Positions 1 to 64,000 of a stretch of DNA of 64,000 nucleotides are shown in pieces. The position numbers and the translations under genes were made by a program. This stretch comes from an uncultured Flavobacteriales bacterium (GTDB lineage Bacteria > Bacteroidota > Bacteroidia > Flavobacteriales_D > Parvicellaceae): positions 1-64,000 of the forward strand of contig CAJWDP010000003.1 in assembly GCA_913030835.1 (NCBI GenBank), in the 5' to 3' direction. The notes under the pieces were generated by a model, which made no database searches, was not told where the DNA came from, and was given only the letters and a program-made list of their open reading frames with translations. The number at the start of each line of letters is the position of its first letter. Within the stretch, counting starts at the first letter, position 1.

Positions 1-123
1 CACGATGCCAGTTGCAAAGGCTCAATAAACTACCTAAATTTAGCTAGAGAGGTTCTTCAAAAGAATAGCCTGACCAGAATAGAAGAAAGCGACAAAATCA
101 TTGTAGGGGATAATGAGCTCTAA
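1..123 (+). CDS. parA: ParA/Soj chromosome-partitioning ATPase, C-terminal end only
   Basis: The window opens inside this gene; the last 40 codons are open from base 1 to the TAA at 121-123. The visible tail carries the family's usual ending, with a DA-x-C-x-G-x-x-NY-x-x-LA-x-E pattern about 35 residues before the stop. ParA is a Walker-type ATPase that works with ParB to segregate replicated origins. Its stop overlaps the parB start (ATG at 113) by 11 bases in another frame, which suggests translational coupling. The identification rests on the short tail plus the parB neighbour; the catalytic part lies outside the window. Confidence 0.8.
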   Translation, partial: HDASCKGSINYLNLAREVLQKNSLTRIEESDKIIVGDNEL

Positions 124-1006
124 GAAAAAAGGTTTAGGAAAAGGTCTGAGTGCGTTATTGGAAAGTGCAGAAACAGACATTACACTATCTGCTTTAGACG
201 GGAAAACCAGCGCTAATTCCGGAGTACTCGGCTCTATCGCTCAAGTCGACATCTCCAGTATTGAAACTAATCCGTTTCAACCGAGAACAGAATTTGAAAA
301 AGAAGCCTTAATTGACTTGACCAATTCCATAAAAGTCCACGGAATCATTCAGCCCATCACGTTAAGGAAAATGGGTAGAGGCAATTACCAAATCATTTCG
401 GGCGAAAGAAGATTCAGAGCAGCTCAATTAGCAGGACTTACCCAGGTACCTTGTTACATTCGAGTTGCCGATGATCAAACCATGCTGGAAATGGCCATTG
501 TTGAAAATCTTCAGAGAGAAGACTTAAACGCCATCGAGATTGCATTGAGTTTCAAACGACTCATTGATGAGTGCAATCTAACCCAGGAGCAGCTCAGCGA
601 AAAAGTAGGCAAAAATCGATCGACCGTAACCAACTACCTCCGCCTGCTTAAATTGCCTCTGGCCGTCCAAGTTGCTTTAAGGGAGAATAAAATTTCCATG
701 GGTCACGCACGTGCTCTGCTTTCAATTTCAGACGAAGACAAGCAGCTAGCCGCTTTGGAAACAATTCTAGAGGAGAATTTATCCGTTAGAAAAGTAGAAG
801 AGCTCGTTAAGGAAAAAGTAGCTAAAGATGCATCGAAATCGTCGATAGAATTGACAAAAACCGAAAAACGGGCGGTTGAAAGTCTTGCTAAGCTACTTGA
901 CACAAAAGTATTGGTGACCATGAACAATAGAGGTAAAGGTAAAATCGTTATCGATTTTAAGACTGATGTAGAATTCGGTCGAATCTTGAAATTACTTCAT
1001 GACTAA
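113..1006 (+). CDS. parB: ParB/Spo0J chromosome-partitioning protein
   Basis: This is the DNA-binding CTPase that loads at parS sites and spreads to form the partition complex. The 297-residue length is normal. The N-terminus has the KKKGLGKGLSALL ParA-interaction peptide (residues 4-16). The nucleotide-binding GERRFRA box lies at about 97-103 and the ENLQRE(D)LN box at about 131-139. A helix-turn-helix follows at about 156-180 and a C-terminal dimerisation region ends the protein. The ATG at 113 overlaps the parA stop. The 3' end overlaps the next gene by 8 bases, so parA, parB and the DUF5683 gene look co-transcribed. I saw no parS-like palindrome in the window but did not search exhaustively. 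Confidence 0.95.
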   Translation: MSSKKKGLGKGLSALLESAETDITLSALDGKTSANSGVLGSIAQVDISSIETNPFQPRTEFEKEALIDLTNSIKVHGIIQPITLRKMGRGNYQIISGERRFRAAQLAGLTQVPCYIRVADDQTMLEMAIVENLQREDLNAIEIALSFKRLIDECNLTQEQLSEKVGKNRSTVTNYLRLLKLPLAVQVALRENKISMGHARALLSISDEDKQLAALETILEENLSVRKVEELVKEKVAKDASKSSIELTKTEKRAVESLAKLLDTKVLVTMNNRGKGKIVIDFKTDVEFGRILKLLHD

Positions 1007-1562
1007 GTCTATTCGAATTTATAGCGTTCTACTTCTCGTTTTCAGTTTAAATCTATCACATGCTCAGGATACTGATTCCAGTTCTATCGCTGTTGCGCGT
1101 AAATCGCCACAAAAAGCGGCTTTGTTATCAGCAATAATTCCGGGTGCGGGTCAAATCTACAACCATACGGCAGCTAAAGGAAAACGAAGAATCTGGAAAG
1201 TACCCATTATCTATGCAGGACTTGCCACTTCCGGTTACTTTTTATACGACAATATCACAAACTACAAGAGCCTAAGGGAAGAGTATCTATGGCGGCTGGC
1301 TGATGCGAATAATGCCCCGATAAATTATACCAATTATAGCACAGACAACGTTCGAACCGCCATCGATCAATACAAGAACTGGCGGGATCTATCAATTGTT
1401 TGTATCGCGGGTATTTATATTCTTCAAATCGTAGATGCAAGTGTTGATGCTCATTTGTTCAATCACGACATCTCTCCCAACTTATCCTTGAGGATTACTC
1501 CCAACATTGGATTCAATACGGCAGGTTACTACGGAGTTGGTTTAACACTTTTAAAGAAATAA
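999..1562 (+). CDS. DUF5683 family membrane protein
   Basis: A 187-residue envelope protein. A signal peptide (residues 1-22, ending SHAQ) is followed by a conserved KAALLSAIIPGAGQIYN segment (about 37-53), the hallmark of DUF5683. A hydrophobic stretch follows at about 68-85 (IIYAGLATSGYFLYDN), and a second at about 130-147 (LSIVCIAGIYILQIVDA). The family is common directly after parB in Bacteroidota and its function is unknown. The start overlaps the parB stop by 8 bases, supporting one transcript with parAB. The family assignment is by motif and position; no biochemical role can be inferred. Confidence 0.8.
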   Translation: MTKSIRIYSVLLLVFSLNLSHAQDTDSSSIAVARKSPQKAALLSAIIPGAGQIYNHTAAKGKRRIWKVPIIYAGLATSGYFLYDNITNYKSLREEYLWRLADANNAPINYTNYSTDNVRTAIDQYKNWRDLSIVCIAGIYILQIVDASVDAHLFNHDISPNLSLRITPNIGFNTAGYYGVGLTLLKK

Positions 1563-1589
1563 TTTGGCACCACGGTGCTAGTATTTCTG

Positions 1590-1597
1590 TATTTTTG
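1590..1597 (+). promoter_or_regulatory. Bacteroidota-type -7 box upstream of dapB
   Basis: TATTTTTG matches the Bacteroidota -7 consensus TAnnTTTG exactly. A TTTG at 1563-1566 lies 23 bases upstream and could serve as the -33 element. The dapB ATG is only 11 bases after the box, so the 5' leader would be very short. The assignment is by consensus and position only. Confidence 0.45.
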
Positions 1598-1608
1598 GCG
1601 GATTAGCT

Positions 1609-2322
1609 ATGAAGATTGCACTAATTGGATATGGAAAAATGGGCAAGGCAATAGAACCGATTGCCATCCAGCGAGGACATGAAATTGTATTGCGTTCGGT
1701 CAGCACAGTGGAATTGGATAAAACAACTATTGCAGACGCAGATGTTGCCATTGAATTTACCGAACCTTCTTCAGCTAAGCATCACATTCTCACCTGTTTT
1801 GAAGCGGGAACTCCCGTCGTGGTTGGAACAACCGGATGGTATGGTGATTATGACGAAATTCATAGGAAGCAAAAAGAAACAAATTCTGCACTTCTGGCTT
1901 CAACCAACTTCAGTTTGGGAGTTAACCTTTTTTTTGAAATAAACCACCGGTTGGCTGCGTTAATGAATCAACAAGATCAGTACGACATGGCCATAACGGA
2001 GATACATCACACTGAAAAGCTAGACGCTCCTAGCGGAACAGCCATTAGTATTGCGGAGGGGATCATCGATTCTGTCGACAGAAAAAAAGAATGGACCGAT
2101 TCTCATTCACATGGTTCCCGCCAGATTCAGATCGTGTCTGAAAGAGAAATGAATGTTCCAGGAACACATCGTGTAACCTATGATTCAGCCGTAGATTCCA
2201 TTTCCATCGAGCATGTAGCTCACAACCGAAAAGGATTTGCTTTAGGCTCCGTAATTGCTGCGGAATTTATTCAAGGAAAGTCGGGAATTTATACCATGAA
2301 AGACGTACTTAATTTAAGCTAA
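1609..2322 (+). CDS. dapB: 4-hydroxy-tetrahydrodipicolinate reductase
   Basis: This enzyme reduces the dihydrodipicolinate precursor with NAD(P)H in the lysine/meso-diaminopimelate pathway, supplying peptidoglycan and lysine. The Rossmann motif IGYGKMG is at residues 6-12. The catalytic and substrate-binding block E-I-H-H-x-x-K-x-DAPSGTA is at about 131-145, with the usual His-His-Lys set intact. At 237 residues it is a compact form typical of Bacteroidota. The stop (2320-2322) is directly followed by the lepB ATG at 2323, so the two are probably co-translated. Confidence 0.95.
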   Translation: MKIALIGYGKMGKAIEPIAIQRGHEIVLRSVSTVELDKTTIADADVAIEFTEPSSAKHHILTCFEAGTPVVVGTTGWYGDYDEIHRKQKETNSALLASTNFSLGVNLFFEINHRLAALMNQQDQYDMAITEIHHTEKLDAPSGTAISIAEGIIDSVDRKKEWTDSHSHGSRQIQIVSEREMNVPGTHRVTYDSAVDSISIEHVAHNRKGFALGSVIAAEFIQGKSGIYTMKDVLNLS

Positions 2323-4026
2323 ATGATCGTATTTGATTTACCACATATTCTGCTTTATTTGCTCGTAGTAATTTATTTTGTATCCCTCCCAGGTATCTTT
2401 AAAAAAGCCGGATATGAAAAGCCGATACACGGATATGTTCCGATCTATAATCTGTTGATCTTACTTAAACTCATGAAGAAACCCTGGTGGTGGATCCTAT
2501 TAATGTGCATTCCGGGTGTCAATTTTCTGATGTTACTTATTCTTAACGTAAATGTCAGCTTCAGCTTTGGAAAAAGAAAGTTCACCGATGCAATTATTGC
2601 TATTGTTATTCCTCATTATATTGTCCTATCCGCATCTTTCCAAGAGAAAATGACCTGGACCGGCCCTCTGATCTGGAAAAGCAAAAAGGAAAAGGGGTTA
2701 ATTCGTGAATGGGGCGACGCCTTATTATTTGCGATTGTAGCTGCCGGAATCATCCGAGGTTTCTTCTTTGAAGCTTTTACTATTCCAACAGGGTCTATGG
2801 AAAAGGACCTCCTTATAGGCGACTATCTATTTGTAAACAAGATAGCTTATGGTCCCAAATTACCACAGACACCTTTAGCTGTTCCGTTTTTTCATAACAA
2901 CATTCCCGGCACCTATACAAAATCTTACTTGCACTGGTTCGGAATGGATTATCACAGGCTTCCAGGATATACCGATGTAGAAAGAAACGACATTGTGGTA
3001 TTCAACTATCCGGCCGGTGACACAGCACTATTGGGAAGAAATAAACGTGGAGATGAGCTTCAAGGACACAATTATTATCAGTTTTTGCGAGATGAGGCTT
3101 TCTACCTGTGCAACTGTTCGGCTGAACAATTCGAACAAGATCGCGATAAATATTATGCTCAGGCAAGAGAAAACCTATTGGTGAAAAATACGATGACGCA
3201 CACGTTTTTTGTCGACGATTACAACCGCAGAGTTGCGGATCCTACAAAGTTTGAAGGATGGATAGAACGACCTACTGACAAAAAGGAAAATTACATCAAA
3301 CGCTGTGTAGGAATTCCAGGTGATTCGCTTGAAATTATAAATGGCAAGCTTATCGTTAACGGGGAGGATGCCTATCTAGACGAAAACGCTCAGTACAATT
3401 ACAATGTGATTGCCAATCGTATTTTTGACGACCGCATTAAAACATCTTTGAAAGAAAAATTCGATATCAACCCATCAGAGATCAGCATCAATTATTCCAA
3501 TGGTGCTATGCGAATTCCAATGTCCATGAAAGCGTATGAAGAATTCTCTGAGCTGGGTTATGTGGATAGCATCTGGGTGGACTGGAAACAGAAGGGGTAT
3601 TACAACAACCCTGACGTAATGAAGTACAATTACATGCAGATCTTTCCCAATGACCTCATTACCAAAGACTGGACAGAAGACAATATGGGCCCGTGGTATC
3701 TACCAAAAGCAGGAGACGAAATTGAGCTAAACAAATTCAATGCTATTTTCTACCGAAGAGCCATAGAATCATACGAAAAAAACAAGTACCGAATTGATGG
3801 TGATAATGTGTACATCAATGGTCAGCTGGCCAACACCTACACCTTCAAAATGAACTATTACTGGCTAATGGGAGACAATCGGCATAATTCGCTGGACTCA
3901 AGAATGTGGGGATACGTTCCGGAAGATCACGTCGTTGGAAAGGCCGCTTTCATCTGGTTTTCAAAAGACAACGAAGCCGGTCATGAAGGGGTGAGATGGA
4001 ATCGCATTTTTCAATCAGCCCATTGA
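2323..4026 (+). CDS. lepB: Signal peptidase I, large Bacteroidota form
   Basis: This membrane serine protease removes signal peptides from exported proteins. The N-terminus has two or three hydrophobic segments (about 5-23, 55-80, 88-104), then an anchor helix at about 133-150. The catalytic serine is in IPTGSM (Ser158). The general-base lysine is in YIKRCVGIPGD (Lys326), and the conserved GDNRHNSLDSR box begins near 517. At 567 residues it is much longer than the E. coli enzyme (324). The extra length lies in the N-terminal membrane region, between Ser and Lys, and between Lys and the GDN box. It starts immediately after dapB and overlaps the next start (TGATG at 4024-4028). Confidence 0.93.
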   Translation: MIVFDLPHILLYLLVVIYFVSLPGIFKKAGYEKPIHGYVPIYNLLILLKLMKKPWWWILLMCIPGVNFLMLLILNVNVSFSFGKRKFTDAIIAIVIPHYIVLSASFQEKMTWTGPLIWKSKKEKGLIREWGDALLFAIVAAGIIRGFFFEAFTIPTGSMEKDLLIGDYLFVNKIAYGPKLPQTPLAVPFFHNNIPGTYTKSYLHWFGMDYHRLPGYTDVERNDIVVFNYPAGDTALLGRNKRGDELQGHNYYQFLRDEAFYLCNCSAEQFEQDRDKYYAQARENLLVKNTMTHTFFVDDYNRRVADPTKFEGWIERPTDKKENYIKRCVGIPGDSLEIINGKLIVNGEDAYLDENAQYNYNVIANRIFDDRIKTSLKEKFDINPSEISINYSNGAMRIPMSMKAYEEFSELGYVDSIWVDWKQKGYYNNPDVMKYNYMQIFPNDLITKDWTEDNMGPWYLPKAGDEIELNKFNAIFYRRAIESYEKNKYRIDGDNVYINGQLANTYTFKMNYYWLMGDNRHNSLDSRMWGYVPEDHVVGKAAFIWFSKDNEAGHEGVRWNRIFQSAH

Positions 4027-4625
4027 TGGAAGTAGTTCTTCCCCGAGTTTATTTTGGAAATATTGCTTACTATTCGATCTACAGTAAAGCATCGACGGTG
4101 GTATTTGAACCTCATGAACATTTTATTAAACAGTCGTACAGAAACCGATGTGCTATTGTAGCCGCAAACGCACAGCAGAATTTGATCGTACCTGTTCAGC
4201 GCAAACAAAAAAGAAATGCAATAAAACAGCTTGAAATTGTTTACGCCGAAAGCTGGCAGAGAGTGCATTGGGGCGCCATCGTGTCCAGCTACAAAATGTC
4301 TCCTTATTTCGATCATTACGAACATATTTTTCAACCTTTTTTTAATGGATATAAGCCTGACACCTTATGGGAGCTCAACGAGAAAGGACATCAGATCGTA
4401 AAGGAAATTTTAAATCTGAGTCGCAATGAGTCAACTACAGATTCGTTTCAAAAAAACTACCCGATCGACTACCGCGACAAAATGAAACCGCTAGATCATT
4501 TCCAACTCTCCTTTGAACATGAGAACTACCAGCAGGTTTTCGAAGATCGTCATGGATTTCAGAAAAACATGTCCATTCTTGACCTGATCTTCAATGAAGG
4601 ACCAAACAGTGCAAGTTTCCTATAA
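4026..4625 (+). CDS. WbqC family protein
   Basis: A 199-residue cytosolic protein of the WbqC-like family, which is often found near polysaccharide or envelope genes; its enzymatic role is not established. The N-terminal LPRVYFGNIAYYSIY and the SWQRVHWGAIVSSYKMSPYFDHY block are the conserved parts of the family. An in-frame upstream ATG exists at 3996 inside lepB. I chose the ATG at 4026 because it overlaps the lepB stop as TGATG and gives the normal N-terminus. The gene ends the parA-to-lepB cluster; a 66-base gap follows. Confidence 0.8.
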   Translation: MEVVLPRVYFGNIAYYSIYSKASTVVFEPHEHFIKQSYRNRCAIVAANAQQNLIVPVQRKQKRNAIKQLEIVYAESWQRVHWGAIVSSYKMSPYFDHYEHIFQPFFNGYKPDTLWELNEKGHQIVKEILNLSRNESTTDSFQKNYPIDYRDKMKPLDHFQLSFEHENYQQVFEDRHGFQKNMSILDLIFNEGPNSASFL

Positions 4626-4691
4626 CGAGCAAAGGTAAATTACTATCTTCGTTAATAGAGGAAGGGGCATTCAATTAAGATCAAGAGAAAG

Positions 4692-6329
4692 ATGACCAAT
4701 AAAGAGCTGGAATTCAATAGAAACGATGATAAAATGCGACTTAGGTTGTCCGAGCTTCAGAGAAAGTTGGACAAAATTTATCAAGGAGGCGGCAAAAACA
4801 AAATTGAAAAACACCATGCGAAAGGGAAGTTAACCGCTAGAGAGCGTATCGATGAGCTTCTTGATAAGGACAGCAACAGCATTGAGATCGGAGCATTGGC
4901 AGGCTATGAAATGTACAAAGATCATGGAGGTTGTCCGTCAGGAGGCGTAGTAGTGGTTTTAGGATACATCCATGGCAGACTTGTCATTGTAGTTGCCAAT
5001 GATGCAACGGTAAAAGCCGGAGCCTGGTTTCCAATAACAGGCAAAAAAAACCTGAGAGCGCAGGAAATTGCTATTGAAAACAAAATTCCTATCGTTTATT
5101 TAGTGGATAGCGCGGGAGTATATCTTCCGATGCAAGATGAAATCTTTCCCGACAAAGAAAATTTTGGAAGAATCTTCCGGAACAATGCTGTTATGAGCTC
5201 GATGGGTATTACTCAGGTTGCCGCGGTAATGGGCAGCTGTGTTGCCGGAGGAGCCTATCTACCCATCATGAGCGATGAATCGCTAATCGTCGAGAAAACA
5301 GGAAGTATTTTCCTTGCAGGATCTTACTTGGTAAAAGCAGCGATTGGCGAAGAAATTGACAATGAGACATTGGGTGGTGCGACAACGCATAATGAAATCT
5401 CAGGTGTTACTGACTACCATTGCAAAGATGATCAGGAATGTCTCTCCACAATTAGGGATATTTTTGAGAAATTGGGCCCTAAAGCAAAAGCCGGTTACAA
5501 TCGAGTCACGCCTCTTAAATCCAAATTCAAGGACAGAGACATCTATGGAGTATTTCCTGATGATCGAGCTAAACCCTACAATACAAAAGAAATCATCAAA
5601 CGATTGGTGGATGACTCAAAATTCACTGAATACAAAGCAGGGTATGGGAAAACAATTGTCTGCTGTTATGCCAGAATTGATGGTTGGTCAGTAGGGATTG
5701 TTGCCAATCAAAGAGAGATTGTCAAAACAAAAACCGGAGAAGTTCAATTCGGTGGTGTGATCTATTCCGACTCTGCCGATAAAGCAGCACGATTCATTAT
5801 GAATTGTAACCAAAAGAAGATTCCCCTAGTATTTATTCAAGATGTAACGGGGTTTATGGTTGGTTCCAGGTCAGAACATGGAGGTATAATAAAAGATGGA
5901 GCAAAGATGGTGAATGCCATGAGCAATAGCACAGTTCCCAAATTTACCGTCATTGCAGGTAATTCATATGGCGCAGGAAATTACGCCATGTGCGGCAAGG
6001 CATATGACCCTCGTCTGATTGTTGCCTGGCCCACTGCACAATTGGCCGTAATGGGAGGCGCGCAAGCGGCAAAAGTTCTAGTTCAAATTGAAATGGCTAC
6101 GGCCAAAGCAAAAGGCATCGAGCTGACTGAGCAGGAAGAAGCAGAGCTGTATCAGACAACAAAAATGAAATACGATGAACAGACATCTCCCTATTATTCA
6201 GCCGCCAGACTATGGACGGATGCGATTATTGATCCGGCTGATACCAGGAAAGTAATTTCAATGGGCATAGAGATGGCAGACCATAATGAAGAAATTAAAC
6301 CGTACAATGTTGGAGTGATCCAAACTTAA
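4692..6329 (+). CDS. Acyl-CoA carboxylase, carboxyltransferase (beta) subunit
   Basis: The 545-residue carboxyltransferase subunit of a biotin-dependent acyl-CoA carboxylase, of the propionyl-/methylcrotonyl-CoA class. It transfers CO2 from biotin to an acyl-CoA. The protein has the two crotonase-fold halves: an N-terminal acyl-CoA half with the GKLTARERID entry motif (about 39-48) and SCVAGGAY, and a C-terminal half with QDVTGFMVG and GNSYGAGNYAMCGKAYDPR. The exact substrate cannot be fixed from sequence. No biotin-carboxylase or biotin-carrier subunit is in the window, so its partner must be encoded elsewhere. The downstream HAD-like gene starts only 12 bases after its stop. Confidence 0.88.
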   Translation: MTNKELEFNRNDDKMRLRLSELQRKLDKIYQGGGKNKIEKHHAKGKLTARERIDELLDKDSNSIEIGALAGYEMYKDHGGCPSGGVVVVLGYIHGRLVIVVANDATVKAGAWFPITGKKNLRAQEIAIENKIPIVYLVDSAGVYLPMQDEIFPDKENFGRIFRNNAVMSSMGITQVAAVMGSCVAGGAYLPIMSDESLIVEKTGSIFLAGSYLVKAAIGEEIDNETLGGATTHNEISGVTDYHCKDDQECLSTIRDIFEKLGPKAKAGYNRVTPLKSKFKDRDIYGVFPDDRAKPYNTKEIIKRLVDDSKFTEYKAGYGKTIVCCYARIDGWSVGIVANQREIVKTKTGEVQFGGVIYSDSADKAARFIMNCNQKKIPLVFIQDVTGFMVGSRSEHGGIIKDGAKMVNAMSNSTVPKFTVIAGNSYGAGNYAMCGKAYDPRLIVAWPTAQLAVMGGAQAAKVLVQIEMATAKAKGIELTEQEEAELYQTTKMKYDEQTSPYYSAARLWTDAIIDPADTRKVISMGIEMADHNEEIKPYNVGVIQT

Positions 6330-6341
6330 AATTAGCGCACT

Positions 6342-6803
6342 ATGTCAGAAGAATCAGATAAATCGTCAAGTAAAGAAGACCAAAAACACGGACTCAAAGA
6401 GTTAACGGACGAAAAAGGAAATAAGCTAAGTCCCCTCTTACCCGATGACGTGAAGAATTATTTAATCGACATTGATGGAACCATTACAGATGACGTTCCT
6501 AATGAAGAACCTGAACGGATGGCCACTTGCGAACCATTCGAGGATGCACTGGAAACACTGAACAGATGGTACGATGAAGGTCACATCATCACCTTTTTCA
6601 CCTCCAGAACTGAAGATCACAGAGAAGTAACGACAGAGTGGCTGGATAAACATGGATTCAAGTATCACGGTATTCTGATGGGAAAACCACGGGGAGGTAA
6701 TTATCATTGGATTGACAACCATTTGGTGCGCGCTACGCGCTATAAAGGCAAATTTACTTCGCTAGTTAAGAAAACAGAGGAAATTGAAGTTTTTAAAGAA
6801 TAA
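6342..6803 (+). CDS. HAD-superfamily hydrolase-like protein
   Basis: A 153-residue protein. After a charged, probably disordered N-terminus (about 1-37) comes the HAD motif I, DIDGTITD (about 44-51), which holds the nucleophile Asp and the Asp+2. A motif II-like FFTSRT follows at about 86-91. Lys and acidic residues later on (GKPRGGNYHWIDNH) fit motifs III/IV. The whole resembles small cap-less HAD phosphatases. The substrate is unknown. It lies 12 bases after the carboxylase gene and is probably co-transcribed, which may only reflect convenience. Confidence 0.7.
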   Translation: MSEESDKSSSKEDQKHGLKELTDEKGNKLSPLLPDDVKNYLIDIDGTITDDVPNEEPERMATCEPFEDALETLNRWYDEGHIITFFTSRTEDHREVTTEWLDKHGFKYHGILMGKPRGGNYHWIDNHLVRATRYKGKFTSLVKKTEEIEVFKE

Positions 6804-6867
6804 TATCATTTTAAGGAACAAAATCAGGATGATTTTCGTTTACCTTAACTTTAATAAGGAAAGGACT

Positions 6868-7725
6868 ATGAAAAAATTGAGATTTGTGCTGCCTTGTGTT
6901 TTGATTGTTGCTTTCTATTCCTGTGGTGGAGTGGAAGAACCAACAAATACAGTGCATTTGGATCAAACACAACTTCCAAACCCGACAATCATTGAAGAAA
7001 GCAGTGATTTTGCTTTTGCTCCCCCGTCACCACTGGAAATTGCAGGATTTTTCAAGCAGGCAGGATTAGTGTATGATCCTTCTAAATTGAATCCGGCTTC
7101 GAATAAAGACAATTACAATACAAAACTTAAAAAGTCCTTGAATTTTGGGGTGTATGCCACGGATTTGGCAACGTGTGTTGTCAACAACCAAATTGCAGAT
7201 GCTCAGGGCTATCTAGAAGCAATTCAGCATCTTTCGGATGAAATTGGCATGCAAAACATTTTTGAGCAGGAAACAATAGAAAAATTCAAACGAAATATTG
7301 GAAATTCGGATTCCATTGAGGATATCCTAACCAATATACAGATGAGCACAGTGGAATACATTGAACTTAACGGTAAGGATGATCTAGAAGTAATTTATTT
7401 TGCAGGAGCCTGGATAGAGGGCATGTATTTGGGAACACTGACCTTAACGGAACAAGATTCGAAAAACATCGTACAACAGTTGGCAAGTCAGATCGAGTTT
7501 GGAAACAGAATCGCAAAAGGCCTTCAATCTGTTGAAGATCAAGATCCTGAAATTAAATTCGTCAGACAAAACATAGACGAAATTGTGGAGTTTTACAAAA
7601 ATTGTGAAAGCATCAAAGGATTGTCCGAAGATGACAAAGATTTGGGTAGAATCGAAATGACTGATGAGGAATTAAACTCGATTTCCAAGCTGATTGTTGA
7701 ACTAAGAACAGATATGATCAATTGA
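6868..7725 (+). CDS. Unrecognised lipoprotein
   Basis: A 285-residue predicted lipoprotein that I do not recognise by family. The chosen ATG at 6868 gives MKKLRFVLPCVLIVAFYSC, a classic lipoprotein signal with the modified cysteine at residue 19. An AAGGA sequence lies just upstream. An in-frame ATG at 6784 would add 28 residues and overlap the previous gene, so I rejected it. The mature part is rich in helices, with SPLEIAGFFKQAGLVYDPSKLNPA near the start and no catalytic motif that I can name. It is followed after one base by the next gene, so the two likely function as a pair. Confidence 0.7.
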   Translation: MKKLRFVLPCVLIVAFYSCGGVEEPTNTVHLDQTQLPNPTIIEESSDFAFAPPSPLEIAGFFKQAGLVYDPSKLNPASNKDNYNTKLKKSLNFGVYATDLATCVVNNQIADAQGYLEAIQHLSDEIGMQNIFEQETIEKFKRNIGNSDSIEDILTNIQMSTVEYIELNGKDDLEVIYFAGAWIEGMYLGTLTLTEQDSKNIVQQLASQIEFGNRIAKGLQSVEDQDPEIKFVRQNIDEIVEFYKNCESIKGLSEDDKDLGRIEMTDEELNSISKLIVELRTDMIN

Positions 7726-7726
7726 T

Positions 7727-8371
7727 ATGGTAAGAATTAATGTTCAATTTAAACTGTTAGCCTATGTTCTCTTAATGGGAGCACTAGTAGCTTTTGTGCC
7801 TGATCAAAAGGGAGACAAGAAAAAGAAATCTTCAAAATCAGGACTGGATGAAGCGGCTGAGTTCAAAGCTCAGGTAGCCGGCTATAGAAAGGATTGCAAA
7901 GCTGCACTTAAGCCATATCGCTACTCTTTCGGGAGAACGACCTATTTCAACTACAAATCCTACAATACATTGAAGGAAGTGGAAGTTGCATTAATTTTAA
8001 ATTCCAGCTATAAATTTACGTTTAATGCCGAAGGCGTGACCGTAGACCCTATTCAAGTGAAGGTATACAACAAACCTTCGAATTACAACAAGAGAATTTT
8101 ACTGTTTGAAAAGAACTCGGTTAGTGGTGGATCTTTTGAATTCACATCGGAGCAACTGGTAGAAAAAATGAAAGAGAATTACCGGGAAAAAGGACTAAGC
8201 GACTACGAACTGGAAAAAATTCTATTGTCAAAAGTATACATCGACTACATCATTCCTGCAATCGACGAAGAATTTGAAGAGGATGAATCTACAGGGAGAA
8301 GAAAAGTAATCGTTAAAAGAGGTGCAATCGTATTTGCCTCAGGTTATGAGAACCTAGCAATGGACGATTGA
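7727..8371 (+). CDS. Unrecognised exported protein
   Basis: A 214-residue protein with a hydrophobic N-terminal segment (about 7-23) followed by a lysine-rich stretch; it is probably exported or membrane-anchored. The centre alternates hydrophobic and polar residues (VEVALILNSSYKFTF) as in a beta-rich domain. The C-terminal third is acidic, then basic. No cysteine follows the signal, so it is not an obvious lipoprotein. It starts one base after the lipoprotein gene and must share its transcript. I cannot assign a function. Confidence 0.6.
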   Translation: MVRINVQFKLLAYVLLMGALVAFVPDQKGDKKKKSSKSGLDEAAEFKAQVAGYRKDCKAALKPYRYSFGRTTYFNYKSYNTLKEVEVALILNSSYKFTFNAEGVTVDPIQVKVYNKPSNYNKRILLFEKNSVSGGSFEFTSEQLVEKMKENYREKGLSDYELEKILLSKVYIDYIIPAIDEEFEEDESTGRRKVIVKRGAIVFASGYENLAMDD

Positions 8372-8539
8372 TCAGCTAGTACTCTTTCTTTTTATTTGCC
8401 TTTATCCCATCGAAATCATACAATTGCTGATTCGTTCTTCGATACCCCAGTGTTTGTCTTATAGGTCCACTTAGTTCAAAAATTATAGGCGAGCAATAAA
8501 TCCTTTAGCTTATCTTTAGCACCTCAAAATTGGTTGCAA

Positions 8540-10513
8540 ATGATCAAAGTAACACTTCCGGACAATTCAGTTAAGGAATTAAACATTGGCTCAACGGCGA
8601 TGGATGTCGCTATGAGCATCAGTGAAGGCCTTGCACGCAATGTGCTGGCCGCAGAGGTAAATGGACAAATTTGGGATGCAACCCGCCCAATCAATGAAGA
8701 TGTTGAGCTGAAACTACTCACTTGGTCTGACTCGAAAGGAAAAGAAACCATGTGGCATTCATCTGCACATCTGATGGCAGAGGCTTTAGAATATTTTTAT
8801 CCCGGTATAAAACTGGCAATAGGACCTCCCGTTGAGAACGGGTTCTATTATGACGTTGACCTAGGAGAACATGAAATCTCCGATAAGGACTTTGATAAGA
8901 TCGAGAAGAAAATGATCGAGCTGGCTCGAGAGAAAAATCAATACGTCAGGCAAGACATTTCTAAACCTGAGGCCATAAAGTACTTTACCGAAAAGGGAGA
9001 TGAATACAAGCTTGAACTACTGGAAGAGCTGGAAGACGGCAACATTACATTTTATACGCAAGGAAATTTCACCGACCTGTGTAGAGGACCACATATACCC
9101 CATACCGGATACGTCAAAGCAGTGAAGCTGATGAATATTGCAGGCGCATATTGGCGAGGAGATGAAAACAACAAACAGCTAACCAGGATTTATGGCATTA
9201 CCTTTCCAAAAGCAAAGGAGCTAAAGGAATACCTCGCACGGTTGGAAGAAGCTAAAAAGAGGGATCACCGAAAACTCGGAAAAGAAATGGACCTGTTTAC
9301 CTTTTCACAGAAAGTTGGTCAAGGTCTCCCCCTTTGGCTTCCAAAAGGAGCAGCGCTAAGGACAAGGCTGGAAGAGTTCATGAAAAAAGCACAACTCGCT
9401 GCAGGGTACGAACAAGTAATCACTCCACACATTGGGCACAAAAACTTGTACGTAACATCCGGTCACTATTCGAAATATGGAGAAGATTCATTTCAACCGA
9501 TAAATACACCCGCGGATGGAGAAGAATTCTTGCTAAAACCCATGAACTGTCCACATCACTGTGAAATATTCAAATCGAGACCCAGATCATACAAAGATTT
9601 GCCCATACGATTGGCGGAATTCGGTACGGTTTACAGATACGAACAAAGCGGAGAACTGCATGGGCTAACCCGCGTCAGAGGATTCACGCAAGATGATGCA
9701 CACCTTTTCTGCCGTGCAGATCAGGTGGAAGAAGAATTTAAAAAAGTAATCGATCTGGTACTTTATGTCTTTCGCGCTTTGAAATTCACCGATTTTAAAG
9801 CTCAAATATCACTAAGAGACAAAGAAGATCGATCAAAGTATATTGGATCGGACGAGAACTGGGAAAAAGCAGAGCAAGCAATAATCAATGCAACCAATGA
9901 CAAAGGGTTAACCACAGAAATAGTACATGGAGAAGCGGCATTTTACGGCCCTAAGCTCGACTTTATGGTCAGAGACGCTATTGGGAGAAGCTGGCAGTTG
10001 GGAACCATACAGGTAGATTACAACCTGCCAGAACGATTTGAATTGGAATATACCGGATCTGATAACGCTAAACATCGCCCAGTTATGATCCACAGGGCTC
10101 CTTTTGGATCATTGGAAAGATTTGTTGCAGTGTTGATAGAGCATTGTGAAGGGAAGTTCCCACTTTGGTTAAATCCGGAGCAAGTAGCCATTTTACCGAT
10201 CAGCGACAAGCATAACGATTATGCTAAAAATGTTTCTTGTTTGTTAAATAATTACGATATTCGCAGCCTTGTTGACGATCGAAGCGAAAAGATTGGCAAA
10301 AAAATTCGTGATAATGAGCTGAATAAAATACCGTTTATGCTCATTGTTGGAGAAAACGAAGCCAACAACGAAACCGTTTCAGTAAGGAGACAAGGCGAAG
10401 GTGATTTGGGTACAATGACGATTGATGCTTTTGCAGATTTCATCAAAGAACAAATTGAACACGAATTGAATTCAAGTAAAACCAATCCGGCGAATGCCGA
10501 ATTGAATGTTTAA
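8540..10513 (+). CDS. thrS: Threonyl-tRNA synthetase
   Basis: A class II aminoacyl-tRNA synthetase that charges tRNA-Thr. Domains in order: TGS domain (about 1-62), the HxxxH-type editing domain ([12 protein letters not shown] near 72), the catalytic core with a zinc site beginning at [10 protein letters not shown] and motif 2 around [12 protein letters not shown], motif 3 near [11 protein letters not shown], and the C-terminal anticodon-binding domain. At 657 residues it is normal length. The ATG at 8540 was chosen over an in-frame TTG at 8534. It heads the thrS-infC-rpmI-rplT operon. The 168 bases upstream show no T-box-like structure; a TATCTTTA near 8511 is only a near match to the -7 consensus. 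Confidence 0.96.
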
Positions 10514-10530
10514 CTAAAAAATAAAGAGCC

Positions 10531-11082
10531 ATAGCAGTAAGAAGAGGCCGAGGCCGAAGAATAGTAAAAAAGGAGGACCCTCACAGGATCAATGATAAAA
10601 TATTTGCTCCTGAAGTGAGAGTCGTTGGAGAAGGAATAGAAGTTGGTGTCTACCCAATAAGAAAAGCGATTGAGCTGGCAGACGATCAAGGACTTGATTT
10701 GGTAGAAATTTCTCCTAAAGCTGTTCCACCGGTTTGTAAAATTATTGATTACAAAAAATTTCTTTACGAGCAGAAGAAAAAGCAGAAAGAGCTGAAATCG
10801 AAGCAAGTAAAGGTTGTGGTCAAAGAAATTCGATTCGGGCCGAATACAGATGATCATGATTTCAACTTCAAGTTGAACCATGCGAAAAAGTTTTTGGGCG
10901 AAGGATTTAAAGTAAAAGCTTATGTGTTCTTCAAAGGGAGAACGATAGTTTTTAAGGAAAGAGGCGAAATATTACTGTTGAGATTTGCTCAAGAGTTGGA
11001 AGATATCGGACTAGTCGAGCAGATGCCTAAGTTAGAAGGCAAAAAGATGATCATGATGATCCAACCGCTAAAAAAGAAGTAG
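10531..11082 (+). CDS. infC: Translation initiation factor IF-3, non-canonical AUA start
   Basis: IF-3 binds the 30S subunit and rejects non-AUG starts. From an in-frame stop at 10522-10524 to the TAG at 11080-11082 the frame has no ATG before the conserved [12 protein letters not shown] segment. The first plausible start is ATA at 10531, giving an N-terminus [10 protein letters not shown] that resembles Bacteroidota IF-3 leaders and a protein of 183 residues. The core keeps [26 protein letters not shown] and [17 protein letters not shown] at 10615 would remove the conserved N-terminal helix. Known IF-3 genes often use rare starts for autoregulation, which fits. It follows thrS by 17 bases. 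Confidence 0.9.
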
Positions 11083-11107
11083 TACATTAATTAATATACG
11101 TTGAGTA

Positions 11108-11302
11108 ATGCCTAAAATGAAAACAAATGCCAGTGCTAAGAAGAGATTCAAGTTCACTGGTTCGGGTAAAATCAAAAGGAAGCACGCGTACAAGAGTCAC
11201 ATCTTGACAAAGAAAGCGACAAAAAGAAAGAGAAATCTTACGAAAGCTACTTTGGTGCACAAGTCTGATGTTAAAAGCATCAAACTTCAGCTTTGTGCGT
11301 AA
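11108..11302 (+). CDS. rpmI: 50S ribosomal protein bL35
   Basis: The 64-residue bL35, a basic protein of the large ribosomal subunit. The sequence begins with the typical [15 protein letters not shown], followed by [15 protein letters not shown] and a C-terminal KRKRNLTKA segment. It lies 25 bases after infC and 115 bases before rplT, in the standard infC-rpmI-rplT order. Confidence 0.96.
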
Positions 11303-11325
11303 CTTTTGAAGATCCGAATTAAAAT

Positions 11326-11390
11326 GGTTATCCAAAATGGATATTGTTAAACCCGGTATTTAGTTCAAAAAGTCTTCGGAAAGGTCGAAG
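11326..11390 (+). promoter_or_regulatory. Possible structured leader between rpmI and rplT
   Basis: The 115-base rpmI-rplT gap can fold. An outer GGTT (11326-11329) pairs with AACC (11350-11353), enclosing ATCC/GGAT (11330-11333 with 11339-11342). A second hairpin pairs CTTCG (11374-11378) with CGAAG (11386-11390). In other phyla bL20 represses its own operon by binding leader RNA. Extending that to this gap is an inference from position and short stems. Confidence 0.25.
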
Positions 11391-11417
11391 CACTAACTAC
11401 CAAAAAACGAAAAAAAA

Positions 11418-11762
11418 ATGCCAAAATCAACAAATTCAGTAGCCGCCAAAGCAAGAAGAAAAAAGGTAATTAAGCAGGCGAAAGGCTACTACGGAAGAAG
11501 AAAGAATGTCCACACCGTCGCTAAAAACGCGGTAGAAAAAGGACTTCAATATGCTTACGAAGGTAGAAAGCAAAAGAAAAGAAATTTCCGATCTCTTTGG
11601 GTGCAAAGAATCAATGCTGCTGCTAGAGAGTACGGGATGTCTTACTCTGTATTCATGGGTAAAGTTGCCGAAAAAGGGATCAAATTGAACAGAAAAGTTC
11701 TTGCTGATCTTGCACTTAACAACCCGGAAGCGTTCAAAGCAATCGTAGACGCGGTTAAGTAA
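11418..11762 (+). CDS. rplT: 50S ribosomal protein bL20
   Basis: The 114-residue bL20 binds 23S rRNA early in large-subunit assembly. The N-terminal [20 protein letters not shown] extension and the central [20 protein letters not shown] block are characteristic. In several bacteria bL20 also represses its operon. A purine-rich AAAAAACGAAAAAAAA lies before the ATG. It is the last gene of the thrS operon; a strong terminator begins 15 bases after the stop. Confidence 0.96.
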
Positions 11763-11777
11763 GACAACTAAAAGTTT

Positions 11778-11810
11778 AAAACCGCCTTTACTTTGTTTAG
11801 GCGGTTTTTT
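11778..11810 (+). terminator. Rho-independent terminator of the thrS-infC-rpmI-rplT operon
   Basis: AAAACCGCCT (11778-11787) pairs with AGGCGGTTTT around an 11-base loop, and the stem runs into six Ts ending at 11810. It lies 15 bases after the rplT stop, and the next gene starts 28 bases further on. Confidence 0.9.
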
Positions 11811-11837
11811 ATGCTTCAAACTTTCTATCTTAACAAT

Positions 11838-12170
11838 ATGCATGAACTAACATGGCAGGAATTTCAAAAGGTGGATCTGCGTATAGGCACCATCATAGAG
11901 GCTGAACAGTTCAAAGAAGCGCTAAAACCTGCCTATAAGCTACTAATCGATTTTGGGGAGCTTGGAATAGTAAAGAGCTCTGCTCAAATTACCAGCCTCT
12001 ACTCTACTGAAGAGCTAATCGGCAAACAAATCGTAGCCGTGGTAAATTTTCCAAAAAAACAAATTGGTCCGATGATGAGTGAGTGTCTGGTCCTCGGTTC
12101 GGTAAATAAAGACGAGGTTACCCTTCTTCAGCCTGAACGTGCTGTGCGAAATGGGAGTAAAATTTCATGA
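11838..12170 (+). CDS. csaA: CsaA-type tRNA-binding domain protein
   Basis: A 110-residue single-domain protein with the OB-fold tRNA-binding domain also found at the end of bacterial MetRS. The conserved FQKVDLRIGTIIEAE opening, GIVKSSAQI and the NFPKKQIGPMMSECLVLG block identify it. CsaA homologues bind tRNA and have been proposed to act as export-related chaperones. The ATG at 11838 was chosen; an in-frame TTG at 11793 lies inside the terminator stem and is not credible. The stop overlaps the next start as ATGA (12167-12170). Confidence 0.88.
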   Translation: MHELTWQEFQKVDLRIGTIIEAEQFKEALKPAYKLLIDFGELGIVKSSAQITSLYSTEELIGKQIVAVVNFPKKQIGPMMSECLVLGSVNKDEVTLLQPERAVRNGSKIS

Positions 12171-13846
12171 GATATACAATCTGGATATTGTATCTGTTTC
12201 CATTTTTAGCGTCTGCTCAAGAGCTAATGATTTCACACGCAAATGGTTATCACGGCGAGTTCGACCTGACCATTAGCTGTGATTCGTGCGATGAGATTCG
12301 ATACAACGTGAACGGTGAATCATTGGATAATGCTATGGTCTATTCTAATGGTATTCGAATCAATAAAGCACTTGTTTCAAAAAATAGGTTGGCATTAAGG
12401 CCTACTACCGCCATACCAAATATTGGTGTGGAAGGCGTGGAATGGCACACGTGGAAAGCTCCTGGCACATATGAAAAAGCGGTATCAATCAAATGTGCAG
12501 GATACAAACAAGATAATCGAATAACTCGAATTTATTATCGGACCTTCTTCTTTGATGAAAACTGGTCCTCCTTCCCTACTATTAGTTTAAACATTAACCC
12601 GAAAGATTTTTACGATGACTCCATCGGAATTTCTGTACCCGGCCGGACAGTGAATCCAACCAATTCAATATGGACCGGGAATTATCATCAAAAAGGTAAA
12701 AATTGGGAGCGGCAGATCCATTATACTTTCTTGAAAAACGGAAAAACTAAACAGGATACTGACGTTGGTGTTCGAATACACGGTCTTAAAGCAGGTGCAG
12801 TGCCCCAAAAATCTCTACGCTTGTACGCGAGAAAGAAGGTTGGCGCTAAGCACATCAAGTACAAATTTGAAAAGTCGAAAAACAAAAAACACAAGCGAAT
12901 TATATTGCGAACACCCTACTCAGGTCATAGCTCTAAAGTGCTGAGTGATGTAATTACCCATGAAATAGCCCGCCCACTGAATATCGACATCATGGATTAT
13001 GGATTTGCAAGAACATTTATTAACGGAGAATACTGGGGGTTGCATATGGTCCGTGAGCGAATTGACGAAAAGTACCTTGTTTCCCATTACTCTTGCAAAG
13101 AAGAAGACATTCAGATTCCCGGTAATTACGACCAACCGGAATTTCAGCGTCTCTTCGATTTTCTGGATTCAAATGACCTATCAACTAGTGCTGCTTACAA
13201 CAAATTTGGTCAGCTGCTGGACCTGGAGAACTTTATCGACTACGTTATTGTGGAAACCCACTTCCGGAATACCGATTGGCTTCAGGACAACAACAATGTC
13301 ACGTTTTGGAAAGAAAAAGGAGTAGGAAAATGGCGGCTGATTCTTATCGATATGGATGCCTGCTACCAAAAAGTGGATGGAGACATGATCGAATTTATGA
13401 AAGAGCACAATCAATCCATGATATCGCGCATTTTCTTTCCGTTGATGGAAAACGAGGTGTTCAAACAGGAATTCATTCGACGATACAACCAACTGGTTGA
13501 TTCCCTGCTGTCCCCTGCCCGATGCTTTCACATCATAGACAGCTTATCCGATATTGTACACGAAGAAATGGCTCCACATGTGGCCCGATGGGGCCATCCA
13601 ACTAGTGTATTCACTTACGTTAAGGATTTGGATCAAATGAGAGCTTTTGTAAACGAGAGAGGAGAATATGCCGGTAAGCATCTAGCAGGTCATTTTTCTG
13701 TAGATACAGCTAAAATAAGAACCACTGAGCAGGTCTTTTTCATTTCTCAAGACGAAAAGATTGTATTCGCCTCAATTCTGGGATTACTTGGTTTCCTTGT
13801 ATTCTTCTTGATACGAAGGAAAAAGAGACGAAGTAAAGTCACATGA
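12167..13846 (+). CDS. CotH kinase family protein, membrane-anchored
   Basis: A 559-residue exported protein. The signal peptide is about 1-17 (ending ASAQ). An N-terminal beta domain is followed by the CotH region: DVGVRIHGLKAGAVPQKSLRLYARKK, then SKVLSDVITHEIARPLNID, NGEYWGLHMVRERIDEKYL, and WRLILIDMDACY with the conserved acidic residues. CotH proteins are atypical kinases known from spore coats and also widespread in non-spore-formers. A C-terminal transmembrane helix (about 530-550) followed by RRKKRRSK should anchor it to a membrane. It is translationally coupled to csaA and overlaps the converging mazG end by 8 bases. Confidence 0.83.
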   Translation: MRYTIWILYLFPFLASAQELMISHANGYHGEFDLTISCDSCDEIRYNVNGESLDNAMVYSNGIRINKALVSKNRLALRPTTAIPNIGVEGVEWHTWKAPGTYEKAVSIKCAGYKQDNRITRIYYRTFFFDENWSSFPTISLNINPKDFYDDSIGISVPGRTVNPTNSIWTGNYHQKGKNWERQIHYTFLKNGKTKQDTDVGVRIHGLKAGAVPQKSLRLYARKKVGAKHIKYKFEKSKNKKHKRIILRTPYSGHSSKVLSDVITHEIARPLNIDIMDYGFARTFINGEYWGLHMVRERIDEKYLVSHYSCKEEDIQIPGNYDQPEFQRLFDFLDSNDLSTSAAYNKFGQLLDLENFIDYVIVETHFRNTDWLQDNNNVTFWKEKGVGKWRLILIDMDACYQKVDGDMIEFMKEHNQSMISRIFFPLMENEVFKQEFIRRYNQLVDSLLSPARCFHIIDSLSDIVHEEMAPHVARWGHPTSVFTYVKDLDQMRAFVNERGEYAGKHLAGHFSVDTAKIRTTEQVFFISQDEKIVFASILGLLGFLVFFLIRRKKRRSKVT

Positions 13847-14615
13847 CTTTTGCTCGCTCCCAGTATTCATCCATCTCTTCCAATGTCATTTTACCCAACG
13901 ATTTTCCATCCTTTGCCGATTCCGTTTCAAGATACTGAAATCGCTTAATGAACTTTTTGTTCGTCCTTTCAAGTGCATCCTCAGGATTGACACCAATGAA
14001 TCGAGCATAATTGATCAAGGAAAACAACACATCACCGAATTCCTCCTCGATTTTTTCACTGCCAGCGTCGACTTCTACTTTAAATTCCTGTAATTCTTCA
14101 TTGACCTTGTTCCACACCTGATTCTTGTTTTCCCAATCAAATCCTACTCCCCTGGCTTTTTCCTGAATTCTAGTCGATTTCACCATCGCCGGCAAAGAAT
14201 TAGGCACACCGCTCAACACGGACTTTTTTCCTTTCTTGCCCTGCAATTTGATCTTCTCCCAATTTGCTTTCACCTCTTCTTCATCTTTGACTTCAACATC
14301 TCCATATATGTGAGGGTGCCGTTCGATCAATTTTTCGCAAACTCCATTTAATACATCGGCCACATCAAAATCCTTTGTTTCAGAGGCTATTTTAGAATAA
14401 AATACCAAATGCAGGAAGAGGTCTCCCAACTCACCCTTAATTTCATCCATATTTTGATCCAGTATAGCATCACACAATTCATACGTTTCTTCAATGGTCA
14501 GATAACGGAGTGATTCGATCGTTTGTTTTCTATCCCACGGGCATTTTTCACGCAACTCATCCATAATGTCAAGCAGTCTTTTAAACGCTGTTAGCTTTGA
14601 TTCAATGGAATTCAT
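13839..14615 (-). CDS. mazG: Nucleoside triphosphate pyrophosphohydrolase MazG
   Basis: Hydrolyses nucleoside triphosphates to monophosphates and pyrophosphate as a house-cleaning enzyme. At 258 residues it matches the E. coli MazG length and two-domain layout. The first domain has CPWDRKQTIESLRYLTIEE, then EETYEL and GELGDLFLHLVFYSKIA with the metal-binding acidic residues. The second half repeats the pattern (EEFGDVLFSLINYARFI). It stands alone on the minus strand, with the CotH gene converging on its 3' end and a divergent lipoprotein gene 64 bases upstream. Confidence 0.93.
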   Translation of the reverse strand: MNSIESKLTAFKRLLDIMDELREKCPWDRKQTIESLRYLTIEETYELCDAILDQNMDEIKGELGDLFLHLVFYSKIASETKDFDVADVLNGVCEKLIERHPHIYGDVEVKDEEEVKANWEKIKLQGKKGKKSVLSGVPNSLPAMVKSTRIQEKARGVGFDWENKNQVWNKVNEELQEFKVEVDAGSEKIEEEFGDVLFSLINYARFIGVNPEDALERTNKKFIKRFQYLETESAKDGKSLGKMTLEEMDEYWERAKVM

Positions 14616-14667
14616 AGTGTTTCTATTTTGGGATTAATTTAACGGCTCCAATCTAATATATATCGGT

Positions 14668-14675
14668 TAACTTTG
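14668..14675 (+). promoter_or_regulatory. Bacteroidota-type -7 box immediately before the BNR lipoprotein start
   Basis: TAACTTTG matches TAnnTTTG and lies four bases before the ATG at 14680, implying a leaderless or nearly leaderless transcript. No clear -33 TTG at the usual distance was found. Confidence 0.45.
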
Positions 14676-14679
14676 AAGC

Positions 14680-15648
14680 ATGAAGCTGCACTTTCTTTTG
14701 ATGGTTTTTTTACTTTTTACGTACTGCTCCTGTGCGAAAATTGAAACCATTGAAGTAGAATACAGTAAAGTGAAAATTTCAACTGAACCGATCCAGGGTT
14801 TATTTTGTTTAAATGATTCTGTTGCACTGGCATGTTCAGGGATCGAAGATATTGGTGGTAAAATATACAGAATGCAAGGCGATAGCTGGTCTGAGGTATT
14901 CTCAACAGATCAAGTAAACCTGTTGAGTGTGTATATGCTCCCTTCAGGAAAAGCATTTGCAGGAGGTGATTTTGTTCACTTGTACCATTCGAATGACGAG
15001 GGTCAAACGTGGCAGTTGGATTGGATGGAACCAGAGGAGCTATCCACGCATGAGCACAACCGAGTTTCAATAGATGAATTTCATTTTATAGATGATTCCA
15101 TAGGTTTTTTTGTTGGTGGTGACCGTTACGAACATGGGCATATTTACAGAACCCGTAATCAAGGTGAGAGCTGGAATTTTGACACATTAAGAAATGAAGT
15201 TTCATGTCTTACTGAAATCGATAACACTACTTTTCTTTTTGGTGGATATGGCTACATGGGAAAGACCACTGACCAAGGAAATACGTTACATCAATTAGAG
15301 ATCGACAACAACTATTTCATCGGTGTTCATGCTATCGGTAACAACTCGATAATTGCATTGACGAATCGTGGGAGAGTTCTCATTTCAGAGGACGTTGGAA
15401 ACTCCTGGAAAACGATTTCTAAACTGCGCGGTTCTTTGATTTTAAACTCAGCATATGCAAATGGTGTTCTATTTGCCATTGGATCAAAAGGAACTTGCTG
15501 CTATTCCACGGATCACGGAAACCAATGGAAAAAGATCAATCTCAATACCCAAGAAACCCTACATGGAATTTCCGTATCGGATAATTTCCTGGGCCTTTCT
15601 TCACATGCAGGAGAAATCTATACGATTCCGCTTAAAACAATACTTTGA
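14680..15648 (+). CDS. BNR/sortilin-like repeat lipoprotein
   Basis: A 322-residue lipoprotein with signal MKLHFLLMVFLLFTYCSC and candidate acylated cysteines at 16 and 18. The body carries several BNR/Asp-box motifs of the form S/T-x-D-x-G-x-x-W (SNDEGQTW, TRNQGESW, TTDQGNTL, SEDVGNSW, STDHGNQW). Such motifs mark beta-propellers of the sialidase, sortilin and YCF48-like type. No sialidase active-site arginine triad is evident, so I do not call it an enzyme. Its 3' end overlaps the opposite-strand gene at 15632 by 17 bases. Confidence 0.72.
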   Translation: MKLHFLLMVFLLFTYCSCAKIETIEVEYSKVKISTEPIQGLFCLNDSVALACSGIEDIGGKIYRMQGDSWSEVFSTDQVNLLSVYMLPSGKAFAGGDFVHLYHSNDEGQTWQLDWMEPEELSTHEHNRVSIDEFHFIDDSIGFFVGGDRYEHGHIYRTRNQGESWNFDTLRNEVSCLTEIDNTTFLFGGYGYMGKTTDQGNTLHQLEIDNNYFIGVHAIGNNSIIALTNRGRVLISEDVGNSWKTISKLRGSLILNSAYANGVLFAIGSKGTCCYSTDHGNQWKKINLNTQETLHGISVSDNFLGLSSHAGEIYTIPLKTIL

Positions 15649-16783
15649 GCCCGGTGTTGAAAAAATCAGCTTTTCCCCAGATGGTTCTAAGACTCAAGTT
15701 GGCAACAAAATTCAGATTCCTATTTTCAACGGGGTCAGTTAAATAGTAGTTGAACCCGATTTCATTTGAAAAGTGCGTGTCGAAAAATTTTGACACAAGG
15801 AATTGCCTTCGGATCAATTCCTTTCTAAACGGATCATATACATTTAGACCCAAATCTAAATAGATGCCAAGATGACCTAAATGAAATTCATGACCGAAAT
15901 AGCCGATCACTTTTACATGGTTTAAACCAATCGTACCATCAAATAATGATTCATTGATGATCATGTACTTGGCAGCTTCGCTTGTATTACAAGTGAATCC
16001 GACATGGAGGGAGCTTTTATAAGAAATCCTTTTCGACGCTTCTATTCTGCCGTATATAACCCTGTATTTTGGCCCTCCCGTGGGGAACAGTGTTCCTTCC
16101 ACCTCATGAATTCCGTACCCTCCACCAATAGAAAATCTAATCCGCTTGTTTAGATTTACCCGGCTCAGAGTAGAAATTGTATCTGTCGTATTCATTTTCG
16201 GAACACACTGTATCCCTATGCCAATAAGAGGGACGTTTGTGCCAATGTTCGGAACGCTAAAATGACCATTAGAGGAATGTCTGTAATTGAAAAGAATTGA
16301 ATAGGTAAAATTGTTTATTTTTTTTCCTAATCCGATTCCCGCAGCAGGAGTAGCAACTATCGGTGAACCAATGACAAGATTATCAGGGTTTTTGATCGCG
16401 TCGTAGGGTTTAGTAAAGTAAGAAATTCCGTAACCAACATGATAATTGAAAAAATACGAATTTCCCAAATCCTTATTGTAATGGATTTCCGGAAGAACTG
16501 TAAAACTTGAGCCAAGAATTTCATTATTGCCGTAGTTGGCTACCACTCCTCTGACATGAATAAGCGGAAAGTTATATACGGAATGCCAATACTTGTGTTT
16601 TCGATTCGTAAGTATCGCAGCAAAATCGATTTGGAAATTGGTTCTGACCTCAGGGAATTCACTCGAAATATCCAGCAGCTTTCCTGCGTAGCCTGCCAAT
16701 TCAAAGCCCATCTTCCCCTGCCCGAATGCTCCACCGGCCTTGAGACAAATGATCAATAGAAATATTATTAGTTGAAGTTTCAA
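15632..16783 (-). CDS. PagL-like acyloxyacyl hydrolase family outer-membrane protein (copy 1)
   Basis: An outer-membrane beta-barrel related to lipid A 3-O-deacylase PagL. The key evidence is FNYRHSSNGHFSVPNIG, matching the PagL H-x-S-N catalytic-site motif, and a terminal phenylalanine typical of barrels. It is longer than Pseudomonas PagL, having a second barrel-like half (about 190 to the end). I prefer the TTG start at 16783, giving signal MKLQLIIFLLIICLKAGGAFG. An ATG at 16855 would add 24 polar residues before the hydrophobic core and overlap the divergent gene. The neighbour at 16841 is a divergent paralogue. Whether it still deacylates lipid A is uncertain. Confidence 0.65.
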   Translation of the reverse strand: MKLQLIIFLLIICLKAGGAFGQGKMGFELAGYAGKLLDISSEFPEVRTNFQIDFAAILTNRKHKYWHSVYNFPLIHVRGVVANYGNNEILGSSFTVLPEIHYNKDLGNSYFFNYHVGYGISYFTKPYDAIKNPDNLVIGSPIVATPAAGIGLGKKINNFTYSILFNYRHSSNGHFSVPNIGTNVPLIGIGIQCVPKMNTTDTISTLSRVNLNKRIRFSIGGGYGIHEVEGTLFPTGGPKYRVIYGRIEASKRISYKSSLHVGFTCNTSEAAKYMIINESLFDGTIGLNHVKVIGYFGHEFHLGHLGIYLDLGLNVYDPFRKELIRRQFLVSKFFDTHFSNEIGFNYYLTDPVENRNLNFVANLSLRTIWGKADFFNTGLKVLF

Positions 16784-16840
16784 TTGTATTTTGGAAGATA
16801 ATAATTTCCCCTTTTCAGCAGAAACAAAGTAAATTGCAAC

Positions 16841-17944
16841 ATGCTGAATTTTCATAGAAAATTGACGCTTATTTTGTTTTTGGGTATGCTAATCCCCTTT
16901 GCCCATGAGTCAATGGGTCAGCAATATTCAAATAATCGATTCGGAGCAACCCTTGGGTATGGTTTTATGATCGCTCACAGAGCCAATATGCGCCATTTGA
17001 TACAAGGCCATACAACTTCATTGGAGCTGCAATACACGATAAAACCCAAGCCAGGTCATTTGGCAACTTACTACAACAATCCGTCAATTGGTATACAGCT
17101 AGGCTATTATAATCCCGGGAACCAAGAACAGATAGGAACATGCATGGGTGTTTTTCCAAGCCTTCGGTTCCAATTGTGGAACAGAAAATATGCGCCATTC
17201 TTTCAGTTTGGTGCAGGAATGGGTTGGGTTGAGAAACCATTTGATCAGCTGACCAATTACCAGAATATTGCGATCGGTTCACATATAAATTCTATCGTCC
17301 AATTCCGTATTGAAAATAACTTTCAATGGGATCGTGCATCGGTAAAAGTTGGTATCGGATTTACTCATTTTTCCAATGCCGCTTTTTCCGCTCCTAATCT
17401 TGGAATCAATTTACCTACTCTATATACAGGATTGGCATTTGGTAAAATTCGCAGCCAATACGATCTAGATGAAACGGAAAAGTCAGAGGAACCATCTAGA
17501 AATCAAAGACATGAATTATTTTATGGTATGGGCGCAAGAGAAATTAGCTTGCACAATCCAAAGAAGTACCTGACAGGAAGTTTAAATTATCAGTATTTCA
17601 GACAATTCTCCAACGTGTTTGCCTGGACAGCAGGCACAGACCTATTTTTCAATCCCAGTTTAGGTGCAGAACTGAATTCATCGAAGCTCCTTGACAAAGC
17701 TAACTTTCAATGGGGAGTTTGCATTGGTACGGAGTTACTTTTCAATTCGAGTTCCATCTATCTACAGCAAGGACTTTATGTTTTATCTCCTTTTAAGGGA
17801 AATGGCTCTGCATACAATCGATTGGGATACAGAAGGAGATTCCAAAACGGATGGATAATCAACTTTGGTTTGAAAACACATTTGGCCGTGGCCGAATATT
17901 TTGAAATAGGTATTGGATACAGCTTTAAACAGAAGATTGAATAG
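16841..17944 (+). CDS. PagL-like acyloxyacyl hydrolase family outer-membrane protein (copy 2)
   Basis: A 367-residue exported beta-barrel with signal peptide about 1-26 (MLNFHRKLTLILFLGMLIPF, then AHESMGQ). The motif VGIGFTHFSNAAFSAPNLGINLP is the PagL H-x-S-N signature in its canonical form. As in its divergent neighbour, a second half of about 170 residues follows, beginning near RHELFYGMGAREI. PagL removes a 3-linked acyl chain from lipid A at the outer membrane. This copy has the better-preserved motif. The GIN-domain lipoprotein downstream overlaps its 3' end and is probably co-expressed. Confidence 0.68.
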   Translation: MLNFHRKLTLILFLGMLIPFAHESMGQQYSNNRFGATLGYGFMIAHRANMRHLIQGHTTSLELQYTIKPKPGHLATYYNNPSIGIQLGYYNPGNQEQIGTCMGVFPSLRFQLWNRKYAPFFQFGAGMGWVEKPFDQLTNYQNIAIGSHINSIVQFRIENNFQWDRASVKVGIGFTHFSNAAFSAPNLGINLPTLYTGLAFGKIRSQYDLDETEKSEEPSRNQRHELFYGMGAREISLHNPKKYLTGSLNYQYFRQFSNVFAWTAGTDLFFNPSLGAELNSSKLLDKANFQWGVCIGTELLFNSSSIYLQQGLYVLSPFKGNGSAYNRLGYRRRFQNGWIINFGLKTHLAVAEYFEIGIGYSFKQKIE

Positions 17945-18692
17945 GCACAATCACATACAGCCCCTCTCCCCTGCTCTTTGGGCAATCCTGTTCCTTATGG
18001 CTGCAATTGGATGTCAAAAAGCCGAAGATCGAAAGTGTTTCAAATCCATGGGCAAGGTCGTTCAGGAGCATCGCATTGTTGAGCAATTTGATCATATCGT
18101 ATTGTCCGATCACATCGATCTAATTCTAATGGACGATACACTGTCCCAATTGACGATTGAAACCGGATCGAATTTGATCAATTTTATTTCGACTGATGTA
18201 TCGGATAATACATTGCACATCCAAGATGACAATAAATGTGCATTCCTGAGGGACCTTAAACACAAAACAATTGTACGGGTTCATCAATCAGCTGTTGCAT
18301 CGATTTCAATGCTCGGTTCTGGAGATCTTACGGCTGAATTTCCTATCGAAAGAAACCTTTCGTTGTACTGCAATGACGCAAATGGTCACATTGATTTGCA
18401 TATGAATAATGATTCCACCCAAGTATTGATCAGCTCAGGAGTAACCGACGTCAAACTAACGGGAAAATCGAACTATGGGTACTACTATTATTTCGGTAAC
18501 GGAAATATCCATGCGGATCAATTGACCTCTGACAAGGTTTTGGTGAACTGGCAATCTACTGGAGATTTGCATCTCAATTCCATCAACGAATTGTATGGCG
18601 AATTAACTTCAAGTGGCAACTTGTATTATTCAGGTGCTCCCTCCATTGTTGATGTTTCCGTTACTGGAACCGGCCAGCTTATTCAACAATAA
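17937..18692 (+). CDS. GIN-domain (DUF2807) lipoprotein
   Basis: A lipoprotein of about 251 residues with the DUF2807/GIN fold, a right-handed beta-solenoid seen in envelope proteins of Bacteroidota. Support comes from the repeated short strand pattern (SISMLGSGDLTAEF, QVLISSGVTDVKLTG, LVNWQSTGDLHLNS, YGELTSSGNLYYSG) and a lipobox (FLMAAIGC). No ATG precedes the signal sequence, so I use TTG at 17937; a further TTG at 17913 is possible. Either start overlaps the PagL-like gene. The role is unknown; GIN proteins are usually annotated as putative adhesin-like surface proteins. Confidence 0.72.
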   Translation: MNRHNHIQPLSPALWAILFLMAAIGCQKAEDRKCFKSMGKVVQEHRIVEQFDHIVLSDHIDLILMDDTLSQLTIETGSNLINFISTDVSDNTLHIQDDNKCAFLRDLKHKTIVRVHQSAVASISMLGSGDLTAEFPIERNLSLYCNDANGHIDLHMNNDSTQVLISSGVTDVKLTGKSNYGYYYYFGNGNIHADQLTSDKVLVNWQSTGDLHLNSINELYGELTSSGNLYYSGAPSIVDVSVTGTGQLIQQ

Positions 18693-18706
18693 ACACTAAA
18701 AACTGT

Positions 18707-18714
18707 TATCTTTG
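18707..18714 (+). promoter_or_regulatory. Bacteroidota-type -7 box immediately before the candidate nqrM
   Basis: TATCTTTG matches TAnnTTTG and ends four bases before the ATG at 18719. The spacing is identical to the box at 14668, implying a leaderless transcript. Confidence 0.45.
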
Positions 18715-18718
18715 TATC

Positions 18719-18916
18719 ATGAAACTTGCGCTAATCACAGTGGGATTACTTGGGCTAGCCTTCTTAGGCATAGCGGTAAAAATATGGGCTAAAAAAGGTG
18801 GAGAATTTGCAGGAACCTGCGCAAGCAATAACCCATTACTTCAGGAAGATGGAGCATCCTGCGGCGTTTGCGGAGCAAGGCCCGATGAAAAATGTAAAGC
18901 ACCGGATACCGAATAA
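18719..18916 (+). CDS. Small four-cysteine membrane protein, candidate NqrM
   Basis: A 65-residue protein with one N-terminal transmembrane helix (about 3-23), a basic KIWAKKGG, then four cysteines spaced C-x14-C-x2-C-x7-C (C34, C49, C52, C60). NqrM (DUF539), the factor that delivers iron to the NqrD/NqrE centre in gammaproteobacteria, has the same layout: one helix, then a GxC...C-x-x-C...C tail. Here it faces the apbE end of the nqr operon, 21 bases away and convergent. Similar small proteins near nqr in Bacteroidota are usually left unnamed. The NqrM role is inferred from architecture and neighbourhood. Confidence 0.55.
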   Translation: MKLALITVGLLGLAFLGIAVKIWAKKGGEFAGTCASNNPLLQEDGASCGVCGARPDEKCKAPDTE

Positions 18917-18937
18917 AGAGATTTGTATTGTTTGAGT

Positions 18938-20074
18938 TTATTTCAACTCAACTAGAATTTCCTCCATCGATCTACTCACCCATGATCGATAACCTCCTTG
19001 ATCATCCGAATAGATAAGATAAACACCTAGTTCGGGGTAATCCTTAAGAAACGTTTTCGTTTTTTCGACCCCGAATACCATAAATGCCGTGGCGTATGCA
19101 TCTGCAAGAATCGCATCTTCACATACCACGGTTGCACTGAGTAAGGAATGCTCTACCGGTCTACCCGTTCTTGGATCGATCGTATGAGAATATTTTTTTC
19201 CATCCGCTTCATAGAATTTTCTGTAATTGCCCGAAGTTGCCATCGCCTGGTTGCTAAGAACTACGGTCGCGTGTAGCTTTCTTTCGGGGGTTTCAACTTG
19301 CTCGATTGGACTGTCTATACCTATTTTCCATGTGTTGCCATCCGGGTTTATTCCGTTGCATTTCACTTCACCACCCAGTTCCACCATGTAATTATCGATT
19401 CCCTTATTCTTTAAGAATAATGCAAGCAGGTCAACCGCATACCCTTGAGCAATGGCATTGAAATCAAGTTTTAACCTAGAATCGGTTTTACACAGCTGAC
19501 AAACTTCAGTACCATCGTCAAGCATTTTTACACGCAATGAAACCCCGGCTGAATCTAAGGTTACAATATCCAATATAGAATCCAGCTGATCTTGACTTGG
19601 ACGTCTGTGAACCTCATTCAGATCATAAAACCCCCAGAAATCAACCAATGGGTAGACGGCAGGATTAAAGGCATGATCTGTATTTTCATAAACCTCCTTG
19701 GATCGCGAAAAGCATTCTGCCAAAATTGGGGACACAATCTGACAATAGTATTCGACATTAGAATTGTTGAAGTCCGATAATATACTAGTATCCATATAGG
19801 TTGATACGTGCCAGTCAAAATCTGCTAATAACGAATCCAGTTTCGATTGAAGGTTTCGCCCCATGGCATCTTTGTATTTAATCTGATAGGTGGTTCCCTG
19901 AGCGTTTCCTCGTAAATTAAAATAAGCTCGATGCGCAGGATTGTCGGATTCCGGTGGAATCGTTTGACTATCATCTACGGCACAACTACAGGTAAAAAGT
20001 AAACACAAAAAAGTCCCGACAATGCGGGACCTTTTTCTAAAGTTTCGATGTGATTTCTTATCCTCCAAAATCAT
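18938..20074 (-). CDS. apbE: FAD:protein FMN transferase ApbE
   Basis: Attaches FMN covalently to threonines of NqrB and NqrC, using FAD as donor. The protein is a lipoprotein (FLCLLFTCSC) acting on the periplasmic side. The core shows GNAQGTTYQIKY, LDFNAIAQGYAVD, VELGGEVKCNG and the KYSHTIDPRTGRPVEHSL block, with SATVVCEDAILADAYATAFMVFG near the end. Candidate starts are 20131, 20092 and 20074; 20074 gives a short basic n-region and overlaps nqrF by 17 bases. A terminator-like hairpin lies within its signal-peptide codons, so its expression is probably set below that of nqrA-F. Confidence 0.93.
   Translation of the reverse strand: MILEDKKSHRNFRKRSRIVGTFLCLLFTCSCAVDDSQTIPPESDNPAHRAYFNLRGNAQGTTYQIKYKDAMGRNLQSKLDSLLADFDWHVSTYMDTSILSDFNNSNVEYYCQIVSPILAECFSRSKEVYENTDHAFNPAVYPLVDFWGFYDLNEVHRRPSQDQLDSILDIVTLDSAGVSLRVKMLDDGTEVCQLCKTDSRLKLDFNAIAQGYAVDLLALFLKNKGIDNYMVELGGEVKCNGINPDGNTWKIGIDSPIEQVETPERKLHATVVLSNQAMATSGNYRKFYEADGKKYSHTIDPRTGRPVEHSLLSATVVCEDAILADAYATAFMVFGVEKTKTFLKDYPELGVYLIYSDDQGGYRSWVSRSMEEILVELK
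20007..20036 (-). terminator. Terminator or attenuator hairpin after nqrF, inside the apbE 5' coding region
   Basis: Read on the minus strand, GTCCCG (20030-20025) pairs with CGGGAC (20018-20013) around a 6-base loop and runs into six Ts (20012-20007). Flanking A-runs could lengthen the stem. It begins about 21 bases after the nqrF stop, the normal place for an operon terminator, yet lies within apbE codons. Because As flank the other side, it could also act for plus-strand transcription. Confidence 0.7.
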
Positions 20075-21353
20075 CAAATCGGATGTTTTCATCGGGTATA
20101 CCAAAGTCCTCACCCATTTTCTGAACAGCAACGTTCATTAATGGAGGTCCACAGAAATACAGCTCTATCTCTTCCGGTTCATCATGCTTACTTAAGTAGT
20201 GATCAATTACAGCATTGTGCACGAATCCTAAGAAACCGTCACCTTTAGGATCATTGATGTCTTTTTTCTCCACCCAGTTATCTGACTCGAGCGGTTCCGA
20301 CAGTACTAAATAAAATTTGAAATTTGGAAATTCTTTTTCCAGATCTCTGAAGTAGTGAATATAAAACAACTCGGCTCTGGATCTTCCTCCGTACCAGTAT
20401 GTTACTTTTCTTCCCGTTTTTATTGTTTTAAACAATTCATACAGATGAGATCGCATTGGAGCCATTCCGGCACCTCCACCCACATAAAGCATTTCAGAAT
20501 CCGATTCATTGATGAAAAATTCTCCGTAAGGTCCGGAAATAGTCACATCATCTCCTTCTTTACAATTGAAAATGTAAGAGGAGGCTACACCGGGATTCAC
20601 CTTCATCCAATCGTTGTTCTTTCTATCCCATGGTGGAGTGGCAACACGAACATTCAGCATGATCTTTCTTCCTTCTGCTGGATAAGAAGCCATTGAATAC
20701 GCCCTCACCACTTCCTCATCATTTTTCATTACCAACGGCCACAGTCCAAATTTGTCCCAATCGGCTTTAAACTTATCCGGCTCTCCCGGGTGATCTTGTG
20801 GATGCGCGTCAATATTCATGTCTGAATAATTGATCGTGCACTTTGGTATTTTAATCTGAATGTATCCGCCCGCTTTGTAGTCCATATCTTCGGGTATTTC
20901 CACGATGAACTCTTTTATAAAGGTTGCCACATTGTAATTAGAAACTACTTTCGCAGTCCACTCCTTGATACCAAGAACTTCTTCTTCCACCTCAATCTCC
21001 ATGTCTTCTTTCACCTTCACCTGGCATCCCAATCGATGGTTAGAAGCGATTTCTTTTCTGGAAAAATGAGGGACTTCAGTTGGCAGAATAGAACCTCCAC
21101 CGGAATGCACCTGACATATACACTGAACACATGTACCTCCACCACCACAAGCAGACGGTAAGAAAATCCCTGCGGTTCCTAACGTATTCAGTAGCGTATT
21201 TCCACCTTCAACTTCCAGTTCGCGTTCTCCATTTATGGTAATCTTAATTTTACCGGAAGAAACCAGCTTTGCCTTTGCAAACAACAAGAGCAAGGTTAGT
21301 GAAACCACTACAACCAAGAAAACTACAATTGCTGCTATTATTACTTGACTCAT
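20058..21353 (-). CDS. nqrF: Na+-NQR subunit F (NADH dehydrogenase subunit)
   Basis: Entry point of electrons from NADH into the sodium pump. A single N-terminal membrane helix (about 3-27) is followed by a plant-type ferredoxin domain with [2Fe-2S] ligands C69, C75, C78 and C110. The FAD/NADH reductase domain has the RAYSMASYP flavin motif, GGGAGMAPMRSHLYEL for NADH, and the family-typical end RFDDFGG. At 431 residues it is slightly longer than the Vibrio protein (about 408). It is the last gene of the tightly spaced nqrA-F operon. Confidence 0.97.
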   Translation of the reverse strand: MSQVIIAAIVVFLVVVVSLTLLLLFAKAKLVSSGKIKITINGERELEVEGGNTLLNTLGTAGIFLPSACGGGGTCVQCICQVHSGGGSILPTEVPHFSRKEIASNHRLGCQVKVKEDMEIEVEEEVLGIKEWTAKVVSNYNVATFIKEFIVEIPEDMDYKAGGYIQIKIPKCTINYSDMNIDAHPQDHPGEPDKFKADWDKFGLWPLVMKNDEEVVRAYSMASYPAEGRKIMLNVRVATPPWDRKNNDWMKVNPGVASSYIFNCKEGDDVTISGPYGEFFINESDSEMLYVGGGAGMAPMRSHLYELFKTIKTGRKVTYWYGGRSRAELFYIHYFRDLEKEFPNFKFYLVLSEPLESDNWVEKKDINDPKGDGFLGFVHNAVIDHYLSKHDEPEEIELYFCGPPLMNVAVQKMGEDFGIPDENIRFDDFGG

Positions 21354-21365
21354 CCTTTAACTCAA

Positions 21366-21980
21366 TTAAATGTTAAAACCTAAAAACCCTAAAAATGCCA
21401 ATCCCATAAGACCAGTGATCAAAAATGCCATACCGACCCCTTTCAATGGAGCGGGTATGTGAGAATACCTGATCTTTTCCCGAATGGCTGCAATCAGCAC
21501 TACCGCAATGAACCACCCAAAGCCGGAACCAAGTCCATAAGTAGTCGCCTCTCCAATATTTCCAAACTGTTTTTGCTGCATGAAAAGTGCTCCACCCAAA
21601 ATTGCACAGTTCACAGCGATAAGGGGAAGAAAGATTCCCAACGCCCCATATAGTGCCGGTGAAAATTTCTCTACGATCATTTCTACCAACTGAACTATAG
21701 AAGCAATTACAGCAATGAACATGATAAAACTCAAAAAGCTTAGGTCGTAATCTGCGTATTCTGGTCCCAACCATGCTAAGGCACCTTCTTGCAACACATA
21801 GGTATCCAATAACCAGTTCACAGGAACAGTTACCGTAAGGACAAATATGACCGCCATACCTAATCCAACGGCGGTTTTAACTGTTTTTGAAACTGCCAGA
21901 TATGAGCACATTCCGAAGAAAAATGCAAATATCATATTGTCTACAAAGGCAGCACGTATGAATAATTTAAAGTACTCCAT
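21366..21980 (-). CDS. nqrE: Na+-NQR subunit E
   Basis: A 204-residue, six-helix membrane subunit. With NqrD it forms the inverted-repeat pair that holds an iron centre between four cysteines. The expected ligands are visible as C25 (FFGMCSYLAV) and C125 (AVNCAILGGALF). It lies 12 bases upstream of nqrF on the minus strand. Confidence 0.96.
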   Translation of the reverse strand: MEYFKLFIRAAFVDNMIFAFFFGMCSYLAVSKTVKTAVGLGMAVIFVLTVTVPVNWLLDTYVLQEGALAWLGPEYADYDLSFLSFIMFIAVIASIVQLVEMIVEKFSPALYGALGIFLPLIAVNCAILGGALFMQQKQFGNIGEATTYGLGSGFGWFIAVVLIAAIREKIRYSHIPAPLKGVGMAFLITGLMGLAFLGFLGFNI

Positions 21981-21996
21981 TTTATTCTTCTTAGGT

Positions 21997-22662
21997 TTAG
22001 TGTTCTTCTATTAATTTCTTATTTCTAGTCTTCTGAATCCAAATATAAACTGCTACCAAAACCAACGAAGATGGTGGCAACAGCATTAAACCGTTGTGCA
22101 AGTAACCCGAACCTTCGGCAAATATTTGAAACTTATCAAATCCAGGAACTGTTAATGATCCTGAACCAAAAAGCTCCTTAAAAACAGCAACTACGATCAA
22201 AACAAATCCATAGCCCAATCCATTTCCGACACCGTCCAAGGCAGAGGCCCAAGGCTTATTACCCATAGCAAAAGCTTCCAAACGGCCCATAATGATACAA
22301 TTGGTAATGATGAGTCCGACAAACACCGATAGCTGCTTCGACACGTCGTAGACAAATGCTTTTAGCACGATGTCTACTAAAATCACCAAAGAAGCAACAA
22401 TAACCAATTGCACGATAATTCTTATTCGCGGCGGTACTAAACTTCTTAAGAGAGAAACAACGATATTCCCGATTACCAAGACCGCTGTAACTGCTAACGA
22501 CATTACAATTGCATTATCTAGCTGAACGGTTACTGCCAATGCCGAACAAATTCCCAAAACCTGAATGGTCACCGGGTTGTTGTCATTTAACGGATCGGTA
22601 ATCAGTCTTTTATTCTTCTTTGAGAATAACGGCTCTTTTTCTTTAACTTCAACTTCTGCCAT
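21997..22662 (-). CDS. nqrD: Na+-NQR subunit D
   Basis: A 221-residue membrane subunit homologous to NqrE, with about six helices. The iron-centre cysteines are C39 (LGICSALAVT) and C121 (ITNCIIMGRLEAFAM). The GNGLGYGFVLI stretch is conserved. The short charged N-terminus (about 1-25) is cytoplasmic. Five bases separate it from nqrC and 16 from nqrE. Confidence 0.96.
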   Translation of the reverse strand: MAEVEVKEKEPLFSKKNKRLITDPLNDNNPVTIQVLGICSALAVTVQLDNAIVMSLAVTAVLVIGNIVVSLLRSLVPPRIRIIVQLVIVASLVILVDIVLKAFVYDVSKQLSVFVGLIITNCIIMGRLEAFAMGNKPWASALDGVGNGLGYGFVLIVVAVFKELFGSGSLTVPGFDKFQIFAEGSGYLHNGLMLLPPSSLVLVAVYIWIQKTRNKKLIEEH

Positions 22663-22667
22663 GACGA

Positions 22668-23501
22668 TTATTTTTTGAATTCCGGATTATTATCAAAGAA
22701 ATTCTGATAGACCACGAACGATCTTTCCAGCATTTCCGCAACGCCCGCACCTGTAAACGTTGCTCCACTTATTCCATCAACTTGATGCTCATTCAATTCG
22801 TTTCCGGGTTTTTTAACTTCTAAGTTCAAACGGGTTACTCCGTCTTCTGCCAATATTCGTTTTCCTACGAACTGGTCTTGAAACCAATCTTCTGTAACCT
22901 TTGAACCCAATCCCGGTGTTTCAGCTTTGTGATCAAAAACAGAACCGCTGATGGTTGCACAGTCCGAATTGATTCCTATGTATCCCCAAACATCATCCCA
23001 TAAACCGGTTCCTACTGCCGATACGACGTAAAATGTGGAATCCCCTTTTTCGCAAACGAACAAAGGATAATGAATTCGATCTTCTGCAGCTAGGCCTGCA
23101 GCCAGTTTTTCTTTACTCCCTTTGTTGTTCTTAATTACTTTCTTTCCATACAATTTGTATTCCTTCCTCAAATCAATATTAAAGGCATCCATCTTGTTTT
23201 TAGAGTCAATGATATCGTCTGAAGATAGGTCACTCAATATTTCTCCATCGTAGGATAACGTAATTCTTCTCTTCACAAAGTCGTAAAATACTTCTTGCGC
23301 CGCTTTTCGATCAAAATCATCCCCGCTGGTTTCGGCAATACCGATTGCCTGTAGTATGTTTTGTTTTTTCTCGTTCTCCTGATTGCTTTTTATGGTTCCT
23401 TTCATTGACTCGTATGTGAAGGCCAATAGACCACCCACAACTACCACCATAATTACGGCGAACAGTATTGTATATGAATTGCTTTCTTTATTTATTCCCA
23501 T
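22668..23501 (-). CDS. nqrC: Na+-NQR subunit C
   Basis: A 277-residue subunit with one N-terminal helix (about 10-30) and a periplasmic FMN-binding domain. The covalent FMN attachment site is in DGISGATFTGAGV, with the modified threonine at about residue 248; ApbE from the same locus would load it. The acidic LGSKVTEDWFQDQFVGKRI block is also conserved. It lies 2 bases after nqrB. Confidence 0.96.
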   Translation of the reverse strand: MGINKESNSYTILFAVIMVVVVGGLLAFTYESMKGTIKSNQENEKKQNILQAIGIAETSGDDFDRKAAQEVFYDFVKRRITLSYDGEILSDLSSDDIIDSKNKMDAFNIDLRKEYKLYGKKVIKNNKGSKEKLAAGLAAEDRIHYPLFVCEKGDSTFYVVSAVGTGLWDDVWGYIGINSDCATISGSVFDHKAETPGLGSKVTEDWFQDQFVGKRILAEDGVTRLNLEVKKPGNELNEHQVDGISGATFTGAGVAEMLERSFVVYQNFFDNNPEFKK

Positions 23502-23503
23502 AG

Positions 23504-24784
23504 CTAAGCGGTTTTAAGTCGACTTAATCTGCGTTTAATATTGGATTGAACTACCATATGATCGATCATTGGTGCACATACATTTGCAATCAAAATTGCC
23601 AGCATCACTCCTTCCGGATACGCCGGATTTAATATTCGGATGAGTATTCCTAATGCACCACCAAGAAACCCATAAATGAATTTGCCCGTTCCGGTCTGGC
23701 ACGCTGTAACAGGGTCTGTTGCCATGAATACCATTCCAAACATAAACCCTCCCAGCATCAGCTGATGAATCGGATTCAGATCGAAATAAGGATTTCCACC
23801 CACCGCAAACAGAATTCCAGCCATTCCCAGACCGCCTAGGAAGAAAGAAACAACCACTTTCCAGCTAGCAATACCAGTTCCTAAGAGCAATCCCGCTCCC
23901 AACAAACAAGCCAAGGCAGAAGTTTCACCAACTGAACCAGGTATTAAACCGAAGAAAGAATTTGCCATATCAAATTGTCCTCCTGTAGCGAACATTGATG
24001 CTACCGATTCAGCTTTAGCTGCACTGGCATCAAAGGTAGAAGCCAATTCTCCCATTGCAGTTGCACCTGACATGCCGTCTACCAATTCCGGTGTATTTGC
24101 TAAATGCTCAGGAATCGGCGTACCGTCAGCCAGTTGTGCTTTTACCGCATTGCTTTTCTCCTTCATTGCTTCAAAATCGGAGATCCAAACCTTGTCACCT
24201 GACATTTTTGTTGGATAAGCAAAGAATAAAAAGGCACGTGCTGTAAGGGCCACATTAAGAATGTTCATTCCGGTACCTCCAAATACCTCCTTACCAATCA
24301 AAACCGCAAAAGCAGTTGCAGCTGCAACCATCCACAAAGGGACATCAATTGGCATGATCAAAGGGATCAACATTCCTGAAACAAGGAATCCCTCCTGAAT
24401 GGCATGACCATTTCGGATACAGAAAATAAACTCAATCGTTAAACCGGTGACATAGGAAACAATTACCAGCAACAAAACTTTAGGTAGCCCTGCTAAAAAA
24501 CAATCCAATACACTGGCGTCCCAACCGCCTTCTGTTAACCTCAAACTTTGATAACCTGCATTGTAGATTCCAAATAACAAGCAAGGTATCATGGCTGTGA
24601 TCACCAGCATCATCGTTCTTTTCAGGTCTATCGCATCTCTGATATGCGATCCTTTCTCCGTGACATCCTTCGGAGTAAACATCAGGGTATCAAAAGCATC
24701 AATCAATGGCCAAAACTTCTTCGTTTTTTCATTTGATTCCAGCTTGTGATGAACGTTGTCAAATATATTTCTTAATAACTTCAT
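23504..24784 (-). CDS. nqrB: Na+-NQR subunit B
   Basis: The 426-residue main membrane subunit, with about ten helices, carrying covalent FMN and riboflavin and probably the sodium path. The FMN attachment motif is DGMSGATAMGEL, with the threonine at about residue 242. FGGTGMNILNVALTARAFLFFAYP and FMATDPVTACQTGTGKFIYG are strongly conserved. Nine bases separate nqrA from nqrB. Confidence 0.97.
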   Translation of the reverse strand: MKLLRNIFDNVHHKLESNEKTKKFWPLIDAFDTLMFTPKDVTEKGSHIRDAIDLKRTMMLVITAMIPCLLFGIYNAGYQSLRLTEGGWDASVLDCFLAGLPKVLLLVIVSYVTGLTIEFIFCIRNGHAIQEGFLVSGMLIPLIMPIDVPLWMVAAATAFAVLIGKEVFGGTGMNILNVALTARAFLFFAYPTKMSGDKVWISDFEAMKEKSNAVKAQLADGTPIPEHLANTPELVDGMSGATAMGELASTFDASAAKAESVASMFATGGQFDMANSFFGLIPGSVGETSALACLLGAGLLLGTGIASWKVVVSFFLGGLGMAGILFAVGGNPYFDLNPIHQLMLGGFMFGMVFMATDPVTACQTGTGKFIYGFLGGALGILIRILNPAYPEGVMLAILIANVCAPMIDHMVVQSNIKRRLSRLKTA

Positions 24785-24793
24785 TTTTCGCTA

Positions 24794-26158
24794 TTATAAA
24801 CACTCCTCTTTAATAATATCTAAACCGTCTCTTACAATTTGTTGCGAGTTGATTTTGGACGTACAAACAAATTCGCACAACGCAAAATCTTCCGGGGCAA
24901 CTTCATATATACCGAGCTTCTCCATTCCATCAATATCATTGGTAAGGATCGACTTCAGTAAGTAAACCGGATAAATGTCGAAAGGAAATACTTTTTCATA
25001 TTGTTCCGTAACCACAAATGATCGTTTCTCTCCATTCAAATTCGTATCCAAATCCCATCTTTTGCTTGGTGGGTTCAACAAAGTTGGGTATGCCGTAGAC
25101 ATAGAAAATCGATTGAACCCTAAGCTCAACCATCCGTCTTTCAAAAAGAATTTGTGACGATCGCCTTCCGGGATCACCGTGACCTGATGGTGGTAATACC
25201 CAATGAATCCTTCTGAGCTAGTCATTTCACCTGTCAGCACATTTCCTGAAATCACACGAGCATTTTCTTCGTCTACATTTCCAGCAAACAAACTGTCCAT
25301 TCGGGCACCGATGTTGGCCTTTACGTATTTGGGTTCATTTACTTTTGATCCAGTGATCGCAACAGTGCGTTCCGTATCTAAACGCCCAGACATAAAAAAC
25401 TTCCCAATGGTCGCAACATCCGCAGGATTGACTGTCCAAACTACTTCTCCTTTGTTGATCGGACTGATATGGTGAATCTGAACTCCCACATTGCCACATG
25501 GATGATTTCCCCCAAAGTAGTTGATTTCAACATTTTCACATTCCTCAAAAACAGAACTCTGCTTATTTTCACCTCGGACATTTAGATGCACAGCACCTTC
25601 CGTCAATTTTGCCAAAGCATTTATTCCCGTTTGGAAAGCCGCTTTGTCGTCCTTCAATATAAAGTTGTAATCCGGAGCCAAAGGATGTGAGTCAAAAGAA
25701 GAAACGACAATCATTTTAGGTTTATCCTGAGGATTTGCTACAATGTCGATCGGTCTCATTTTGATAAAAGGCCAAACACAACCGTCTAACATTTTCTGTA
25801 TGATCTCCTCCCGAGTGAGTTCATTGGGATCCGCCACATCATGCGTCTCAAAAGCATCTTTTCCATCCGGAGTGATAATAATTTCCAGAATCTTTCGCTT
25901 TGCTCCCCTTCTGATCTCTGTAATTTCACCACTAACGGGTGAAGCATACTTCACATTCTCATTGTACTTATCGTAAAATAGCACTGATCCGGCCTTCAAC
26001 TTATGCCCTTCCTTACCCAAAAGTTTTGGCATTACTCCATGAAAATCAGTTGGTTTTATCGCGTATTGCTTTGCTTGTTTTGCATTGGCACAGACTTTGT
26101 CTGCTTCTCCCTGCAGTGCGATGTTCAAGCCTTTACGAATCTTAACGGCTTTCGACAT
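24794..26158 (-). CDS. nqrA: Na+-NQR subunit A
   Basis: The 454-residue cytoplasmic subunit, first gene of the operon. It begins SKAVKIRKGLNIALQGEADKV, typical of the family, and has HYPIHP-like regions replaced by FGGNHPCGNVGVQIHHISPINKGE. The GYYHHQVTVIPEGDRH and GWLSLGFNRFSMS stretches are conserved. No flavin is bound covalently here; the subunit is linked to quinone binding. The 140-base gap to the divergent plug gene should hold the operon promoter, but no exact TAnnTTTG was found on this strand (TAATTTTA is nearest). Confidence 0.97.
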   Translation of the reverse strand: MSKAVKIRKGLNIALQGEADKVCANAKQAKQYAIKPTDFHGVMPKLLGKEGHKLKAGSVLFYDKYNENVKYASPVSGEITEIRRGAKRKILEIIITPDGKDAFETHDVADPNELTREEIIQKMLDGCVWPFIKMRPIDIVANPQDKPKMIVVSSFDSHPLAPDYNFILKDDKAAFQTGINALAKLTEGAVHLNVRGENKQSSVFEECENVEINYFGGNHPCGNVGVQIHHISPINKGEVVWTVNPADVATIGKFFMSGRLDTERTVAITGSKVNEPKYVKANIGARMDSLFAGNVDEENARVISGNVLTGEMTSSEGFIGYYHHQVTVIPEGDRHKFFLKDGWLSLGFNRFSMSTAYPTLLNPPSKRWDLDTNLNGEKRSFVVTEQYEKVFPFDIYPVYLLKSILTNDIDGMEKLGIYEVAPEDFALCEFVCTSKINSQQIVRDGLDIIKEECL

Positions 26159-26260
26159 AGTTTAATCTTAATTTAAAACAGAGTTTTAGAGGCGCTAAAA
26201 TTATAAATTTGTTCCTTGCGAAGCGTCAAATTGAACGCATTAAGGAAATTATTAATCTAA

Positions 26261-26277
26261 TTTAGAATGAGTCTAAA
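26261..26277. promoter_or_regulatory. Inverted repeat in the nqrA/plug divergent intergenic region
   Basis: TTTAGA (26261-26266) and TCTAAA (26272-26277) form a perfect 6-bp inverted repeat with a 5-base centre, 21 bases before the plug-protein start. It could be an operator; AT-rich short palindromes arise by chance, so support is weak. Confidence 0.2.
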
Positions 26278-26298
26278 TAGCAAATTGTACAGAGTAGT

Positions 26299-27630
26299 AT
26301 GAAAAGTGTTCTGATCATAGTGTTGGCGCTAATTTGCATTGAGGGGGTTTCGCAAAAAAAAGAGCGTAAAAAAAATGCAACAAATGAGAACGATCCATCA
26401 GAATTGTATTTCGACAATACCACCATGCGCTATGAAGACAGAGAATACAAGGATTACATTAAGTCGGTAACCTTCTATCAACCTGGCAATCCAATTTCCG
26501 GTAATCTGCTGGCGTTAAATTCCAATGATCGGCTTGTACTTGGATTTGACGACCTAACCGGAGAAATGAAGGACTACAATTATACAGTTGTTCATTGCAA
26601 TAGTAGCTGGGAACCAAGCGACATGATGGAGACTGAATATCTGGATGGATTCTACGACAACTACATCTCAAATTATGCCTATTCATTTAACACATTGCAA
26701 AAGTATATTCACTATGAAGTTGTGTTTCCCAATGAAGATGTGAACATCACAAAATCCGGCAATTACCTGATCTATGTTTTTGAGGATAATGATCAGGACA
26801 ATCCTATACTGACCCGACGCTTTATGGTGAGCGAAAATGGGATTGTTATAGAACCTACATTAAAACCTGCAAGTAAAATTATTGATCGGGATTTCAGACA
26901 AGAGATTGACTTCAACCTGACTTATGGTGCACTGAACGTAATTAACCCGATAACCAACCTGAAAATAGTACTTCAGCAGAATGGCCGAATTGACAACCAA
27001 ATTTCCGATTTGAAGCCGTTGTTTATTAAAAACAATGAGCTGACCTACGACTATGATGAACAAAATGTATTTGATGGCAATAATGAATTCAGGTCGTTTC
27101 ATTTTAAAAATTTCAACTACCAATCCATCAACGTACAGCGCTATTCTAAAAATGACACCACCAATTTTGTGGACTTAAAGATGGACCTGAAAAGAACCTA
27201 TTCGAACTACTATTCAGTACGTGAACTGAATGGAAAATATGTAGTTGATTGTGAAAATTGTTCAGATCCCGATCTTGATGCAGATTACGGACTTGTTCAT
27301 TTCAAGCTGAAATATCCTGAGCCAGTAGAAGGGGGTGATCTTTTTATATTTGGCGCTCTTTCCAACTGGCAATTTAAAAATGAATGTAAACTGGTATACA
27401 ATGAAGAAGGCAGATATTATGAAGGAAATGTCTATCTAAAGCAAGGCTATTACAACTATCATTACGTGCTATTGAAAGACAATGAAAGTAAAGGTTCAGT
27501 GAGTTTTATAGAAGGAAGTCACTTTGAAACGGAAAACGATTACACGATTTTTGTCTACTATAATGACCCGACGGAACGTTATGAACGATTGATCGGGGTC
27601 AGATTATTCAACTCACTTAACACTCGTTAA
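26299..27630 (+). CDS. Type IX secretion system plug protein (DUF5103)
   Basis: A 443-residue exported protein of the DUF5103 family. Members were found as the Plug that closes the SprA outer-membrane translocon of T9SS on its periplasmic side. Signal peptide about 1-18. Family features include the N-terminal YIKSVTFYQPGNP strand, LVLGFDDLTGE, YNYTVVHCNSSWEPSDM and EYLDGFYDNYI, and a C-terminal carbohydrate-binding-like domain (YPEPVEGGDLFIFGALSNWQ). No other translocon gene is adjacent. It is divergent from nqrA and followed by apaG. Confidence 0.85.
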   Translation: MKSVLIIVLALICIEGVSQKKERKKNATNENDPSELYFDNTTMRYEDREYKDYIKSVTFYQPGNPISGNLLALNSNDRLVLGFDDLTGEMKDYNYTVVHCNSSWEPSDMMETEYLDGFYDNYISNYAYSFNTLQKYIHYEVVFPNEDVNITKSGNYLIYVFEDNDQDNPILTRRFMVSENGIVIEPTLKPASKIIDRDFRQEIDFNLTYGALNVINPITNLKIVLQQNGRIDNQISDLKPLFIKNNELTYDYDEQNVFDGNNEFRSFHFKNFNYQSINVQRYSKNDTTNFVDLKMDLKRTYSNYYSVRELNGKYVVDCENCSDPDLDADYGLVHFKLKYPEPVEGGDLFIFGALSNWQFKNECKLVYNEEGRYYEGNVYLKQGYYNYHYVLLKDNESKGSVSFIEGSHFETENDYTIFVYYNDPTERYERLIGVRLFNSLNTR

Positions 27631-27686
27631 CTGATTTTAATATAAAATTTGTTGACCGAATTGAATTATTTATTTATTTGGCATTT

Positions 27687-28073
27687 ATGACTACAGCCAT
27701 TGACCAGGGAATACGAATTAGTGTTAGCACCGATTACAGGGAAGATTACTCAGATCCCAATACTCACCATTTCTTATTTAGCTATTCAATCACGATCGAA
27801 AACACCAATAATTTTCCGGCTCAGCTCATGAAAAGAGCTTGGTTTATTGTGGATTCCGGCGCTGAAAATCGTCAGGTAGAAGGAGACGGTGTTGTTGGCG
27901 TACAACCGATAATTCAGCCAGGGGAATCTTACAATTATGAATCGGCTTGTGATTTGAAAACGGATTATGGTTCTATGAAAGGTTTTTATTTCTTTAAAAA
28001 TACAACTACGGAAGAAATGTTTCGGGTCAGAATTCCGGAATTTGTAATGGCCGTCCCACACAAATTCAATTAA
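27687..28073 (+). CDS. apaG: ApaG domain protein
   Basis: A 128-residue single-domain ApaG protein with an immunoglobulin-like beta fold. It is linked to Co2+/Mg2+ resistance in enterobacteria, but the biochemical role is unsettled. Conserved blocks are GIRISVSTDYRED, FSYSITIENTN, VEGDGVVGVQPIIQPGESY and the CDLKTDYGSMKGFYFF region. The ATG at 27687 gives the normal length; a TTG at 27678 adds three residues. The gene converges on the OmpA-family gene ending at 28119. Confidence 0.93.
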   Translation: MTTAIDQGIRISVSTDYREDYSDPNTHHFLFSYSITIENTNNFPAQLMKRAWFIVDSGAENRQVEGDGVVGVQPIIQPGESYNYESACDLKTDYGSMKGFYFFKNTTTEEMFRVRIPEFVMAVPHKFN

Positions 28074-28118
28074 AGGAAATTTCAACTCATTTCATCTTCA
28101 GACTTGAAAATTTGCGCG

Positions 28119-31100
28119 CTACTTGTATTTGATCTCAAACTCTGAGCGTCTGTTCACCGCATGCTCCTCTTCGGTGCAATCCTCAGGCTTGTAACAATTG
28201 TTTACAAAATTTGTCGCGCCCATCGATTTTGTGCCAATTCGGATTGCTGCAATCCCTTTGTCCACTAGATATTCTTTTACCGCTTTACTTCTTTTCCAAG
28301 ATAAGCTTTCGTTGTACTTGTCGGGACCTCTACAATCCGTATATGATTTAATATATAGCCTTGCGTCCTTGTTTTCATTCAGCTTTACAACCAGTTTATC
28401 CAGTTGATCCTTTGAACCTTTCGTTAATGATGATTTATTGTAATCAAAATAGATTTTATCGACCGCATAACCCGCATAATCCATACTAAGATCATGATCT
28501 CTGTTCAGATCAATGTTTCCTAGACCATCTTTTGAATTCACTTGAATTGATTTTGGGTAATACCCTTCCTTTTCCAAGTTAAGTGTATACTTTTTCCCGG
28601 GTGTCATGGGAACGCTAAATCTTCCTTCGCCATCTGTGAACACAACAAGTTTCTGTTCCGTTTCATTATCAATCAACGTGACCTTCACTTTATCTAGCCC
28701 TTTTCCATCGGCTTTACTTTTTACAAACCCATCGGCGGGAACACCAGAAGGCTGAAGGTCAATATCAATGGATCTGGTCCCATCCCAATTATCGCCGGTG
28801 AAAATGTTTGCTATACCATCAAAACCATCAACCGAAGCTACTATTTGGTAATTTTCATCTTTATCCAACACAAAGTTGTACTTGCCATCAGCACCAGTAG
28901 TAAATGTTGCGATCAGATTCCCTTCGTCGTCATACAACTTAACAGTTGCTCCATTAACAGGCTTGCCGTCAGAATCATAGATCGTACCGGACACAAAAGT
29001 GGAATCGGTTAATTTGATGTCCGTTGACTTGGTCGTATCCCAATTATCGTCTGTAACAATATGTGCATTACCTTTCAAATTTCCTTTTTGAGCAACAACA
29101 TCATAGGTTTTGTCCTCTTCCAGCAGAAACTGATACCTGCCTTCATCATCGGTCCATGACTGTACCAAAACATTGCCCTGATCATCATACAAAGTGATCA
29201 TTGTATTGGAAGCCGGTGTTCCATCCTCATTCATCACCAAGCCCTGAACCGTATCAGAGGGCAAAAGCGTCATATTAACAAATTGTTCTCCATCCCAATT
29301 CTCATCAATTGCGATCTTCTTGCGTGCACCTAACCCTATTGTGCTGGCTACTAATTCATAATCACCGGGAGGAACTGAAAAAATGTAGTAGCCGTTGGAA
29401 TCGGTTTTTACTTGGCCAACCTCAACACCATTTGTGTCTAGTAACTTTACTAAAGCTCCTGCTACCGGATTGCCCAAAGAATCGGTAATTACACCTTGAA
29501 CTGTTTCGGTTGGTAATAGAGTAATATCGGTATCACCATTTGTGTCCCAACTGTCGTCAGTAACCACTTCCTGTTCTCCCTGAAAACCATCAATTCGAGC
29601 AACAATTGTATACGACTTGTTTTCATCCAGAGCAACTTGATATCGACCTTCATCATCTGTTTTGGTAATGACCATTAGCTTACGATCTGAGTCGTACAAT
29701 GCAACCTCCGCATCTTTGACCACTGAACCCGTCTCCATTCGAACAAATCCCTGCGCAGTAGGGGTCGGTTCGAGTTGCAGTTCAATCGATTGTTCACTTT
29801 GCCAGTTTTCATCCGTAACAATGTCTTTCTTTGCAGCAAATCCATTGGTGGTTGCAACCAATCGATACGTTTTATTTGTGTCAATATCAAACAGATACGT
29901 TCCATCTTCTCCCGTCCTCAGCTGTTCAATTTCCTTGCCGTTCTCATCCAATAATTTGACCAATGCATTTGCTACAGCCGAACCTTGTTGATCAACAACA
30001 ATTCCTTTAACATAAGAATCATCCAGCTTCAAACTGAACTTAAACATATCATCATCTCCGTATCCACCGTGATAACGATTTGAAACAACAAACCCTTCGT
30101 CCGGATTATCCCTGCTGATCAACAAACCGATATCATCAGCCTCTGAGTTGAGCGGTCTCGGCAGTATTTCCCGGTTTTTGGCAACCGCATCAATAACAAT
30201 CACTTTGAATAGATCCAGCTCTCCGAAGCCAATGTGACCGTTTGATGAAAAATAAAGGGTTGAATCGTTATACAAATAAGGAAAAAGTTCATCACCGGGA
30301 GAATTGACTTCCGGCCCCAGATTTACAGGCGCATCCCAGTTTCCATTTGGCAGTTTTTCAACATAGTACAGATCGGATCCTCCTTCACCACCCGGCCTGT
30401 CTGAAGAAAAATACATTTTTAGTCCGTTTTCTGTTAGTGCCGGGTGACCCGAACCATCCTCGTTATGAAGTTTCTTGATCTTTACCCTCTGCACATCGAC
30501 CAACTTCTTGTTCACCGTATCGAGCTTTCCTTTAAATAAGCGGGGATGGCTCCTTGCATCCGGATTCCATCTATTCAGCACGTCCACCTTTGTGAAATAG
30601 ATTTCCCCATTCACCTCATCAATATCAAAATCACCAATGTGAAAATGTTCGTCCTCTGCAATCAGAACAGGCTGTCCATGCATGTCCCCTGTTATAGGAA
30701 CAAAATAAAGCTCAGCCAACGGGCGCTCAGCAGAGCCGTATTCTAAAGATTCAATATCTATACTGTCGTTTCCGTAATCAATGTGGGGCCTTTTATTGTC
30801 CTCATCAAACTTCACTTCATCGCAGTACATGAAACCGTTCTTGTAGTACCTCGGACAAAATTCAGATAAACCGCTATTGATTGTCCCCAAATTGGTAAGC
30901 TCTAACCTCTCCTTTATCCCGTATTGGCTTTTTTGAAAGTCCAGTTCGCTTAAACTCAAATTATTGAAATAATCCAGGGAATCAAGCTCCTTGTATTTTA
31001 GAAACCAATCTCTAGCCTGATCAAACTTCCCGTTATTCTTTAAACAAACACCGTAATAGTGATAATTCATCGGACTGATATCCTCGACATTGACAACAAG

Positions 31101-31319
31101 AGCAAACTGCTTTTCTGCATTTAGAAAATCGTGAATACGGAAATAGCAATAGGCGAACTTGATCTGCTCCTCGTCACTCAAGCTATCTACTTTGTTGTAA
31201 TACTTGATTGCCTCTCGATATTCGAAATTGTCAAATAAATCGTTGGCTTCTTTTAATTGACCAAAGAACTGTGAGCTGTACAAGCAGATTAGAAGCAGTT
31301 GAAGAATTAGAATCCTCAT
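28119..31319 (-). CDS. PorE-like T9SS-associated protein: TPR, beta-propeller, CRD repeats, OmpA domain
   Basis: A 1066-residue periplasmic protein. In order: signal peptide (about 1-20); TPR-like helices (about 21-140); a PD40-type propeller (about 150-430, with SSDRPGGEGGSDLYYVEK and YFSSNGHIGFGELDLFKV); six carboxypeptidase-regulatory-like modules of about 84 residues (about 436-945), five sharing a D-x-x-W-D near the end; and a peptidoglycan-binding OmpA domain (about 950-1066, with YFDYNKSSLT and NRRSEFEI). PorE of P. gingivalis has the same domain set but usually one CRD. It lies 23 bases after the PorP/SprF gene, in the standard adhesin-PorP-OmpA order. It probably ties a T9SS surface complex to peptidoglycan. 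Confidence 0.82.
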   Translation of the reverse strand: MRILILQLLLICLYSSQFFGQLKEANDLFDNFEYREAIKYYNKVDSLSDEEQIKFAYCYFRIHDFLNAEKQFALVVNVEDISPMNYHYYGVCLKNNGKFDQARDWFLKYKELDSLDYFNNLSLSELDFQKSQYGIKERLELTNLGTINSGLSEFCPRYYKNGFMYCDEVKFDEDNKRPHIDYGNDSIDIESLEYGSAERPLAELYFVPITGDMHGQPVLIAEDEHFHIGDFDIDEVNGEIYFTKVDVLNRWNPDARSHPRLFKGKLDTVNKKLVDVQRVKIKKLHNEDGSGHPALTENGLKMYFSSDRPGGEGGSDLYYVEKLPNGNWDAPVNLGPEVNSPGDELFPYLYNDSTLYFSSNGHIGFGELDLFKVIVIDAVAKNREILPRPLNSEADDIGLLISRDNPDEGFVVSNRYHGGYGDDDMFKFSLKLDDSYVKGIVVDQQGSAVANALVKLLDENGKEIEQLRTGEDGTYLFDIDTNKTYRLVATTNGFAAKKDIVTDENWQSEQSIELQLEPTPTAQGFVRMETGSVVKDAEVALYDSDRKLMVITKTDDEGRYQVALDENKSYTIVARIDGFQGEQEVVTDDSWDTNGDTDITLLPTETVQGVITDSLGNPVAGALVKLLDTNGVEVGQVKTDSNGYYIFSVPPGDYELVASTIGLGARKKIAIDENWDGEQFVNMTLLPSDTVQGLVMNEDGTPASNTMITLYDDQGNVLVQSWTDDEGRYQFLLEEDKTYDVVAQKGNLKGNAHIVTDDNWDTTKSTDIKLTDSTFVSGTIYDSDGKPVNGATVKLYDDEGNLIATFTTGADGKYNFVLDKDENYQIVASVDGFDGIANIFTGDNWDGTRSIDIDLQPSGVPADGFVKSKADGKGLDKVKVTLIDNETEQKLVVFTDGEGRFSVPMTPGKKYTLNLEKEGYYPKSIQVNSKDGLGNIDLNRDHDLSMDYAGYAVDKIYFDYNKSSLTKGSKDQLDKLVVKLNENKDARLYIKSYTDCRGPDKYNESLSWKRSKAVKEYLVDKGIAAIRIGTKSMGATNFVNNCYKPEDCTEEEHAVNRRSEFEIKYK

Positions 31320-31342
31320 ATTCGTGGATGGTTATCGTTCGG

Positions 31343-32290
31343 TTAAGTTCCTTTAGAATACGAAGAATACAGTCTATTTCTCTTGTGCCATGGGGCTTTG
31401 CCCTTACCACCCTTGAACATTTTTACGCCAAGGAAAATTTCATGAGAACCAGAACTGTAATTGATAAGGTCTGAGAGTGTATAGTCGTAGGAGTAACCAA
31501 AGCTTATCGCTCCTAGATCCGCACCAATTATACTGACAAAAGCATCATTCATACGGTATGAAAACCCAATCCAATACTGATTTTTCAGAATAAACCTAGA
31601 ATTAATATCCATTTGAAATGGAGCATTCATCATATAACGAAACAATAAGGACGGTTCAATACTGAATGATTCGCTCACTTCAAAATTATAGCCACCATTT
31701 AAATAGATTGCTCTATCCAGTGTGTTGGAAACAGGCGTAGTAATATCAAATAAATCGTTCTTGCTTTCCATCAGATTAAGCCCCGAAAGCCCAACAAAAT
31801 GTCTTTCTCCGTACCAATACAATCCGAAGGTGAAGTCCGGAACCAATTCGTTACTGGTTTGGTTCATAATCGCTACATCGTTCGGTATTTCAGTTATTAA
31901 TTTATCTCGATTGAGTATGAACTGGGTAAGCTGGGCAGCCAAACCAAATGATAATTTTGATCTTGCACCGGTTTCAATATGGTAACTGTACGCTGCACTT
32001 AATCCCGTTCTTCTCGTTGGTCCTGATACGTCATTGTAGATGTTCAGACCCATCCCCATTGATTCTCCAATAAAGGTATGACCGGATAGAGTTTGGGTAA
32101 CAGGTGCATCCTTCATCCCGGCCCATTGTCGTCTAAAGCTCAAAGCAATTGGGGCATACGATTCAGAACCAGAGACAGCCGGATTTATTGCAAACTGGTT
32201 AAACATGTACTGACTGTACATGGATATTTGCTGGCTTTGCACCGCACTTGCAAAAAATAATCCAATTCCTACTATAATTAATTTTTTCAT
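31343..32290 (-). CDS. PorP/SprF family type IX secretion membrane protein
   Basis: A 315-residue outer-membrane beta-barrel with signal peptide about 1-19 (ending AVQSQ). The opening QISMYSQYMFNQFAINPAVSGS and LSFRRQWAGMKDAP are the hallmarks of PorP/SprF. SprF is needed for secretion of the type B cargo SprB, and copies of the family typically sit beside individual type B cargo genes, as here: the cargo gene lies 20 bases upstream. This copy is likely dedicated to that adhesin. Confidence 0.9.
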   Translation of the reverse strand: MKKLIIVGIGLFFASAVQSQQISMYSQYMFNQFAINPAVSGSESYAPIALSFRRQWAGMKDAPVTQTLSGHTFIGESMGMGLNIYNDVSGPTRRTGLSAAYSYHIETGARSKLSFGLAAQLTQFILNRDKLITEIPNDVAIMNQTSNELVPDFTFGLYWYGERHFVGLSGLNLMESKNDLFDITTPVSNTLDRAIYLNGGYNFEVSESFSIEPSLLFRYMMNAPFQMDINSRFILKNQYWIGFSYRMNDAFVSIIGADLGAISFGYSYDYTLSDLINYSSGSHEIFLGVKMFKGGKGKAPWHKRNRLYSSYSKGT

Positions 32291-32310
32291 ATTCTTTGAA
32301 TTAGTATTTG

Positions 32311-35300
32311 TTACCGAACAATAGTCAATGGTCCGTTCTGATCTACCGAGTCATCCAATTTTAATACATAATAATACGTTCCTGCCGGCAGGTCATTTCC
32401 GTTGTACTGACCGTCCCATTGCACAATCGGATTATTGGTTTCAAAAACCAACTTTCCCCATTTTGAATACACTTGCACACTCACTGTTCCGTATGCGCTG
32501 AAATCCAGATTCCATGTATCGTTCATACCATCTGCATTCGGAGTGAAAGAATTCGGAACCTCTACACAACCCAATTCATCCGTGATTTCAATACCGGAAA
32601 GACGCACTGTACAGTTTGTTCCATCCGAAACTACAACTGAATGCGTTCCTACAGGGGCATAGTAATATGGATTATCATATGTACCGTCGGACCAGAAATA
32701 CTGATAAAACCCTGTCCCACCGAGCGGATAGACAGTGATCGTGACACCTCCTTCAGCACAAGGTTCAGATGAAATTTCATACGTGGCAGTTAATGGATTG
32801 GTAGCCACATTAATGTTAGCGGACGTTGTATCCGAGCAGCCGTAGCTATCCGTATAGATGTAAGTGATCGCATGTGTACCAATTCCTGCACTGGTTGGAT
32901 TAAACATACCTCCGGATACACCGGGTCCGGAGTAAACACCGCCAGAAGGAAACCCATTTTCCAAATCCAGCACACTGCCATCACAAATGTCATCAAACGG
33001 AACCATGATAGCACTCACCTCAGACAAGATCACGGTGAATGAAACGCATTCTGAAGGACCACAAACACCGCCTTCTGCACGGGCATAATAGGTTGTAGTT
33101 ACCTGGGGAGAAGCCATCAGGCTATCACCTGTTCCGACTTGAATTTCACCGCAACCGTTCTCATACCAGATCCATTCTGCACCGGGGGCCAAGCTGCCTC
33201 CAATTATGTATAAGGTGAGATCCGTAGAGTCACAAATAACGGTATCTGTTGAGCTGATGCCTGTTGGGGAAATGTTATCCACTTCAACAACAAGATCCTG
33301 GCTGGCTGAATCCACACATCCATTACCGTCCGTATAGGTATAAGTTACTACATGTGTTCCTACTCCTGCTGAAGCCGGATCAAAAATACTTCCCGAAACT
33401 CCGGTTCCAGAATACACACCCCCCACCGGAAAACCTCCGGAAAGGGTAAATGCGCTAGAAGATGTTTCGCAAAGGGTATCGAACGGAACAACCAATATAG
33501 CATTCACAGAAATAATAGAAATCATAATTGACACACACTCCGTATTACCACAAGTTCCACCTTCTGCTCTGACATAATAGGTTGTCGTATTGGAAGGTAT
33601 CACAGAAATGGAGCTACCCGTACCAATTGCCGTGCCTCCACAAGAGTTTTCGTACCAGGTCCATTGAGCACCGGCCTCCAACGTTCCTCCAACAACCGAA
33701 AGTAAGGCACTATCGCCCTCGCAGAAATTATTGTTATCTGTACTAACTCCCGTAGCAGCAATGGACCCTGGAAGCACAGTTACCGTTGTCGACACACAAT
33801 TGGAAACTCCACATGTCCCAACTGCTCTTAGATAATAGGTTTCTGTTGAATTTGGCATTACATCCAAGGTATCTCCCACTCCCACCGGCACAGCACCGCA
33901 AGCTCCAGTGTACCAAACCCAAGTATATCCTCCAATCAATGGCGATGGCGAATGAGCAACCAGCTGGGTTGTGTCACCGGGGCAAATATTGTCCACCGTT
34001 ACGGTTGCAGAATCTGCTGCAGCAGCAATGTTCTCTACATCGATTGTGAGTGAAACACAGCTAGACGTATCGCAATTTCCTTCTGCACGCAGGTAGTATG
34101 TTGACGTTACCACGGGGTTTACAACAACGGAAAAACCAGATCCTAGCGGGACTAATCCACATGAGGTTCCATACCATTGCCAGTCAGCACTTGTTCCTAG
34201 CGTTCCACCTACCACACTAAGGCTAACCGCATCACCCGGACAAACCGAGCTATCATTTGCTGCAATACCGGTTGCTGCCGTAGACAAAGACTCAACCACT
34301 ACAGTTAGTGAATCACAAATGGTGTTGTTGCAAGTTCCTTCAGCTCTCGCGTAATACTTTGTAGTAATGGCCGGATTGACCGATATGGCCACTCCCGTTC
34401 CTTCTGAAACACCTCCACAACTACCTGTATACCACTGCCAATTAGCACCTGAACCCAATGACCCTCCAAGAACAGATAAGTTTACGGGCCCACCTCCCGG
34501 ACAGATTGAAGCACCGGGTGCAGCATTAATCGCAGTTGGATCCGTAGAAAGTGACTCAGTAGTTACCAATACCGGAACCACAGCACTTTCACAACCGTTG
34601 GAATGATTAGCAGTCACGTAAAATGTGGAATCACCGCTGAGTATTCCGGTAGTGAATGGCGTGCCGGTACCAATTGAAATTGTGCCTGCGGCATCCGAAT
34701 ACCAAGTATAATCCACTGCGGTTGCTTCGAAAGCCGTTAACGTAGCTGCCGTACCTGCACAGGTTGTGCCTGCAGAACCTGTTGGGACGGGTGCAGGAAG
34801 CACCGTTACATCCACTTGCAGCAAATCCGTTCTACAAAATGCTGGATTTGAATATCCAACCCAATAGGAAGTAGCTGCCGTAACCGTTGGTGTAAATGTA
34901 GCACCTGTTCCGACCGGAGGGCCTGATCCAAACGCGTTATCCCACCAATAGAAATCAGCACCACCAATGACTTGCGATGTATTCGCTGTTAACGTTGCAT
35001 TTGAACCGTTGCAAACCGCTGTTACCGATGCAGCGTCCAATGTTGGCGTTGGCACCCGCTCCCAGAAAATGGTATAACTGACGGTAAAATCATTTCCAGA
35101 TTCTGTGTATGAATTCAATACTCCCTCGGTCATTGAAGTCAATGGTCGGATGGGTGTAAATAAATTGTAGTTTTCATCATTATTTGTGCAGCCTGAAGGA
35201 TTGTATGTATCACAACCACCACAGCATCCTCCCAGCACTCCATCTTCTTCCCACCACTCTATTCTAATTTGTACTTCGTCTGCACATACTCCTTGCACAT

Positions 35301-35577
35301 CCAAAATAGTATGACTGAAATCGTAACCGCTACAAGGCTCCTCATTAAATTGAAATACCGGGGGACCCACTAGGCCACTACCTACACCACCACTTAAATA
35401 CTGGGCGGATATGTCATATCTAGGATCGGGATCAGTGAAAAAGTCTCCCCCAAAACCACAATCATAAGCATGCGTACGAAATGTTGTGGCAACGGTTATA
35501 TTTGCAAGTCTTGATTGTGCTTGAAAACAATTGAGTATTGAAAACACACCAAGAAAGCTTAAAACAAATCTGTTCAT
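32311..35577 (-). CDS. T9SS type B sorting-domain adhesin with Ig-like repeats
   Basis: A 1088-residue secreted surface protein. Signal peptide about 1-21. A cysteine-rich N-terminal domain (about 22-175) contains IRIEWWEEDG and GGCCGGC. About seven Ig-like modules follow (five with YY-x-RA-x-G near their ends). Two copies of a separate module have GGVYSG-x-GVSG and SAG-x-GTH. A gliding-motility-associated C-terminal (CHU_C) domain starts near VPNSFTPNADGMNDTW, the type B signal for T9SS export. The N-terminal domain resembles that of the edge gene at 62707. Ligand unknown; likely an adhesin. Confidence 0.87.
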   Translation of the reverse strand: MNRFVLSFLGVFSILNCFQAQSRLANITVATTFRTHAYDCGFGGDFFTDPDPRYDISAQYLSGGVGSGLVGPPVFQFNEEPCSGYDFSHTILDVQGVCADEVQIRIEWWEEDGVLGGCCGGCDTYNPSGCTNNDENYNLFTPIRPLTSMTEGVLNSYTESGNDFTVSYTIFWERVPTPTLDAASVTAVCNGSNATLTANTSQVIGGADFYWWDNAFGSGPPVGTGATFTPTVTAATSYWVGYSNPAFCRTDLLQVDVTVLPAPVPTGSAGTTCAGTAATLTAFEATAVDYTWYSDAAGTISIGTGTPFTTGILSGDSTFYVTANHSNGCESAVVPVLVTTESLSTDPTAINAAPGASICPGGGPVNLSVLGGSLGSGANWQWYTGSCGGVSEGTGVAISVNPAITTKYYARAEGTCNNTICDSLTVVVESLSTAATGIAANDSSVCPGDAVSLSVVGGTLGTSADWQWYGTSCGLVPLGSGFSVVVNPVVTSTYYLRAEGNCDTSSCVSLTIDVENIAAAADSATVTVDNICPGDTTQLVAHSPSPLIGGYTWVWYTGACGAVPVGVGDTLDVMPNSTETYYLRAVGTCGVSNCVSTTVTVLPGSIAATGVSTDNNNFCEGDSALLSVVGGTLEAGAQWTWYENSCGGTAIGTGSSISVIPSNTTTYYVRAEGGTCGNTECVSIMISIISVNAILVVPFDTLCETSSSAFTLSGGFPVGGVYSGTGVSGSIFDPASAGVGTHVVTYTYTDGNGCVDSASQDLVVEVDNISPTGISSTDTVICDSTDLTLYIIGGSLAPGAEWIWYENGCGEIQVGTGDSLMASPQVTTTYYARAEGGVCGPSECVSFTVILSEVSAIMVPFDDICDGSVLDLENGFPSGGVYSGPGVSGGMFNPTSAGIGTHAITYIYTDSYGCSDTTSANINVATNPLTATYEISSEPCAEGGVTITVYPLGGTGFYQYFWSDGTYDNPYYYAPVGTHSVVVSDGTNCTVRLSGIEITDELGCVEVPNSFTPNADGMNDTWNLDFSAYGTVSVQVYSKWGKLVFETNNPIVQWDGQYNGNDLPAGTYYYVLKLDDSVDQNGPLTIVR

Positions 35578-35761
35578 CGGCTAAAAGATTTTTTTTAAAT
35601 AGTCGTAGAATTATGTCTAGGCACGGCGTAAAATAAGTTGAGTGAAAAATAGACATTTTGAATTGAATAAAAGAATTTTGAAGCCATTTTGTGCCAACTT
35701 TTACAGAATGTCATCAGTTTCATTAAATTCGCGATTGAATTAATTTTTTATACAAAAAGAT

Positions 35762-37387
35762 ATGCCAAAAGGAGTTTACATTGTTCCATTTCCTGAAAAT
35801 GAACCCGTCACACCATATGAGAATGGTTCCGTCGAAAGAGATCGACTAATCGCTAAATACAAAGAATTGTATGCACAGGAAATAGATGTTCCCATGCACA
35901 TTGGAGGTAAGGAGATACGAACCGATGACAAAGTAAAAATAGCCCCTCCTCACGAACACGCACATTCCATAGGCCAGTATAACAATGGAGATACTTCGCA
36001 TGTAGAAATGGCCATTGACGCTGCGCTTTCCGCAAAGGAGAAGTGGGCGGCATTGCCTTGGGAGCATAGAGCCAGTATTTTCTTGAGAGCAGCGGACCTT
36101 TTGGCCGGACCATTTAGAGATAAAATGAATGCCGCCACCATGCTGGCGCAATCCAAGAATGTATTTCAGGCAGAAATTGATGCGGCATGTGAAATGATCG
36201 ATTTTTTTAAGTTCAATGTGGCCTACATGCAACAGATCTATGAAGACCAACCGGGTTCCAACCCAGGTGTGTGGAATCGACTGGAATATAGACCTTTGGA
36301 AGGATTTGTTTTTTGCATTACACCTTTCAATTTCACTTCAATTTGTGCCAATTTACCTGCTGCAGCAGCAATGATGGGAAATGTCTGTGTGTGGAAACCT
36401 GCAGGATCACAAGTGTATTCAGCGCAAGTTATTATGGAACTATTCAAAGCGGCAGGACTTCCGGATGGAGTAATTAATATGATTACTGTGAGCGGACCGG
36501 ATGCTGGAGACGTTGTTTTCAATCATAAAGATTTTGCAGGTCTTCATTTTACTGGATCAACAGGAGTTTTTAGAACACTTTGGCAAACCATTGGTGCTAA
36601 TATTGCATCGTATCGTTCCTACCCTAGAATAGTAGGTGAAACGGGCGGAAAGGATTTCATCGTAGTGCACCAGTCGGCAAATCCAGCGGAAGTGGCAACC
36701 GCCATGACCAGAGGGGCATTCGAATATCAAGGACAAAAGTGTTCCGCGGCATCCAGAGCGTATATTCCCAGAAGTATCTGGGAAGCAACCAAGGCCATAG
36801 TATTGGATCAGGTGAATTCCATTAAAATGGGTTCTCCGGAAGACACCTCAAATTTTGTGAATGCGGTAATTGATGAAAAAGCGTTCGATAAAATTTCGGG
36901 TTATATTGACTATATCAAGCAGCAAGATGATGCTGAGATTATTGCAGGCGGAGGTTACGACAAGAGTTTAGGGTATTTCATTGAACCCACCATTGTGGTG
37001 ACAACAGACCCAAAATTCAAAACCATGTGCGAAGAAATATTTGGACCGGTTCTTACCGTTTATGTTTATGAGGATGCAGATTGGGAAGAAACTCTGGAGC
37101 TCGTTGATGCTACATCGGATTACGCGCTTACCGGAGCCGTTATGGCAACAGATCGATACGCCATTGACTTTGCAACGAAAAAGCTACAAAACGCGGCTGG
37201 AAATTTTTACATCAATGACAAACCTACAGGAGCCGTAGTAGGACAACAACCTTTCGGCGGTGGAAGGGGTTCAGGAACCAATGATAAAGCAGGTGCATAC
37301 CTAAACTTGCTTCGATGGGTTTCTCCGAGAACGATCAAAGAAACTTTTGTGACTCCAACGGATTATAGATATCCGTTTTTAGGATAA
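35762..37387 (+). CDS. pruA: L-glutamate gamma-semialdehyde dehydrogenase
   Basis: The second step of proline catabolism: it oxidises glutamate semialdehyde (from pyrroline-5-carboxylate) to glutamate with NAD+. At 541 residues it matches the single-domain, PutA-independent form. Evidence includes PLEGFVFCITPFNFTSI, the cofactor-binding HFTGSTGVFRTLW, the glutamate of GETGGKDFIVVH and the catalytic cysteine in YQGQKCSAASRAY. QQPFGGGRGSGTNDKAGA near the end is diagnostic for P5C dehydrogenase. A proline dehydrogenase gene is not in the window. Confidence 0.95.
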   Translation: MPKGVYIVPFPENEPVTPYENGSVERDRLIAKYKELYAQEIDVPMHIGGKEIRTDDKVKIAPPHEHAHSIGQYNNGDTSHVEMAIDAALSAKEKWAALPWEHRASIFLRAADLLAGPFRDKMNAATMLAQSKNVFQAEIDAACEMIDFFKFNVAYMQQIYEDQPGSNPGVWNRLEYRPLEGFVFCITPFNFTSICANLPAAAAMMGNVCVWKPAGSQVYSAQVIMELFKAAGLPDGVINMITVSGPDAGDVVFNHKDFAGLHFTGSTGVFRTLWQTIGANIASYRSYPRIVGETGGKDFIVVHQSANPAEVATAMTRGAFEYQGQKCSAASRAYIPRSIWEATKAIVLDQVNSIKMGSPEDTSNFVNAVIDEKAFDKISGYIDYIKQQDDAEIIAGGGYDKSLGYFIEPTIVVTTDPKFKTMCEEIFGPVLTVYVYEDADWEETLELVDATSDYALTGAVMATDRYAIDFATKKLQNAAGNFYINDKPTGAVVGQQPFGGGRGSGTNDKAGAYLNLLRWVSPRTIKETFVTPTDYRYPFLG

Positions 37388-37419
37388 TGCAAAGATTCGT
37401 TTAGGTATTTCCTGAAACT

Positions 37420-37437
37420 AAATTCCATTTGGAATTT
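37420..37437. other. Short palindrome between pruA and the DCC gene
   Basis: AAATTCCATTTGGAATTT is a perfect 18-base palindrome, able to form a 7-bp hairpin with a 4-base loop. It lies 32 bases after the pruA stop and lacks a following T-run, so it is a poor intrinsic terminator. It could be an operator or a weak RNA processing or stop site. Confidence 0.3.
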
Positions 37438-37456
37438 ATTGCCGATATTCAACTTT

Positions 37457-37861
37457 ATGGAGCAAGTTGACCCCATAATTCTTTTTGACGGTGTCTGCAA
37501 TTTATGCAATACTTCGATTCATAAAATCATTAAGAATGAACGAAAGCCAATGTACAAATTCGCGTCTCTGCAATCCAAAATTGGTCAGAAGATATTAACT
37601 GATTTCGGCAAAGACACTGAAAACCTGGATTCCATCGTTTTGATCCAAAATGGAAGGTTGCATCAAAAATCTCGGGCTATTCTCAGGATATGTAAAAAGC
37701 TGAAATGGCCCTATCCATTGGTATTGGTATTCTGGCCCATACCTTTCTTTATTCGCGATTGGGTTTACAATTGGGTTGCACGCAATAGATACAATTGGTA
37801 TGGAAAAAAAGAAGAATGCTGGATACCTACTCCTGATCTCCAAAAACGATTTTTGGATTGA
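37457..37861 (+). CDS. DCC family thiol-disulfide oxidoreductase-like protein (DUF393)
   Basis: A 134-residue DUF393 protein defined by the N-terminal DGVCNLCN motif (D-x-x-C-x-x-C, about residues 11-16), a thioredoxin-like cysteine pair. FASLQSKIGQKIL and the RAILRICKKLKWPYPLV block follow. A hydrophobic stretch near 88-103 (LVLVFWPIPFFIRDWV) may contact the membrane. Partners of the family are unknown. The ATG at 37457 is preferred to a TTG at 37439. It follows pruA by 69 bases. Confidence 0.82.
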   Translation: MEQVDPIILFDGVCNLCNTSIHKIIKNERKPMYKFASLQSKIGQKILTDFGKDTENLDSIVLIQNGRLHQKSRAILRICKKLKWPYPLVLVFWPIPFFIRDWVYNWVARNRYNWYGKKEECWIPTPDLQKRFLD

Positions 37862-37877
37862 CCTGTACCACAAATAA

Positions 37878-38573
37878 TTACCTAAAGAAATACAAAACTT
37901 ATTAAATGAGTACTTTGTACTCTACCGACCGAAGGATATTGTTAGTGGAGATTTTTATTGGTTTGCTGAAGTTGAAGGTCAACAAATATTCGTTTGTGCT
38001 GATTGCACTTGGCACGATGTTCCAGGTGCTTTAGTGAGCATGATCGGTTCAGACAAATTGAATCGTAAGGTGTTAGAAGAAGGATATACCTGTCCATCGG
38101 AAATACTCAGTGAATTAAACATCGGTATCAAACAGTCATTAAAACAAAGCAATGATGAAAGTTTCACGAGAGATGGTATGGATACCGACATCATCAAATT
38201 AAATGGCCTTGAACTTTCCTATTCAGGTGCGAACCGACCTCTTTGGTTTGTACGTGATGGAATCCTTAATGAAATAAAACCGACAAAGGCGGCGATTGCA
38301 GGATTAACGCCTAATGAGCAGAAGTATGAGCTGCATGAACTTGATTTAGTTAGTGGTGACACCATCTATCTTACTACTGATGGATATCCCGATCAATTTG
38401 GAGGTGATAACGGTAAAAAACTAAAAACCAAACAGTTAAAGCGTATACTTATAGACATTCAATCGTTAAAGATAAGTGAACAAAAAGAGGTCTTGAACCA
38501 AAAATTCATGGATTGGATGGGCAACCTAGAGCAACTGGATGACGTCTGTATCGTTGGTATACGAATACAATAA
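37878..38573 (+). pseudogene. N-terminally truncated SpoIIE/PP2C-type phosphatase remnant
   Basis: The frame is open from just after a TAA at 37875 to the TAA at 38571-38573, but there is no ATG before 38034, by which point the conserved first motif has passed. The translated region includes YFVLYRPKDIVSGDFYW, DGMDTDI, SYSGANRPLWFVRDG and YLTTDGYPDQFGG, all typical of the SpoIIE domain that ends Bacteroidota sensor-phosphatases. The DCTGHGVPGA core reads DCTWHDVPGA, two substitutions at normally invariant glycines. No sensor or TPR region precedes it. The best reading is a decayed 3' fragment; a short translated product from 38034 would lack the metal site. Confidence 0.75.
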
Positions 38574-38594
38574 GACCATAAAAATTAACTCTTG

Positions 38595-38624
38595 TGTAAC
38601 AATATCATGTTTTGATTTGTTACA
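38595..38624. promoter_or_regulatory. Inverted repeat upstream of the 39-residue peptide gene
   Basis: TGTAACA (38595-38601) and TGTTACA (38618-38624) form a perfect 7-bp inverted repeat with a 16-base centre. It lies 40 bases before the small gene at 38665. A TACATTTA overlapping its right arm is a near match to the -7 consensus, so the repeat could be an operator over a promoter. Confidence 0.35.
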
Positions 38625-38664
38625 TTTACAGAAGCCTACTTATTTAATAACCACTACTACAGCT

Positions 38665-38784
38665 ATGAACAATGACGCCAATACCAGAGAAGGATCAAAA
38701 CAGAACTTCCTGATTCGTATTCTGATTATGTCTGCATTTCTTGCCCTAACCGTCGGTGTTATGGGAATGACAATGTTAGACTGA
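38665..38784 (+). CDS. Small single-pass membrane protein (39 aa)
   Basis: The ATG at 38665 begins MNNDANTREGSKQNFLIRIL, followed by a hydrophobic helix of about 20 residues ending GVMGMTMLD. The polar N-terminus with Lys and Arg just before the helix is a sensible topology signal. It is too short for family assignment. Support is a good start, a coherent membrane segment and an inverted repeat upstream. Its end overlaps the opposite-strand TetR gene by 9 bases. Confidence 0.5.
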   Translation: MNNDANTREGSKQNFLIRILIMSAFLALTVGVMGMTMLD

Positions 38785-39411
38785 TCGACCCATTTTGCTC
38801 AATTCGTAAGACGGATCGATGATTCCGGTAAACTTCATGTTGAAGTGATGATTGAATGCGTCTAGCACTTCTATATTGTGTTCTTGCATTACGCGATTGA
38901 TACCTAGCATTTGAAAAAATTGCTGATCGTCTAAACTCAAGAGTATCGGATTTGAACCAACCTTAAAAACACCAATGTCTTTACCGACGATGTAATAGTC
39001 TCGCAAATTACGATAGGTTTTTCGATTAAACCTTAAAACGATTTCCCAAAGTTTAGGATAGTCTTGCTTGATTTCTTTCATCAATTGACTGGAGATATCA
39101 TACAATTGAACACAGTAAAATAAAATTGCTTTTCTGTATCTTTCGGTATACGGTAATGTTAAATTTTCCAGAACCGTTTCGTATTCGGAAATTACTCCTA
39201 GCTTATAGTTCAATGCTGCTTCCAGCAATTCATACTTGGATCCGTAATGATTGTAAATCGTTGTTTTACTCATGGAAAGATCTGAAGCCATTTTCGACAT
39301 ACTGAAATTGGATATCCCATTTTTCTGAAAATAAACCATTGCCTTTATTGCTAGTCGATGCTTGATCTCAGCATTGCTATAACGGGTTTTATTTTTTGTT
39401 TTTCGACCCAT
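38776..39411 (-). CDS. TetR/AcrR family transcriptional regulator
   Basis: A 211-residue repressor-type regulator. The N-terminal helix-turn-helix is clear (ISNFSMSKMASDLSMSKTTIYNHYGSKYELLEAAL, split here as residues about 36-70). The rest is a divergent ligand-binding domain. I use the ATG at 39411 (MGRKTKNKTRY), which resembles the MGRKS start of the second TetR at 44567; an ATG at 39447 adds 12 residues. It is the last gene of the minus-strand aldehyde dehydrogenase/GMC oxidase/thioesterase cassette and overlaps the thioesterase gene. It therefore likely controls that cassette in response to an acyl or alcohol ligand. Confidence 0.85.
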   Translation of the reverse strand: MGRKTKNKTRYSNAEIKHRLAIKAMVYFQKNGISNFSMSKMASDLSMSKTTIYNHYGSKYELLEAALNYKLGVISEYETVLENLTLPYTERYRKAILFYCVQLYDISSQLMKEIKQDYPKLWEIVLRFNRKTYRNLRDYYIVGKDIGVFKVGSNPILLSLDDQQFFQMLGINRVMQEHNIEVLDAFNHHFNMKFTGIIDPSYELSKMGRSV

Positions 39412-39823
39412 TATTAGTGAATTGAAATTTTCCAGATAGAACGTCAAATAACTTTCCTTTTATCGGTAAAACCTGCTTCGTATTCAAATCCAACATCACA
39501 AACGTAACATCCGCTGCTGCAGAAAGCTTTCCCGAAGAGGAGATTGTCGCCTCCTGTCGCAAAGTTGCACTACGTTCACCAATCTTAACTAATTTGGTTT
39601 CAATAATCAGCTCATTTCCTAATAGAGCTGGATACTTATAATCAACGTTAATGTTCACTACAACAAAACCCCAACCATTATCCACAAATAATGAAGGCGG
39701 ATAATGCTCATAATGTGACCATCTGGCCTCTTCAAACAACTCAAGAAATCGAGCATTGTTTACATGTTGATAGACATCAAGGTGATAACCACGAATCTTT
39801 ATTTTAGTGATACTTTTATCCAT
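39389..39823 (-). CDS. Acyl-CoA thioesterase, 4HBT hot-dog family
   Basis: A 144-residue hot-dog thioesterase of the YbgC/4HBT type. The catalytic region is HLDVYQHVNNARFLELFEEAR, with the characteristic D-x-x-x-H-x-N. It hydrolyses acyl-CoA (or acyl-ACP) thioesters; chain-length preference cannot be read. It overlaps the GMC oxidase stop by 8 bases and the TetR gene by 23, so it is firmly within the cassette. There it could release fatty acids or act on activated products of the aldehyde dehydrogenase step. Confidence 0.87.
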   Translation of the reverse strand: MDKSITKIKIRGYHLDVYQHVNNARFLELFEEARWSHYEHYPPSLFVDNGWGFVVVNINVDYKYPALLGNELIIETKLVKIGERSATLRQEATISSSGKLSAAADVTFVMLDLNTKQVLPIKGKLFDVLSGKFQFTNNGSKNKK

Positions 39824-41798
39824 TCAGTATGTTTTTAATTGTGTAATGGCTCAGCGTCATTATGGATATCATTGGATTGATTCCCGGACAGCTTGGAAGC
39901 GCACTTCCGTCAGCAACAAACAAATTAGAACAACCCACGAATGATCCATCTGGTCTTACCGGATGAGTATTACTGTTGCCCCCCATTCTGCACGAAGACA
40001 TTTGATGTGCAGAGTACAATGCATAATCATTTACGCGCCATTTCCAAGATGTCATTTGCGAATAAATCCTTTTTCGTTCGTCCAAAGACATTGAACGATT
40101 TACTGTTTTTCTTGTTCTATGTGGAAATATAACTTCCTGAGCTCCTGCAGCAATATGGATTTCTGCCGCTTCCTGCATACCGAGCAACGAATGGTTCAGG
40201 TCGTATGAATGCATCTTGTATTTTATTCGTGCGCATGAATTTTTGTCCAACGATACTTTACCTCCGTAACGATCTCTGGTCAAAGCAATAAATGCTGCGC
40301 ACCTTGGTGCAATCGTGAAGTCATTTTTGTGTTGCTCCCGTGAAACCCAAGGCAAGGTCATTCCAATAACCCCAGGATGAACAGGAGCTGTTTCCAACCA
40401 ATATCCATAATTTCCATCCAATCGTAATTTATCGGTAACCACTGTAGACATCATCGGACCGTGCCATGGCTCAATTTTTTCATTGTAGCTGGCCGCGACT
40501 CCAACAGTCGGATGAAAAAACAGGTTTTTACCCAGCTCTTTGTGGTCTAAACCGCTCCTCATCAATAGAGCAGGCGTATGAATTGCACCACAAGCGACAA
40601 TAACGTTCTCTGCCTTTATGCTCAATTTGATTCGTTTTCCATCAATGGTCTGAATACTTTCAGCACCAGTTGCCTTACCTGATTTTACCCGAATTGTTAG
40701 CGCTTCCGTATTACAATAAATTCTTGCACCCAGATCTGATGCCTTTTGAATCGTTGTTCGCATCGTACTTTGTTTACATCCTCCAATGCATCCAAAGCCA
40801 CAATACCCGCAACTTTTCAACCCTTGGGCGTTGCATCCACTGACATTTCTATAAATTACTTTTGGGTTTAATCCGAGTTTTTTGGCGCCGTCCCACAATT
40901 TTTGATTCTGAGGATTGTGATTGGAATGATCTCCATTCACATGAAATATACGGCTCACCTCTTGAGCACTTTCTTTGTACTCAACAGACTCAACATGAGC
41001 CAAATCAGCCTCTTGTCTCCATTCATTCAAAATGTGGTCAGGAGTTGGAAAAGAAGCATTCCAATTCACAGTAGTACCACCCCCGAGGCAGCTTCCAGCA
41101 AATACCGTCACCCCACCATTGGAAGATGTCATTGCCCCTCCTCGATCGTAAAGTTTGCTGATCATGTCCCATTCCTGTTCATTAAACTTGTTCTCATTGA
41201 GGAAATTCCCTTTCTCCAGCAAAACTACATCCTTACCAGCTTCTGAGAGCATACCAGCCGCCAGTCCACCTCCAGCTCCTGAACCGATGATCAAATATTC
41301 GCATGTAATTTCCTGATCCGATTGAGCATTAATCGTATTGATTTTGGTCGGTTGATTTGAGACCTTTGAGATCGGTCCGATATATCCAATTTTTTTGTGG
41401 ATGGATGGTATTTCTTCTGGGCTGGCCGAATAGGTCATGAAGGTTGAAAGCTTACGAAAAACATTGAATGCCTTTCGCAGTGCACCTATCTGACTTCTGG
41501 ACCACCTGAAAAACAACCGCTCTTTTTGTTCTCTCGATAGCCGATCAAATGGTTTTAACGGCCCTCCATACAGCAAACCACAATAAGACGAAGACAGAAT
41601 TTTTAAGACCTTTTTTAAATCACTTATTTCTTTTTCGGGCAATTTGGCTGCCATCTCTTCAATTTTAGATGACAAATCCAGACCGGATGATTTAAAATCC
41701 CAATAATCGACATCATCATCCTGACGCGCAGTGGATCCCACAAACGTGTCACATATTTGTTCTAATGTAATATGTTCTCTATCGGTGAAATAATTCAC
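39816..41798 (-). CDS. GMC oxidoreductase resembling long-chain fatty alcohol oxidase
   Basis: A 660-residue FAD-dependent GMC-family enzyme. The first 150 residues form a helical domain (YFTDREHITLEQICDTFVG to RSQIGALRKAFNVFRKL) like that of eukaryotic fatty alcohol oxidases. The FAD dinucleotide motif GSGAGGGLAAGMLSEAGKDV is near 173-192. GGTTVNWNASF, GCGAIH-like VACGAIHTPALLMRSGL and the C-terminal His/Asn region (SSCRMGGNSNTHPV ... PGINPM) are GMC features. A cysteine-rich CGYCGFGCIGGCK lies mid-protein. It is coupled (4-base overlap) to the aldehyde dehydrogenase. A role in oxidising long-chain alcohols is inferred from architecture and partner. Confidence 0.83.
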   Translation of the reverse strand: MNYFTDREHITLEQICDTFVGSTARQDDDVDYWDFKSSGLDLSSKIEEMAAKLPEKEISDLKKVLKILSSSYCGLLYGGPLKPFDRLSREQKERLFFRWSRSQIGALRKAFNVFRKLSTFMTYSASPEEIPSIHKKIGYIGPISKVSNQPTKINTINAQSDQEITCEYLIIGSGAGGGLAAGMLSEAGKDVVLLEKGNFLNENKFNEQEWDMISKLYDRGGAMTSSNGGVTVFAGSCLGGGTTVNWNASFPTPDHILNEWRQEADLAHVESVEYKESAQEVSRIFHVNGDHSNHNPQNQKLWDGAKKLGLNPKVIYRNVSGCNAQGLKSCGYCGFGCIGGCKQSTMRTTIQKASDLGARIYCNTEALTIRVKSGKATGAESIQTIDGKRIKLSIKAENVIVACGAIHTPALLMRSGLDHKELGKNLFFHPTVGVAASYNEKIEPWHGPMMSTVVTDKLRLDGNYGYWLETAPVHPGVIGMTLPWVSREQHKNDFTIAPRCAAFIALTRDRYGGKVSLDKNSCARIKYKMHSYDLNHSLLGMQEAAEIHIAAGAQEVIFPHRTRKTVNRSMSLDERKRIYSQMTSWKWRVNDYALYSAHQMSSCRMGGNSNTHPVRPDGSFVGCSNLFVADGSALPSCPGINPMISIMTLSHYTIKNILNG

Positions 41799-43204
41799 AG
41801 CCTCCAGGTCAGAAAATTGATTATTCTTTGCTTTAATCCATTGTAGGGAGGGTAAATCATTTTGGCAGTCGTAAACCCTATTCTTTGCTTCAATACAGAC
41901 CTTTCATTGGAAAACTCACGAAATCCGAAATGACCATGCGCTTTGCCTATGCCGGAATGATTGTGTCCACCAAACGGCAGTTCAGGATGGATAAACTGTA
42001 TGGTAGTTTCATTGATACAGCTTGTTCCTGCAGATGTGTGTTCCAAAATGGTTGAGATGTTTCTATTCGATCTGGAAAATATATACAATGCCAATGGAAT
42101 TTCCACAGAGTTGATGGTATCAAATACTTCAGACCAATTCTCGTATTTCATGATCGGTAAAACCGGACCAAATATTTCCTCTTTAAAAACCGCGGAATCC
42201 TGAGTTACATTGGTTAAAATCGTAGGATAAATGAAATTTTTTTCATCATTAAATTCTCCTCCAAATAAAACTTCGGCACCTTCCGAAACAGCAGATTCTA
42301 CAAGCGACTTGATTCGATTAAAATGACGATTGTTCACAATCTGAGCAATTTTTCGATCCCCATCTTCACCCGGTTTTACACCATAATATTTTTCATATGC
42401 CTTTTTCAGCTCAATTAGCAGGTCATCGTATTTCGAAACATGGACGAACAAATAATTGGGGGAAACACAGGATTGACCGGCATTAAAACACTTTCCCCAA
42501 ATCAACTTTTCCGCAGCATCCTTAACATGGGCCGTGCTATCAACAATTGCGGGATTTCTTCCACCCAGCTCCAAGGTTACCGAGGATAGATTTTTAGCTG
42601 CGGCTTCCATTACCATTGAGCCAACTGACGGACTTCCCGTAAAAAATATGTGATTCCAGGGTTGCTTCAGCAATTCGGCTCCTACTTCTGCATCACCTGT
42701 AACAACGGCCACTTCTTTCTCATCAAATAACTCTTTCACCATTTGAACAATGAGCTTTTCCGTATTTGGAGTCAGCTCAGAGGGTTTGATCGTGACTACA
42801 TTCCCCGCTGCAAGAGCTGTAATCATAGGTCCAATACATAAATTAAACGGAAAATTCCATGGAGCAATGATCAAAACAACTCCTTTTGGTTCGGTAATAA
42901 CCCGGGCATTGACACCCAGCAAGTAAACCGGTGAGCTAACTCTCTTAGGGCTAGACCAGCTTCTTAAGTTGACCAGTGCTTCATTGATCTCACTTAACAC
43001 CGGTTTAATTTCACCAAACTTTATTTCTTCAGTTGACTTGTTGAAGTCAGCGGCTATCGATGAGATGATCAGGCTTTCGTTACGCCTCATCCATGTTTTA
43101 ATTGCACGTAGCTTATTTCGCCTATCGGCAATCTTTTCATGTTTTACGGACGAAAGAAAGTGATTCTTCTGTTTTTGAAACAAGTCAGTAAACTGGTTTG
43201 ACAT
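41795..43204 (-). CDS. Aldehyde dehydrogenase, class 3 / fatty aldehyde type
   Basis: A 469-residue NAD(P)+-dependent aldehyde dehydrogenase. Length and sequence (VLIIAPWNFPFNLCIGPMI, FTGSPSVGSMVMEAAAK, LELGGRNPAIVD, catalytic cysteine in FNAGQSCVSPNY) fit the ALDH3 group, whose members oxidise fatty and aromatic aldehydes. The C-terminus (about 445-469) carries KMIYPPYNGLKQRIINFL, a hydrophobic/basic tail as seen in membrane-associated fatty aldehyde dehydrogenases. It is the first gene of the cassette; the GMC oxidase would supply its aldehyde. Confidence 0.9.
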   Translation of the reverse strand: MSNQFTDLFQKQKNHFLSSVKHEKIADRRNKLRAIKTWMRRNESLIISSIAADFNKSTEEIKFGEIKPVLSEINEALVNLRSWSSPKRVSSPVYLLGVNARVITEPKGVVLIIAPWNFPFNLCIGPMITALAAGNVVTIKPSELTPNTEKLIVQMVKELFDEKEVAVVTGDAEVGAELLKQPWNHIFFTGSPSVGSMVMEAAAKNLSSVTLELGGRNPAIVDSTAHVKDAAEKLIWGKCFNAGQSCVSPNYLFVHVSKYDDLLIELKKAYEKYYGVKPGEDGDRKIAQIVNNRHFNRIKSLVESAVSEGAEVLFGGEFNDEKNFIYPTILTNVTQDSAVFKEEIFGPVLPIMKYENWSEVFDTINSVEIPLALYIFSRSNRNISTILEHTSAGTSCINETTIQFIHPELPFGGHNHSGIGKAHGHFGFREFSNERSVLKQRIGFTTAKMIYPPYNGLKQRIINFLTWRL

Positions 43205-43248
43205 AATCTGAAAAATTACTCCATTAAAAAACGATCATAAATTACCCA

Positions 43249-43839
43249 CTAATACGCCTTTCTAAGTGCGTACTTTATGCGCAGCTCCGTGCTATCCCCT
43301 ACACTGTTGTAACCTACAACAGTAACAAAACCGTCTGATGCTTTTTCAATTGGATTAAACTGGCCTGCGCAAATCAGATCATTTCCTCCTATTAGATCAT
43401 GATCAAAGAGATTCCAGCTATAGGAAGTGTTCCACAATTGATACTCAATCGGAGCTGGAAATACTGCCGTATCCGTGTGAGCAAACTGTGGTGTTCCTAA
43501 GCCAATAGATTCACTATCAAAAAACCAATTGCTTGCTGTATCCTGCTTAATTCTAAGAATCAGATCCGCATCAGTATCAATCAGGCCAATATCCCAGTCC
43601 GTCCCCGTTCCTGCAGCATTATCGAACTCGGGATGATACGTAATTTGGTATTCGGTGATGAAACCATACAAACAGCTACCATCATCGTAATCTACTGATC
43701 CTGATCCATTTATAGGTGAATTGACATCACTGCATCCACCCGTGCGCAACGGATCCTCTTCTTTTCTACAGGAATCAAACATCAAAAGCAAAGCTGCTAA
43801 AATCACTGTAATACAAATATTTATCGGTTTCATACGCAC
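43249..43839 (-). CDS. Lipoprotein with a C2-like beta domain
   Basis: A 196-residue lipoprotein with signal ending AALLLMFDSC (acylated cysteine at about 24). A short calcium-binding-like DYDDGSCLYG segment (about 50-60) resembles the DDGSC repeats of secreted flavobacterial proteins. The following domain has the order of a C2 domain: WDIGLIDTDADLILRIKQD, a WN-x-x-YSWNLFDHDLIGGNDLI core, and a final strand. This suggests, but does not prove, Ca2+-dependent binding. It lies 3 bases downstream of the barrel gene at 43843, with which it is probably co-expressed. Confidence 0.6.
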   Translation of the reverse strand: MRMKPINICITVILAALLLMFDSCRKEEDPLRTGGCSDVNSPINGSGSVDYDDGSCLYGFITEYQITYHPEFDNAAGTGTDWDIGLIDTDADLILRIKQDTASNWFFDSESIGLGTPQFAHTDTAVFPAPIEYQLWNTSYSWNLFDHDLIGGNDLICAGQFNPIEKASDGFVTVVGYNSVGDSTELRIKYALRKAY

Positions 43840-43842
43840 GAA

Positions 43843-44472
43843 TTAAAATCCATAACCAATTGAAAATCCACCCCAAGGATCAAGTGTTAAGACACTATAC
43901 TGAGAGTGAGCATTAGGATTGTCCGCTAACACTCTTCTTGACAAGTGACCATTAAAAAATATACGGTAATAAAATTTACCCCCTTCTTTTTGCATGCGAT
44001 AACCCAAGCTGAAATTGGTCCAAAGTTCATTTTTCCGAATCAGTCTGGGCGGTAACGGCTGTACCATTATATTAGAGGCCGTCGTTTCCAAAGCATACAC
44101 TTTATGAGAATAAAAAGTTGCTCCCAATCCAAGTTCAAGGTGATGCGCTCCAGCCAGCGTGTACCATGCATTAACACCAAAAGGAACAAGTAGCTCCATA
44201 CCCTTTTTGTCTTCCGCGTCAATAATCCACTGCTCATTCATCAAACCTAAACCCAGCCGACCTGACAGATGAACGGGAGATTCTAGCACTATCCGCTCAT
44301 AATTGATCGAATATATACCGGCATTTCCCCCCAGCTCCAAATAAATTCCATTTGCATTCATTTTCTCTTGGGGTGGATCCGTTTTCTCAAGTGAACTCGA
44401 TTCCTGAGCAAAATCTCGACTGACTACCGAAACCAACAACAATACGATTAGGATCGCTCTTTTTTCAAACAT
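43843..44472 (-). CDS. Outer-membrane beta-barrel protein
   Basis: A 209-residue protein with a signal peptide (about 1-22, ending RDFAQ). Its amphipathic strands include GIYLELGGNAGIYSINYERIV, LSGRLGLGL, HLELGLGATFYS and LWTNFSLGYRMQ. The last residues, WGGFSIGYGF, end in phenylalanine, the barrel-insertion signal. It resembles small generic porin-like proteins and no specific family can be named. The lipoprotein gene follows after 3 bases; a TetR gene is divergent, 94 bases away. Confidence 0.65.
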   Translation of the reverse strand: MFEKRAILIVLLLVSVVSRDFAQESSSLEKTDPPQEKMNANGIYLELGGNAGIYSINYERIVLESPVHLSGRLGLGLMNEQWIIDAEDKKGMELLVPFGVNAWYTLAGAHHLELGLGATFYSHKVYALETTASNIMVQPLPPRLIRKNELWTNFSLGYRMQKEGGKFYYRIFFNGHLSRRVLADNPNAHSQYSVLTLDPWGGFSIGYGF

Positions 44473-44566
44473 GCCTATTTTTTGGTAAACTTGAACCTTT
44501 CGTTCTTCATTGGTTTAAAAGTAAAATAAATTTTCGATTTTACTTTCTGCTAAGAAATAGTTCATT

Positions 44567-45166
44567 ATGGGGCGTAAATCCGTAGAAAAGGAAAGAAAAG
44601 AGCTTGACGCAAAGCAAAAAAAATGGTTAAAAAAGGTCCTGCCCTATTTTTACGAGCATGGGGTGCATAAAGTAACCATGGACCAAATTTCCGACCACCT
44701 AGGAATTTCGAAAGCAACAATTTACAATTACTTCAAGTCTAAAGAGGAGTTAATCGAAGCCGCTGTATGGTTAAAACTTACAGACCTTTCCATAATGAAA
44801 GAATTTCTTTTTAATGACGAACTAGACTTCATAGAGCGCTATTATGAAGGGGTGAAACACTTCACCACCAATCTGGGCGGCCTAACCACAGAGTACTTGA
44901 ATGAGCTCAAAGTATTTTTCCCCAACTGCTGGGAACCCATTCAGCTATTTCAGAAAGCATCTGTAGAAAACCTGATGCAGTATTATCAAATTGGAATAGA
45001 GCGTGGAATTTTTACTGAATTTAACATTGCGCTAATGGCTCAACAAGACCGACTCTTTTTTGATTTAGTTACTGATGCAGCATTTCTAGCCAAACACAAC
45101 CTCAGTCTTCAGCTCGCATTCGAAGAGTACTTTGCCACCAAATTCAATGGTATTCTTGAACGGTAA
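44567..45166 (+). CDS. TetR/AcrR family transcriptional regulator (second copy)
   Basis: A 199-residue regulator. The DNA-binding helix-turn-helix (HKVTMDQISDHLGISKATIYNYFKSKEELIEAA, about 36-68) is clear. The N-terminus MGRKSVEKERKELDAKQKKW and overall layout resemble the TetR at 38776, so the two are likely paralogues. It is divergent from the barrel/lipoprotein pair and upstream of the alpha/beta hydrolase. A 149-base gap with repeats (45263-45307) separates it from that gene. Confidence 0.87.
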   Translation: MGRKSVEKERKELDAKQKKWLKKVLPYFYEHGVHKVTMDQISDHLGISKATIYNYFKSKEELIEAAVWLKLTDLSIMKEFLFNDELDFIERYYEGVKHFTTNLGGLTTEYLNELKVFFPNCWEPIQLFQKASVENLMQYYQIGIERGIFTEFNIALMAQQDRLFFDLVTDAAFLAKHNLSLQLAFEEYFATKFNGILER

Positions 45167-45262
45167 TAGTGGCCTTCTTGTATCCTAATTTAAAAATCTC
45201 TCGTAGAATCGCTTGATTTAGAAAGAAAGATCAATTGAAATCAATGATTCTTTAGGAATGGT

Positions 45263-45307
45263 TAACGGGAAAATTGAAACACGTATTTCCCGTAAAGTAT
45301 TTCCGTA
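45263..45307. promoter_or_regulatory. Inverted and direct repeats upstream of the alpha/beta hydrolase gene, candidate operator
   Basis: ACGGGAAA (45265-45272) and TTTCCCGT (45286-45293) form a perfect 8-bp inverted repeat with a 13-base centre. The right half is also part of a direct repeat: GTATTTCCCGTA (45283-45294) and GTATTTCCGTA (45297-45307). The array ends 8 bases before the ATG at 45316. With a TetR gene immediately upstream, an operator is plausible; an RNA hairpin is the alternative. Confidence 0.45.
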
Positions 45308-45315
45308 GTTAAACT

Positions 45316-46173
45316 ATGAATACATCTGAAATCAAAATTGAAGATCGGTTACTTGCAAAGTACACCAATGAACATTCCAAGTGGATTGAAATTTCAGGCA
45401 TACCCGTGCACTACAGAGATGAGGGAGAAGGAGATGTTCTAATCCTATTGCATGGAAGCTTTTCGTCGCTTCATACTTTTGACGATTGGACAAGAATCTT
45501 AAAACATAATTTTCGAATCATTCGGTTGGACGTTCCCGGATTCGGACTAACTGGGCCGGCAAAATCCAATAACTACTCCATTGAATTGTTCATTGAATTT
45601 TTGGATCAATTCACCAAGTCCCTTCATATCAATCGATTCTACCTTGCAGGAAGCTCCCTTGGTGGCTGGCTTTCGTGGGAATTTGCCATAAACAATCCCG
45701 ACAAAGTCATGAAGCTTATACTGATCAATTCTGCCGGGTATATTGACCGAAATAACTTTCCTCTCCCCTTCTTAATTGCTCAAACACCGGTGCTCAGAAA
45801 TGTTTTCTCATTCACACCAAAAGCTGTGGTCAGAAGGTTTGTCCGCCAAGTTTTTTACGATCAGTCTAAAGTTACAGAAGATGTAGTAGACCGGTATTAT
45901 GACATTTTTCAACGAGAGGGCAATAAGAAGGCTTTCGTTCAATTTGCGAACACAAGGTTTACGCAAAACACGAATAGCCTGAATGATTTGGTAATGCCTG
46001 TGTTAATTCAATGGGGAAAGGAGGATCGTTGGTTGAATGTTGAAAACGCTTACAAATTTCAAGAAGCTATACCTACCAATCAATTGATCATCTATGATGA
46101 AACAGGTCATTTACCCATGGAGGAATGCCCTCAACAATCAGCAGAAGATGTAATGCAATTTTTAATGAACTAA
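45316..46173 (+). CDS. Alpha/beta hydrolase
   Basis: A 285-residue alpha/beta-fold hydrolase with all catalytic parts: the oxyanion LHGSFSS (about 51-57), the nucleophile elbow GSSLGG (serine near 117), the acid in WGKEDRWL, and the histidine in DETGHLPMEE near the C-terminus. The N-terminus VHYRDEGEGDVLILLHG is typical of the epoxide hydrolase/esterase/C-C hydrolase branch. The substrate cannot be told. It follows a TetR gene and candidate operator, and precedes the YVTN/SPOR gene by 13 bases. Confidence 0.85.
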   Translation: MNTSEIKIEDRLLAKYTNEHSKWIEISGIPVHYRDEGEGDVLILLHGSFSSLHTFDDWTRILKHNFRIIRLDVPGFGLTGPAKSNNYSIELFIEFLDQFTKSLHINRFYLAGSSLGGWLSWEFAINNPDKVMKLILINSAGYIDRNNFPLPFLIAQTPVLRNVFSFTPKAVVRRFVRQVFYDQSKVTEDVVDRYYDIFQREGNKKAFVQFANTRFTQNTNSLNDLVMPVLIQWGKEDRWLNVENAYKFQEAIPTNQLIIYDETGHLPMEECPQQSAEDVMQFLMN

Positions 46174-46186
46174 GATCAAATTTCGA

Positions 46187-47677
46187 ATGAAAGAACTCAT
46201 TGTATTCGTCGTAGTCGTTCCTGTACTTTTCTTTTCCTATCGCGTTCATGGTCAGAGCGAAATGGATAGCAGTTTGTCTCTACTCACTTCCATATCAGGT
46301 CATATGTCTCCTAAATCCATCGTTCATTCTGGAAATGGACAGTTCTTTTCACAAAATATGATGTACCGACATACGGTTACCGTGCACGACCGTACACACA
46401 AGTTAGTAGCAACAATTGAGGATGCAATCACACCTTCGGATTACCAATTATCAGGCAACGAAAAATTACGCGGTGCCCCCGTAGAGTGTGCATTTTCGCA
46501 CAACGGAAAATATGCATGGGTATCCAACTATACCATGAGCGGTAAAGGATTCAATAATCCGGGTTGTGATGCCTGCCATGGTTCTAAATATGATAGTAGT
46601 TTTGTCTATAAAATAGATTTGGATAATTATAAAATTATCAACGCTATTGCCGTTGGATCTGTCCCTAAATTTATTGCTACTGCGCCCAATGATTCAATGT
46701 TACTGGTCAGCAACTGGAGCAGTGGAAACGTAAGTTTGATCGACCTCGTCAATGAAAAGGAAATTAAACAAATCGAGGTAGGAACTCACCCCAGAGGCAT
46801 CGCGATAAGTCCCGACTCAAGAACCGCATATGTCGCAATTATGGGCTCTTCCAAATTGGTGAAGATCAACCTTAAAGATTACTCAAAGACCGTTATATCT
46901 GACATAGGTCGAGGACCAAGACACCTTTGCATTGACCCGGAAGGCAGATATCTTTACGTGAGCATCAACGGAGAAGGCAAAATTGGCAAATACGACTTGA
47001 TTAGTGGATCAATTGAAAAAATAAGAACCGGTAGAATGCCGCGATCGATGGCCCTGAGCGAAGATGGGAATTTTCTATATGTAGTCAATTATGGAGATCA
47101 CAAGCTGACCAAAGTGAGCACCAATGATTTTAAAATACGAGATCAGATAAAAACAGGCAGTAAACCCATCGGTGTTACTATCGACAATGAAATGGGAAGA
47201 GTCTGGGTTTCTTGCTATTCCGGTAAAATTAATGTGTTTGAGGACTCAATTCTAGCATTGCACAAAAGCTTTTTAGATAGGACATTACTGGCATTGGGCA
47301 ATCCAGCAGATTTCATTCCTGAAGTGCGATTCAATTCAGATACTATGTTGTTAGCTAAAGAAACACCCGGTCCGAAAAAAGAGGAAATTTCTACAAAACT
47401 GCAGCCAACAATTGAAGCGGAAAGCAAACCTGCGAATCCACATAGTTCAGCGTATCACATCGTTGCAGGAAGTTTTAGCCAGTTGGATAACGCAAAAAGG
47501 GCAAAACTAAATTGGATCAACCAAGGATTCGAGGCGCAAGTGATAAAATCGGAAAAAGGGTTTCATTTAATTAGCATTGCCTGTGACCATGATAAAAGTG
47601 TATTGATTGAACGACTAGATCAGTACAAAAAAGGAAATGACGTAGGATTTTGGATCTATAAGGGATTCGTCAATTAA
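46187..47677 (+). CDS. YVTN/YncE-type beta-propeller protein with C-terminal SPOR domain
   Basis: A 496-residue exported protein: signal peptide (about 1-22), then YVTN-type propeller repeats (about 45-355; LLVSNWSSGNVSLIDLVN, AISPDSRTAYVAIMGSSKLVKI, ALSEDGNFLYVVNYGDHKLTKV). A proline/glutamate-rich linker (about 390-420) leads to a SPOR domain (about 423-496; YHIVAGSFSQLDNAKRAK), which binds denuded peptidoglycan. A CDACH sequence at residues 127-131 has the form of a c-type haem site but sits in a loop where related propellers may simply carry a CxxC. The combination suggests a periplasmic sensor or scaffold at peptidoglycan; no function is established. Confidence 0.78.
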   Translation: MKELIVFVVVVPVLFFSYRVHGQSEMDSSLSLLTSISGHMSPKSIVHSGNGQFFSQNMMYRHTVTVHDRTHKLVATIEDAITPSDYQLSGNEKLRGAPVECAFSHNGKYAWVSNYTMSGKGFNNPGCDACHGSKYDSSFVYKIDLDNYKIINAIAVGSVPKFIATAPNDSMLLVSNWSSGNVSLIDLVNEKEIKQIEVGTHPRGIAISPDSRTAYVAIMGSSKLVKINLKDYSKTVISDIGRGPRHLCIDPEGRYLYVSINGEGKIGKYDLISGSIEKIRTGRMPRSMALSEDGNFLYVVNYGDHKLTKVSTNDFKIRDQIKTGSKPIGVTIDNEMGRVWVSCYSGKINVFEDSILALHKSFLDRTLLALGNPADFIPEVRFNSDTMLLAKETPGPKKEEISTKLQPTIEAESKPANPHSSAYHIVAGSFSQLDNAKRAKLNWINQGFEAQVIKSEKGFHLISIACDHDKSVLIERLDQYKKGNDVGFWIYKGFVN

Positions 47678-48069
47678 CGAAAATCGAACTCTTCAACCGC
47701 CTGCACATCAAAATTCAGATCATCGAATAAATCCTTAAATTCCAATCCTGCATCCTCCATGTCCAAATCATCTTCTTCATAGATCCATTTGATTTGAACT
47801 CTCGTATTTCCCGATTGATTTGCCTTTCGGTACTTTTTCATTAAGTCTCTGAGAAACAGAGTAGTACTTGTGTTAAAATATTCCAAATGCAATTCAACCA
47901 AGCTCACTTCCAGCGGTGATGATAAATATTCCTCTACTTCCAAATACAGCCCCCTGTAAAACTCTTTCGAGTCCTCAGGTATCGAAATTCCTTTAATTTT
48001 TAACACCCCTGTTAAAGGTGAAAAATCAATCTCCGGCGTTTTCTCAGTTGCGTTAATTTGAAAAAGCAT
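47674..48069 (-). CDS. SiaC-like regulatory phosphoprotein (DUF1987)
   Basis: A 131-residue protein of the SiaC/DUF1987 family. In Pseudomonas SiaC is phosphorylated by the SiaB kinase and dephosphorylated by the PP2C phosphatase SiaA to control diguanylate cyclase activity and aggregation. Conserved blocks are TEKTPEIDFSPLTGVLKIKG, the SIPEDSKEFYRGLYLEVEEYL region and FNTSTTLFLRDLMKKY, where the S/T cluster is the phosphorylation region. No SiaA or SiaB gene is adjacent. It overlaps the converging YVTN/SPOR gene by 4 bases. Confidence 0.82.
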   Translation of the reverse strand: MLFQINATEKTPEIDFSPLTGVLKIKGISIPEDSKEFYRGLYLEVEEYLSSPLEVSLVELHLEYFNTSTTLFLRDLMKKYRKANQSGNTRVQIKWIYEEDDLDMEDAGLEFKDLFDDLNFDVQAVEEFDFR

Positions 48070-48096
48070 GCTCCTAAAATATGAATATTATTCCTA

Positions 48097-48124
48097 TAAT
48101 CTTATCGATTTTTTAATAAGATTA
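48097..48124. promoter_or_regulatory. Perfect 9-bp inverted repeat upstream of the SiaC-like gene
   Basis: TAATCTTAT (48097-48105) and ATAAGATTA (48116-48124) are exact complements around a 10-base centre, 27 bases upstream of the minus-strand start at 48069. It could be an operator or a 5'-leader hairpin. On neither strand is it followed by a T-run, so it is not a convincing terminator for the mutase gene upstream. Confidence 0.45.
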
Positions 48125-48208
48125 CGTGTTTTACCCAATTATTTTTTCCACCAATCGATTTTTCATAACTTTTATTCGGTGGGGAATAACCTCTGTTTAA
48201 GGGTTAAA

Positions 48209-51200
48209 TTACATATTTCGTCGATATTGTCCCCCCACTTGAAACAAGGCATCCGTTATCTGTCCGAGTGAACAATATTTCGTTGCTTCCATGAGCTCTT
48301 CGAAAATGTTTTGGTTCTGGGTTGCAGCAGTTTTCACCCGATCCAAAGCATGTCTGGATTTATCTGAATTCACTTTTTGGAGGTCCTCAAGCATGTTAAT
48401 CTGGTATTCTTTTTCTTCCGTATTAGCTCGGATGACTTCCTGGGGAATAATGGTTGGTGACCCCTTGGAGCTAAGGAAAGTATTCACCCCAATGATCGGG
48501 TATTCTCCTGTGTGTTTTAAACTTTCATAGTACAAAGACTCCTCTTGAATCTTGCTTCTCTGATACATGGTTTCCATTGCTCCAAGTACCCCTCCTCGCT
48601 CAGAAATACGCTCAAACTCCAACAAAACGGCTTCTTCAACCAAATCCGTTAGTTCCTCAATAATAAAGGAACCTTGTAAAGGGTTTTCATTTTTTGCCAA
48701 TCCCAGCTCCCGGTTGATGATCAATTGGATCGCCATCGCCCTTCGAACAGATTCTTCTGTTGGAGTTGTTATCGCCTCATCGTAAGCATTCGTATGAAGA
48801 GAGTTACAATTGTCGTAAATTGCATACAAGGCCTGCAGCGTTGTTCTAATATCGTTAAAATCAATTTCTTGAGCGTGCAACGACCTACCCGATGTCTGAA
48901 TATGGTATTTGAGCATTTGCGCCCGCTTATCAGCACCGTATTTTTTTGACAATGCTTTGGCCCATATTCTCCTTGCCACCCTTCCAATCACTGCATACTC
49001 AGGGTCGATACCGTTGGAGAAAAAGAATGACAAATTGGGACCAAACTTATTGATGTCCATTCCACGACTCAGATAATACTCGACGTAAGTGAATCCATTG
49101 GCAAGTGTAAATGCAAGCTGCGAAATCGGATTTGAACCGGCTTCTGCAATGTGGTATCCTGAAATTGACACCGAATAAAAGTTGCGCACCTCATTGGCTA
49201 TGAAATACTCCTGAACATCACCCATCAATCTCAGGGCAAATTCTGTCGAGAAGATGCACGTATTCTGTGCCTGATCCTCCTTCAAAATATCAGCTTGAAC
49301 AGTACCTCTTACTATGGAAAGGGTTTCTTTCTTGATCTTATTGTAAGCTTCAGGTTTTAGTACCTGATCACCCGTCAAACCTAACAGCATCAGACCAAGT
49401 CCGTCGTTTCCTTCGGGCAAATCCCCTTGATATTTAGGACGACTGAGTCCATTATTGTCGTATTTTTCTTTGAAGGCGTTTTCCACCTCCTCCTGCAATC
49501 CATTTTCTTTAATGTATTTTTCACAGTTCTGATCGATGGCCGCATTCATGAAAAAACCAAGTAGCATGGGCGCAGGGCCATTTATTGTCATACTCACCGA
49601 TGTCGCCTTATTTGATAGGTCAAAACCGGAATAGAGTTTTTTTGCGTCATCCAGACAACAGATCGAAACACCTGCGTTACCAATCTTCCCATAAATATCC
49701 GGACGAATTGCAGGATCATTACCATATAAGGTAACAGAATCAAATGCTGTTGATAATCGTTTTGCGGGCATTCCCAGACTTACATAGTGAAATCGTTTAT
49801 TGGTTCTTTCAGGACCACCTTCACCTGCAAACATTCTTGTGGGGTCCTCTCCTTCCCTCTTGAAGGGGAACAAGCCAGAGGTAAACGGAAAATCTCCAGG
49901 AACATTCTCTTGCAACATCCATCTTAATCTATCCCCCCATCCTGAATATTTCGGTAACACCACTTTAGGAATATCCAATTGCGATAGAGACTTGGTATGG
50001 GTTTCCACCGAAAGCTCCCTACCTCTCACTTCGTATTTATAGATCGGATCCTTATACCTTGCTACTTTTTCATCCCAGGCTTCAAGTAATTTCCAATTTC
50101 TCTGATCAAGATCAAGCTTAACATCATCGAATCTTTCACTCAATCCCGAAATTATTTCATCACCATCACCGGGAACATTTTTAATTACCTGGATAGCGCT
50201 TTGGAGACCGTACAATTGATCTGCTACTTCACATTGGTTCTTTACCCAATCATCATATGCTCTATTGTTTTCGCTTATTTCAGCAAGATATCTGGTCCTT
50301 GCCGGAGGTATTACGTAAATCTTCTCCGACATTTCTTTCGTAATCTCGAAAGAGGAATTGAGGTCCGAGCTGGTCTTCTCGACCATTTTATCCATTAACG
50401 CCTTGTACAATGAGTTCATACCAGGGTCATTGAACTGAGATGCAATGGTTCCAAAAACCGGAATTTCATCGTCAGAGGTATCCCATAAATTGTGATTTCT
50501 CTTGTACTGTTTTTTCACATCCCTCAATGCGTCAAGTGCTCCCCTCTTATCAAACTTGTTCAATGCAACAATATCAGCAAAATCCAACATGTCTATTTTC
50601 TCCAGCTGAGTCGCTGCACCAAATTCTGGTGTCATTACATACAATGAAACATCTGAGTGATCCAGTATTTCGGTATCTGACTGTCCAATTCCTGAAGTTT
50701 CAAGTACTATCAAATCGAATCCCGCTACTTTCAAAATTTCAATGGCAGATGAAACGTGCTTCGACAGAGCAAGATTAGATTGTCTTGTAGCCAGCGAACG
50801 CATATATATTCTTCCATTATTGATAGCGTTCATTCGAATCCTATCCCCGAGCAAGGCCCCTCCGGTCTTTCGTTTAGAAGGATCGACTGATACTATGGCC
50901 ATTGTTTTGTCCTCGAAATCAGTAATAAATCGGCGTACCAATTCATCCACTAATGAAGATTTCCCTGCACCTCCCGTTCCGGTTATACCCAAAACCGGTG
51001 TGTCCATCTGATTTGAAAGCTTTTCGATTTCAGCTAATTTTTCCCGGTGTTCATCGGGATAGTTTTCGGCAGCTGAGATCATTCTTCCTATTGTTCCGTA
51101 GTCAGTTCTACTCAAAGAACTTATTTCTGCATCGATCTTTTTTCCCGTTGGAAAATCACATTTTTCAACAAGATCATTGATCATTCCTTGAAGTCCCATA

Positions 51201-51586
51201 TCCCGACCATCATCGGGATGATATATACGAGCAATTCCATAGTCATGAAGCTCTTTGATTTCACTGGGAAGAATGGTTCCTCCCCCTCCACCAAAAATTT
51301 TTATATGGTCTGCATTTTTCTCTTTCAGCAGGTCATACATGTACTTAAAATACTCCATGTGCCCACCCTGATAAGAAGTCAGCGCGATCGCTTGCGCATC
51401 TTCTTGGATGGAACAATTCACGATCTCTTCAACACTTCGATCATGCCCCAGATGAATGACCTCACAACCCGTAGATTGTATGATTCTTCGCATGATATTG
51501 ATCGCTGCGTCGTGACCATCAAAAAGAGATGCTGCAGTTACAATTCGTATCTTATTGTTGGGTACGTAGGGAGTAATTTTTTCCAT
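48209..51586 (-). CDS. icmF: Fused acyl-CoA mutase IcmF (B12 domain, G-protein chaperone, mutase)
   Basis: A 1125-residue adenosylcobalamin enzyme with the IcmF order. An N-terminal B12-binding domain (about 8-145) has [11 protein letters not shown] MeaB-type GTPase follows, with P-loop [12 protein letters not shown] near 200-212 and the NKFD box. The mutase barrel (about 545-1125) ends with [20 protein letters not shown]. IcmF interconverts isobutyryl- and n-butyryl-CoA, sometimes longer acyl-CoAs. The FPFKREGE region carries Phe where methylmalonyl-CoA mutase has Tyr, favouring IcmF over that enzyme. The start at 51586 ([12 protein letters not shown]) is preferred; 51613 adds nine residues. 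Confidence 0.9.
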
Positions 51587-51805
51587 AATATGTTGTTCCC
51601 GAAAAGCGAACAAATATAGTTATTTCGAAGGAAAATTATCAATTAGAAATACCCGAACAAACCGATACATTAAATTCAGCAAAATTTGCGTTTGTACTGT
51701 ATTGTGCTGAAGCTTCTATTAATGTGGGGTTTGGCTTCGATCTAGACTCAAAGATTTCAATTTCTTGTTTATCAGCTATTTGCGAAATATATTGTAAATT
51801 ACGGC

Positions 51806-54190
51806 ATGACACGTTCTATTTCTATCCTAGCCATTGCAGTATTCAGCTGCACCCAATATTTTGCTCAATGTCCATCTGGTATGGCAGAGTTAATCATTGA
51901 AATTGTACCTGATTCCTATCCATCGGAGATATCTTGGGATGTCACCTCATCGGGGGGAATTATAGCATCAGGAGCATCGGTCGGAGATACCATTTGTATC
52001 GACACTACGCAGTGCAATACGTTTACGATCTATGACTCTTATGGCGATGGGATATGCTGCGGATACGGAATCGGTTATTACAACCTGTACATTGACGGCA
52101 GTCTAGAGGCAACCGGAGGTGAATACGACAACTCGGAAAGCACCAGCTTTTTTTGTCCGCCGGGAAGTTCTTGTGAAAACCCAATTCTCATTGCGGAGGG
52201 CACACATTCAGCCGCCGTGCTTCCGGAAACATGGTATGAATGGTCTCCCGATTCGGCCGGGATTTATGAGATCACCACTTGTTTAGGTGCTACTTGTGAT
52301 ACAAGAATTTGGGTTTACGATCTGTGCTCCGGACTTGTATTCGATAGCGGGAACACAGGTACGATTTTTTACAACGATGACAATCCAACCTGCGGTGTAC
52401 AAGCCTATCTTACCGGAATTTTTGATCCTGCAAAGACCTATTACATTCGAATCGGTCAAGTGGGTACCTCATGTTCCTCCTTACCCATTAGCTGGTCCTT
52501 GAATTATCTATCTGAGGTAATCGGCTGCATGGATCCAAGCGCTTGTAATTATAACCCGCTGGCTACAGCAAGTGATACCTGTTATTATCTGGGAGACAGT
52601 CTGTGTCCAGACGGACCCGACCTTTGGCTACTCGAGGATGTACTAAGGAACTCCATGTTCGTTGATAATTTGAACAATACGGATCCCTGCACGATCAATG
52701 AAGGTTGCTTGCGAGGTTTTGGTGACAGAGAGATTATTCGTTTTACAACCCACATTAAAAATATTGGGAATTCAGACTATTATATTGGAACCCCTTCTGC
52801 AAATCCTAGTCAATTTGTTTGGGATAACTGCCATAGCCACAATCACTATGTTGGTTATGCCGAGTACATTTTGTACGATGAAGACAATTTCTCAACTCCA
52901 ATTGGTTTTAAAAATGGGTTCTGTGTAATGGACCTGGAATGTGACAGCGGTGGAGCCATGACATACGGATGTGGAAATATGGGTATCTCCTACGATTGTG
53001 GAGATTACTATGGTTCTTACCTCGATTGTCAGTGGATTGACATCACAGAAGTAGATACAGGTAGGTATGTACTCGTTACTAGAGTGAACTGGGACCAGTC
53101 TCCGGACGCCCTGGGACAATACGAAACAAGCTATGAGAACAATTGGGGACAAGCATGTTTTCATTTGGATAGAGACCCTATTACTGGCGCCCCTTCCATA
53201 ACGTTGGATACTGCCTGTTCACCTTACCTAGACTGTGCCGGTATTCCCTATGGTTCAACATTTGTAGATTGCAATGGAGTGTGCAATGGGACTGCTTTGA
53301 TGGGTGACATAAATAACGATCTCACACAATCGAATGCCGATGCGATTCAATATGTAGACGATATTTTGGGGAACAGTATCTCGGCGAATAATTGCAACGA
53401 CCTGAATGATGATGGTGATATCTCTGTTTACGATGCTTCATTGATCAATAGCTGCTACCTCTTTGGGACCAATCATGCTCATGATGGTGGCGGTTCACAT
53501 GATCATTGTGTTCTTCCTCTCAATGTACACAACATGTACGACACAGCTTACCTGAGTATTATTGGATACAACATCAGTGCAGGTTACATAGACATTGGTA
53601 TTAAAAATCCCAGTTCGAAAATAGTAGCTTACGAATTTACTATGGAAGGAGTAACCATAGGAAGTGTTGATAATTTGCAATCTCCTTCTCAATATCCAAT
53701 TACACCAAGTTATGCCTTAGGTGGAACTAAAGTTATCGGAATCTCTTATCTGGATTCTGTGATAGATAAATCGAATACCTATCAACCTTTATGCAGAATT
53801 AATATCTTCAATGTAACCAGTTCTATGATTTGTATTGAGTCAATTGTTGATGTGGTGGATGAATACTATCACACGGTTGAAAATGAAATTGAAGGTCCCT
53901 GCATTTTTGTAACCGGTATTTCAGAAAATAAGGAGTTTGCCACCATGCAAATTCAACCCAATCCATCTTCAAACGAAGCAACCATTCAATTGAATGCTAC
54001 CCTAAACTTAAACGGGAGCTTGGAAGTTTTTGATTTTCTCGGAAAAAGAGTTTTTCGGAAAACCCTTAATACAACTAATGAAACCATTGAGGCTATTGAT
54101 GTTTCCAGCTGGAATACAGGGGTTTACCACGTTGTTTTCACTTCAGAAGGCGGCACAATTCAACGGCCGTTACAGGTTGTCCACGAGTAA
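51806..54190 (+). CDS. T9SS-secreted lysyl oxidase domain protein
   Basis: A 794-residue secreted multidomain protein. Signal peptide about 1-20; an N-terminal beta domain (about 21-115); a GCMDPSACNYNP repeat near 245; then a lysyl oxidase domain (about 270-460). That domain holds the copper ligands in WDNCHSHNH (H343, H345, H347), Lys369 in FKNGFC and Tyr402 in DYYGSYLDCQW. These match the human LOX copper histidines and the LTQ cofactor residues K320 and Y355. Dockerin/EF-hand-like Asp loops (GDINNDL, DLNDDGDIS; about 495-550) follow. A type A T9SS sorting domain (about 715-794, starting IQPNPSSNEA) ends it. It likely oxidises primary amines, such as protein lysines, outside the cell. Substrate unknown. 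Confidence 0.85.
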   Translation: MTRSISILAIAVFSCTQYFAQCPSGMAELIIEIVPDSYPSEISWDVTSSGGIIASGASVGDTICIDTTQCNTFTIYDSYGDGICCGYGIGYYNLYIDGSLEATGGEYDNSESTSFFCPPGSSCENPILIAEGTHSAAVLPETWYEWSPDSAGIYEITTCLGATCDTRIWVYDLCSGLVFDSGNTGTIFYNDDNPTCGVQAYLTGIFDPAKTYYIRIGQVGTSCSSLPISWSLNYLSEVIGCMDPSACNYNPLATASDTCYYLGDSLCPDGPDLWLLEDVLRNSMFVDNLNNTDPCTINEGCLRGFGDREIIRFTTHIKNIGNSDYYIGTPSANPSQFVWDNCHSHNHYVGYAEYILYDEDNFSTPIGFKNGFCVMDLECDSGGAMTYGCGNMGISYDCGDYYGSYLDCQWIDITEVDTGRYVLVTRVNWDQSPDALGQYETSYENNWGQACFHLDRDPITGAPSITLDTACSPYLDCAGIPYGSTFVDCNGVCNGTALMGDINNDLTQSNADAIQYVDDILGNSISANNCNDLNDDGDISVYDASLINSCYLFGTNHAHDGGGSHDHCVLPLNVHNMYDTAYLSIIGYNISAGYIDIGIKNPSSKIVAYEFTMEGVTIGSVDNLQSPSQYPITPSYALGGTKVIGISYLDSVIDKSNTYQPLCRINIFNVTSSMICIESIVDVVDEYYHTVENEIEGPCIFVTGISENKEFATMQIQPNPSSNEATIQLNATLNLNGSLEVFDFLGKRVFRKTLNTTNETIEAIDVSSWNTGVYHVVFTSEGGTIQRPLQVVHE

Positions 54191-54206
54191 TTAACCGTTA
54201 ATTTTT

Positions 54207-54228
54207 AATAAGTTAATTTCTTATTTTT
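54207..54228 (+). terminator. Weak terminator-like hairpin after the lysyl oxidase gene
   Basis: AATAAG (54207-54212) pairs with CTTATT (54220-54225) and runs into further Ts, 17 bases after the stop. The stem is short and almost all A/T, so termination would be inefficient. Confidence 0.3.
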
Positions 54229-54280
54229 CGACTATACATCTACTTCGCTTATATTCAATTAATCAATAAGCACAGTGCGT

Positions 54281-55618
54281 ATGGCAAAGAGGAAGAAGGT
54301 AAGTAAGATTTTCGTTTTAGACACATCAGTAATTCTGCACGATCACCTGTCAATTAAGAGCTTTGAAGAACATGACGTAGCAATACCAATTACGGTACTT
54401 GAAGAATTGGACAATTTCAAAAAAGGGAATGATGTCAAGAATTTTTCAGCCCGGTCATTTATTCGAATACTTGACAAGTTATCCAAAGAGCATATGTTGC
54501 AGGACTGGATACCAATCAATGGACCGGACAAAGGCCGATTCAAAATTGTTATGGTCAACGAAAACAAGTACCAGGACGCAACAAAAATTTTTGCTGATCG
54601 AAAGAATGATCACCAAATTCTGAATGCAGCATTAACACTTACGGAACAGGAAAAAGACAAAAAAGTAATACTGGTGTCGAAAGACATTAACCTCCGATTG
54701 AAAGCGAAAGCACTTAACCTTGCGGCTGAAGATTTTGAGACCGGAAAAGTTGAAAACAGCAGTGTTATTTTTTCGGGAAAGTTTGAGGTGACCGATGTAG
54801 ACACAGACATCATACAGGAGTTGTACAAAAAAAACGCCTCAGAGAACGTTGAATTTTTGGGAGAGCATTTATTCAACAATGGATTCTATGTTTTGAAAAA
54901 TGGGAAGTCATCTATTCTGGGCTTCTACAATTCCAATAAAAAGAAATTGGAACGAGTTGAAAAAAGCTACCACTATGGAATCAAGCCACGAAATGCGGAG
55001 CAAACATTCGCTTTCCATGCGTTAATGAATCCGGAAGTGAAACTGGTTACACTACAAGGGGTGGCAGGAACTGGAAAGACGTTATTGGCACTGGCTAGTG
55101 CTTTGGAACAAAAAAATATGTTCCATCAGATTATACTCGCGAGGCCTATTGTACCGCTTAGCAACAAGGACATTGGTTACCTTCCCGGTTCTGCTGAAGA
55201 TAAAATCAGTCCTTACATGCAACCGCTGTTTGATAATTTAAAATTTATCAAATCGCAGTTCAAAGAGAATGAAAAGAAGTTGAAAGCCATCGTGGAAATG
55301 GAAGAGGAAGACAAGCTAAAAATCACGCCTCTTGCATTCATTAGGGGACGCAGTTTGTCGAATATCATTTTTATAGTAGATGAAGCACAAAATTTAACGC
55401 CGCACGAGGTTAAAACAATCATTACCAGAGCTGGTGAGAACACTAAAATTATTTTCACGGGAGATGTTCATCAAATTGACACACCTTATTTAGATGAACA
55501 AAGTAATGGTTTGTCATATCTCATTGATAAACTGAAAGGCAATGAATTGTATGCACATATTACGTTGGAAAAAGGCGAACGATCAGAGCTTGCAAATCTC
55601 GCCAACGATCTATTGTAG
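54281..55618 (+). CDS. PhoH family protein with N-terminal PIN domain
   Basis: A 445-residue PIN-PhoH fusion (PhoH2 type). The PIN ribonuclease domain (about 1-150) starts KIFVLDTSVILHD and has acidic residues at ITVLEELDNFK and DRKNDHQILNAAL. The PhoH ATPase half has the P-loop GVAGTGKTLLALAS, ILARPIVPL with LPGSAEDKISPYMQPL, the Walker B-like IFIVDEAQNLTP and the sensor FTGDVHQID. PhoH2 proteins are described as RNA helicases/ribonucleases. The ATG at 54281 is chosen over a GTG at 54275. It stands alone between two unrelated genes. Confidence 0.92.
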   Translation: MAKRKKVSKIFVLDTSVILHDHLSIKSFEEHDVAIPITVLEELDNFKKGNDVKNFSARSFIRILDKLSKEHMLQDWIPINGPDKGRFKIVMVNENKYQDATKIFADRKNDHQILNAALTLTEQEKDKKVILVSKDINLRLKAKALNLAAEDFETGKVENSSVIFSGKFEVTDVDTDIIQELYKKNASENVEFLGEHLFNNGFYVLKNGKSSILGFYNSNKKKLERVEKSYHYGIKPRNAEQTFAFHALMNPEVKLVTLQGVAGTGKTLLALASALEQKNMFHQIILARPIVPLSNKDIGYLPGSAEDKISPYMQPLFDNLKFIKSQFKENEKKLKAIVEMEEEDKLKITPLAFIRGRSLSNIIFIVDEAQNLTPHEVKTIITRAGENTKIIFTGDVHQIDTPYLDEQSNGLSYLIDKLKGNELYAHITLEKGERSELANLANDLL

Positions 55619-55647
55619 CATCAACGTAGGTTTTTTATCGTTTCTGC

Positions 55648-56385
55648 ATGTTGAAAATAGGACATAGGGGTTGGAGAGGTAACTTTCCTGAAAACTCTAT
55701 GACCTCTGTAGAAAATGCCATTGAACTTGGTGTTGATGGAATTGAAATTGACATCGTAGTCAATGGGCAAAACGAGCTTGTTGTTTCCCACGATCCATGG
55801 ATGTGTGAGACAATATGTTCTCCGGGTGGAGTCCACTACAATCTGTACGACATGCATCAACAGGCGATCGAAGAGCACGACTGTGGTCAAATTCCATCGA
55901 AAAAATTTCCACATCAGGCACGTTTTCACAGCACCAAGCCTCTACTTCGTCAGTTAATAAAAGAGTTTGATTGGCGTGATCTCTGGTTGTTTCTTGAAGT
56001 CAAATCAAGACCTGAATGGGACGATTTATATCATCCTAACCCACATGAATACAGCGATTTAATTGTCAGCGAATTGGCCGATTTTGAACATCTAAACAAG
56101 GTATATTTCATGTCCTTTGATTCGCGTATTCTTGAGTTGATTCAATCGAAAATACCCAACAGTAAAAATTTGCTACTGTTTGATCAAATGCCCAGCGAAA
56201 AAATTCAATTCAATAGCATTGGCCCAAATCATAAATTGATCACGCGAGAGAACCTACGGAACTGGAAGATGCAAAAATTGGAGGTTTTTGCATGGACCGT
56301 TAACGAACTAGAGGATATTCAAAAATGCAAAAGCGGCGGGATAGACGGAATAATTTCCGATTACCCCAACCGCTTATTTGGTTGA
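55648..56385 (+). CDS. Glycerophosphodiester phosphodiesterase family protein
   Basis: A 245-residue TIM-barrel GDPD-family protein. The N-terminal IGHRGWRGNFPENSMTSV gives the HRG...PEN motif. VDGIEIDIVVNGQNELVVSHD supplies the metal-binding Glu/Asp and second His. LFLEVKSRP gives the later Glu and Lys, and the end has AWTVNELED and GIDGIISDYP. Such enzymes release glycerol-3-phosphate from deacylated phospholipids. No signal peptide is seen, so it should be cytosolic. It converges on the macroglobulin gene, 7 bases apart. Confidence 0.87.
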   Translation: MLKIGHRGWRGNFPENSMTSVENAIELGVDGIEIDIVVNGQNELVVSHDPWMCETICSPGGVHYNLYDMHQQAIEEHDCGQIPSKKFPHQARFHSTKPLLRQLIKEFDWRDLWLFLEVKSRPEWDDLYHPNPHEYSDLIVSELADFEHLNKVYFMSFDSRILELIQSKIPNSKNLLLFDQMPSEKIQFNSIGPNHKLITRENLRNWKMQKLEVFAWTVNELEDIQKCKSGGIDGIISDYPNRLFG

Positions 56386-56392
56386 ATCCTAG

Positions 56393-59300
56393 TTACAGTG
56401 TTTTTGCTTTACCTCCAGCGGGAATTACTTCGACCCATTTCCCCGGCTGTCTTGCATTAATTGTATTGTCATACATCGCTTCACTCTCTACAGTCGGCAG
56501 ATAAAACTTCCCTTGATATGTCGCATTCAGCTGAATTCTGAATGTTTTGGAGCTGCCTTTACCCAATCGATAATACGTATAAACACGATCATCTCTTATG
56601 TCCTGATAATCAAAACTACCTGGTGAAAATGAGGAGCTAAAGTTCTGCATTCTGGTATTGTGAATCTCCCAGCCTGATGGAAAGATCTGATTCAACGTCA
56701 TCTCTCTTAAATAACCTCTCGTTCCTGGGTTTGATACCTGAACCTGTGCAATAAAGTCAGTCCCTTGCTCCAATACGGTCGGATCAATAGCATTCCCATC
56801 CATATCCACGTACCGAACTGAAATTGCCAGATTATTTGCTGCCGCCGTTTCTTTTCCAGAAACAGGAATCCCTTCCACAACCAGCTTTGCATATAGCATA
56901 CCTGATCCCGTATTATTGACAGTCAGCTTCGATTTCACTCCATTCACTTTAAGTTTATCCTGATACACAGCCACCTGAGTATTTTTGGCTATCGAATTGC
57001 CTCCATTCAGATTATAATTGAATCGCATGGTCTTGTCCGTTGAGCTGATTCCTACGAACTTGCTCATAGCGATCAGAGCATATGCCGTTGTTTGAGTGCT
57101 CATCCAACGATCCTGATTCATAGCTTCAGCAATTTGTTTGGCCAACATGCCTCCTTTCGACTTGTTATTCATCAGTGTTAACACCTCAAGAATCATGGAT
57201 TCATCGCGCAAAGACGATCCAAATGTGTATGAGAGCTCTACATAATCTGGAACCTCAACATCCACATTGTTAATCAATTGGCTGGCCACTTCCGTTCTTC
57301 CTATTAGCACATAAGCTCCGGCTAACCTCCATCTTGCAGTAACTGAAAGCGAATTCAATTCACGCATTCGATTCATTGCACTCAATTCTGGTTTACCAGC
57401 TAAGGCTAAAGTGTACAAACGGTAGGCCTGCGTGAGGTCATTGTTGTGCTTATAACCATGGAAATTCGATTTTCCTGTCACACTTTTCCAGCTTTGTGCT
57501 TTTTTTCTCTGATACGAAATCCAGTTCTTTTTCAGAACACTAGGCAATTTATACCCTTGTTTTTCTGCCTCTATAAGGAAATGCCCTCCGTAATTTGAAC
57601 CCCATTCATTCGATTCCGATTGACCAGGCCAGTAAGCCAATCCTCCCTCGGCAGTCTGAAAAAGTTTCAATCGATCTATTCCTGCTTTGATGTTCTTGTC
57701 AAGCTGGATTTTATAATCGTTGTTCAAATCCATCACATCATCCACAAACAGTTGAGGAAATACAGCTGAAGTTGTTTGTTCAATACATCCATGAGGATAT
57801 CGTATCAAGTATTTCAGTCGTTTGTCCAGATTCATCGGCGGTATAGAGGACAGCTCGATCGTAGCTGAATTCGTACCACCTATTCCACTGAACTCAAATT
57901 CAGGGTCCCATTTTTGGCCGGGCTCAATGATAGCTTCCATCACGTCTGCAACCATTGGATTCGGTGTTCGAACATCCAGCTCTATTTCGTATCTAGCTGT
58001 TTCCTTACCACTTTTTGCAAGAATTTTGACTTTTCCAATTCCGATCTTACTTTTCACTTTAATCGGGAAATTCACTACCTCATCGCCAATTTTATCAAAG
58101 GTTACTGACTTTTTATTCCCATCTGTAAACTCAATCAAATCGTTCGATTCCACTTCTATGGTTACCTTTTTAACATGCTTCTCCATAGCAAAAACATTAA
58201 CAGGTAATTTTAGTTCTTCCTCCGGACCCAGCACTCTTGGCAATGTTCCCAGCACCATCAATGGGCTTCGCACGGGAACTGTTTTATCCGCATGTCCATA
58301 ACGGCGATCCTGACCTGCGACGACCATTACTCTGACCGAACCTACATAATTTGGGATATCAATCTTATGTGTTTTCTTGGCCCCTGCCCTCAAAGTAAAA
58401 GGTCCCACAAATCGTACCATCGGTTTAAAACGATTTGCCTTAGCAGGCTTCTTCTTGCCCCCTTCAGCATCTCCACCAATGGCTAGAAGTTTACTCATTT
58501 CCTGGGTATAAGATCCCATAACCTGATCGTACAAATCCCATGTTTTCACACCCAAAGCTTCCTTTGCATAGAAATGTTTCCATGGCTGCGGTGTTGCAAA
58601 AGAGGTTAAATCCAATAAACCTTCGTCAACAATAGCCAGTGTATAGGTCATCGGTTTCCCTTCCTTCTCTTGAACCGATATGGAAGCGGTTGATTCGGGT
58701 CTCAAAACATCAGGCATCTTAATCACGGGATTGAGATGCGAGTCCGGATTTTCCACATTGATCGGGACAACGCCGTACATTCGGATCGGGAGATCATTTT
58801 CGGTTGCTTTATGCTCTTGCAGCAAAGTCACATGAACAAAAACATTCGGGGCCATTTCGCTTGTTGTTTTGAACTCGAATTTGGTTTCACCCTTTTTAGT
58901 TGCTACCCAATATTTCTCAATTACCTTGGTCCCAGACTCGACACAAACCAGCGCCTTCCCGTTGGTTGGAGATGGAAATGAGACTTTCACTACTTCTCCG
59001 GTCGAATAGGTTTCTTTATCCGTTGAAAAGCTGAGCATTGTTGCATTTTCGTTTTCAGTTCGATTTGCCCGCGCCCAATACGGCCAATCAATGTAGAATA
59101 TTTTCCCTGTGACATGGCCCGAAACAGGATCCTCAACACGAACTAGATACCTGCCCCAAGATGGACGGTTCACTTTGAACTTAAATGAAGCCTTTCCATT
59201 AGAGGAAGAAATCAATTTATTGAAAACAGGCTCGTTGGATTCACTCGATATATAGGACAACAAATCATTGTCATATCTGTCCCACCACCATCTCCAGTTG

Positions 59301-61981
59301 ATTTTATATACTTTAACCTGCAAATTATTTCTTGAAATCGCCTTACCCTCAGCATCTACCGTCGCAATTTCAAATTCATGATCCTCATCCGTAACTAACG
59401 TACCTCTGTATAACGATCCTTTTGGCACTTTAACACCAACATAGGACTCATACGGAGAATATTTGATCGATTTCCAATCCACTGAAAAGTTTCCACCTTC
59501 TTCATAAATTTTGGTTGAAAAATTCGCTGTCAACATACCGGGCGAATTGCTTCCCACATTGATCTGAGGATTGAAGAGTAGCTCTCCATTTTCATCGACT
59601 CGCTCATCTACGATCATCTCCTGGTCCAATGTGATCTTTTTAAGCGGGTCGTCAAACATAAAACCATCAAACTCCGGAAAACTGGTGTATTGCGAGTTTA
59701 CATTTAATGTTACCTGTGCCCTCAAATTCTTCGCAACTGCCCCGTGCAGCCATTTGGTTGATAATTTGATCTCATTATCTCCAGACTGTCGCAGCATATC
59801 TGCGTTAAAGTCCATGTAAATTTTTAGTCGATTGGGCTTAACTGTTTCTACCTTTAAGTATTTGTTGTAAGAACGATTGCCCACCTTTACTTGCGCACGA
59901 TACGTACCTGTAATGTCATTTTGATCGGTGGATGTTCTGAAATCGTAGTGATTCTCTACCCCACCTACTGAAATCTGTTGATCTACAAGCTGACCTTGAG
60001 GGTTGAATAGCTTAAACTTAACCGGATGATTACTGGGTAAAACACGATCTGCATCTTCCAATACAAACGACAGATAGATCGAATCGCCCGGTCTCCAAAC
60101 TCCCCTTTCGGCATAAATGAATCCTTTCACACCCTTTTTCACTTGACTACCACTAACGTCGAATTTTGATAGGGATAATGACTCCCCGTCGCGCATTTTT
60201 AAATATCCTCTCTGGTCACCCTTTTTCGCAATTAGAACAAATGGTTTTTTAGGCAATGATGCCACGCACATACCCTCCTGATCCGTAATTGATGTACCTA
60301 TGATCTGTTGTTGAAAGTCATAAAACTCAACGGTTGCTCCAGCAATACTTTCCGTGCTTTTCAAATCCGATAAGAAAACATGCATTTTTTTGTCCGCACC
60401 GGCCTTTGCAATAATACCTAAGTCGGATGTTAGAATGTTTGTACTCACATTTTTATTCCGGTAGTAGGAAGAGTGACAAGGGTTTTTCCGCTCCCGATAA
60501 TCATAGTCGTAATCATCATAGTAATCGTCGTAATAATAGTCGTCGTAGTAATAGCCACTCACCCAATCCGATTCATTCCAATCGTCGTCTTCCTCTTCAA
60601 TTTCCACAGCCTGCATATCCGAAGCATCGTCTGCTCCACACTGATAAACCGAATAGCTTTGCTTGAATCTCAATTCTATTTGATGTATGGTGCCCGGATC
60701 TTTTCCAACAATATCATTCAAATCCAGAAAAAATCGGTTCCACTCATGCAGGTTCTTTGCTCCATCCTGAGTAAGGTCAACTTTTTTCTTCATGATGTTG
60801 CTAGCAACACGTTTCATCTGATACGAACCGTTGTAATTGTTTACCTGAAGAAATTGTACCATGTTGTCCTCAAAAACTCGGGTAACATAGACATCCACCG
60901 CTTTTAGATTTACGGCTTCAAAAGGGAAAACATAACCATCGTCAGAATTCGGAATAATGGTACCGGAACCGACTAGCCTAATATTTGGCTTGATTCCTTC
61001 AAAAACCAGCTCAATGTCATCTCCTTCTTTCATTTTGTAAGAATTGACATTTTTTATACCGGGACTAACATGAACCACTCTCGTACCCGATACAACTCTG
61101 GGCAAAAAGACTTTTATATCATGTCCCTCGATTTCATAATTGAGGTTGGATAAATTATCAATCGTTATTAATCCATCCAGTTCTTGATTGTTTTTTAGAG
61201 GATCCGAAAAATGTATCAATACATACTGCTCGGGGTTATGCACAATAGACATGTCCACCACCTTAAAGTCTCCCAAAGCAATAACCGGAACAATTTCCTC
61301 TGCAGATCTATCGGCTCCTATTGCCTCCCCGTTGTACAGCAGTTTGACCTCACTTGCCTGTTCCTTTCGCTCTACATGCTGCACCATGAAACGATGCTCA
61401 TTCCCATAGTCATGATTCCAGTTAATACTCAACTCTTTTCCATCCTGAAAAGCAGACAATGTTTTTTGCACATCGGCAGAATCGGTAATATCTGCAGTTA
61501 TAATTCGTCCGGATAGCTGCTGGTCTTTTAAATTGTCTGCACTGTATGTTGACAGACCATCAATAAATAGATTCAGGTCCTGTTCAATGGTTTTAAATTG
61601 AAACGCAAACTCTTCCGCATTGGAAGGAAGATCTTTCACTTTGGACAAGTCTAGATATGCTGTATATTCAATCCCACTTTGCAATAATTCCGAAGGAGTA
61701 AATTCAATCATTCTGGTGGATACAAACTTCGCCTCACCTTCGACTTCAGGAACAAATCTGATCAGATCTTCAATCGGTTCTTCGGCTTCTACAAACTCTT
61801 CAGACACATCTTCTGTTAACATGATGTTGATTGTAGATTCCCTGCTTACTATACCAGAAGTATAAGCAGAAATGTGTTGAGCGAATTCAGGGTTAATGGT
61901 AACCCTTTTCTGTACTTCCTGACTACAACCGAACAAGAGAAGTAAAAAGAAAATTGAGAGTAACTGGATTGAATTTTTCAT
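56393..61981 (-). CDS. Alpha-2-macroglobulin family lipoprotein
   Basis: A very large (1862-residue) bacterial alpha-2-macroglobulin, thought to trap proteases in the periplasm. The start at 61981 gives signal MKNSIQLLSIFFLLLLFGC with the lipid-modified cysteine at 19; the ATG at 62023 adds 14 residues before the signal. Several MG-type beta domains are followed by KGFIYAERGVWRPGDSIY (MG region), the bait-like centre, TYTLAIVDEGLLDLTSF, and a thioester domain with YPHGCIEQTTS (cysteine about residue 1399), so the thioester Cys and Gln are kept. A Tyr/Asp-rich tract at about 472-500 is unusual. No pbpC neighbour is present. Confidence 0.9.
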   Translation of the reverse strand: MKNSIQLLSIFFLLLLFGCSQEVQKRVTINPEFAQHISAYTSGIVSRESTINIMLTEDVSEEFVEAEEPIEDLIRFVPEVEGEAKFVSTRMIEFTPSELLQSGIEYTAYLDLSKVKDLPSNAEEFAFQFKTIEQDLNLFIDGLSTYSADNLKDQQLSGRIITADITDSADVQKTLSAFQDGKELSINWNHDYGNEHRFMVQHVERKEQASEVKLLYNGEAIGADRSAEEIVPVIALGDFKVVDMSIVHNPEQYVLIHFSDPLKNNQELDGLITIDNLSNLNYEIEGHDIKVFLPRVVSGTRVVHVSPGIKNVNSYKMKEGDDIELVFEGIKPNIRLVGSGTIIPNSDDGYVFPFEAVNLKAVDVYVTRVFEDNMVQFLQVNNYNGSYQMKRVASNIMKKKVDLTQDGAKNLHEWNRFFLDLNDIVGKDPGTIHQIELRFKQSYSVYQCGADDASDMQAVEIEEEDDDWNESDWVSGYYYDDYYYDDYYDDYDYDYRERKNPCHSSYYRNKNVSTNILTSDLGIIAKAGADKKMHVFLSDLKSTESIAGATVEFYDFQQQIIGTSITDQEGMCVASLPKKPFVLIAKKGDQRGYLKMRDGESLSLSKFDVSGSQVKKGVKGFIYAERGVWRPGDSIYLSFVLEDADRVLPSNHPVKFKLFNPQGQLVDQQISVGGVENHYDFRTSTDQNDITGTYRAQVKVGNRSYNKYLKVETVKPNRLKIYMDFNADMLRQSGDNEIKLSTKWLHGAVAKNLRAQVTLNVNSQYTSFPEFDGFMFDDPLKKITLDQEMIVDERVDENGELLFNPQINVGSNSPGMLTANFSTKIYEEGGNFSVDWKSIKYSPYESYVGVKVPKGSLYRGTLVTDEDHEFEIATVDAEGKAISRNNLQVKVYKINWRWWWDRYDNDLLSYISSESNEPVFNKLISSSNGKASFKFKVNRPSWGRYLVRVEDPVSGHVTGKIFYIDWPYWARANRTENENATMLSFSTDKETYSTGEVVKVSFPSPTNGKALVCVESGTKVIEKYWVATKKGETKFEFKTTSEMAPNVFVHVTLLQEHKATENDLPIRMYGVVPINVENPDSHLNPVIKMPDVLRPESTASISVQEKEGKPMTYTLAIVDEGLLDLTSFATPQPWKHFYAKEALGVKTWDLYDQVMGSYTQEMSKLLAIGGDAEGGKKKPAKANRFKPMVRFVGPFTLRAGAKKTHKIDIPNYVGSVRVMVVAGQDRRYGHADKTVPVRSPLMVLGTLPRVLGPEEELKLPVNVFAMEKHVKKVTIEVESNDLIEFTDGNKKSVTFDKIGDEVVNFPIKVKSKIGIGKVKILAKSGKETARYEIELDVRTPNPMVADVMEAIIEPGQKWDPEFEFSGIGGTNSATIELSSIPPMNLDKRLKYLIRYPHGCIEQTTSAVFPQLFVDDVMDLNNDYKIQLDKNIKAGIDRLKLFQTAEGGLAYWPGQSESNEWGSNYGGHFLIEAEKQGYKLPSVLKKNWISYQRKKAQSWKSVTGKSNFHGYKHNNDLTQAYRLYTLALAGKPELSAMNRMRELNSLSVTARWRLAGAYVLIGRTEVASQLINNVDVEVPDYVELSYTFGSSLRDESMILEVLTLMNNKSKGGMLAKQIAEAMNQDRWMSTQTTAYALIAMSKFVGISSTDKTMRFNYNLNGGNSIAKNTQVAVYQDKLKVNGVKSKLTVNNTGSGMLYAKLVVEGIPVSGKETAAANNLAISVRYVDMDGNAIDPTVLEQGTDFIAQVQVSNPGTRGYLREMTLNQIFPSGWEIHNTRMQNFSSSFSPGSFDYQDIRDDRVYTYYRLGKGSSKTFRIQLNATYQGKFYLPTVESEAMYDNTINARQPGKWVEVIPAGGKAKTL

Positions 61982-62158
61982 ATCTATAATTTTTGTTCTA
62001 ATGTACTTGATGCTTTCGAACAATGTATTACGCCACTATTATCCGCAAACAAAATTTTATTTTTCGTGAAACAGGAATGTGATTGGAAGAATAAATATAA
62101 TCTTTTGTTCCGTATCCGGTTCCAATAATTGTTTTTACATTTCACGAAAGCAAACTAA

Positions 62159-62599
62159 ATGGACCCATTAGAATTTTACATCCAAATGAACAAGTTTGAC
62201 CAAAACAATGGTCTTATACTGACTGCAAAGGAACCGGGTGACATTCAATATGAAATGAAAATCACTGAAAAACACTTAAGCTCACCCAACACTTGTCACG
62301 GAGGAGCCATTTCGGGCATGATGGATTCCGTGATTGGAACAACTGCACTATCCATGGCTTTTACAGAGGGAAATTTAGTCAGTACCGTCGAATTCAAAAT
62401 CAACTATTTCAAACCCGTTTTTGAAGGAGAAACTCTAATCGGAACAGGTAAAATTGAATTTAAAGGTAAGAGTCTAATGGTGACGAGTGGGAAAATTGTC
62501 AAGAAGGACTCTCAAGACCTCGTGGCAATGGCCCAAGGCACATTCAATATTTATCCGATGGAAAAAAGAGATTTTTTTAACGAGATCAAATCACATTAG
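62159..62599 (+). CDS. PaaI-type hot-dog thioesterase
   Basis: A 146-residue acyl-CoA thioesterase of the PaaI branch. The signature is NTCHGGAISGMMDSVIGTTAL (about 43-63), with the HGG helix start and the catalytic Asp/Glu-position residue downstream. STVEFKINYFKPVFEGE forms the central strand. PaaI enzymes hydrolyse phenylacetyl- or other acyl-CoAs. It is monocistronic, divergent from the macroglobulin gene across 177 bases in which I see no clear signal except a near-consensus TACATTTC. Confidence 0.88.
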   Translation: MDPLEFYIQMNKFDQNNGLILTAKEPGDIQYEMKITEKHLSSPNTCHGGAISGMMDSVIGTTALSMAFTEGNLVSTVEFKINYFKPVFEGETLIGTGKIEFKGKSLMVTSGKIVKKDSQDLVAMAQGTFNIYPMEKRDFFNEIKSH

Positions 62600-62706
62600 T
62601 CAAGAAGTTGGACAATCTATAAAGGCTAAAGGAATTGATTGAAAAATCTTTTGATTGCGCTGATTTTCGTTTAAATTGCTGCAAGGTTAAATTTTAACTT
62701 ACGATC

Positions 62707-64000
62707 ATGATAAAAACCTACTCATTCGCTCTTTTGTTCCTATTCACCTGTACTGCTTTTTCCCAGAATGTAAATTACACCACTGAAATTGTGGAGTTTT
62801 ACATGACGGGCTGTGATGATGGTGCAGGGTCCGATGAAGAGCCCACCTGGAAAGTATATACTCGTGACAATATTTCTACTGGATGGGAAGGCGGAACTTG
62901 CCATTTCACCGATGGTAATATTCCCATCGTATACATTCCAACTTCGGGAACAACCATTGCCTCAAAAACAAATTCTGCAGCAACTTTAATTGATGTACGA
63001 TTTGAAGCCTGGGAAGATGATTGTGATGGAGGTTCAGGTTCAGATCGTTGCAATTTTGATGCATCTTGCTTGGCAGGATTGCAGGAAGATGATTGCTTAG
63101 AGTATCACGACCCGCTTGCCGGGCCGTTCGGGGCTTATACCAGTATTGATTTTCGAAATGACCCGGATTGTGTGTGGAATTCATACACCTATTCTGCCGG
63201 AGATTTTGGAGTAAAGATCAGGGTGCGGTGGGAGTATTCCAATTTTACAGCTGGATCAAACGTTGACACTTGTGGAACTTCAATACTGCTTGATGGTTCA
63301 GGAAGTGGTGAATGGACCATTGGCAGTGGCACCGGTGGTACTTTTGCTGATCAAACAGATCCGAATACGACCTTTTTAGGAAGTTCAGGGCAATCCTACG
63401 TGCTCAATTGGAATACGCTTGCTGGCTGTGCAACAACCAACAGCGACAACATAACCGTCAATTTATTTATCAATCCGGTTCCGCAGTTTGATGCAGACCA
63501 AAATCCACTTTGTGAAGGAGAAGACATCACCTTTTCTGCCCAGGATGGAATTCAATACGACTTTTCGATAAACGATCAAACCAATGTGATGCAATCCAGT
63601 GGTTCGGACACTTATCTTCATACCAATATCTCAGCTACTGACTCGATTGCTTATGTAGTGGTAACGAATTCTGACGGATGCTCCGTGTCAGACACATTAT
63701 TTCTAGATGTGCTGCCAAAACCAAACCCGTCAATTACCAGAACAGGTTCGGATCTATCAACCGGGGTATTTCCGTTTTACCAATGGTACTACAACGGAAC
63801 CCCGATAAGCGGAGCAACAAGTCAATTCTACACGGCAACAGCAAACGGAAGCTATACTGTTCAAGTTCAGGGAACGAACGGATGTATTGGCGAATCCCTA
63901 CCAGAAGTAATTACCAATGTTGGAATTTATGAACTTGGAGAATTCAAATTCGAGGTAGCACCTAACCCGGTGAATGAAATTTTATTCTTTTCAACTGATC
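62707..64000 (+). CDS. T9SS type A cargo protein, cut at the window edge
   Basis: Open from ATG 62707 to the window end (431 complete codons). A signal peptide (MIKTYSFALLFLFTCTAFS) leads a cysteine-rich domain (about 20-180) with DVRFEAWEDDCDGGSG and a terminal VKIRVRWEYSNF. This resembles the N-terminal domain of the type B adhesin at 32311-35577. Ig-like modules follow (about 180-405; FPFYQWYYNGTPISGATSQF). The last visible residues, FKFEVAPNPVNEILFF, start a type A T9SS sorting domain, so only some tens of residues should be missing. The function is probably surface-associated; no enzyme motif is visible. Confidence 0.85.
   Translation, partial: MIKTYSFALLFLFTCTAFSQNVNYTTEIVEFYMTGCDDGAGSDEEPTWKVYTRDNISTGWEGGTCHFTDGNIPIVYIPTSGTTIASKTNSAATLIDVRFEAWEDDCDGGSGSDRCNFDASCLAGLQEDDCLEYHDPLAGPFGAYTSIDFRNDPDCVWNSYTYSAGDFGVKIRVRWEYSNFTAGSNVDTCGTSILLDGSGSGEWTIGSGTGGTFADQTDPNTTFLGSSGQSYVLNWNTLAGCATTNSDNITVNLFINPVPQFDADQNPLCEGEDITFSAQDGIQYDFSINDQTNVMQSSGSDTYLHTNISATDSIAYVVVTNSDGCSVSDTLFLDVLPKPNPSITRTGSDLSTGVFPFYQWYYNGTPISGATSQFYTATANGSYTVQVQGTNGCIGESLPEVITNVGIYELGEFKFEVAPNPVNEILFFSTD

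Follow-up and report, generated by a model that had tools for sequence, protein, structure and literature searches.

Known PorE systems and the gene trio

PorE (PG1058) of Porphyromonas gingivalis has been reported in a complex with PorP and the type B substrate PG1035 (PMC9143113), and its C-terminal domain has been described bound to a peptidoglycan fragment, with Asp576, Asn584 and Arg591 as contact residues (PMC7192894). This lipoprotein shows the domain order TPR, beta-propeller, CRD and OmpA, with one CRD (residues 441–527; PMC7192894), and the CRD has already been stated to be the domain with the most variability in composition and length (PMC5053529). For Flavobacterium johnsoniae, five operons with a type B substrate, an SprF-like shuttle and a PorE homologue are reported, including that of Fjoh_3952, which forms static foci and whose operon contains a PorE-like gene (PMC12618676); the PorE homologues of this species are reported as non-lipoproteins (PMC7192894). 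The gene trio itself is therefore known from F. johnsoniae and the complex from P. gingivalis. In the parts of the open-licence literature that were searched, neither PorE-like anchors with several CRDs nor fusions of PorP with OmpA were found described. The PorE papers leave the role of the CRD open, and it is on this question that natural variation between the propeller and OmpA bears.

The window analysed here (64,000 nucleotides of contig CAJWDP010000003.1 from an uncultured Flavobacteriales bacterium) carries a cassette of three minus-strand genes, encoding a PorE-like anchor (28119–31319), a PorP/SprF-family barrel (31343–32290) and a type B substrate (32311–35577), with intergenic gaps of 23 nt (anchor/PorP) and 20 nt (PorP/substrate), so the spacing of 20–23 bases given in the earlier note is borne out by coordinates and order. 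The substrate, shuttle and PorE homologue genes are adjacent in that order, as expected of a static type B anchoring cassette, and form the same trio as the Fjoh_3952-3951-3950 type operons (PMC12618676). The description of the region as a complete type B T9SS locus is too wide for what is a substrate/shuttle/anchor cassette; of the secretion system itself, a plug gene adjoins the locus in the neighbourhood that was viewed. No match to a Bacteroidota consensus promoter pattern was present in the window.

Substrate, barrel and anchor

The substrate (1088 aa) is a putative adhesin with seven Ig_7 modules recognized by HMM (aa 185–849; 33031–35025, minus strand), five of which were aligned and have four invariant cysteines in common. 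Its type B C-terminal sorting domain (aa 1005–1088; 32314–32565, minus strand) scores 74.9 bits with PF13585 (CHU_C; cut-off 27) and 68.6 bits with TIGR04131 (cut-off 35; residues 1006–1088 of 1088). The product of the middle gene (315 aa) is an outer-membrane barrel/shuttle of the PorP/SprF family, as indicated by PF11751 (269.1 bits, cut-off 22.3) and TIGR03519 (268.2 bits, cut-off 90.55).

The anchor (1066 aa) was dissected using Pfam, NCBIfam, self-comparison and an AlphaFold2 model. The model (mean pLDDT 83.9; pTM 0.50, with undefined domain orientation) shows a helical TPR region, a propeller, a stack made up of beta structure throughout and an end resembling OmpA, and Pfam recognized PD40, CarboxypepD_reg (221.1 bits over six stretches) and OmpA. 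On the minus strand these parts are: (i) the TPR region (aa 22–135; 30915–31256), assigned from the modelled helices and a TPR_2 match below its Pfam cut-off, (ii) the beta-propeller (aa 136–434; 30018–30914), containing PD40 and aligning in the model with GH43/GH130 enzymes (Z up to 19.7), which are five-bladed propellers, (iii) the CRD stack and (iv) the OmpA-like peptidoglycan-binding domain (aa 950–1066; 28122–28472; PF00691, 59.7 bits). Comparing the fold of the anchor as a whole yielded matches to single domains only, among them OmpA/Pal (including PorE 6top), GH43/GH130 for the propeller, pilins and SdrD, and barely tested the stack. In the alignment with 6top, Asp995, Asn1003 and Arg1010 coincide with the peptidoglycan-contact residues of PorE, and the same three residues are present in every one of the 20 anchors aligned.

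The window protein thus has the domain order and wall-contact residues of PorE (PMC9143113, PMC5053529, PMC7192894), and the trio encodes counterparts of the three members of the P. gingivalis complex, known here from their genes. Domains and gene order support a PorE-like wall anchor co-encoded with its barrel and substrate, and the cassette probably fixes a secreted adhesin to the cell wall. The anchor was not filed as PorE itself because it reaches 288 bits against the 600-bit cut-off of the NCBIfam PorE model (NF052230); furthermore, it has six CRDs, whereas PorE has one, and, unlike the lipoprotein PorE, it lacks a lipobox in its first 45 residues (simple pattern). Its best NCBIfam match is the CHU_0125 family OmpA-like protein (NF053607, 343.7 bits, below the 620-bit cut-off), whose model of 639 positions would, judging by its length, be too short for six CRDs. 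The three Flavobacterium loci of our sample (L151, L174 and L183) have one CRD, in contrast to the six in the window.

The CRD stack

The six modules start at aa 436, 520, 606, 690, 774 and 860, are 84, 86, 84, 84, 86 and 82 aa long, respectively, and share 19–46% pairwise identity; self-comparison of the anchor gives strong offsets near 85, 169–170, 254 and 339 residues. The six CRD-like modules of about 84 residues noticed earlier are therefore confirmed as a true expansion. Self-comparison and a module tree define, on the minus strand: (i) module 1, type A (29763–30014), (ii) module 2, even-numbered but placed outside the type B modules in the tree (29505–29762), (iii) module 3, type A (29253–29504), (iv) module 4, type B (29001–29252), (v) module 5, type C, which clusters with module 3 of the four-module anchors (28743–29000) and (vi) module 6, type D, which clusters with the final module of those anchors (28497–28742). 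Compared with the congener L107, 263 of 454 positions are identical in the CRDs (58%), as against 233 of 299 in the propeller (78%) and 89 of 117 in OmpA (76%), i.e. the CRDs diverge faster than the propeller and OmpA.

Operon sample and counting rules

The sample consists of 61 complete operons, chosen because they show the trio in that gene order: the window, 22 operons of its family, two paralogues from its own genome, 23 named Bacteroidota loci and 13 other loci of the order. The set had been reduced from 78 to 63 and then to 61 by dropping L107, L109 and L110 (already represented by the G038, G023 and G033 stretches of the same contigs), L114 and L117 (anchors matching that of L113 at 660 and 633 of 694 positions, compared without alignment), the second tandem copies in L122 and L141, and operons in which a contig end truncates the substrate. 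Outside the 61 stand the broken or split anchors of G038, G037, G001, G003 and G028, and also the own-genome operon L087, whose gene overlap at the first start codons exceeds the 60-nt limit. Recoding of in-frame TGA codons was considered for the G003 anchor and rejected, as a short shifted stretch with normal reading on both sides indicates a frameshift.

CRDs were counted with HMMs built from the window's modules and then enlarged on matches within the same set, and spacer length was used as a check on these counts. L063 and L070 have five CRDs by the first-pass HMM and six by the enlarged one, and their spacers are as long as those of other six-module anchors; in divergent stacks (L161, L169 and the L200 group) and in L103 the CRD number is probably undercounted.

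Variation between propeller and OmpA

Across the 61 operons the shortest spacer between propeller and OmpA has 94 aa and the longest 696 aa, while substrate length varies between 223 and 3384 aa. Six CRDs were counted by HMM in 9 of 127 anchors, all nine with a spacer of 527–534 aa. Within the Ig_7 clade, four- and six-module anchors occur and five-module ones do not. The orthologous anchor of L108, a case resting on one MAG contig, has no CRD by HMM or Pfam and a 94-aa spacer, and is encoded with an adhesin of 1185 aa bearing seven Ig_7 modules. The L108 genome has 15 PorP matches. In the L094 anchor, PKD domains lie between the propeller and OmpA.

The earlier note had seen in the repeats of similar length within adhesin and anchor a matched, elongated apparatus, in which the length of the CRD stack would be tuned to the number of adhesin repeats. 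The similar length looks coincidental, because no match is seen between the profiles of the CRD and Ig_7 modules (hhalign probability 0.1%), which gives no sign of a common origin. In a first, smaller count, the raw Spearman coefficient of CRD number was −0.56 with substrate length (51 operons) and 0.51 with Ig_7 number (P = 0.013, 23 operons). The count was repeated with more loci and phylogenetic contrasts (L059, with a split adhesin, left out), for which P values were obtained by shuffling and sign-flipping the contrasts. The window itself, with six CRDs and seven Ig_7 modules, and the correlation in the Ig_7 clade uncorrected for kinship (rho 0.52, P = 0.007, n = 26) speak for matching, but the contrasts do not: in this clade CRD number compared with Ig_7 number gives r = 0.15 (P = 0.38) and spacer length compared with substrate length r = 0.14 (P = 0.41), and over 60 tips the second comparison gives r = 0.01 (P = 0.93). 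Re-rooting the tree left these results unchanged, as expected for contrasts. The sisters L056 and L057 both carry six CRDs although their Ig_7 modules number ten and six, L108 combines its seven Ig_7 modules with no CRD at all, adhesins of 2870 and 2726 aa are paired with one-CRD anchors and a 246-aa substrate with a 1341-aa anchor, and on 27 tips CRD number needs a minimum of 5 changes and Ig_7 number 11. Matching as a general rule is thus contradicted, and tuning of the stack to the adhesin is very improbable; the comparison across homologues proposed in the earlier note found varying CRD numbers and no detectable covariation once kinship was corrected for. A weak link of CRD number with Ig_7 number may still exist, since the raw rho of 0.52 is positive and the contrasts without L108 give r = 0.28 (P = 0.17).

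A rigid strut that bridges peptidoglycan and outer membrane with a fixed length would agree with the modelled stack of beta-sandwich modules, which has OmpA at one end, and with the constant spacer of the nine six-module anchors. At 3.5–4 nm per module, however, six in a row would measure 21–24 nm and exceed GldM (~18 nm), which is reported to span most of the periplasm (PMC5790014). Because the window's own genome also encodes anchors in which 6, 2, 1 and 0 CRDs are detected, all of which would have to bridge the same gap, the strut is unlikely, and the "spacer" of the earlier note is best kept in a looser sense. Alternatively, each CRD may bind a specific partner, be it another envelope protein, a glycan or the adhesin on its way through, with avidity arising from the number of modules. 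Sandwich modules of this kind bind partners in other systems, and the six-module number is kept across five genera of the window's family, which argues for some constraint and counts against a loose tether as well. Their faster divergence, the CRD-free L108 and the PKD domains of L094 speak against binding modules, which we regard as a less likely alternative. With anywhere from zero to six CRDs, or with PKD domains, accommodated in this segment, it is unlikely that the CRD has a single specific function in all anchors, and the idea of a tether can now be put to the test.

A proposed tolerant periplasmic tether

The reading that we moderately favour is a static wall-anchoring cassette in which the CRD stack forms a tolerant tether in the periplasm and evolves fast; the physical complex, its topology and the tether role are what we infer. 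The type B C-terminal domain would direct the substrate through the T9SS, after which a dedicated PorP/SprF barrel would receive it; this barrel would be held to peptidoglycan by the PorE-like protein, with TPR/propeller binding the periplasmic face of the barrel, OmpA binding the wall and the CRD stack acting as the tether between them. Stack length would be loosely constrained and would set slack or reach. It would not be a gauge matched to the adhesin, because modules come and go, and their place can be taken by other domains or by a linker in which no domain is recognized.

More tentatively, the Ig_7 clade may gain and lose a two-module CRD unit (ABCD versus ABABCD), in a stack that can also be absent, replaced by PKD or fused to a PorP barrel; such an evolvable tether length might tune how far and how compliantly the barrel of a fixed adhesin moves over the wall, independently of the identity of the adhesin.

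A PorP/CRD-like/OmpA fusion is encoded just outside the window beside another type B substrate, which supports the proposed barrel-spacer-wall topology. Fusions of this type come after a type B substrate in five of five loci checked, and they provide an independent genetic argument for a type B shuttle and its wall anchor functioning as a single unit.

The three-gene cassette and its anchor

The three minus-strand genes at 28119-35577, separated by gaps of 23 and 20 nt, lie where the earlier note had placed them. Domain scans identified seven Ig_7 stretches and a C-terminal CHU_C/TIGR04131 (type B T9SS) domain in the substrate, a PorP/SprF barrel in the middle gene, and PD40 repeats, six CarboxypepD_reg stretches (CRDs) and an OmpA domain in the anchor. 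The six CRD modules, previously put at about 84 residues, measure 82-86 residues (mutual identity of 19-46%). An AlphaFold2 model of the anchor (28 sequences; mean pLDDT 83.9, pTM 0.50) comprises helices, a propeller, several beta-sandwich modules in a row and an end resembling OmpA. Among solved structures, the anchor matched 6top, the C-terminal domain of PorE, and further OmpA/Pal domains. The cassette is real and conserved, and its anchor is a clear variant of PorE-like anchors.

The trio of substrate, shuttle and anchor is already known. Five operons of F. johnsoniae combine a substrate, an SprF-like shuttle and a PorE homologue, and Fjoh_3952, the substrate of one of them, forms static foci (PMC12618676). 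A complex of PorE, PorP and PG1035 has been described in P. gingivalis, with wall anchorage via PorE proposed by the authors (PMC9143113). P. gingivalis PorE has a single CRD (residues 441-527; PMC7192894), whereas the window anchor has six. The window anchor keeps the three wall-contact residues of PorE, as its Asp995, Asn1003 and Arg1010, but the lipobox is missing and the score falls below the PorE cut-off; the anchor is therefore PorE-like, not PorE.

A T9SS plug-protein gene (PF17116) followed by apaG (26299-27630, plus strand) adjoins the cassette, also in both congeners (L053 and L054); at the remaining family loci listed, which include short contigs, it was not seen. The substrate gene has an aldehyde dehydrogenase gene upstream (35762-37387, plus strand), which we take to be pruA. 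Related operons from another family (L190 and L192) are adjoined by an aldehyde dehydrogenase gene 70-71% identical to it, hinting at an old shared position.

Variation of the CRD stack

In the window's family, 39 genomes were searched for PorE-like operons (34 stretches retrieved from relatives and 20 from the window's own genome), in the order 399 genomes (17 stretches), and from named genomes the best 80 of 534 loci were taken. Modules in the called ORFs were counted by HMMs built up from those of the window. Among 127 anchors whose propeller and OmpA lie in a single ORF, a sample biased towards query relatives, CRDs numbered none in 3, one in 73, two in 12, three in 13, four in 16, five in 1 and six in 9. 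The spacer between propeller and OmpA domain, taken from 61 complete operons (substrates of 223-3384 aa), measured 103-112 aa with one CRD (19 operons), 189-204 aa with two (6), 293-410 aa with three (10; three at 293-295 aa and a divergent remainder at 399-410 aa), 358-364 aa with four (14), 696 aa with five (1) and 527-534 aa with six (9); the two CRD-free operons had 94 aa (L108) and 283 aa (L094, PKD). At L169:9551-13573, a 246-aa type B substrate adjoins an anchor of 1341 aa that carries five CRD-like stretches as well as two OmpA domains. An in-frame TAA, lying either between CRDs 5 and 6 or inside one of them, interrupts the anchor of congener G038 (L053:14229-17429, 66% identical) and may be a sequencing error or decay.

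Six-module anchors are longer than four-module ones by about 170 aa, i.e. two modules, and the 27 Ig_7-linked operons carry four CRDs (14), six (9), three (3) or none (1), with five found in 0 of 27. In a module tree, the last modules of both kinds of anchor cluster (type D), as do the next-to-last (type C), while most first and third modules are of type A and most second and fourth of type B. By this grouping, six modules would read as ABABCD and four as ABCD, the exceptions being the second modules of the window and L190-L192 anchors. Since the four-module genus g7 is nested within a six-module clade (support 0.997-1.0), loss of a module pair is the simplest reading there; the position of g8, also a four-module genus, has poor support (0.83 and 0.26). 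Between the window and a congener (L107), CRDs are 58% identical, propellers 78% and OmpA domains 76%.

No clear link between stack and adhesin

The earlier note had proposed a matched, elongated apparatus of CRD stack and adhesin repeats. CRD number does vary across homologues, but its following the neighbour was not borne out. Spacer and substrate length gave a raw Spearman coefficient of -0.25 (P = 0.048, 61 operons), and independent contrasts, based on a phylogeny built from propeller, OmpA and PorP, gave r = 0.01 (P = 0.93, 60 tips), or -0.07 (P = 0.59) with log substrate length. For CRD and Ig_7 number (26 Ig_7-linked operons), an uncorrected rho of 0.52 (P = 0.007) became r = 0.15 (P = 0.38) in contrasts, and 0.28 (P = 0.17) without L108.

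Individual loci are counterexamples to matching. The sisters L056 and L057 have six CRDs each, with ten versus six Ig_7 modules. L108, from the MAG Flavobacteriales SI039_bin50, joins the six-module genus g2 (tree support 0.991) and, in the best BLAST segments, is 58% (barrel), 39% (substrate) and 45% (anchor) identical to the window. Its 1185-aa adhesin has seven Ig_7 modules, and no CRD was detected in its anchor by HMM or Pfam; the 94-aa spacer, in which 23 residues are acidic and 4 basic, is probably unstructured. The cassette is not a matched apparatus; what is of interest is the freedom of the spacer, together with a PorP-OmpA fusion.

Periplasm width alone cannot set module number either, since anchors with 6, 2, 1 or 0 detected CRDs coexist in the window's own genome, and one cell has one periplasm. 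Here a CRD-free anchor with PKD domains (L094) adjoins an 1887-aa substrate, and an 817-aa anchor (L087) a 189-aa substrate (first start codon). Adjoining another type B operon, L087:1881-4109 encodes a sulfate permease family protein (PF00916) with two CarboxypepD_reg stretches.

A proposed wall tether and a natural PorP-OmpA fusion

The simplest account of the cassette would be a wall tether. PorE-PorP binding has been published (PMC9143113); the anchor would bind the barrel, probably through its propeller/TPR part. The barrel would receive the substrate C-terminal domain, the OmpA domain would bind peptidoglycan and the CRD stack would supply length. Beta-sandwich modules are 3.5-4 nm long each, so that six in a straight row would extend over 21-24 nm. 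This exceeds GldM, which at ~18 nm spans most of the periplasm (PMC5790014), and suggests that the stack would be bent or lie along the wall, giving slack. The spacer between peptidoglycan and barrel suggested earlier is retained as a probable tether; a strut is unlikely.

Just past the window end, a 704-aa ORF (contig 3, 66110-68221; L095:8111-10222) fuses a PorP barrel (residues 20-321), weak CRD-like repeats (~370-580) and an OmpA domain (600-695); no TPR or propeller was found in it. It is a shuttle and an anchor in one gene, and this natural fusion supports the proposed tether topology. The ORF comes immediately after a type B substrate of 646 aa. Almost all of its length is matched in 13 of 39 family genomes (among them the window's own), with a partial match (residues 4-658) in a fourteenth, G001. 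A type B domain was present upstream of the fusion in all five loci examined.

Follow-up and report, generated by a model that had tools for sequence, protein, structure and literature searches.

A predicted type IX-secreted lysyl oxidase of Bacteroidota joined to a dockerin and a cohesin-fold domain

The window analysed here is a stretch of 64,000 nucleotides from an uncultured Flavobacteriales bacterium. At positions 51806-54190 of its forward strand, an uninterrupted open reading frame running from ATG to stop encodes a protein of 794 residues, identified by Pfam and TIGR04183 matches as a putative lysyl oxidase (LOX) exported by the type IX secretion system (T9SS). The domains given below, all on the same strand, were delimited with the help of a whole-chain AlphaFold2 model built from 50 sequences (mean pLDDT 87, pTM 0.69). 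The N-terminus (about residues 1-21, 51806-51868) resembles a Sec signal, with a hydrophobic helix at residues 2-20, ending FA-QC, found both by inspection and in the model; C22 is invariant and the cut probably lies beside Q21-C22. The beta domain that follows in the model (residues 23-117, 51872-52156) is present in nearly all relatives and has no Pfam match. It carries a DSYGDGICC motif and is duplicated in some relatives. Residues 118-234 (52157-52507) are modeled as a fold of the PPC/collagen-binding type, which VIA-align superposes on ColG s3b (5iku) with a Z score of 12.2 and 2.3 Å over 103 residues. The PPC fold is frequent among secreted proteins and does not imply collagen binding by itself. 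Then come in order the LOX catalytic domain (residues 267-456, 52604-53173), a type I dockerin (residues 496-556, 53291-53473), a cohesin-fold domain (residues 575-704, 53528-53917) and a type A T9SS C-terminal sorting domain, or CTD (residues 717-787, 53954-54166). A previous sequence-only reading of this DNA had recognized the LOX domain and the calcium loops, and had overlooked the PPC-like domain at residues 118-234 and the cohesin-like domain at residues 575-704. A scan for promoters and terminators gave nothing above chance.

The catalytic domain is the best characterized part of this protein. The Pfam profile PF01186 (Lysyl_oxidase) matches residues 305-451 with an E-value of 1.6e-28 and a score of 100.2 bits (cut-off 20.4). 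A phmmer search of the PDB aligns residues 263-428 with human LOXL2 (5ze3, E 5.2e-18). In this alignment the three histidines correspond, the lysine of the LOXL2 GHKASFC motif stands opposite K369 and the tyrosine of CWDMYR opposite Y402. The motifs themselves were located as W339-D-N-C-H343-S-H345-N-H347 (copper motif H343-x-H345-x-H347, 52832-52846), F368-K369-N-G-F-C373 (K369 at 52910-52912), C398-G-D-Y-Y402-G (Y402 at 53009-53011) and D407-C-Q-W-I-D-I-T, K369 and Y402 being the presumed precursors of the lysyl tyrosylquinone (LTQ) cofactor. The sequence-only reading had placed the copper and LTQ residues of a LOX-family domain at exactly these positions, within the KxxFC and CxDxYG...DCQWIDIT blocks, and both a profile search and a superposition on LOXL2 recover the family. 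Residues 267-481 of the model superpose on chain B of 5ze3 with a Z score of 21.0 and 2.9 Å over 192 residues, at 29% identity, and display the LOX fold. The LTQ-forming lysine and tyrosine are 16.6 Å apart in the crystal of the LOXL2 precursor, and LTQ can form only after a rearrangement (PMC9694262), so that a wide gap between K369 and Y402 in a model would refute nothing. H343, H345, H347, K369 and Y402 are invariant in all 50 aligned relatives, which reach down to 39% identity. A strict pattern combining HxHxH, KxGFC and CxDxY is found in 116 of 119 related ORFs; one of the three misses is due to a W-to-F change outside the metal and cofactor residues, and the other two belong to a divergent class described below.

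Export is indicated by the other end of the chain. The type A CTD is recognized by TIGR04183 (E 1.2e-10, 41.2 bits against 23) and by PF18962 at residues 718-785 (E 8.8e-11); in the model, the C-terminus matches generic beta-sandwiches. The same genome encodes the T9SS channel protein SprA (SprA_N, E 7.5e-159) and yields 131 CTD matches, the window gene included. The delivery through the T9SS proposed by the sequence-only reading is thus supported at the sequence level by the CTD itself, by SprA and by some 130 other CTD matches. On these grounds the protein is almost certainly an exported member of the LOX family. In seven loci (L005, L009, L019, L021, L035, L088 and L095), LOX is devoid of the T9SS CTD and ends instead in dockerin-like GDxNxDG repeats, which possibly serve as an alternative signal for sorting or anchoring.

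Between the oxidase and the CTD, the dockerin-like calcium loops noticed earlier prove to be part of a type I dockerin with two conserved 12-residue loops, D501-x-N-x-D...D512 (residues 501-512) and D532-x-N-x-D...D543 (residues 532-543). D501, D512 and D543 are invariant in the 50 sequences, and D532 and D536 nearly so. This domain matches the CelS dockerin (2mte) at the sequence level by phmmer and hmmsearch; Pfam Dockerin_1 is detected in 38 of the 50 relatives at a loose E<=1, with a best value of 1.1e-5, the window protein being below the Pfam cut-off. When the segment 488-708 (221 residues) was folded alone, a confident model was obtained (pLDDT 94.6, pTM 0.90). Its first part matches the double dockerin 8x39 with a Z score of 8.0 over 64 residues. 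For this tandem, the 28 best Foldseek hits are all cohesins (6kgd, E 2.4e-6), and so are the 31 best VIA rows (2jh2, Z 10.7; 6kgf, Z 10.5); within the whole-chain model, residues 575-704 retrieve cohesins at Z scores of about 10. Among the families listed, the cohesin sequence profile PF00963 matches none of the 50 members at E<=1, nor does it match anything in the genome, and the second domain of the tandem is cohesin-like by its predicted fold alone. The tandem is present as a single copy in the genome of the window, in which no other dockerin or cohesin was recognized with Pfam. Among 60 relatives, 11 genomes possess it, that of the window included, and a canonical LOX is carried by exactly these 11.

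The distribution of this architecture was investigated at several levels. Sampling of genomes gave LOX in 136 of 299 for the order and in 4 of 395 for the phylum, both counts including short matches to the divergent class. A scan of the genome contigs returned 441 related stretches, and 79 loci were kept, mostly from MAGs assigned to Flavobacteriales, Crocinitomicaceae, Cryomorphaceae, Saprospiraceae, Chitinophagaceae and other groups, some of these names being doubtful. With profiles built from the 50-sequence alignment, the LOX-dockerin-cohesin arrangement is found in all but three of the 119 ORFs, one exception being clipped by a contig end and two divergent; since these loci were selected as the closest relatives, and the profiles were themselves derived from 50 of them, this constancy holds for the subfamily and not for every Bacteroidota LOX. 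The T9SS tail is absent from 23 of the 119 ORFs, some of which are clipped by contig or locus ends while several end in dockerin-like repeats. In the tree, the window protein groups with L059 and L060, then with L061. The gene is also present in a cultured relative, Phaeodactylibacter luteus (L124). A second, divergent LOX-like class also exists in Bacteroidota, with two complete members (L013 and L014) and three short profile matches (L012, L042 and L043). The complete members combine HGHNH or HNHNH with K-x-GFC, a DIY motif and a T9SS-type tail, and the dockerin-cohesin tandem is absent from their full sequences. The short 128-197 Pfam matches probably stem from this class.

The genomic context of the LOX gene is less informative. 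Its neighbors look like housekeeping genes: upstream, a divergent methylmalonyl/isobutyryl-CoA mutase fusion (48209-51613, reverse strand) and, on the other side, a PIN-PhoH gene starting at 54275. No neighbor is common to more than 7 of the 79 loci in flanks of up to 10 kb. In the order, 10 of 16 loci have the IcmF-like mutase near LOX, a clade-specific synteny for which this enzyme was rejected as a functional partner. The same applies to the S46 peptidase, EamA, CotH and sulfotransferase genes, which accompany only some loci. As no neighbor is conserved across the phylum, synteny indicates no partner protein. In two genomes of family f9 (L057 and L058), the immediate neighbor of LOX encodes a CotH-kinase protein that also contains lamin-tail and T9SS CHU_C domains, a possible modification partner. 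A collagen-like substrate was also considered. Two ORFs with Gly-X-Y repeats (L140 and L141, on genome contigs C83 and C43) are cut by contig ends and could be the two parts of a single gene; this candidate was rejected because the Gly-X-Y tracts of both fragments are free of lysine. One fragment ends in a domain resembling a phage-tail-type chaperone. The suggestion of an extracellular cross-linking system is therefore not sustained in a multi-gene form, given the housekeeping-like surroundings, the lack of a phylum-wide neighbor and the lysine-free Gly-X-Y tracts of the collagen-like ORFs.

Part of this picture has precedents. With animal LOX (human LOX, LOXL2), the window protein shares the fold, the HxHxH copper site, the LTQ lysine and tyrosine and the KxxFC and DCQWxDIT motifs, whereas neither SRCR domains nor a propeptide were detected, dockerin, cohesin-fold and T9SS domains being found instead. 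That LOX-like domains exist in some bacteria was already stated by the sequence-only reading, and rightly: Grau-Bove et al. (2015, PMC4448552) reported prokaryotic LOX, from Actinobacteria, Proteobacteria, archaea and others, and named Bacteroidetes among five bacterial clades. All but three of these prokaryotic proteins consist, according to the same article, of a LOX domain alone with or without a signal peptide or transmembrane region. The window protein belongs to the same family and likewise misses the first histidine of the motif, but the accessible part of that study mentions no multidomain T9SS form. A recombinant archaeal enzyme, HTU-LOX from Haloterrigena turkmenica, is also a prokaryotic LOX and was found to be active with Cu2+, BAPN-sensitive and active on lysine-containing polypeptides (PMC6452851); unlike the window protein it is archaeal, and the accessible sections of that paper report no dockerin, cohesin or T9SS parts. 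Compared with the cellulosomal type I dockerins and cohesins (2mte; CaCohA2, 6kgf; Clostridium perfringens, 2jh2), the tandem has the same two F-hand calcium loops, helices and cohesin fold. It differs from them in that both modules are adjacent in a single oxidase chain, with no scaffoldin and no other genomic copies, and in that its cohesin-fold domain has no Pfam cohesin sequence match. A literature search for LOX combined with T9SS or dockerin, with most subscription journals outside its coverage, retrieved only unrelated papers. The catalytic domain is thus an ordinary LOX and not new, while the multidomain architecture appears to be undescribed. The LOX-dockerin-cohesin arrangement is common to more than 100 related bacterial proteins.

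On the basis of these results, a secreted copper- and LTQ-dependent LOX of a widespread Bacteroidota subfamily is the explanation favored here as a whole, with a probability of roughly 0.6. The protein would be taken across the inner membrane by Sec, fold with disulfides and bind Cu2+, after which LTQ would form from K369 and Y402. It would then pass through the T9SS, lose its CTD and be either retained on the surface or released. Its substrates there would be primary amines, most probably those of lysine residues in surface or matrix proteins; they would be oxidized to aldehydes with production of H2O2, and the aldehydes would condense into cross-links. The calcium-loaded dockerin would pack on the cohesin-fold domain of the same or of a neighboring LOX chain, thereby bracing or clustering the enzyme. 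The steps of this scheme are not equally secure. To judge from its residues, the enzyme is very probably catalytically competent, and the odds that protein cross-linking is its main role are about even. Such a role is not implied by membership of the family, as the archaeal LOX has a relaxed specificity towards small amines.

This relaxed specificity, which extends to some antibiotics, makes broad amine oxidation the main rival as to the role. The protein would be in this case an exported amine oxidase serving nutrition or defense, removing the amine nitrogen of polyamines, peptides or amine-bearing antibiotics, with formation of H2O2 but no structural cross-linking. The recombinant archaeal enzyme oxidizes a wide range of primary amines (glycine, taurine, aminoglycosides and polymyxin among them), and roles of this type were proposed in the study that describes it (PMC6452851); the lack of a conserved structural partner gene in the 79 loci points in the same direction. 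In nearly all of the 119 ORFs, however, LOX is part of a long exported polypeptide that also bears adhesion-type domains, a design better suited to large or surface-bound substrates than to free small amines, and this rival is considered rather unlikely. A loss of activity is far less plausible still. Pseudoenzymes normally lose their metal or cofactor residues, whereas the three metal histidines, the lysine and the tyrosine are retained here throughout the 50 diverged relatives. What could suggest a LOX homolog no longer forming LTQ is the alignment of the LOXL2 residues H623, H637 and H652 with D340, E353 and F368 of the window protein, since two histidines supporting LTQ formation in the human enzyme are not conserved: the H623Q and H652Q changes in LOXL2 each cost more than half of the LTQ (PMC9694262). 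The equivalent of H623 is nevertheless also lacking in other bacterial LOX and in those of fungi and Amoebozoa, and its mutation in an animal enzyme reportedly has little effect (PMC4448552).

The function of the tandem raises a separate question. The dockerin and the cohesin-fold domain could form a mere rigid spacer between the catalytic domain and the T9SS anchor with no docking. This would suit a 221-residue segment that is modeled confidently as a single unit (pTM 0.90) and has no Pfam-recognizable cohesin sequence. Near invariance of both calcium loops and the specific resemblance of the second domain to cohesins, which top both fold searches, make this somewhat doubtful. As no other recognizable dockerin or cohesin exists in the genome, the tandem is most naturally read as docking to itself, either inside one chain or from one LOX chain to another, and such a pairing has about an even chance of being real. 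In a bolder version, improbable at this stage, each LOX chain would insert its dockerin into the cohesin-fold domain of the following one, giving a calcium-switched, self-assembling surface cross-linker. Arrays of T9SS-displayed LOX of this kind, equally speculative, would oxidize and weld neighboring surface proteins without any scaffoldin. Self-assembly is compatible with the single tandem per genome and its strict linkage to LOX in the relatives; an in-chain clamp fits the evidence equally well.

Lysyl oxidase hardens the extracellular matrix of animals by cross-linking it. The present family is a large and well conserved bacterial subfamily in which a LOX apparently sent outside the cell is permanently joined to a dockerin-cohesin-like pair. 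It raises the questions of whether bacteria cross-link their own matrix via lysine aldehydes and whether a dockerin-cohesin pair can act, outside the cellulosome, inside one enzyme or between identical ones. A chain-forming LOX would, if true, be a bacterial analog of extracellular-matrix maturation.

In four loci of genus g45 (L044-L047; genomes G141, G121, G105 and G240), two different LOX genes lie 6-9 kb apart on opposite strands. These pairs flank the mutase, together with EamA and aminotransferase genes in three of the four. Further along the window, the 1876-residue product of 56393-62023 (reverse strand) resembles, on inspection, a bacterial alpha-2-macroglobulin: its CIEQ motif is thioester-like, and its signal, LLLFGC, is of the lipoprotein type.
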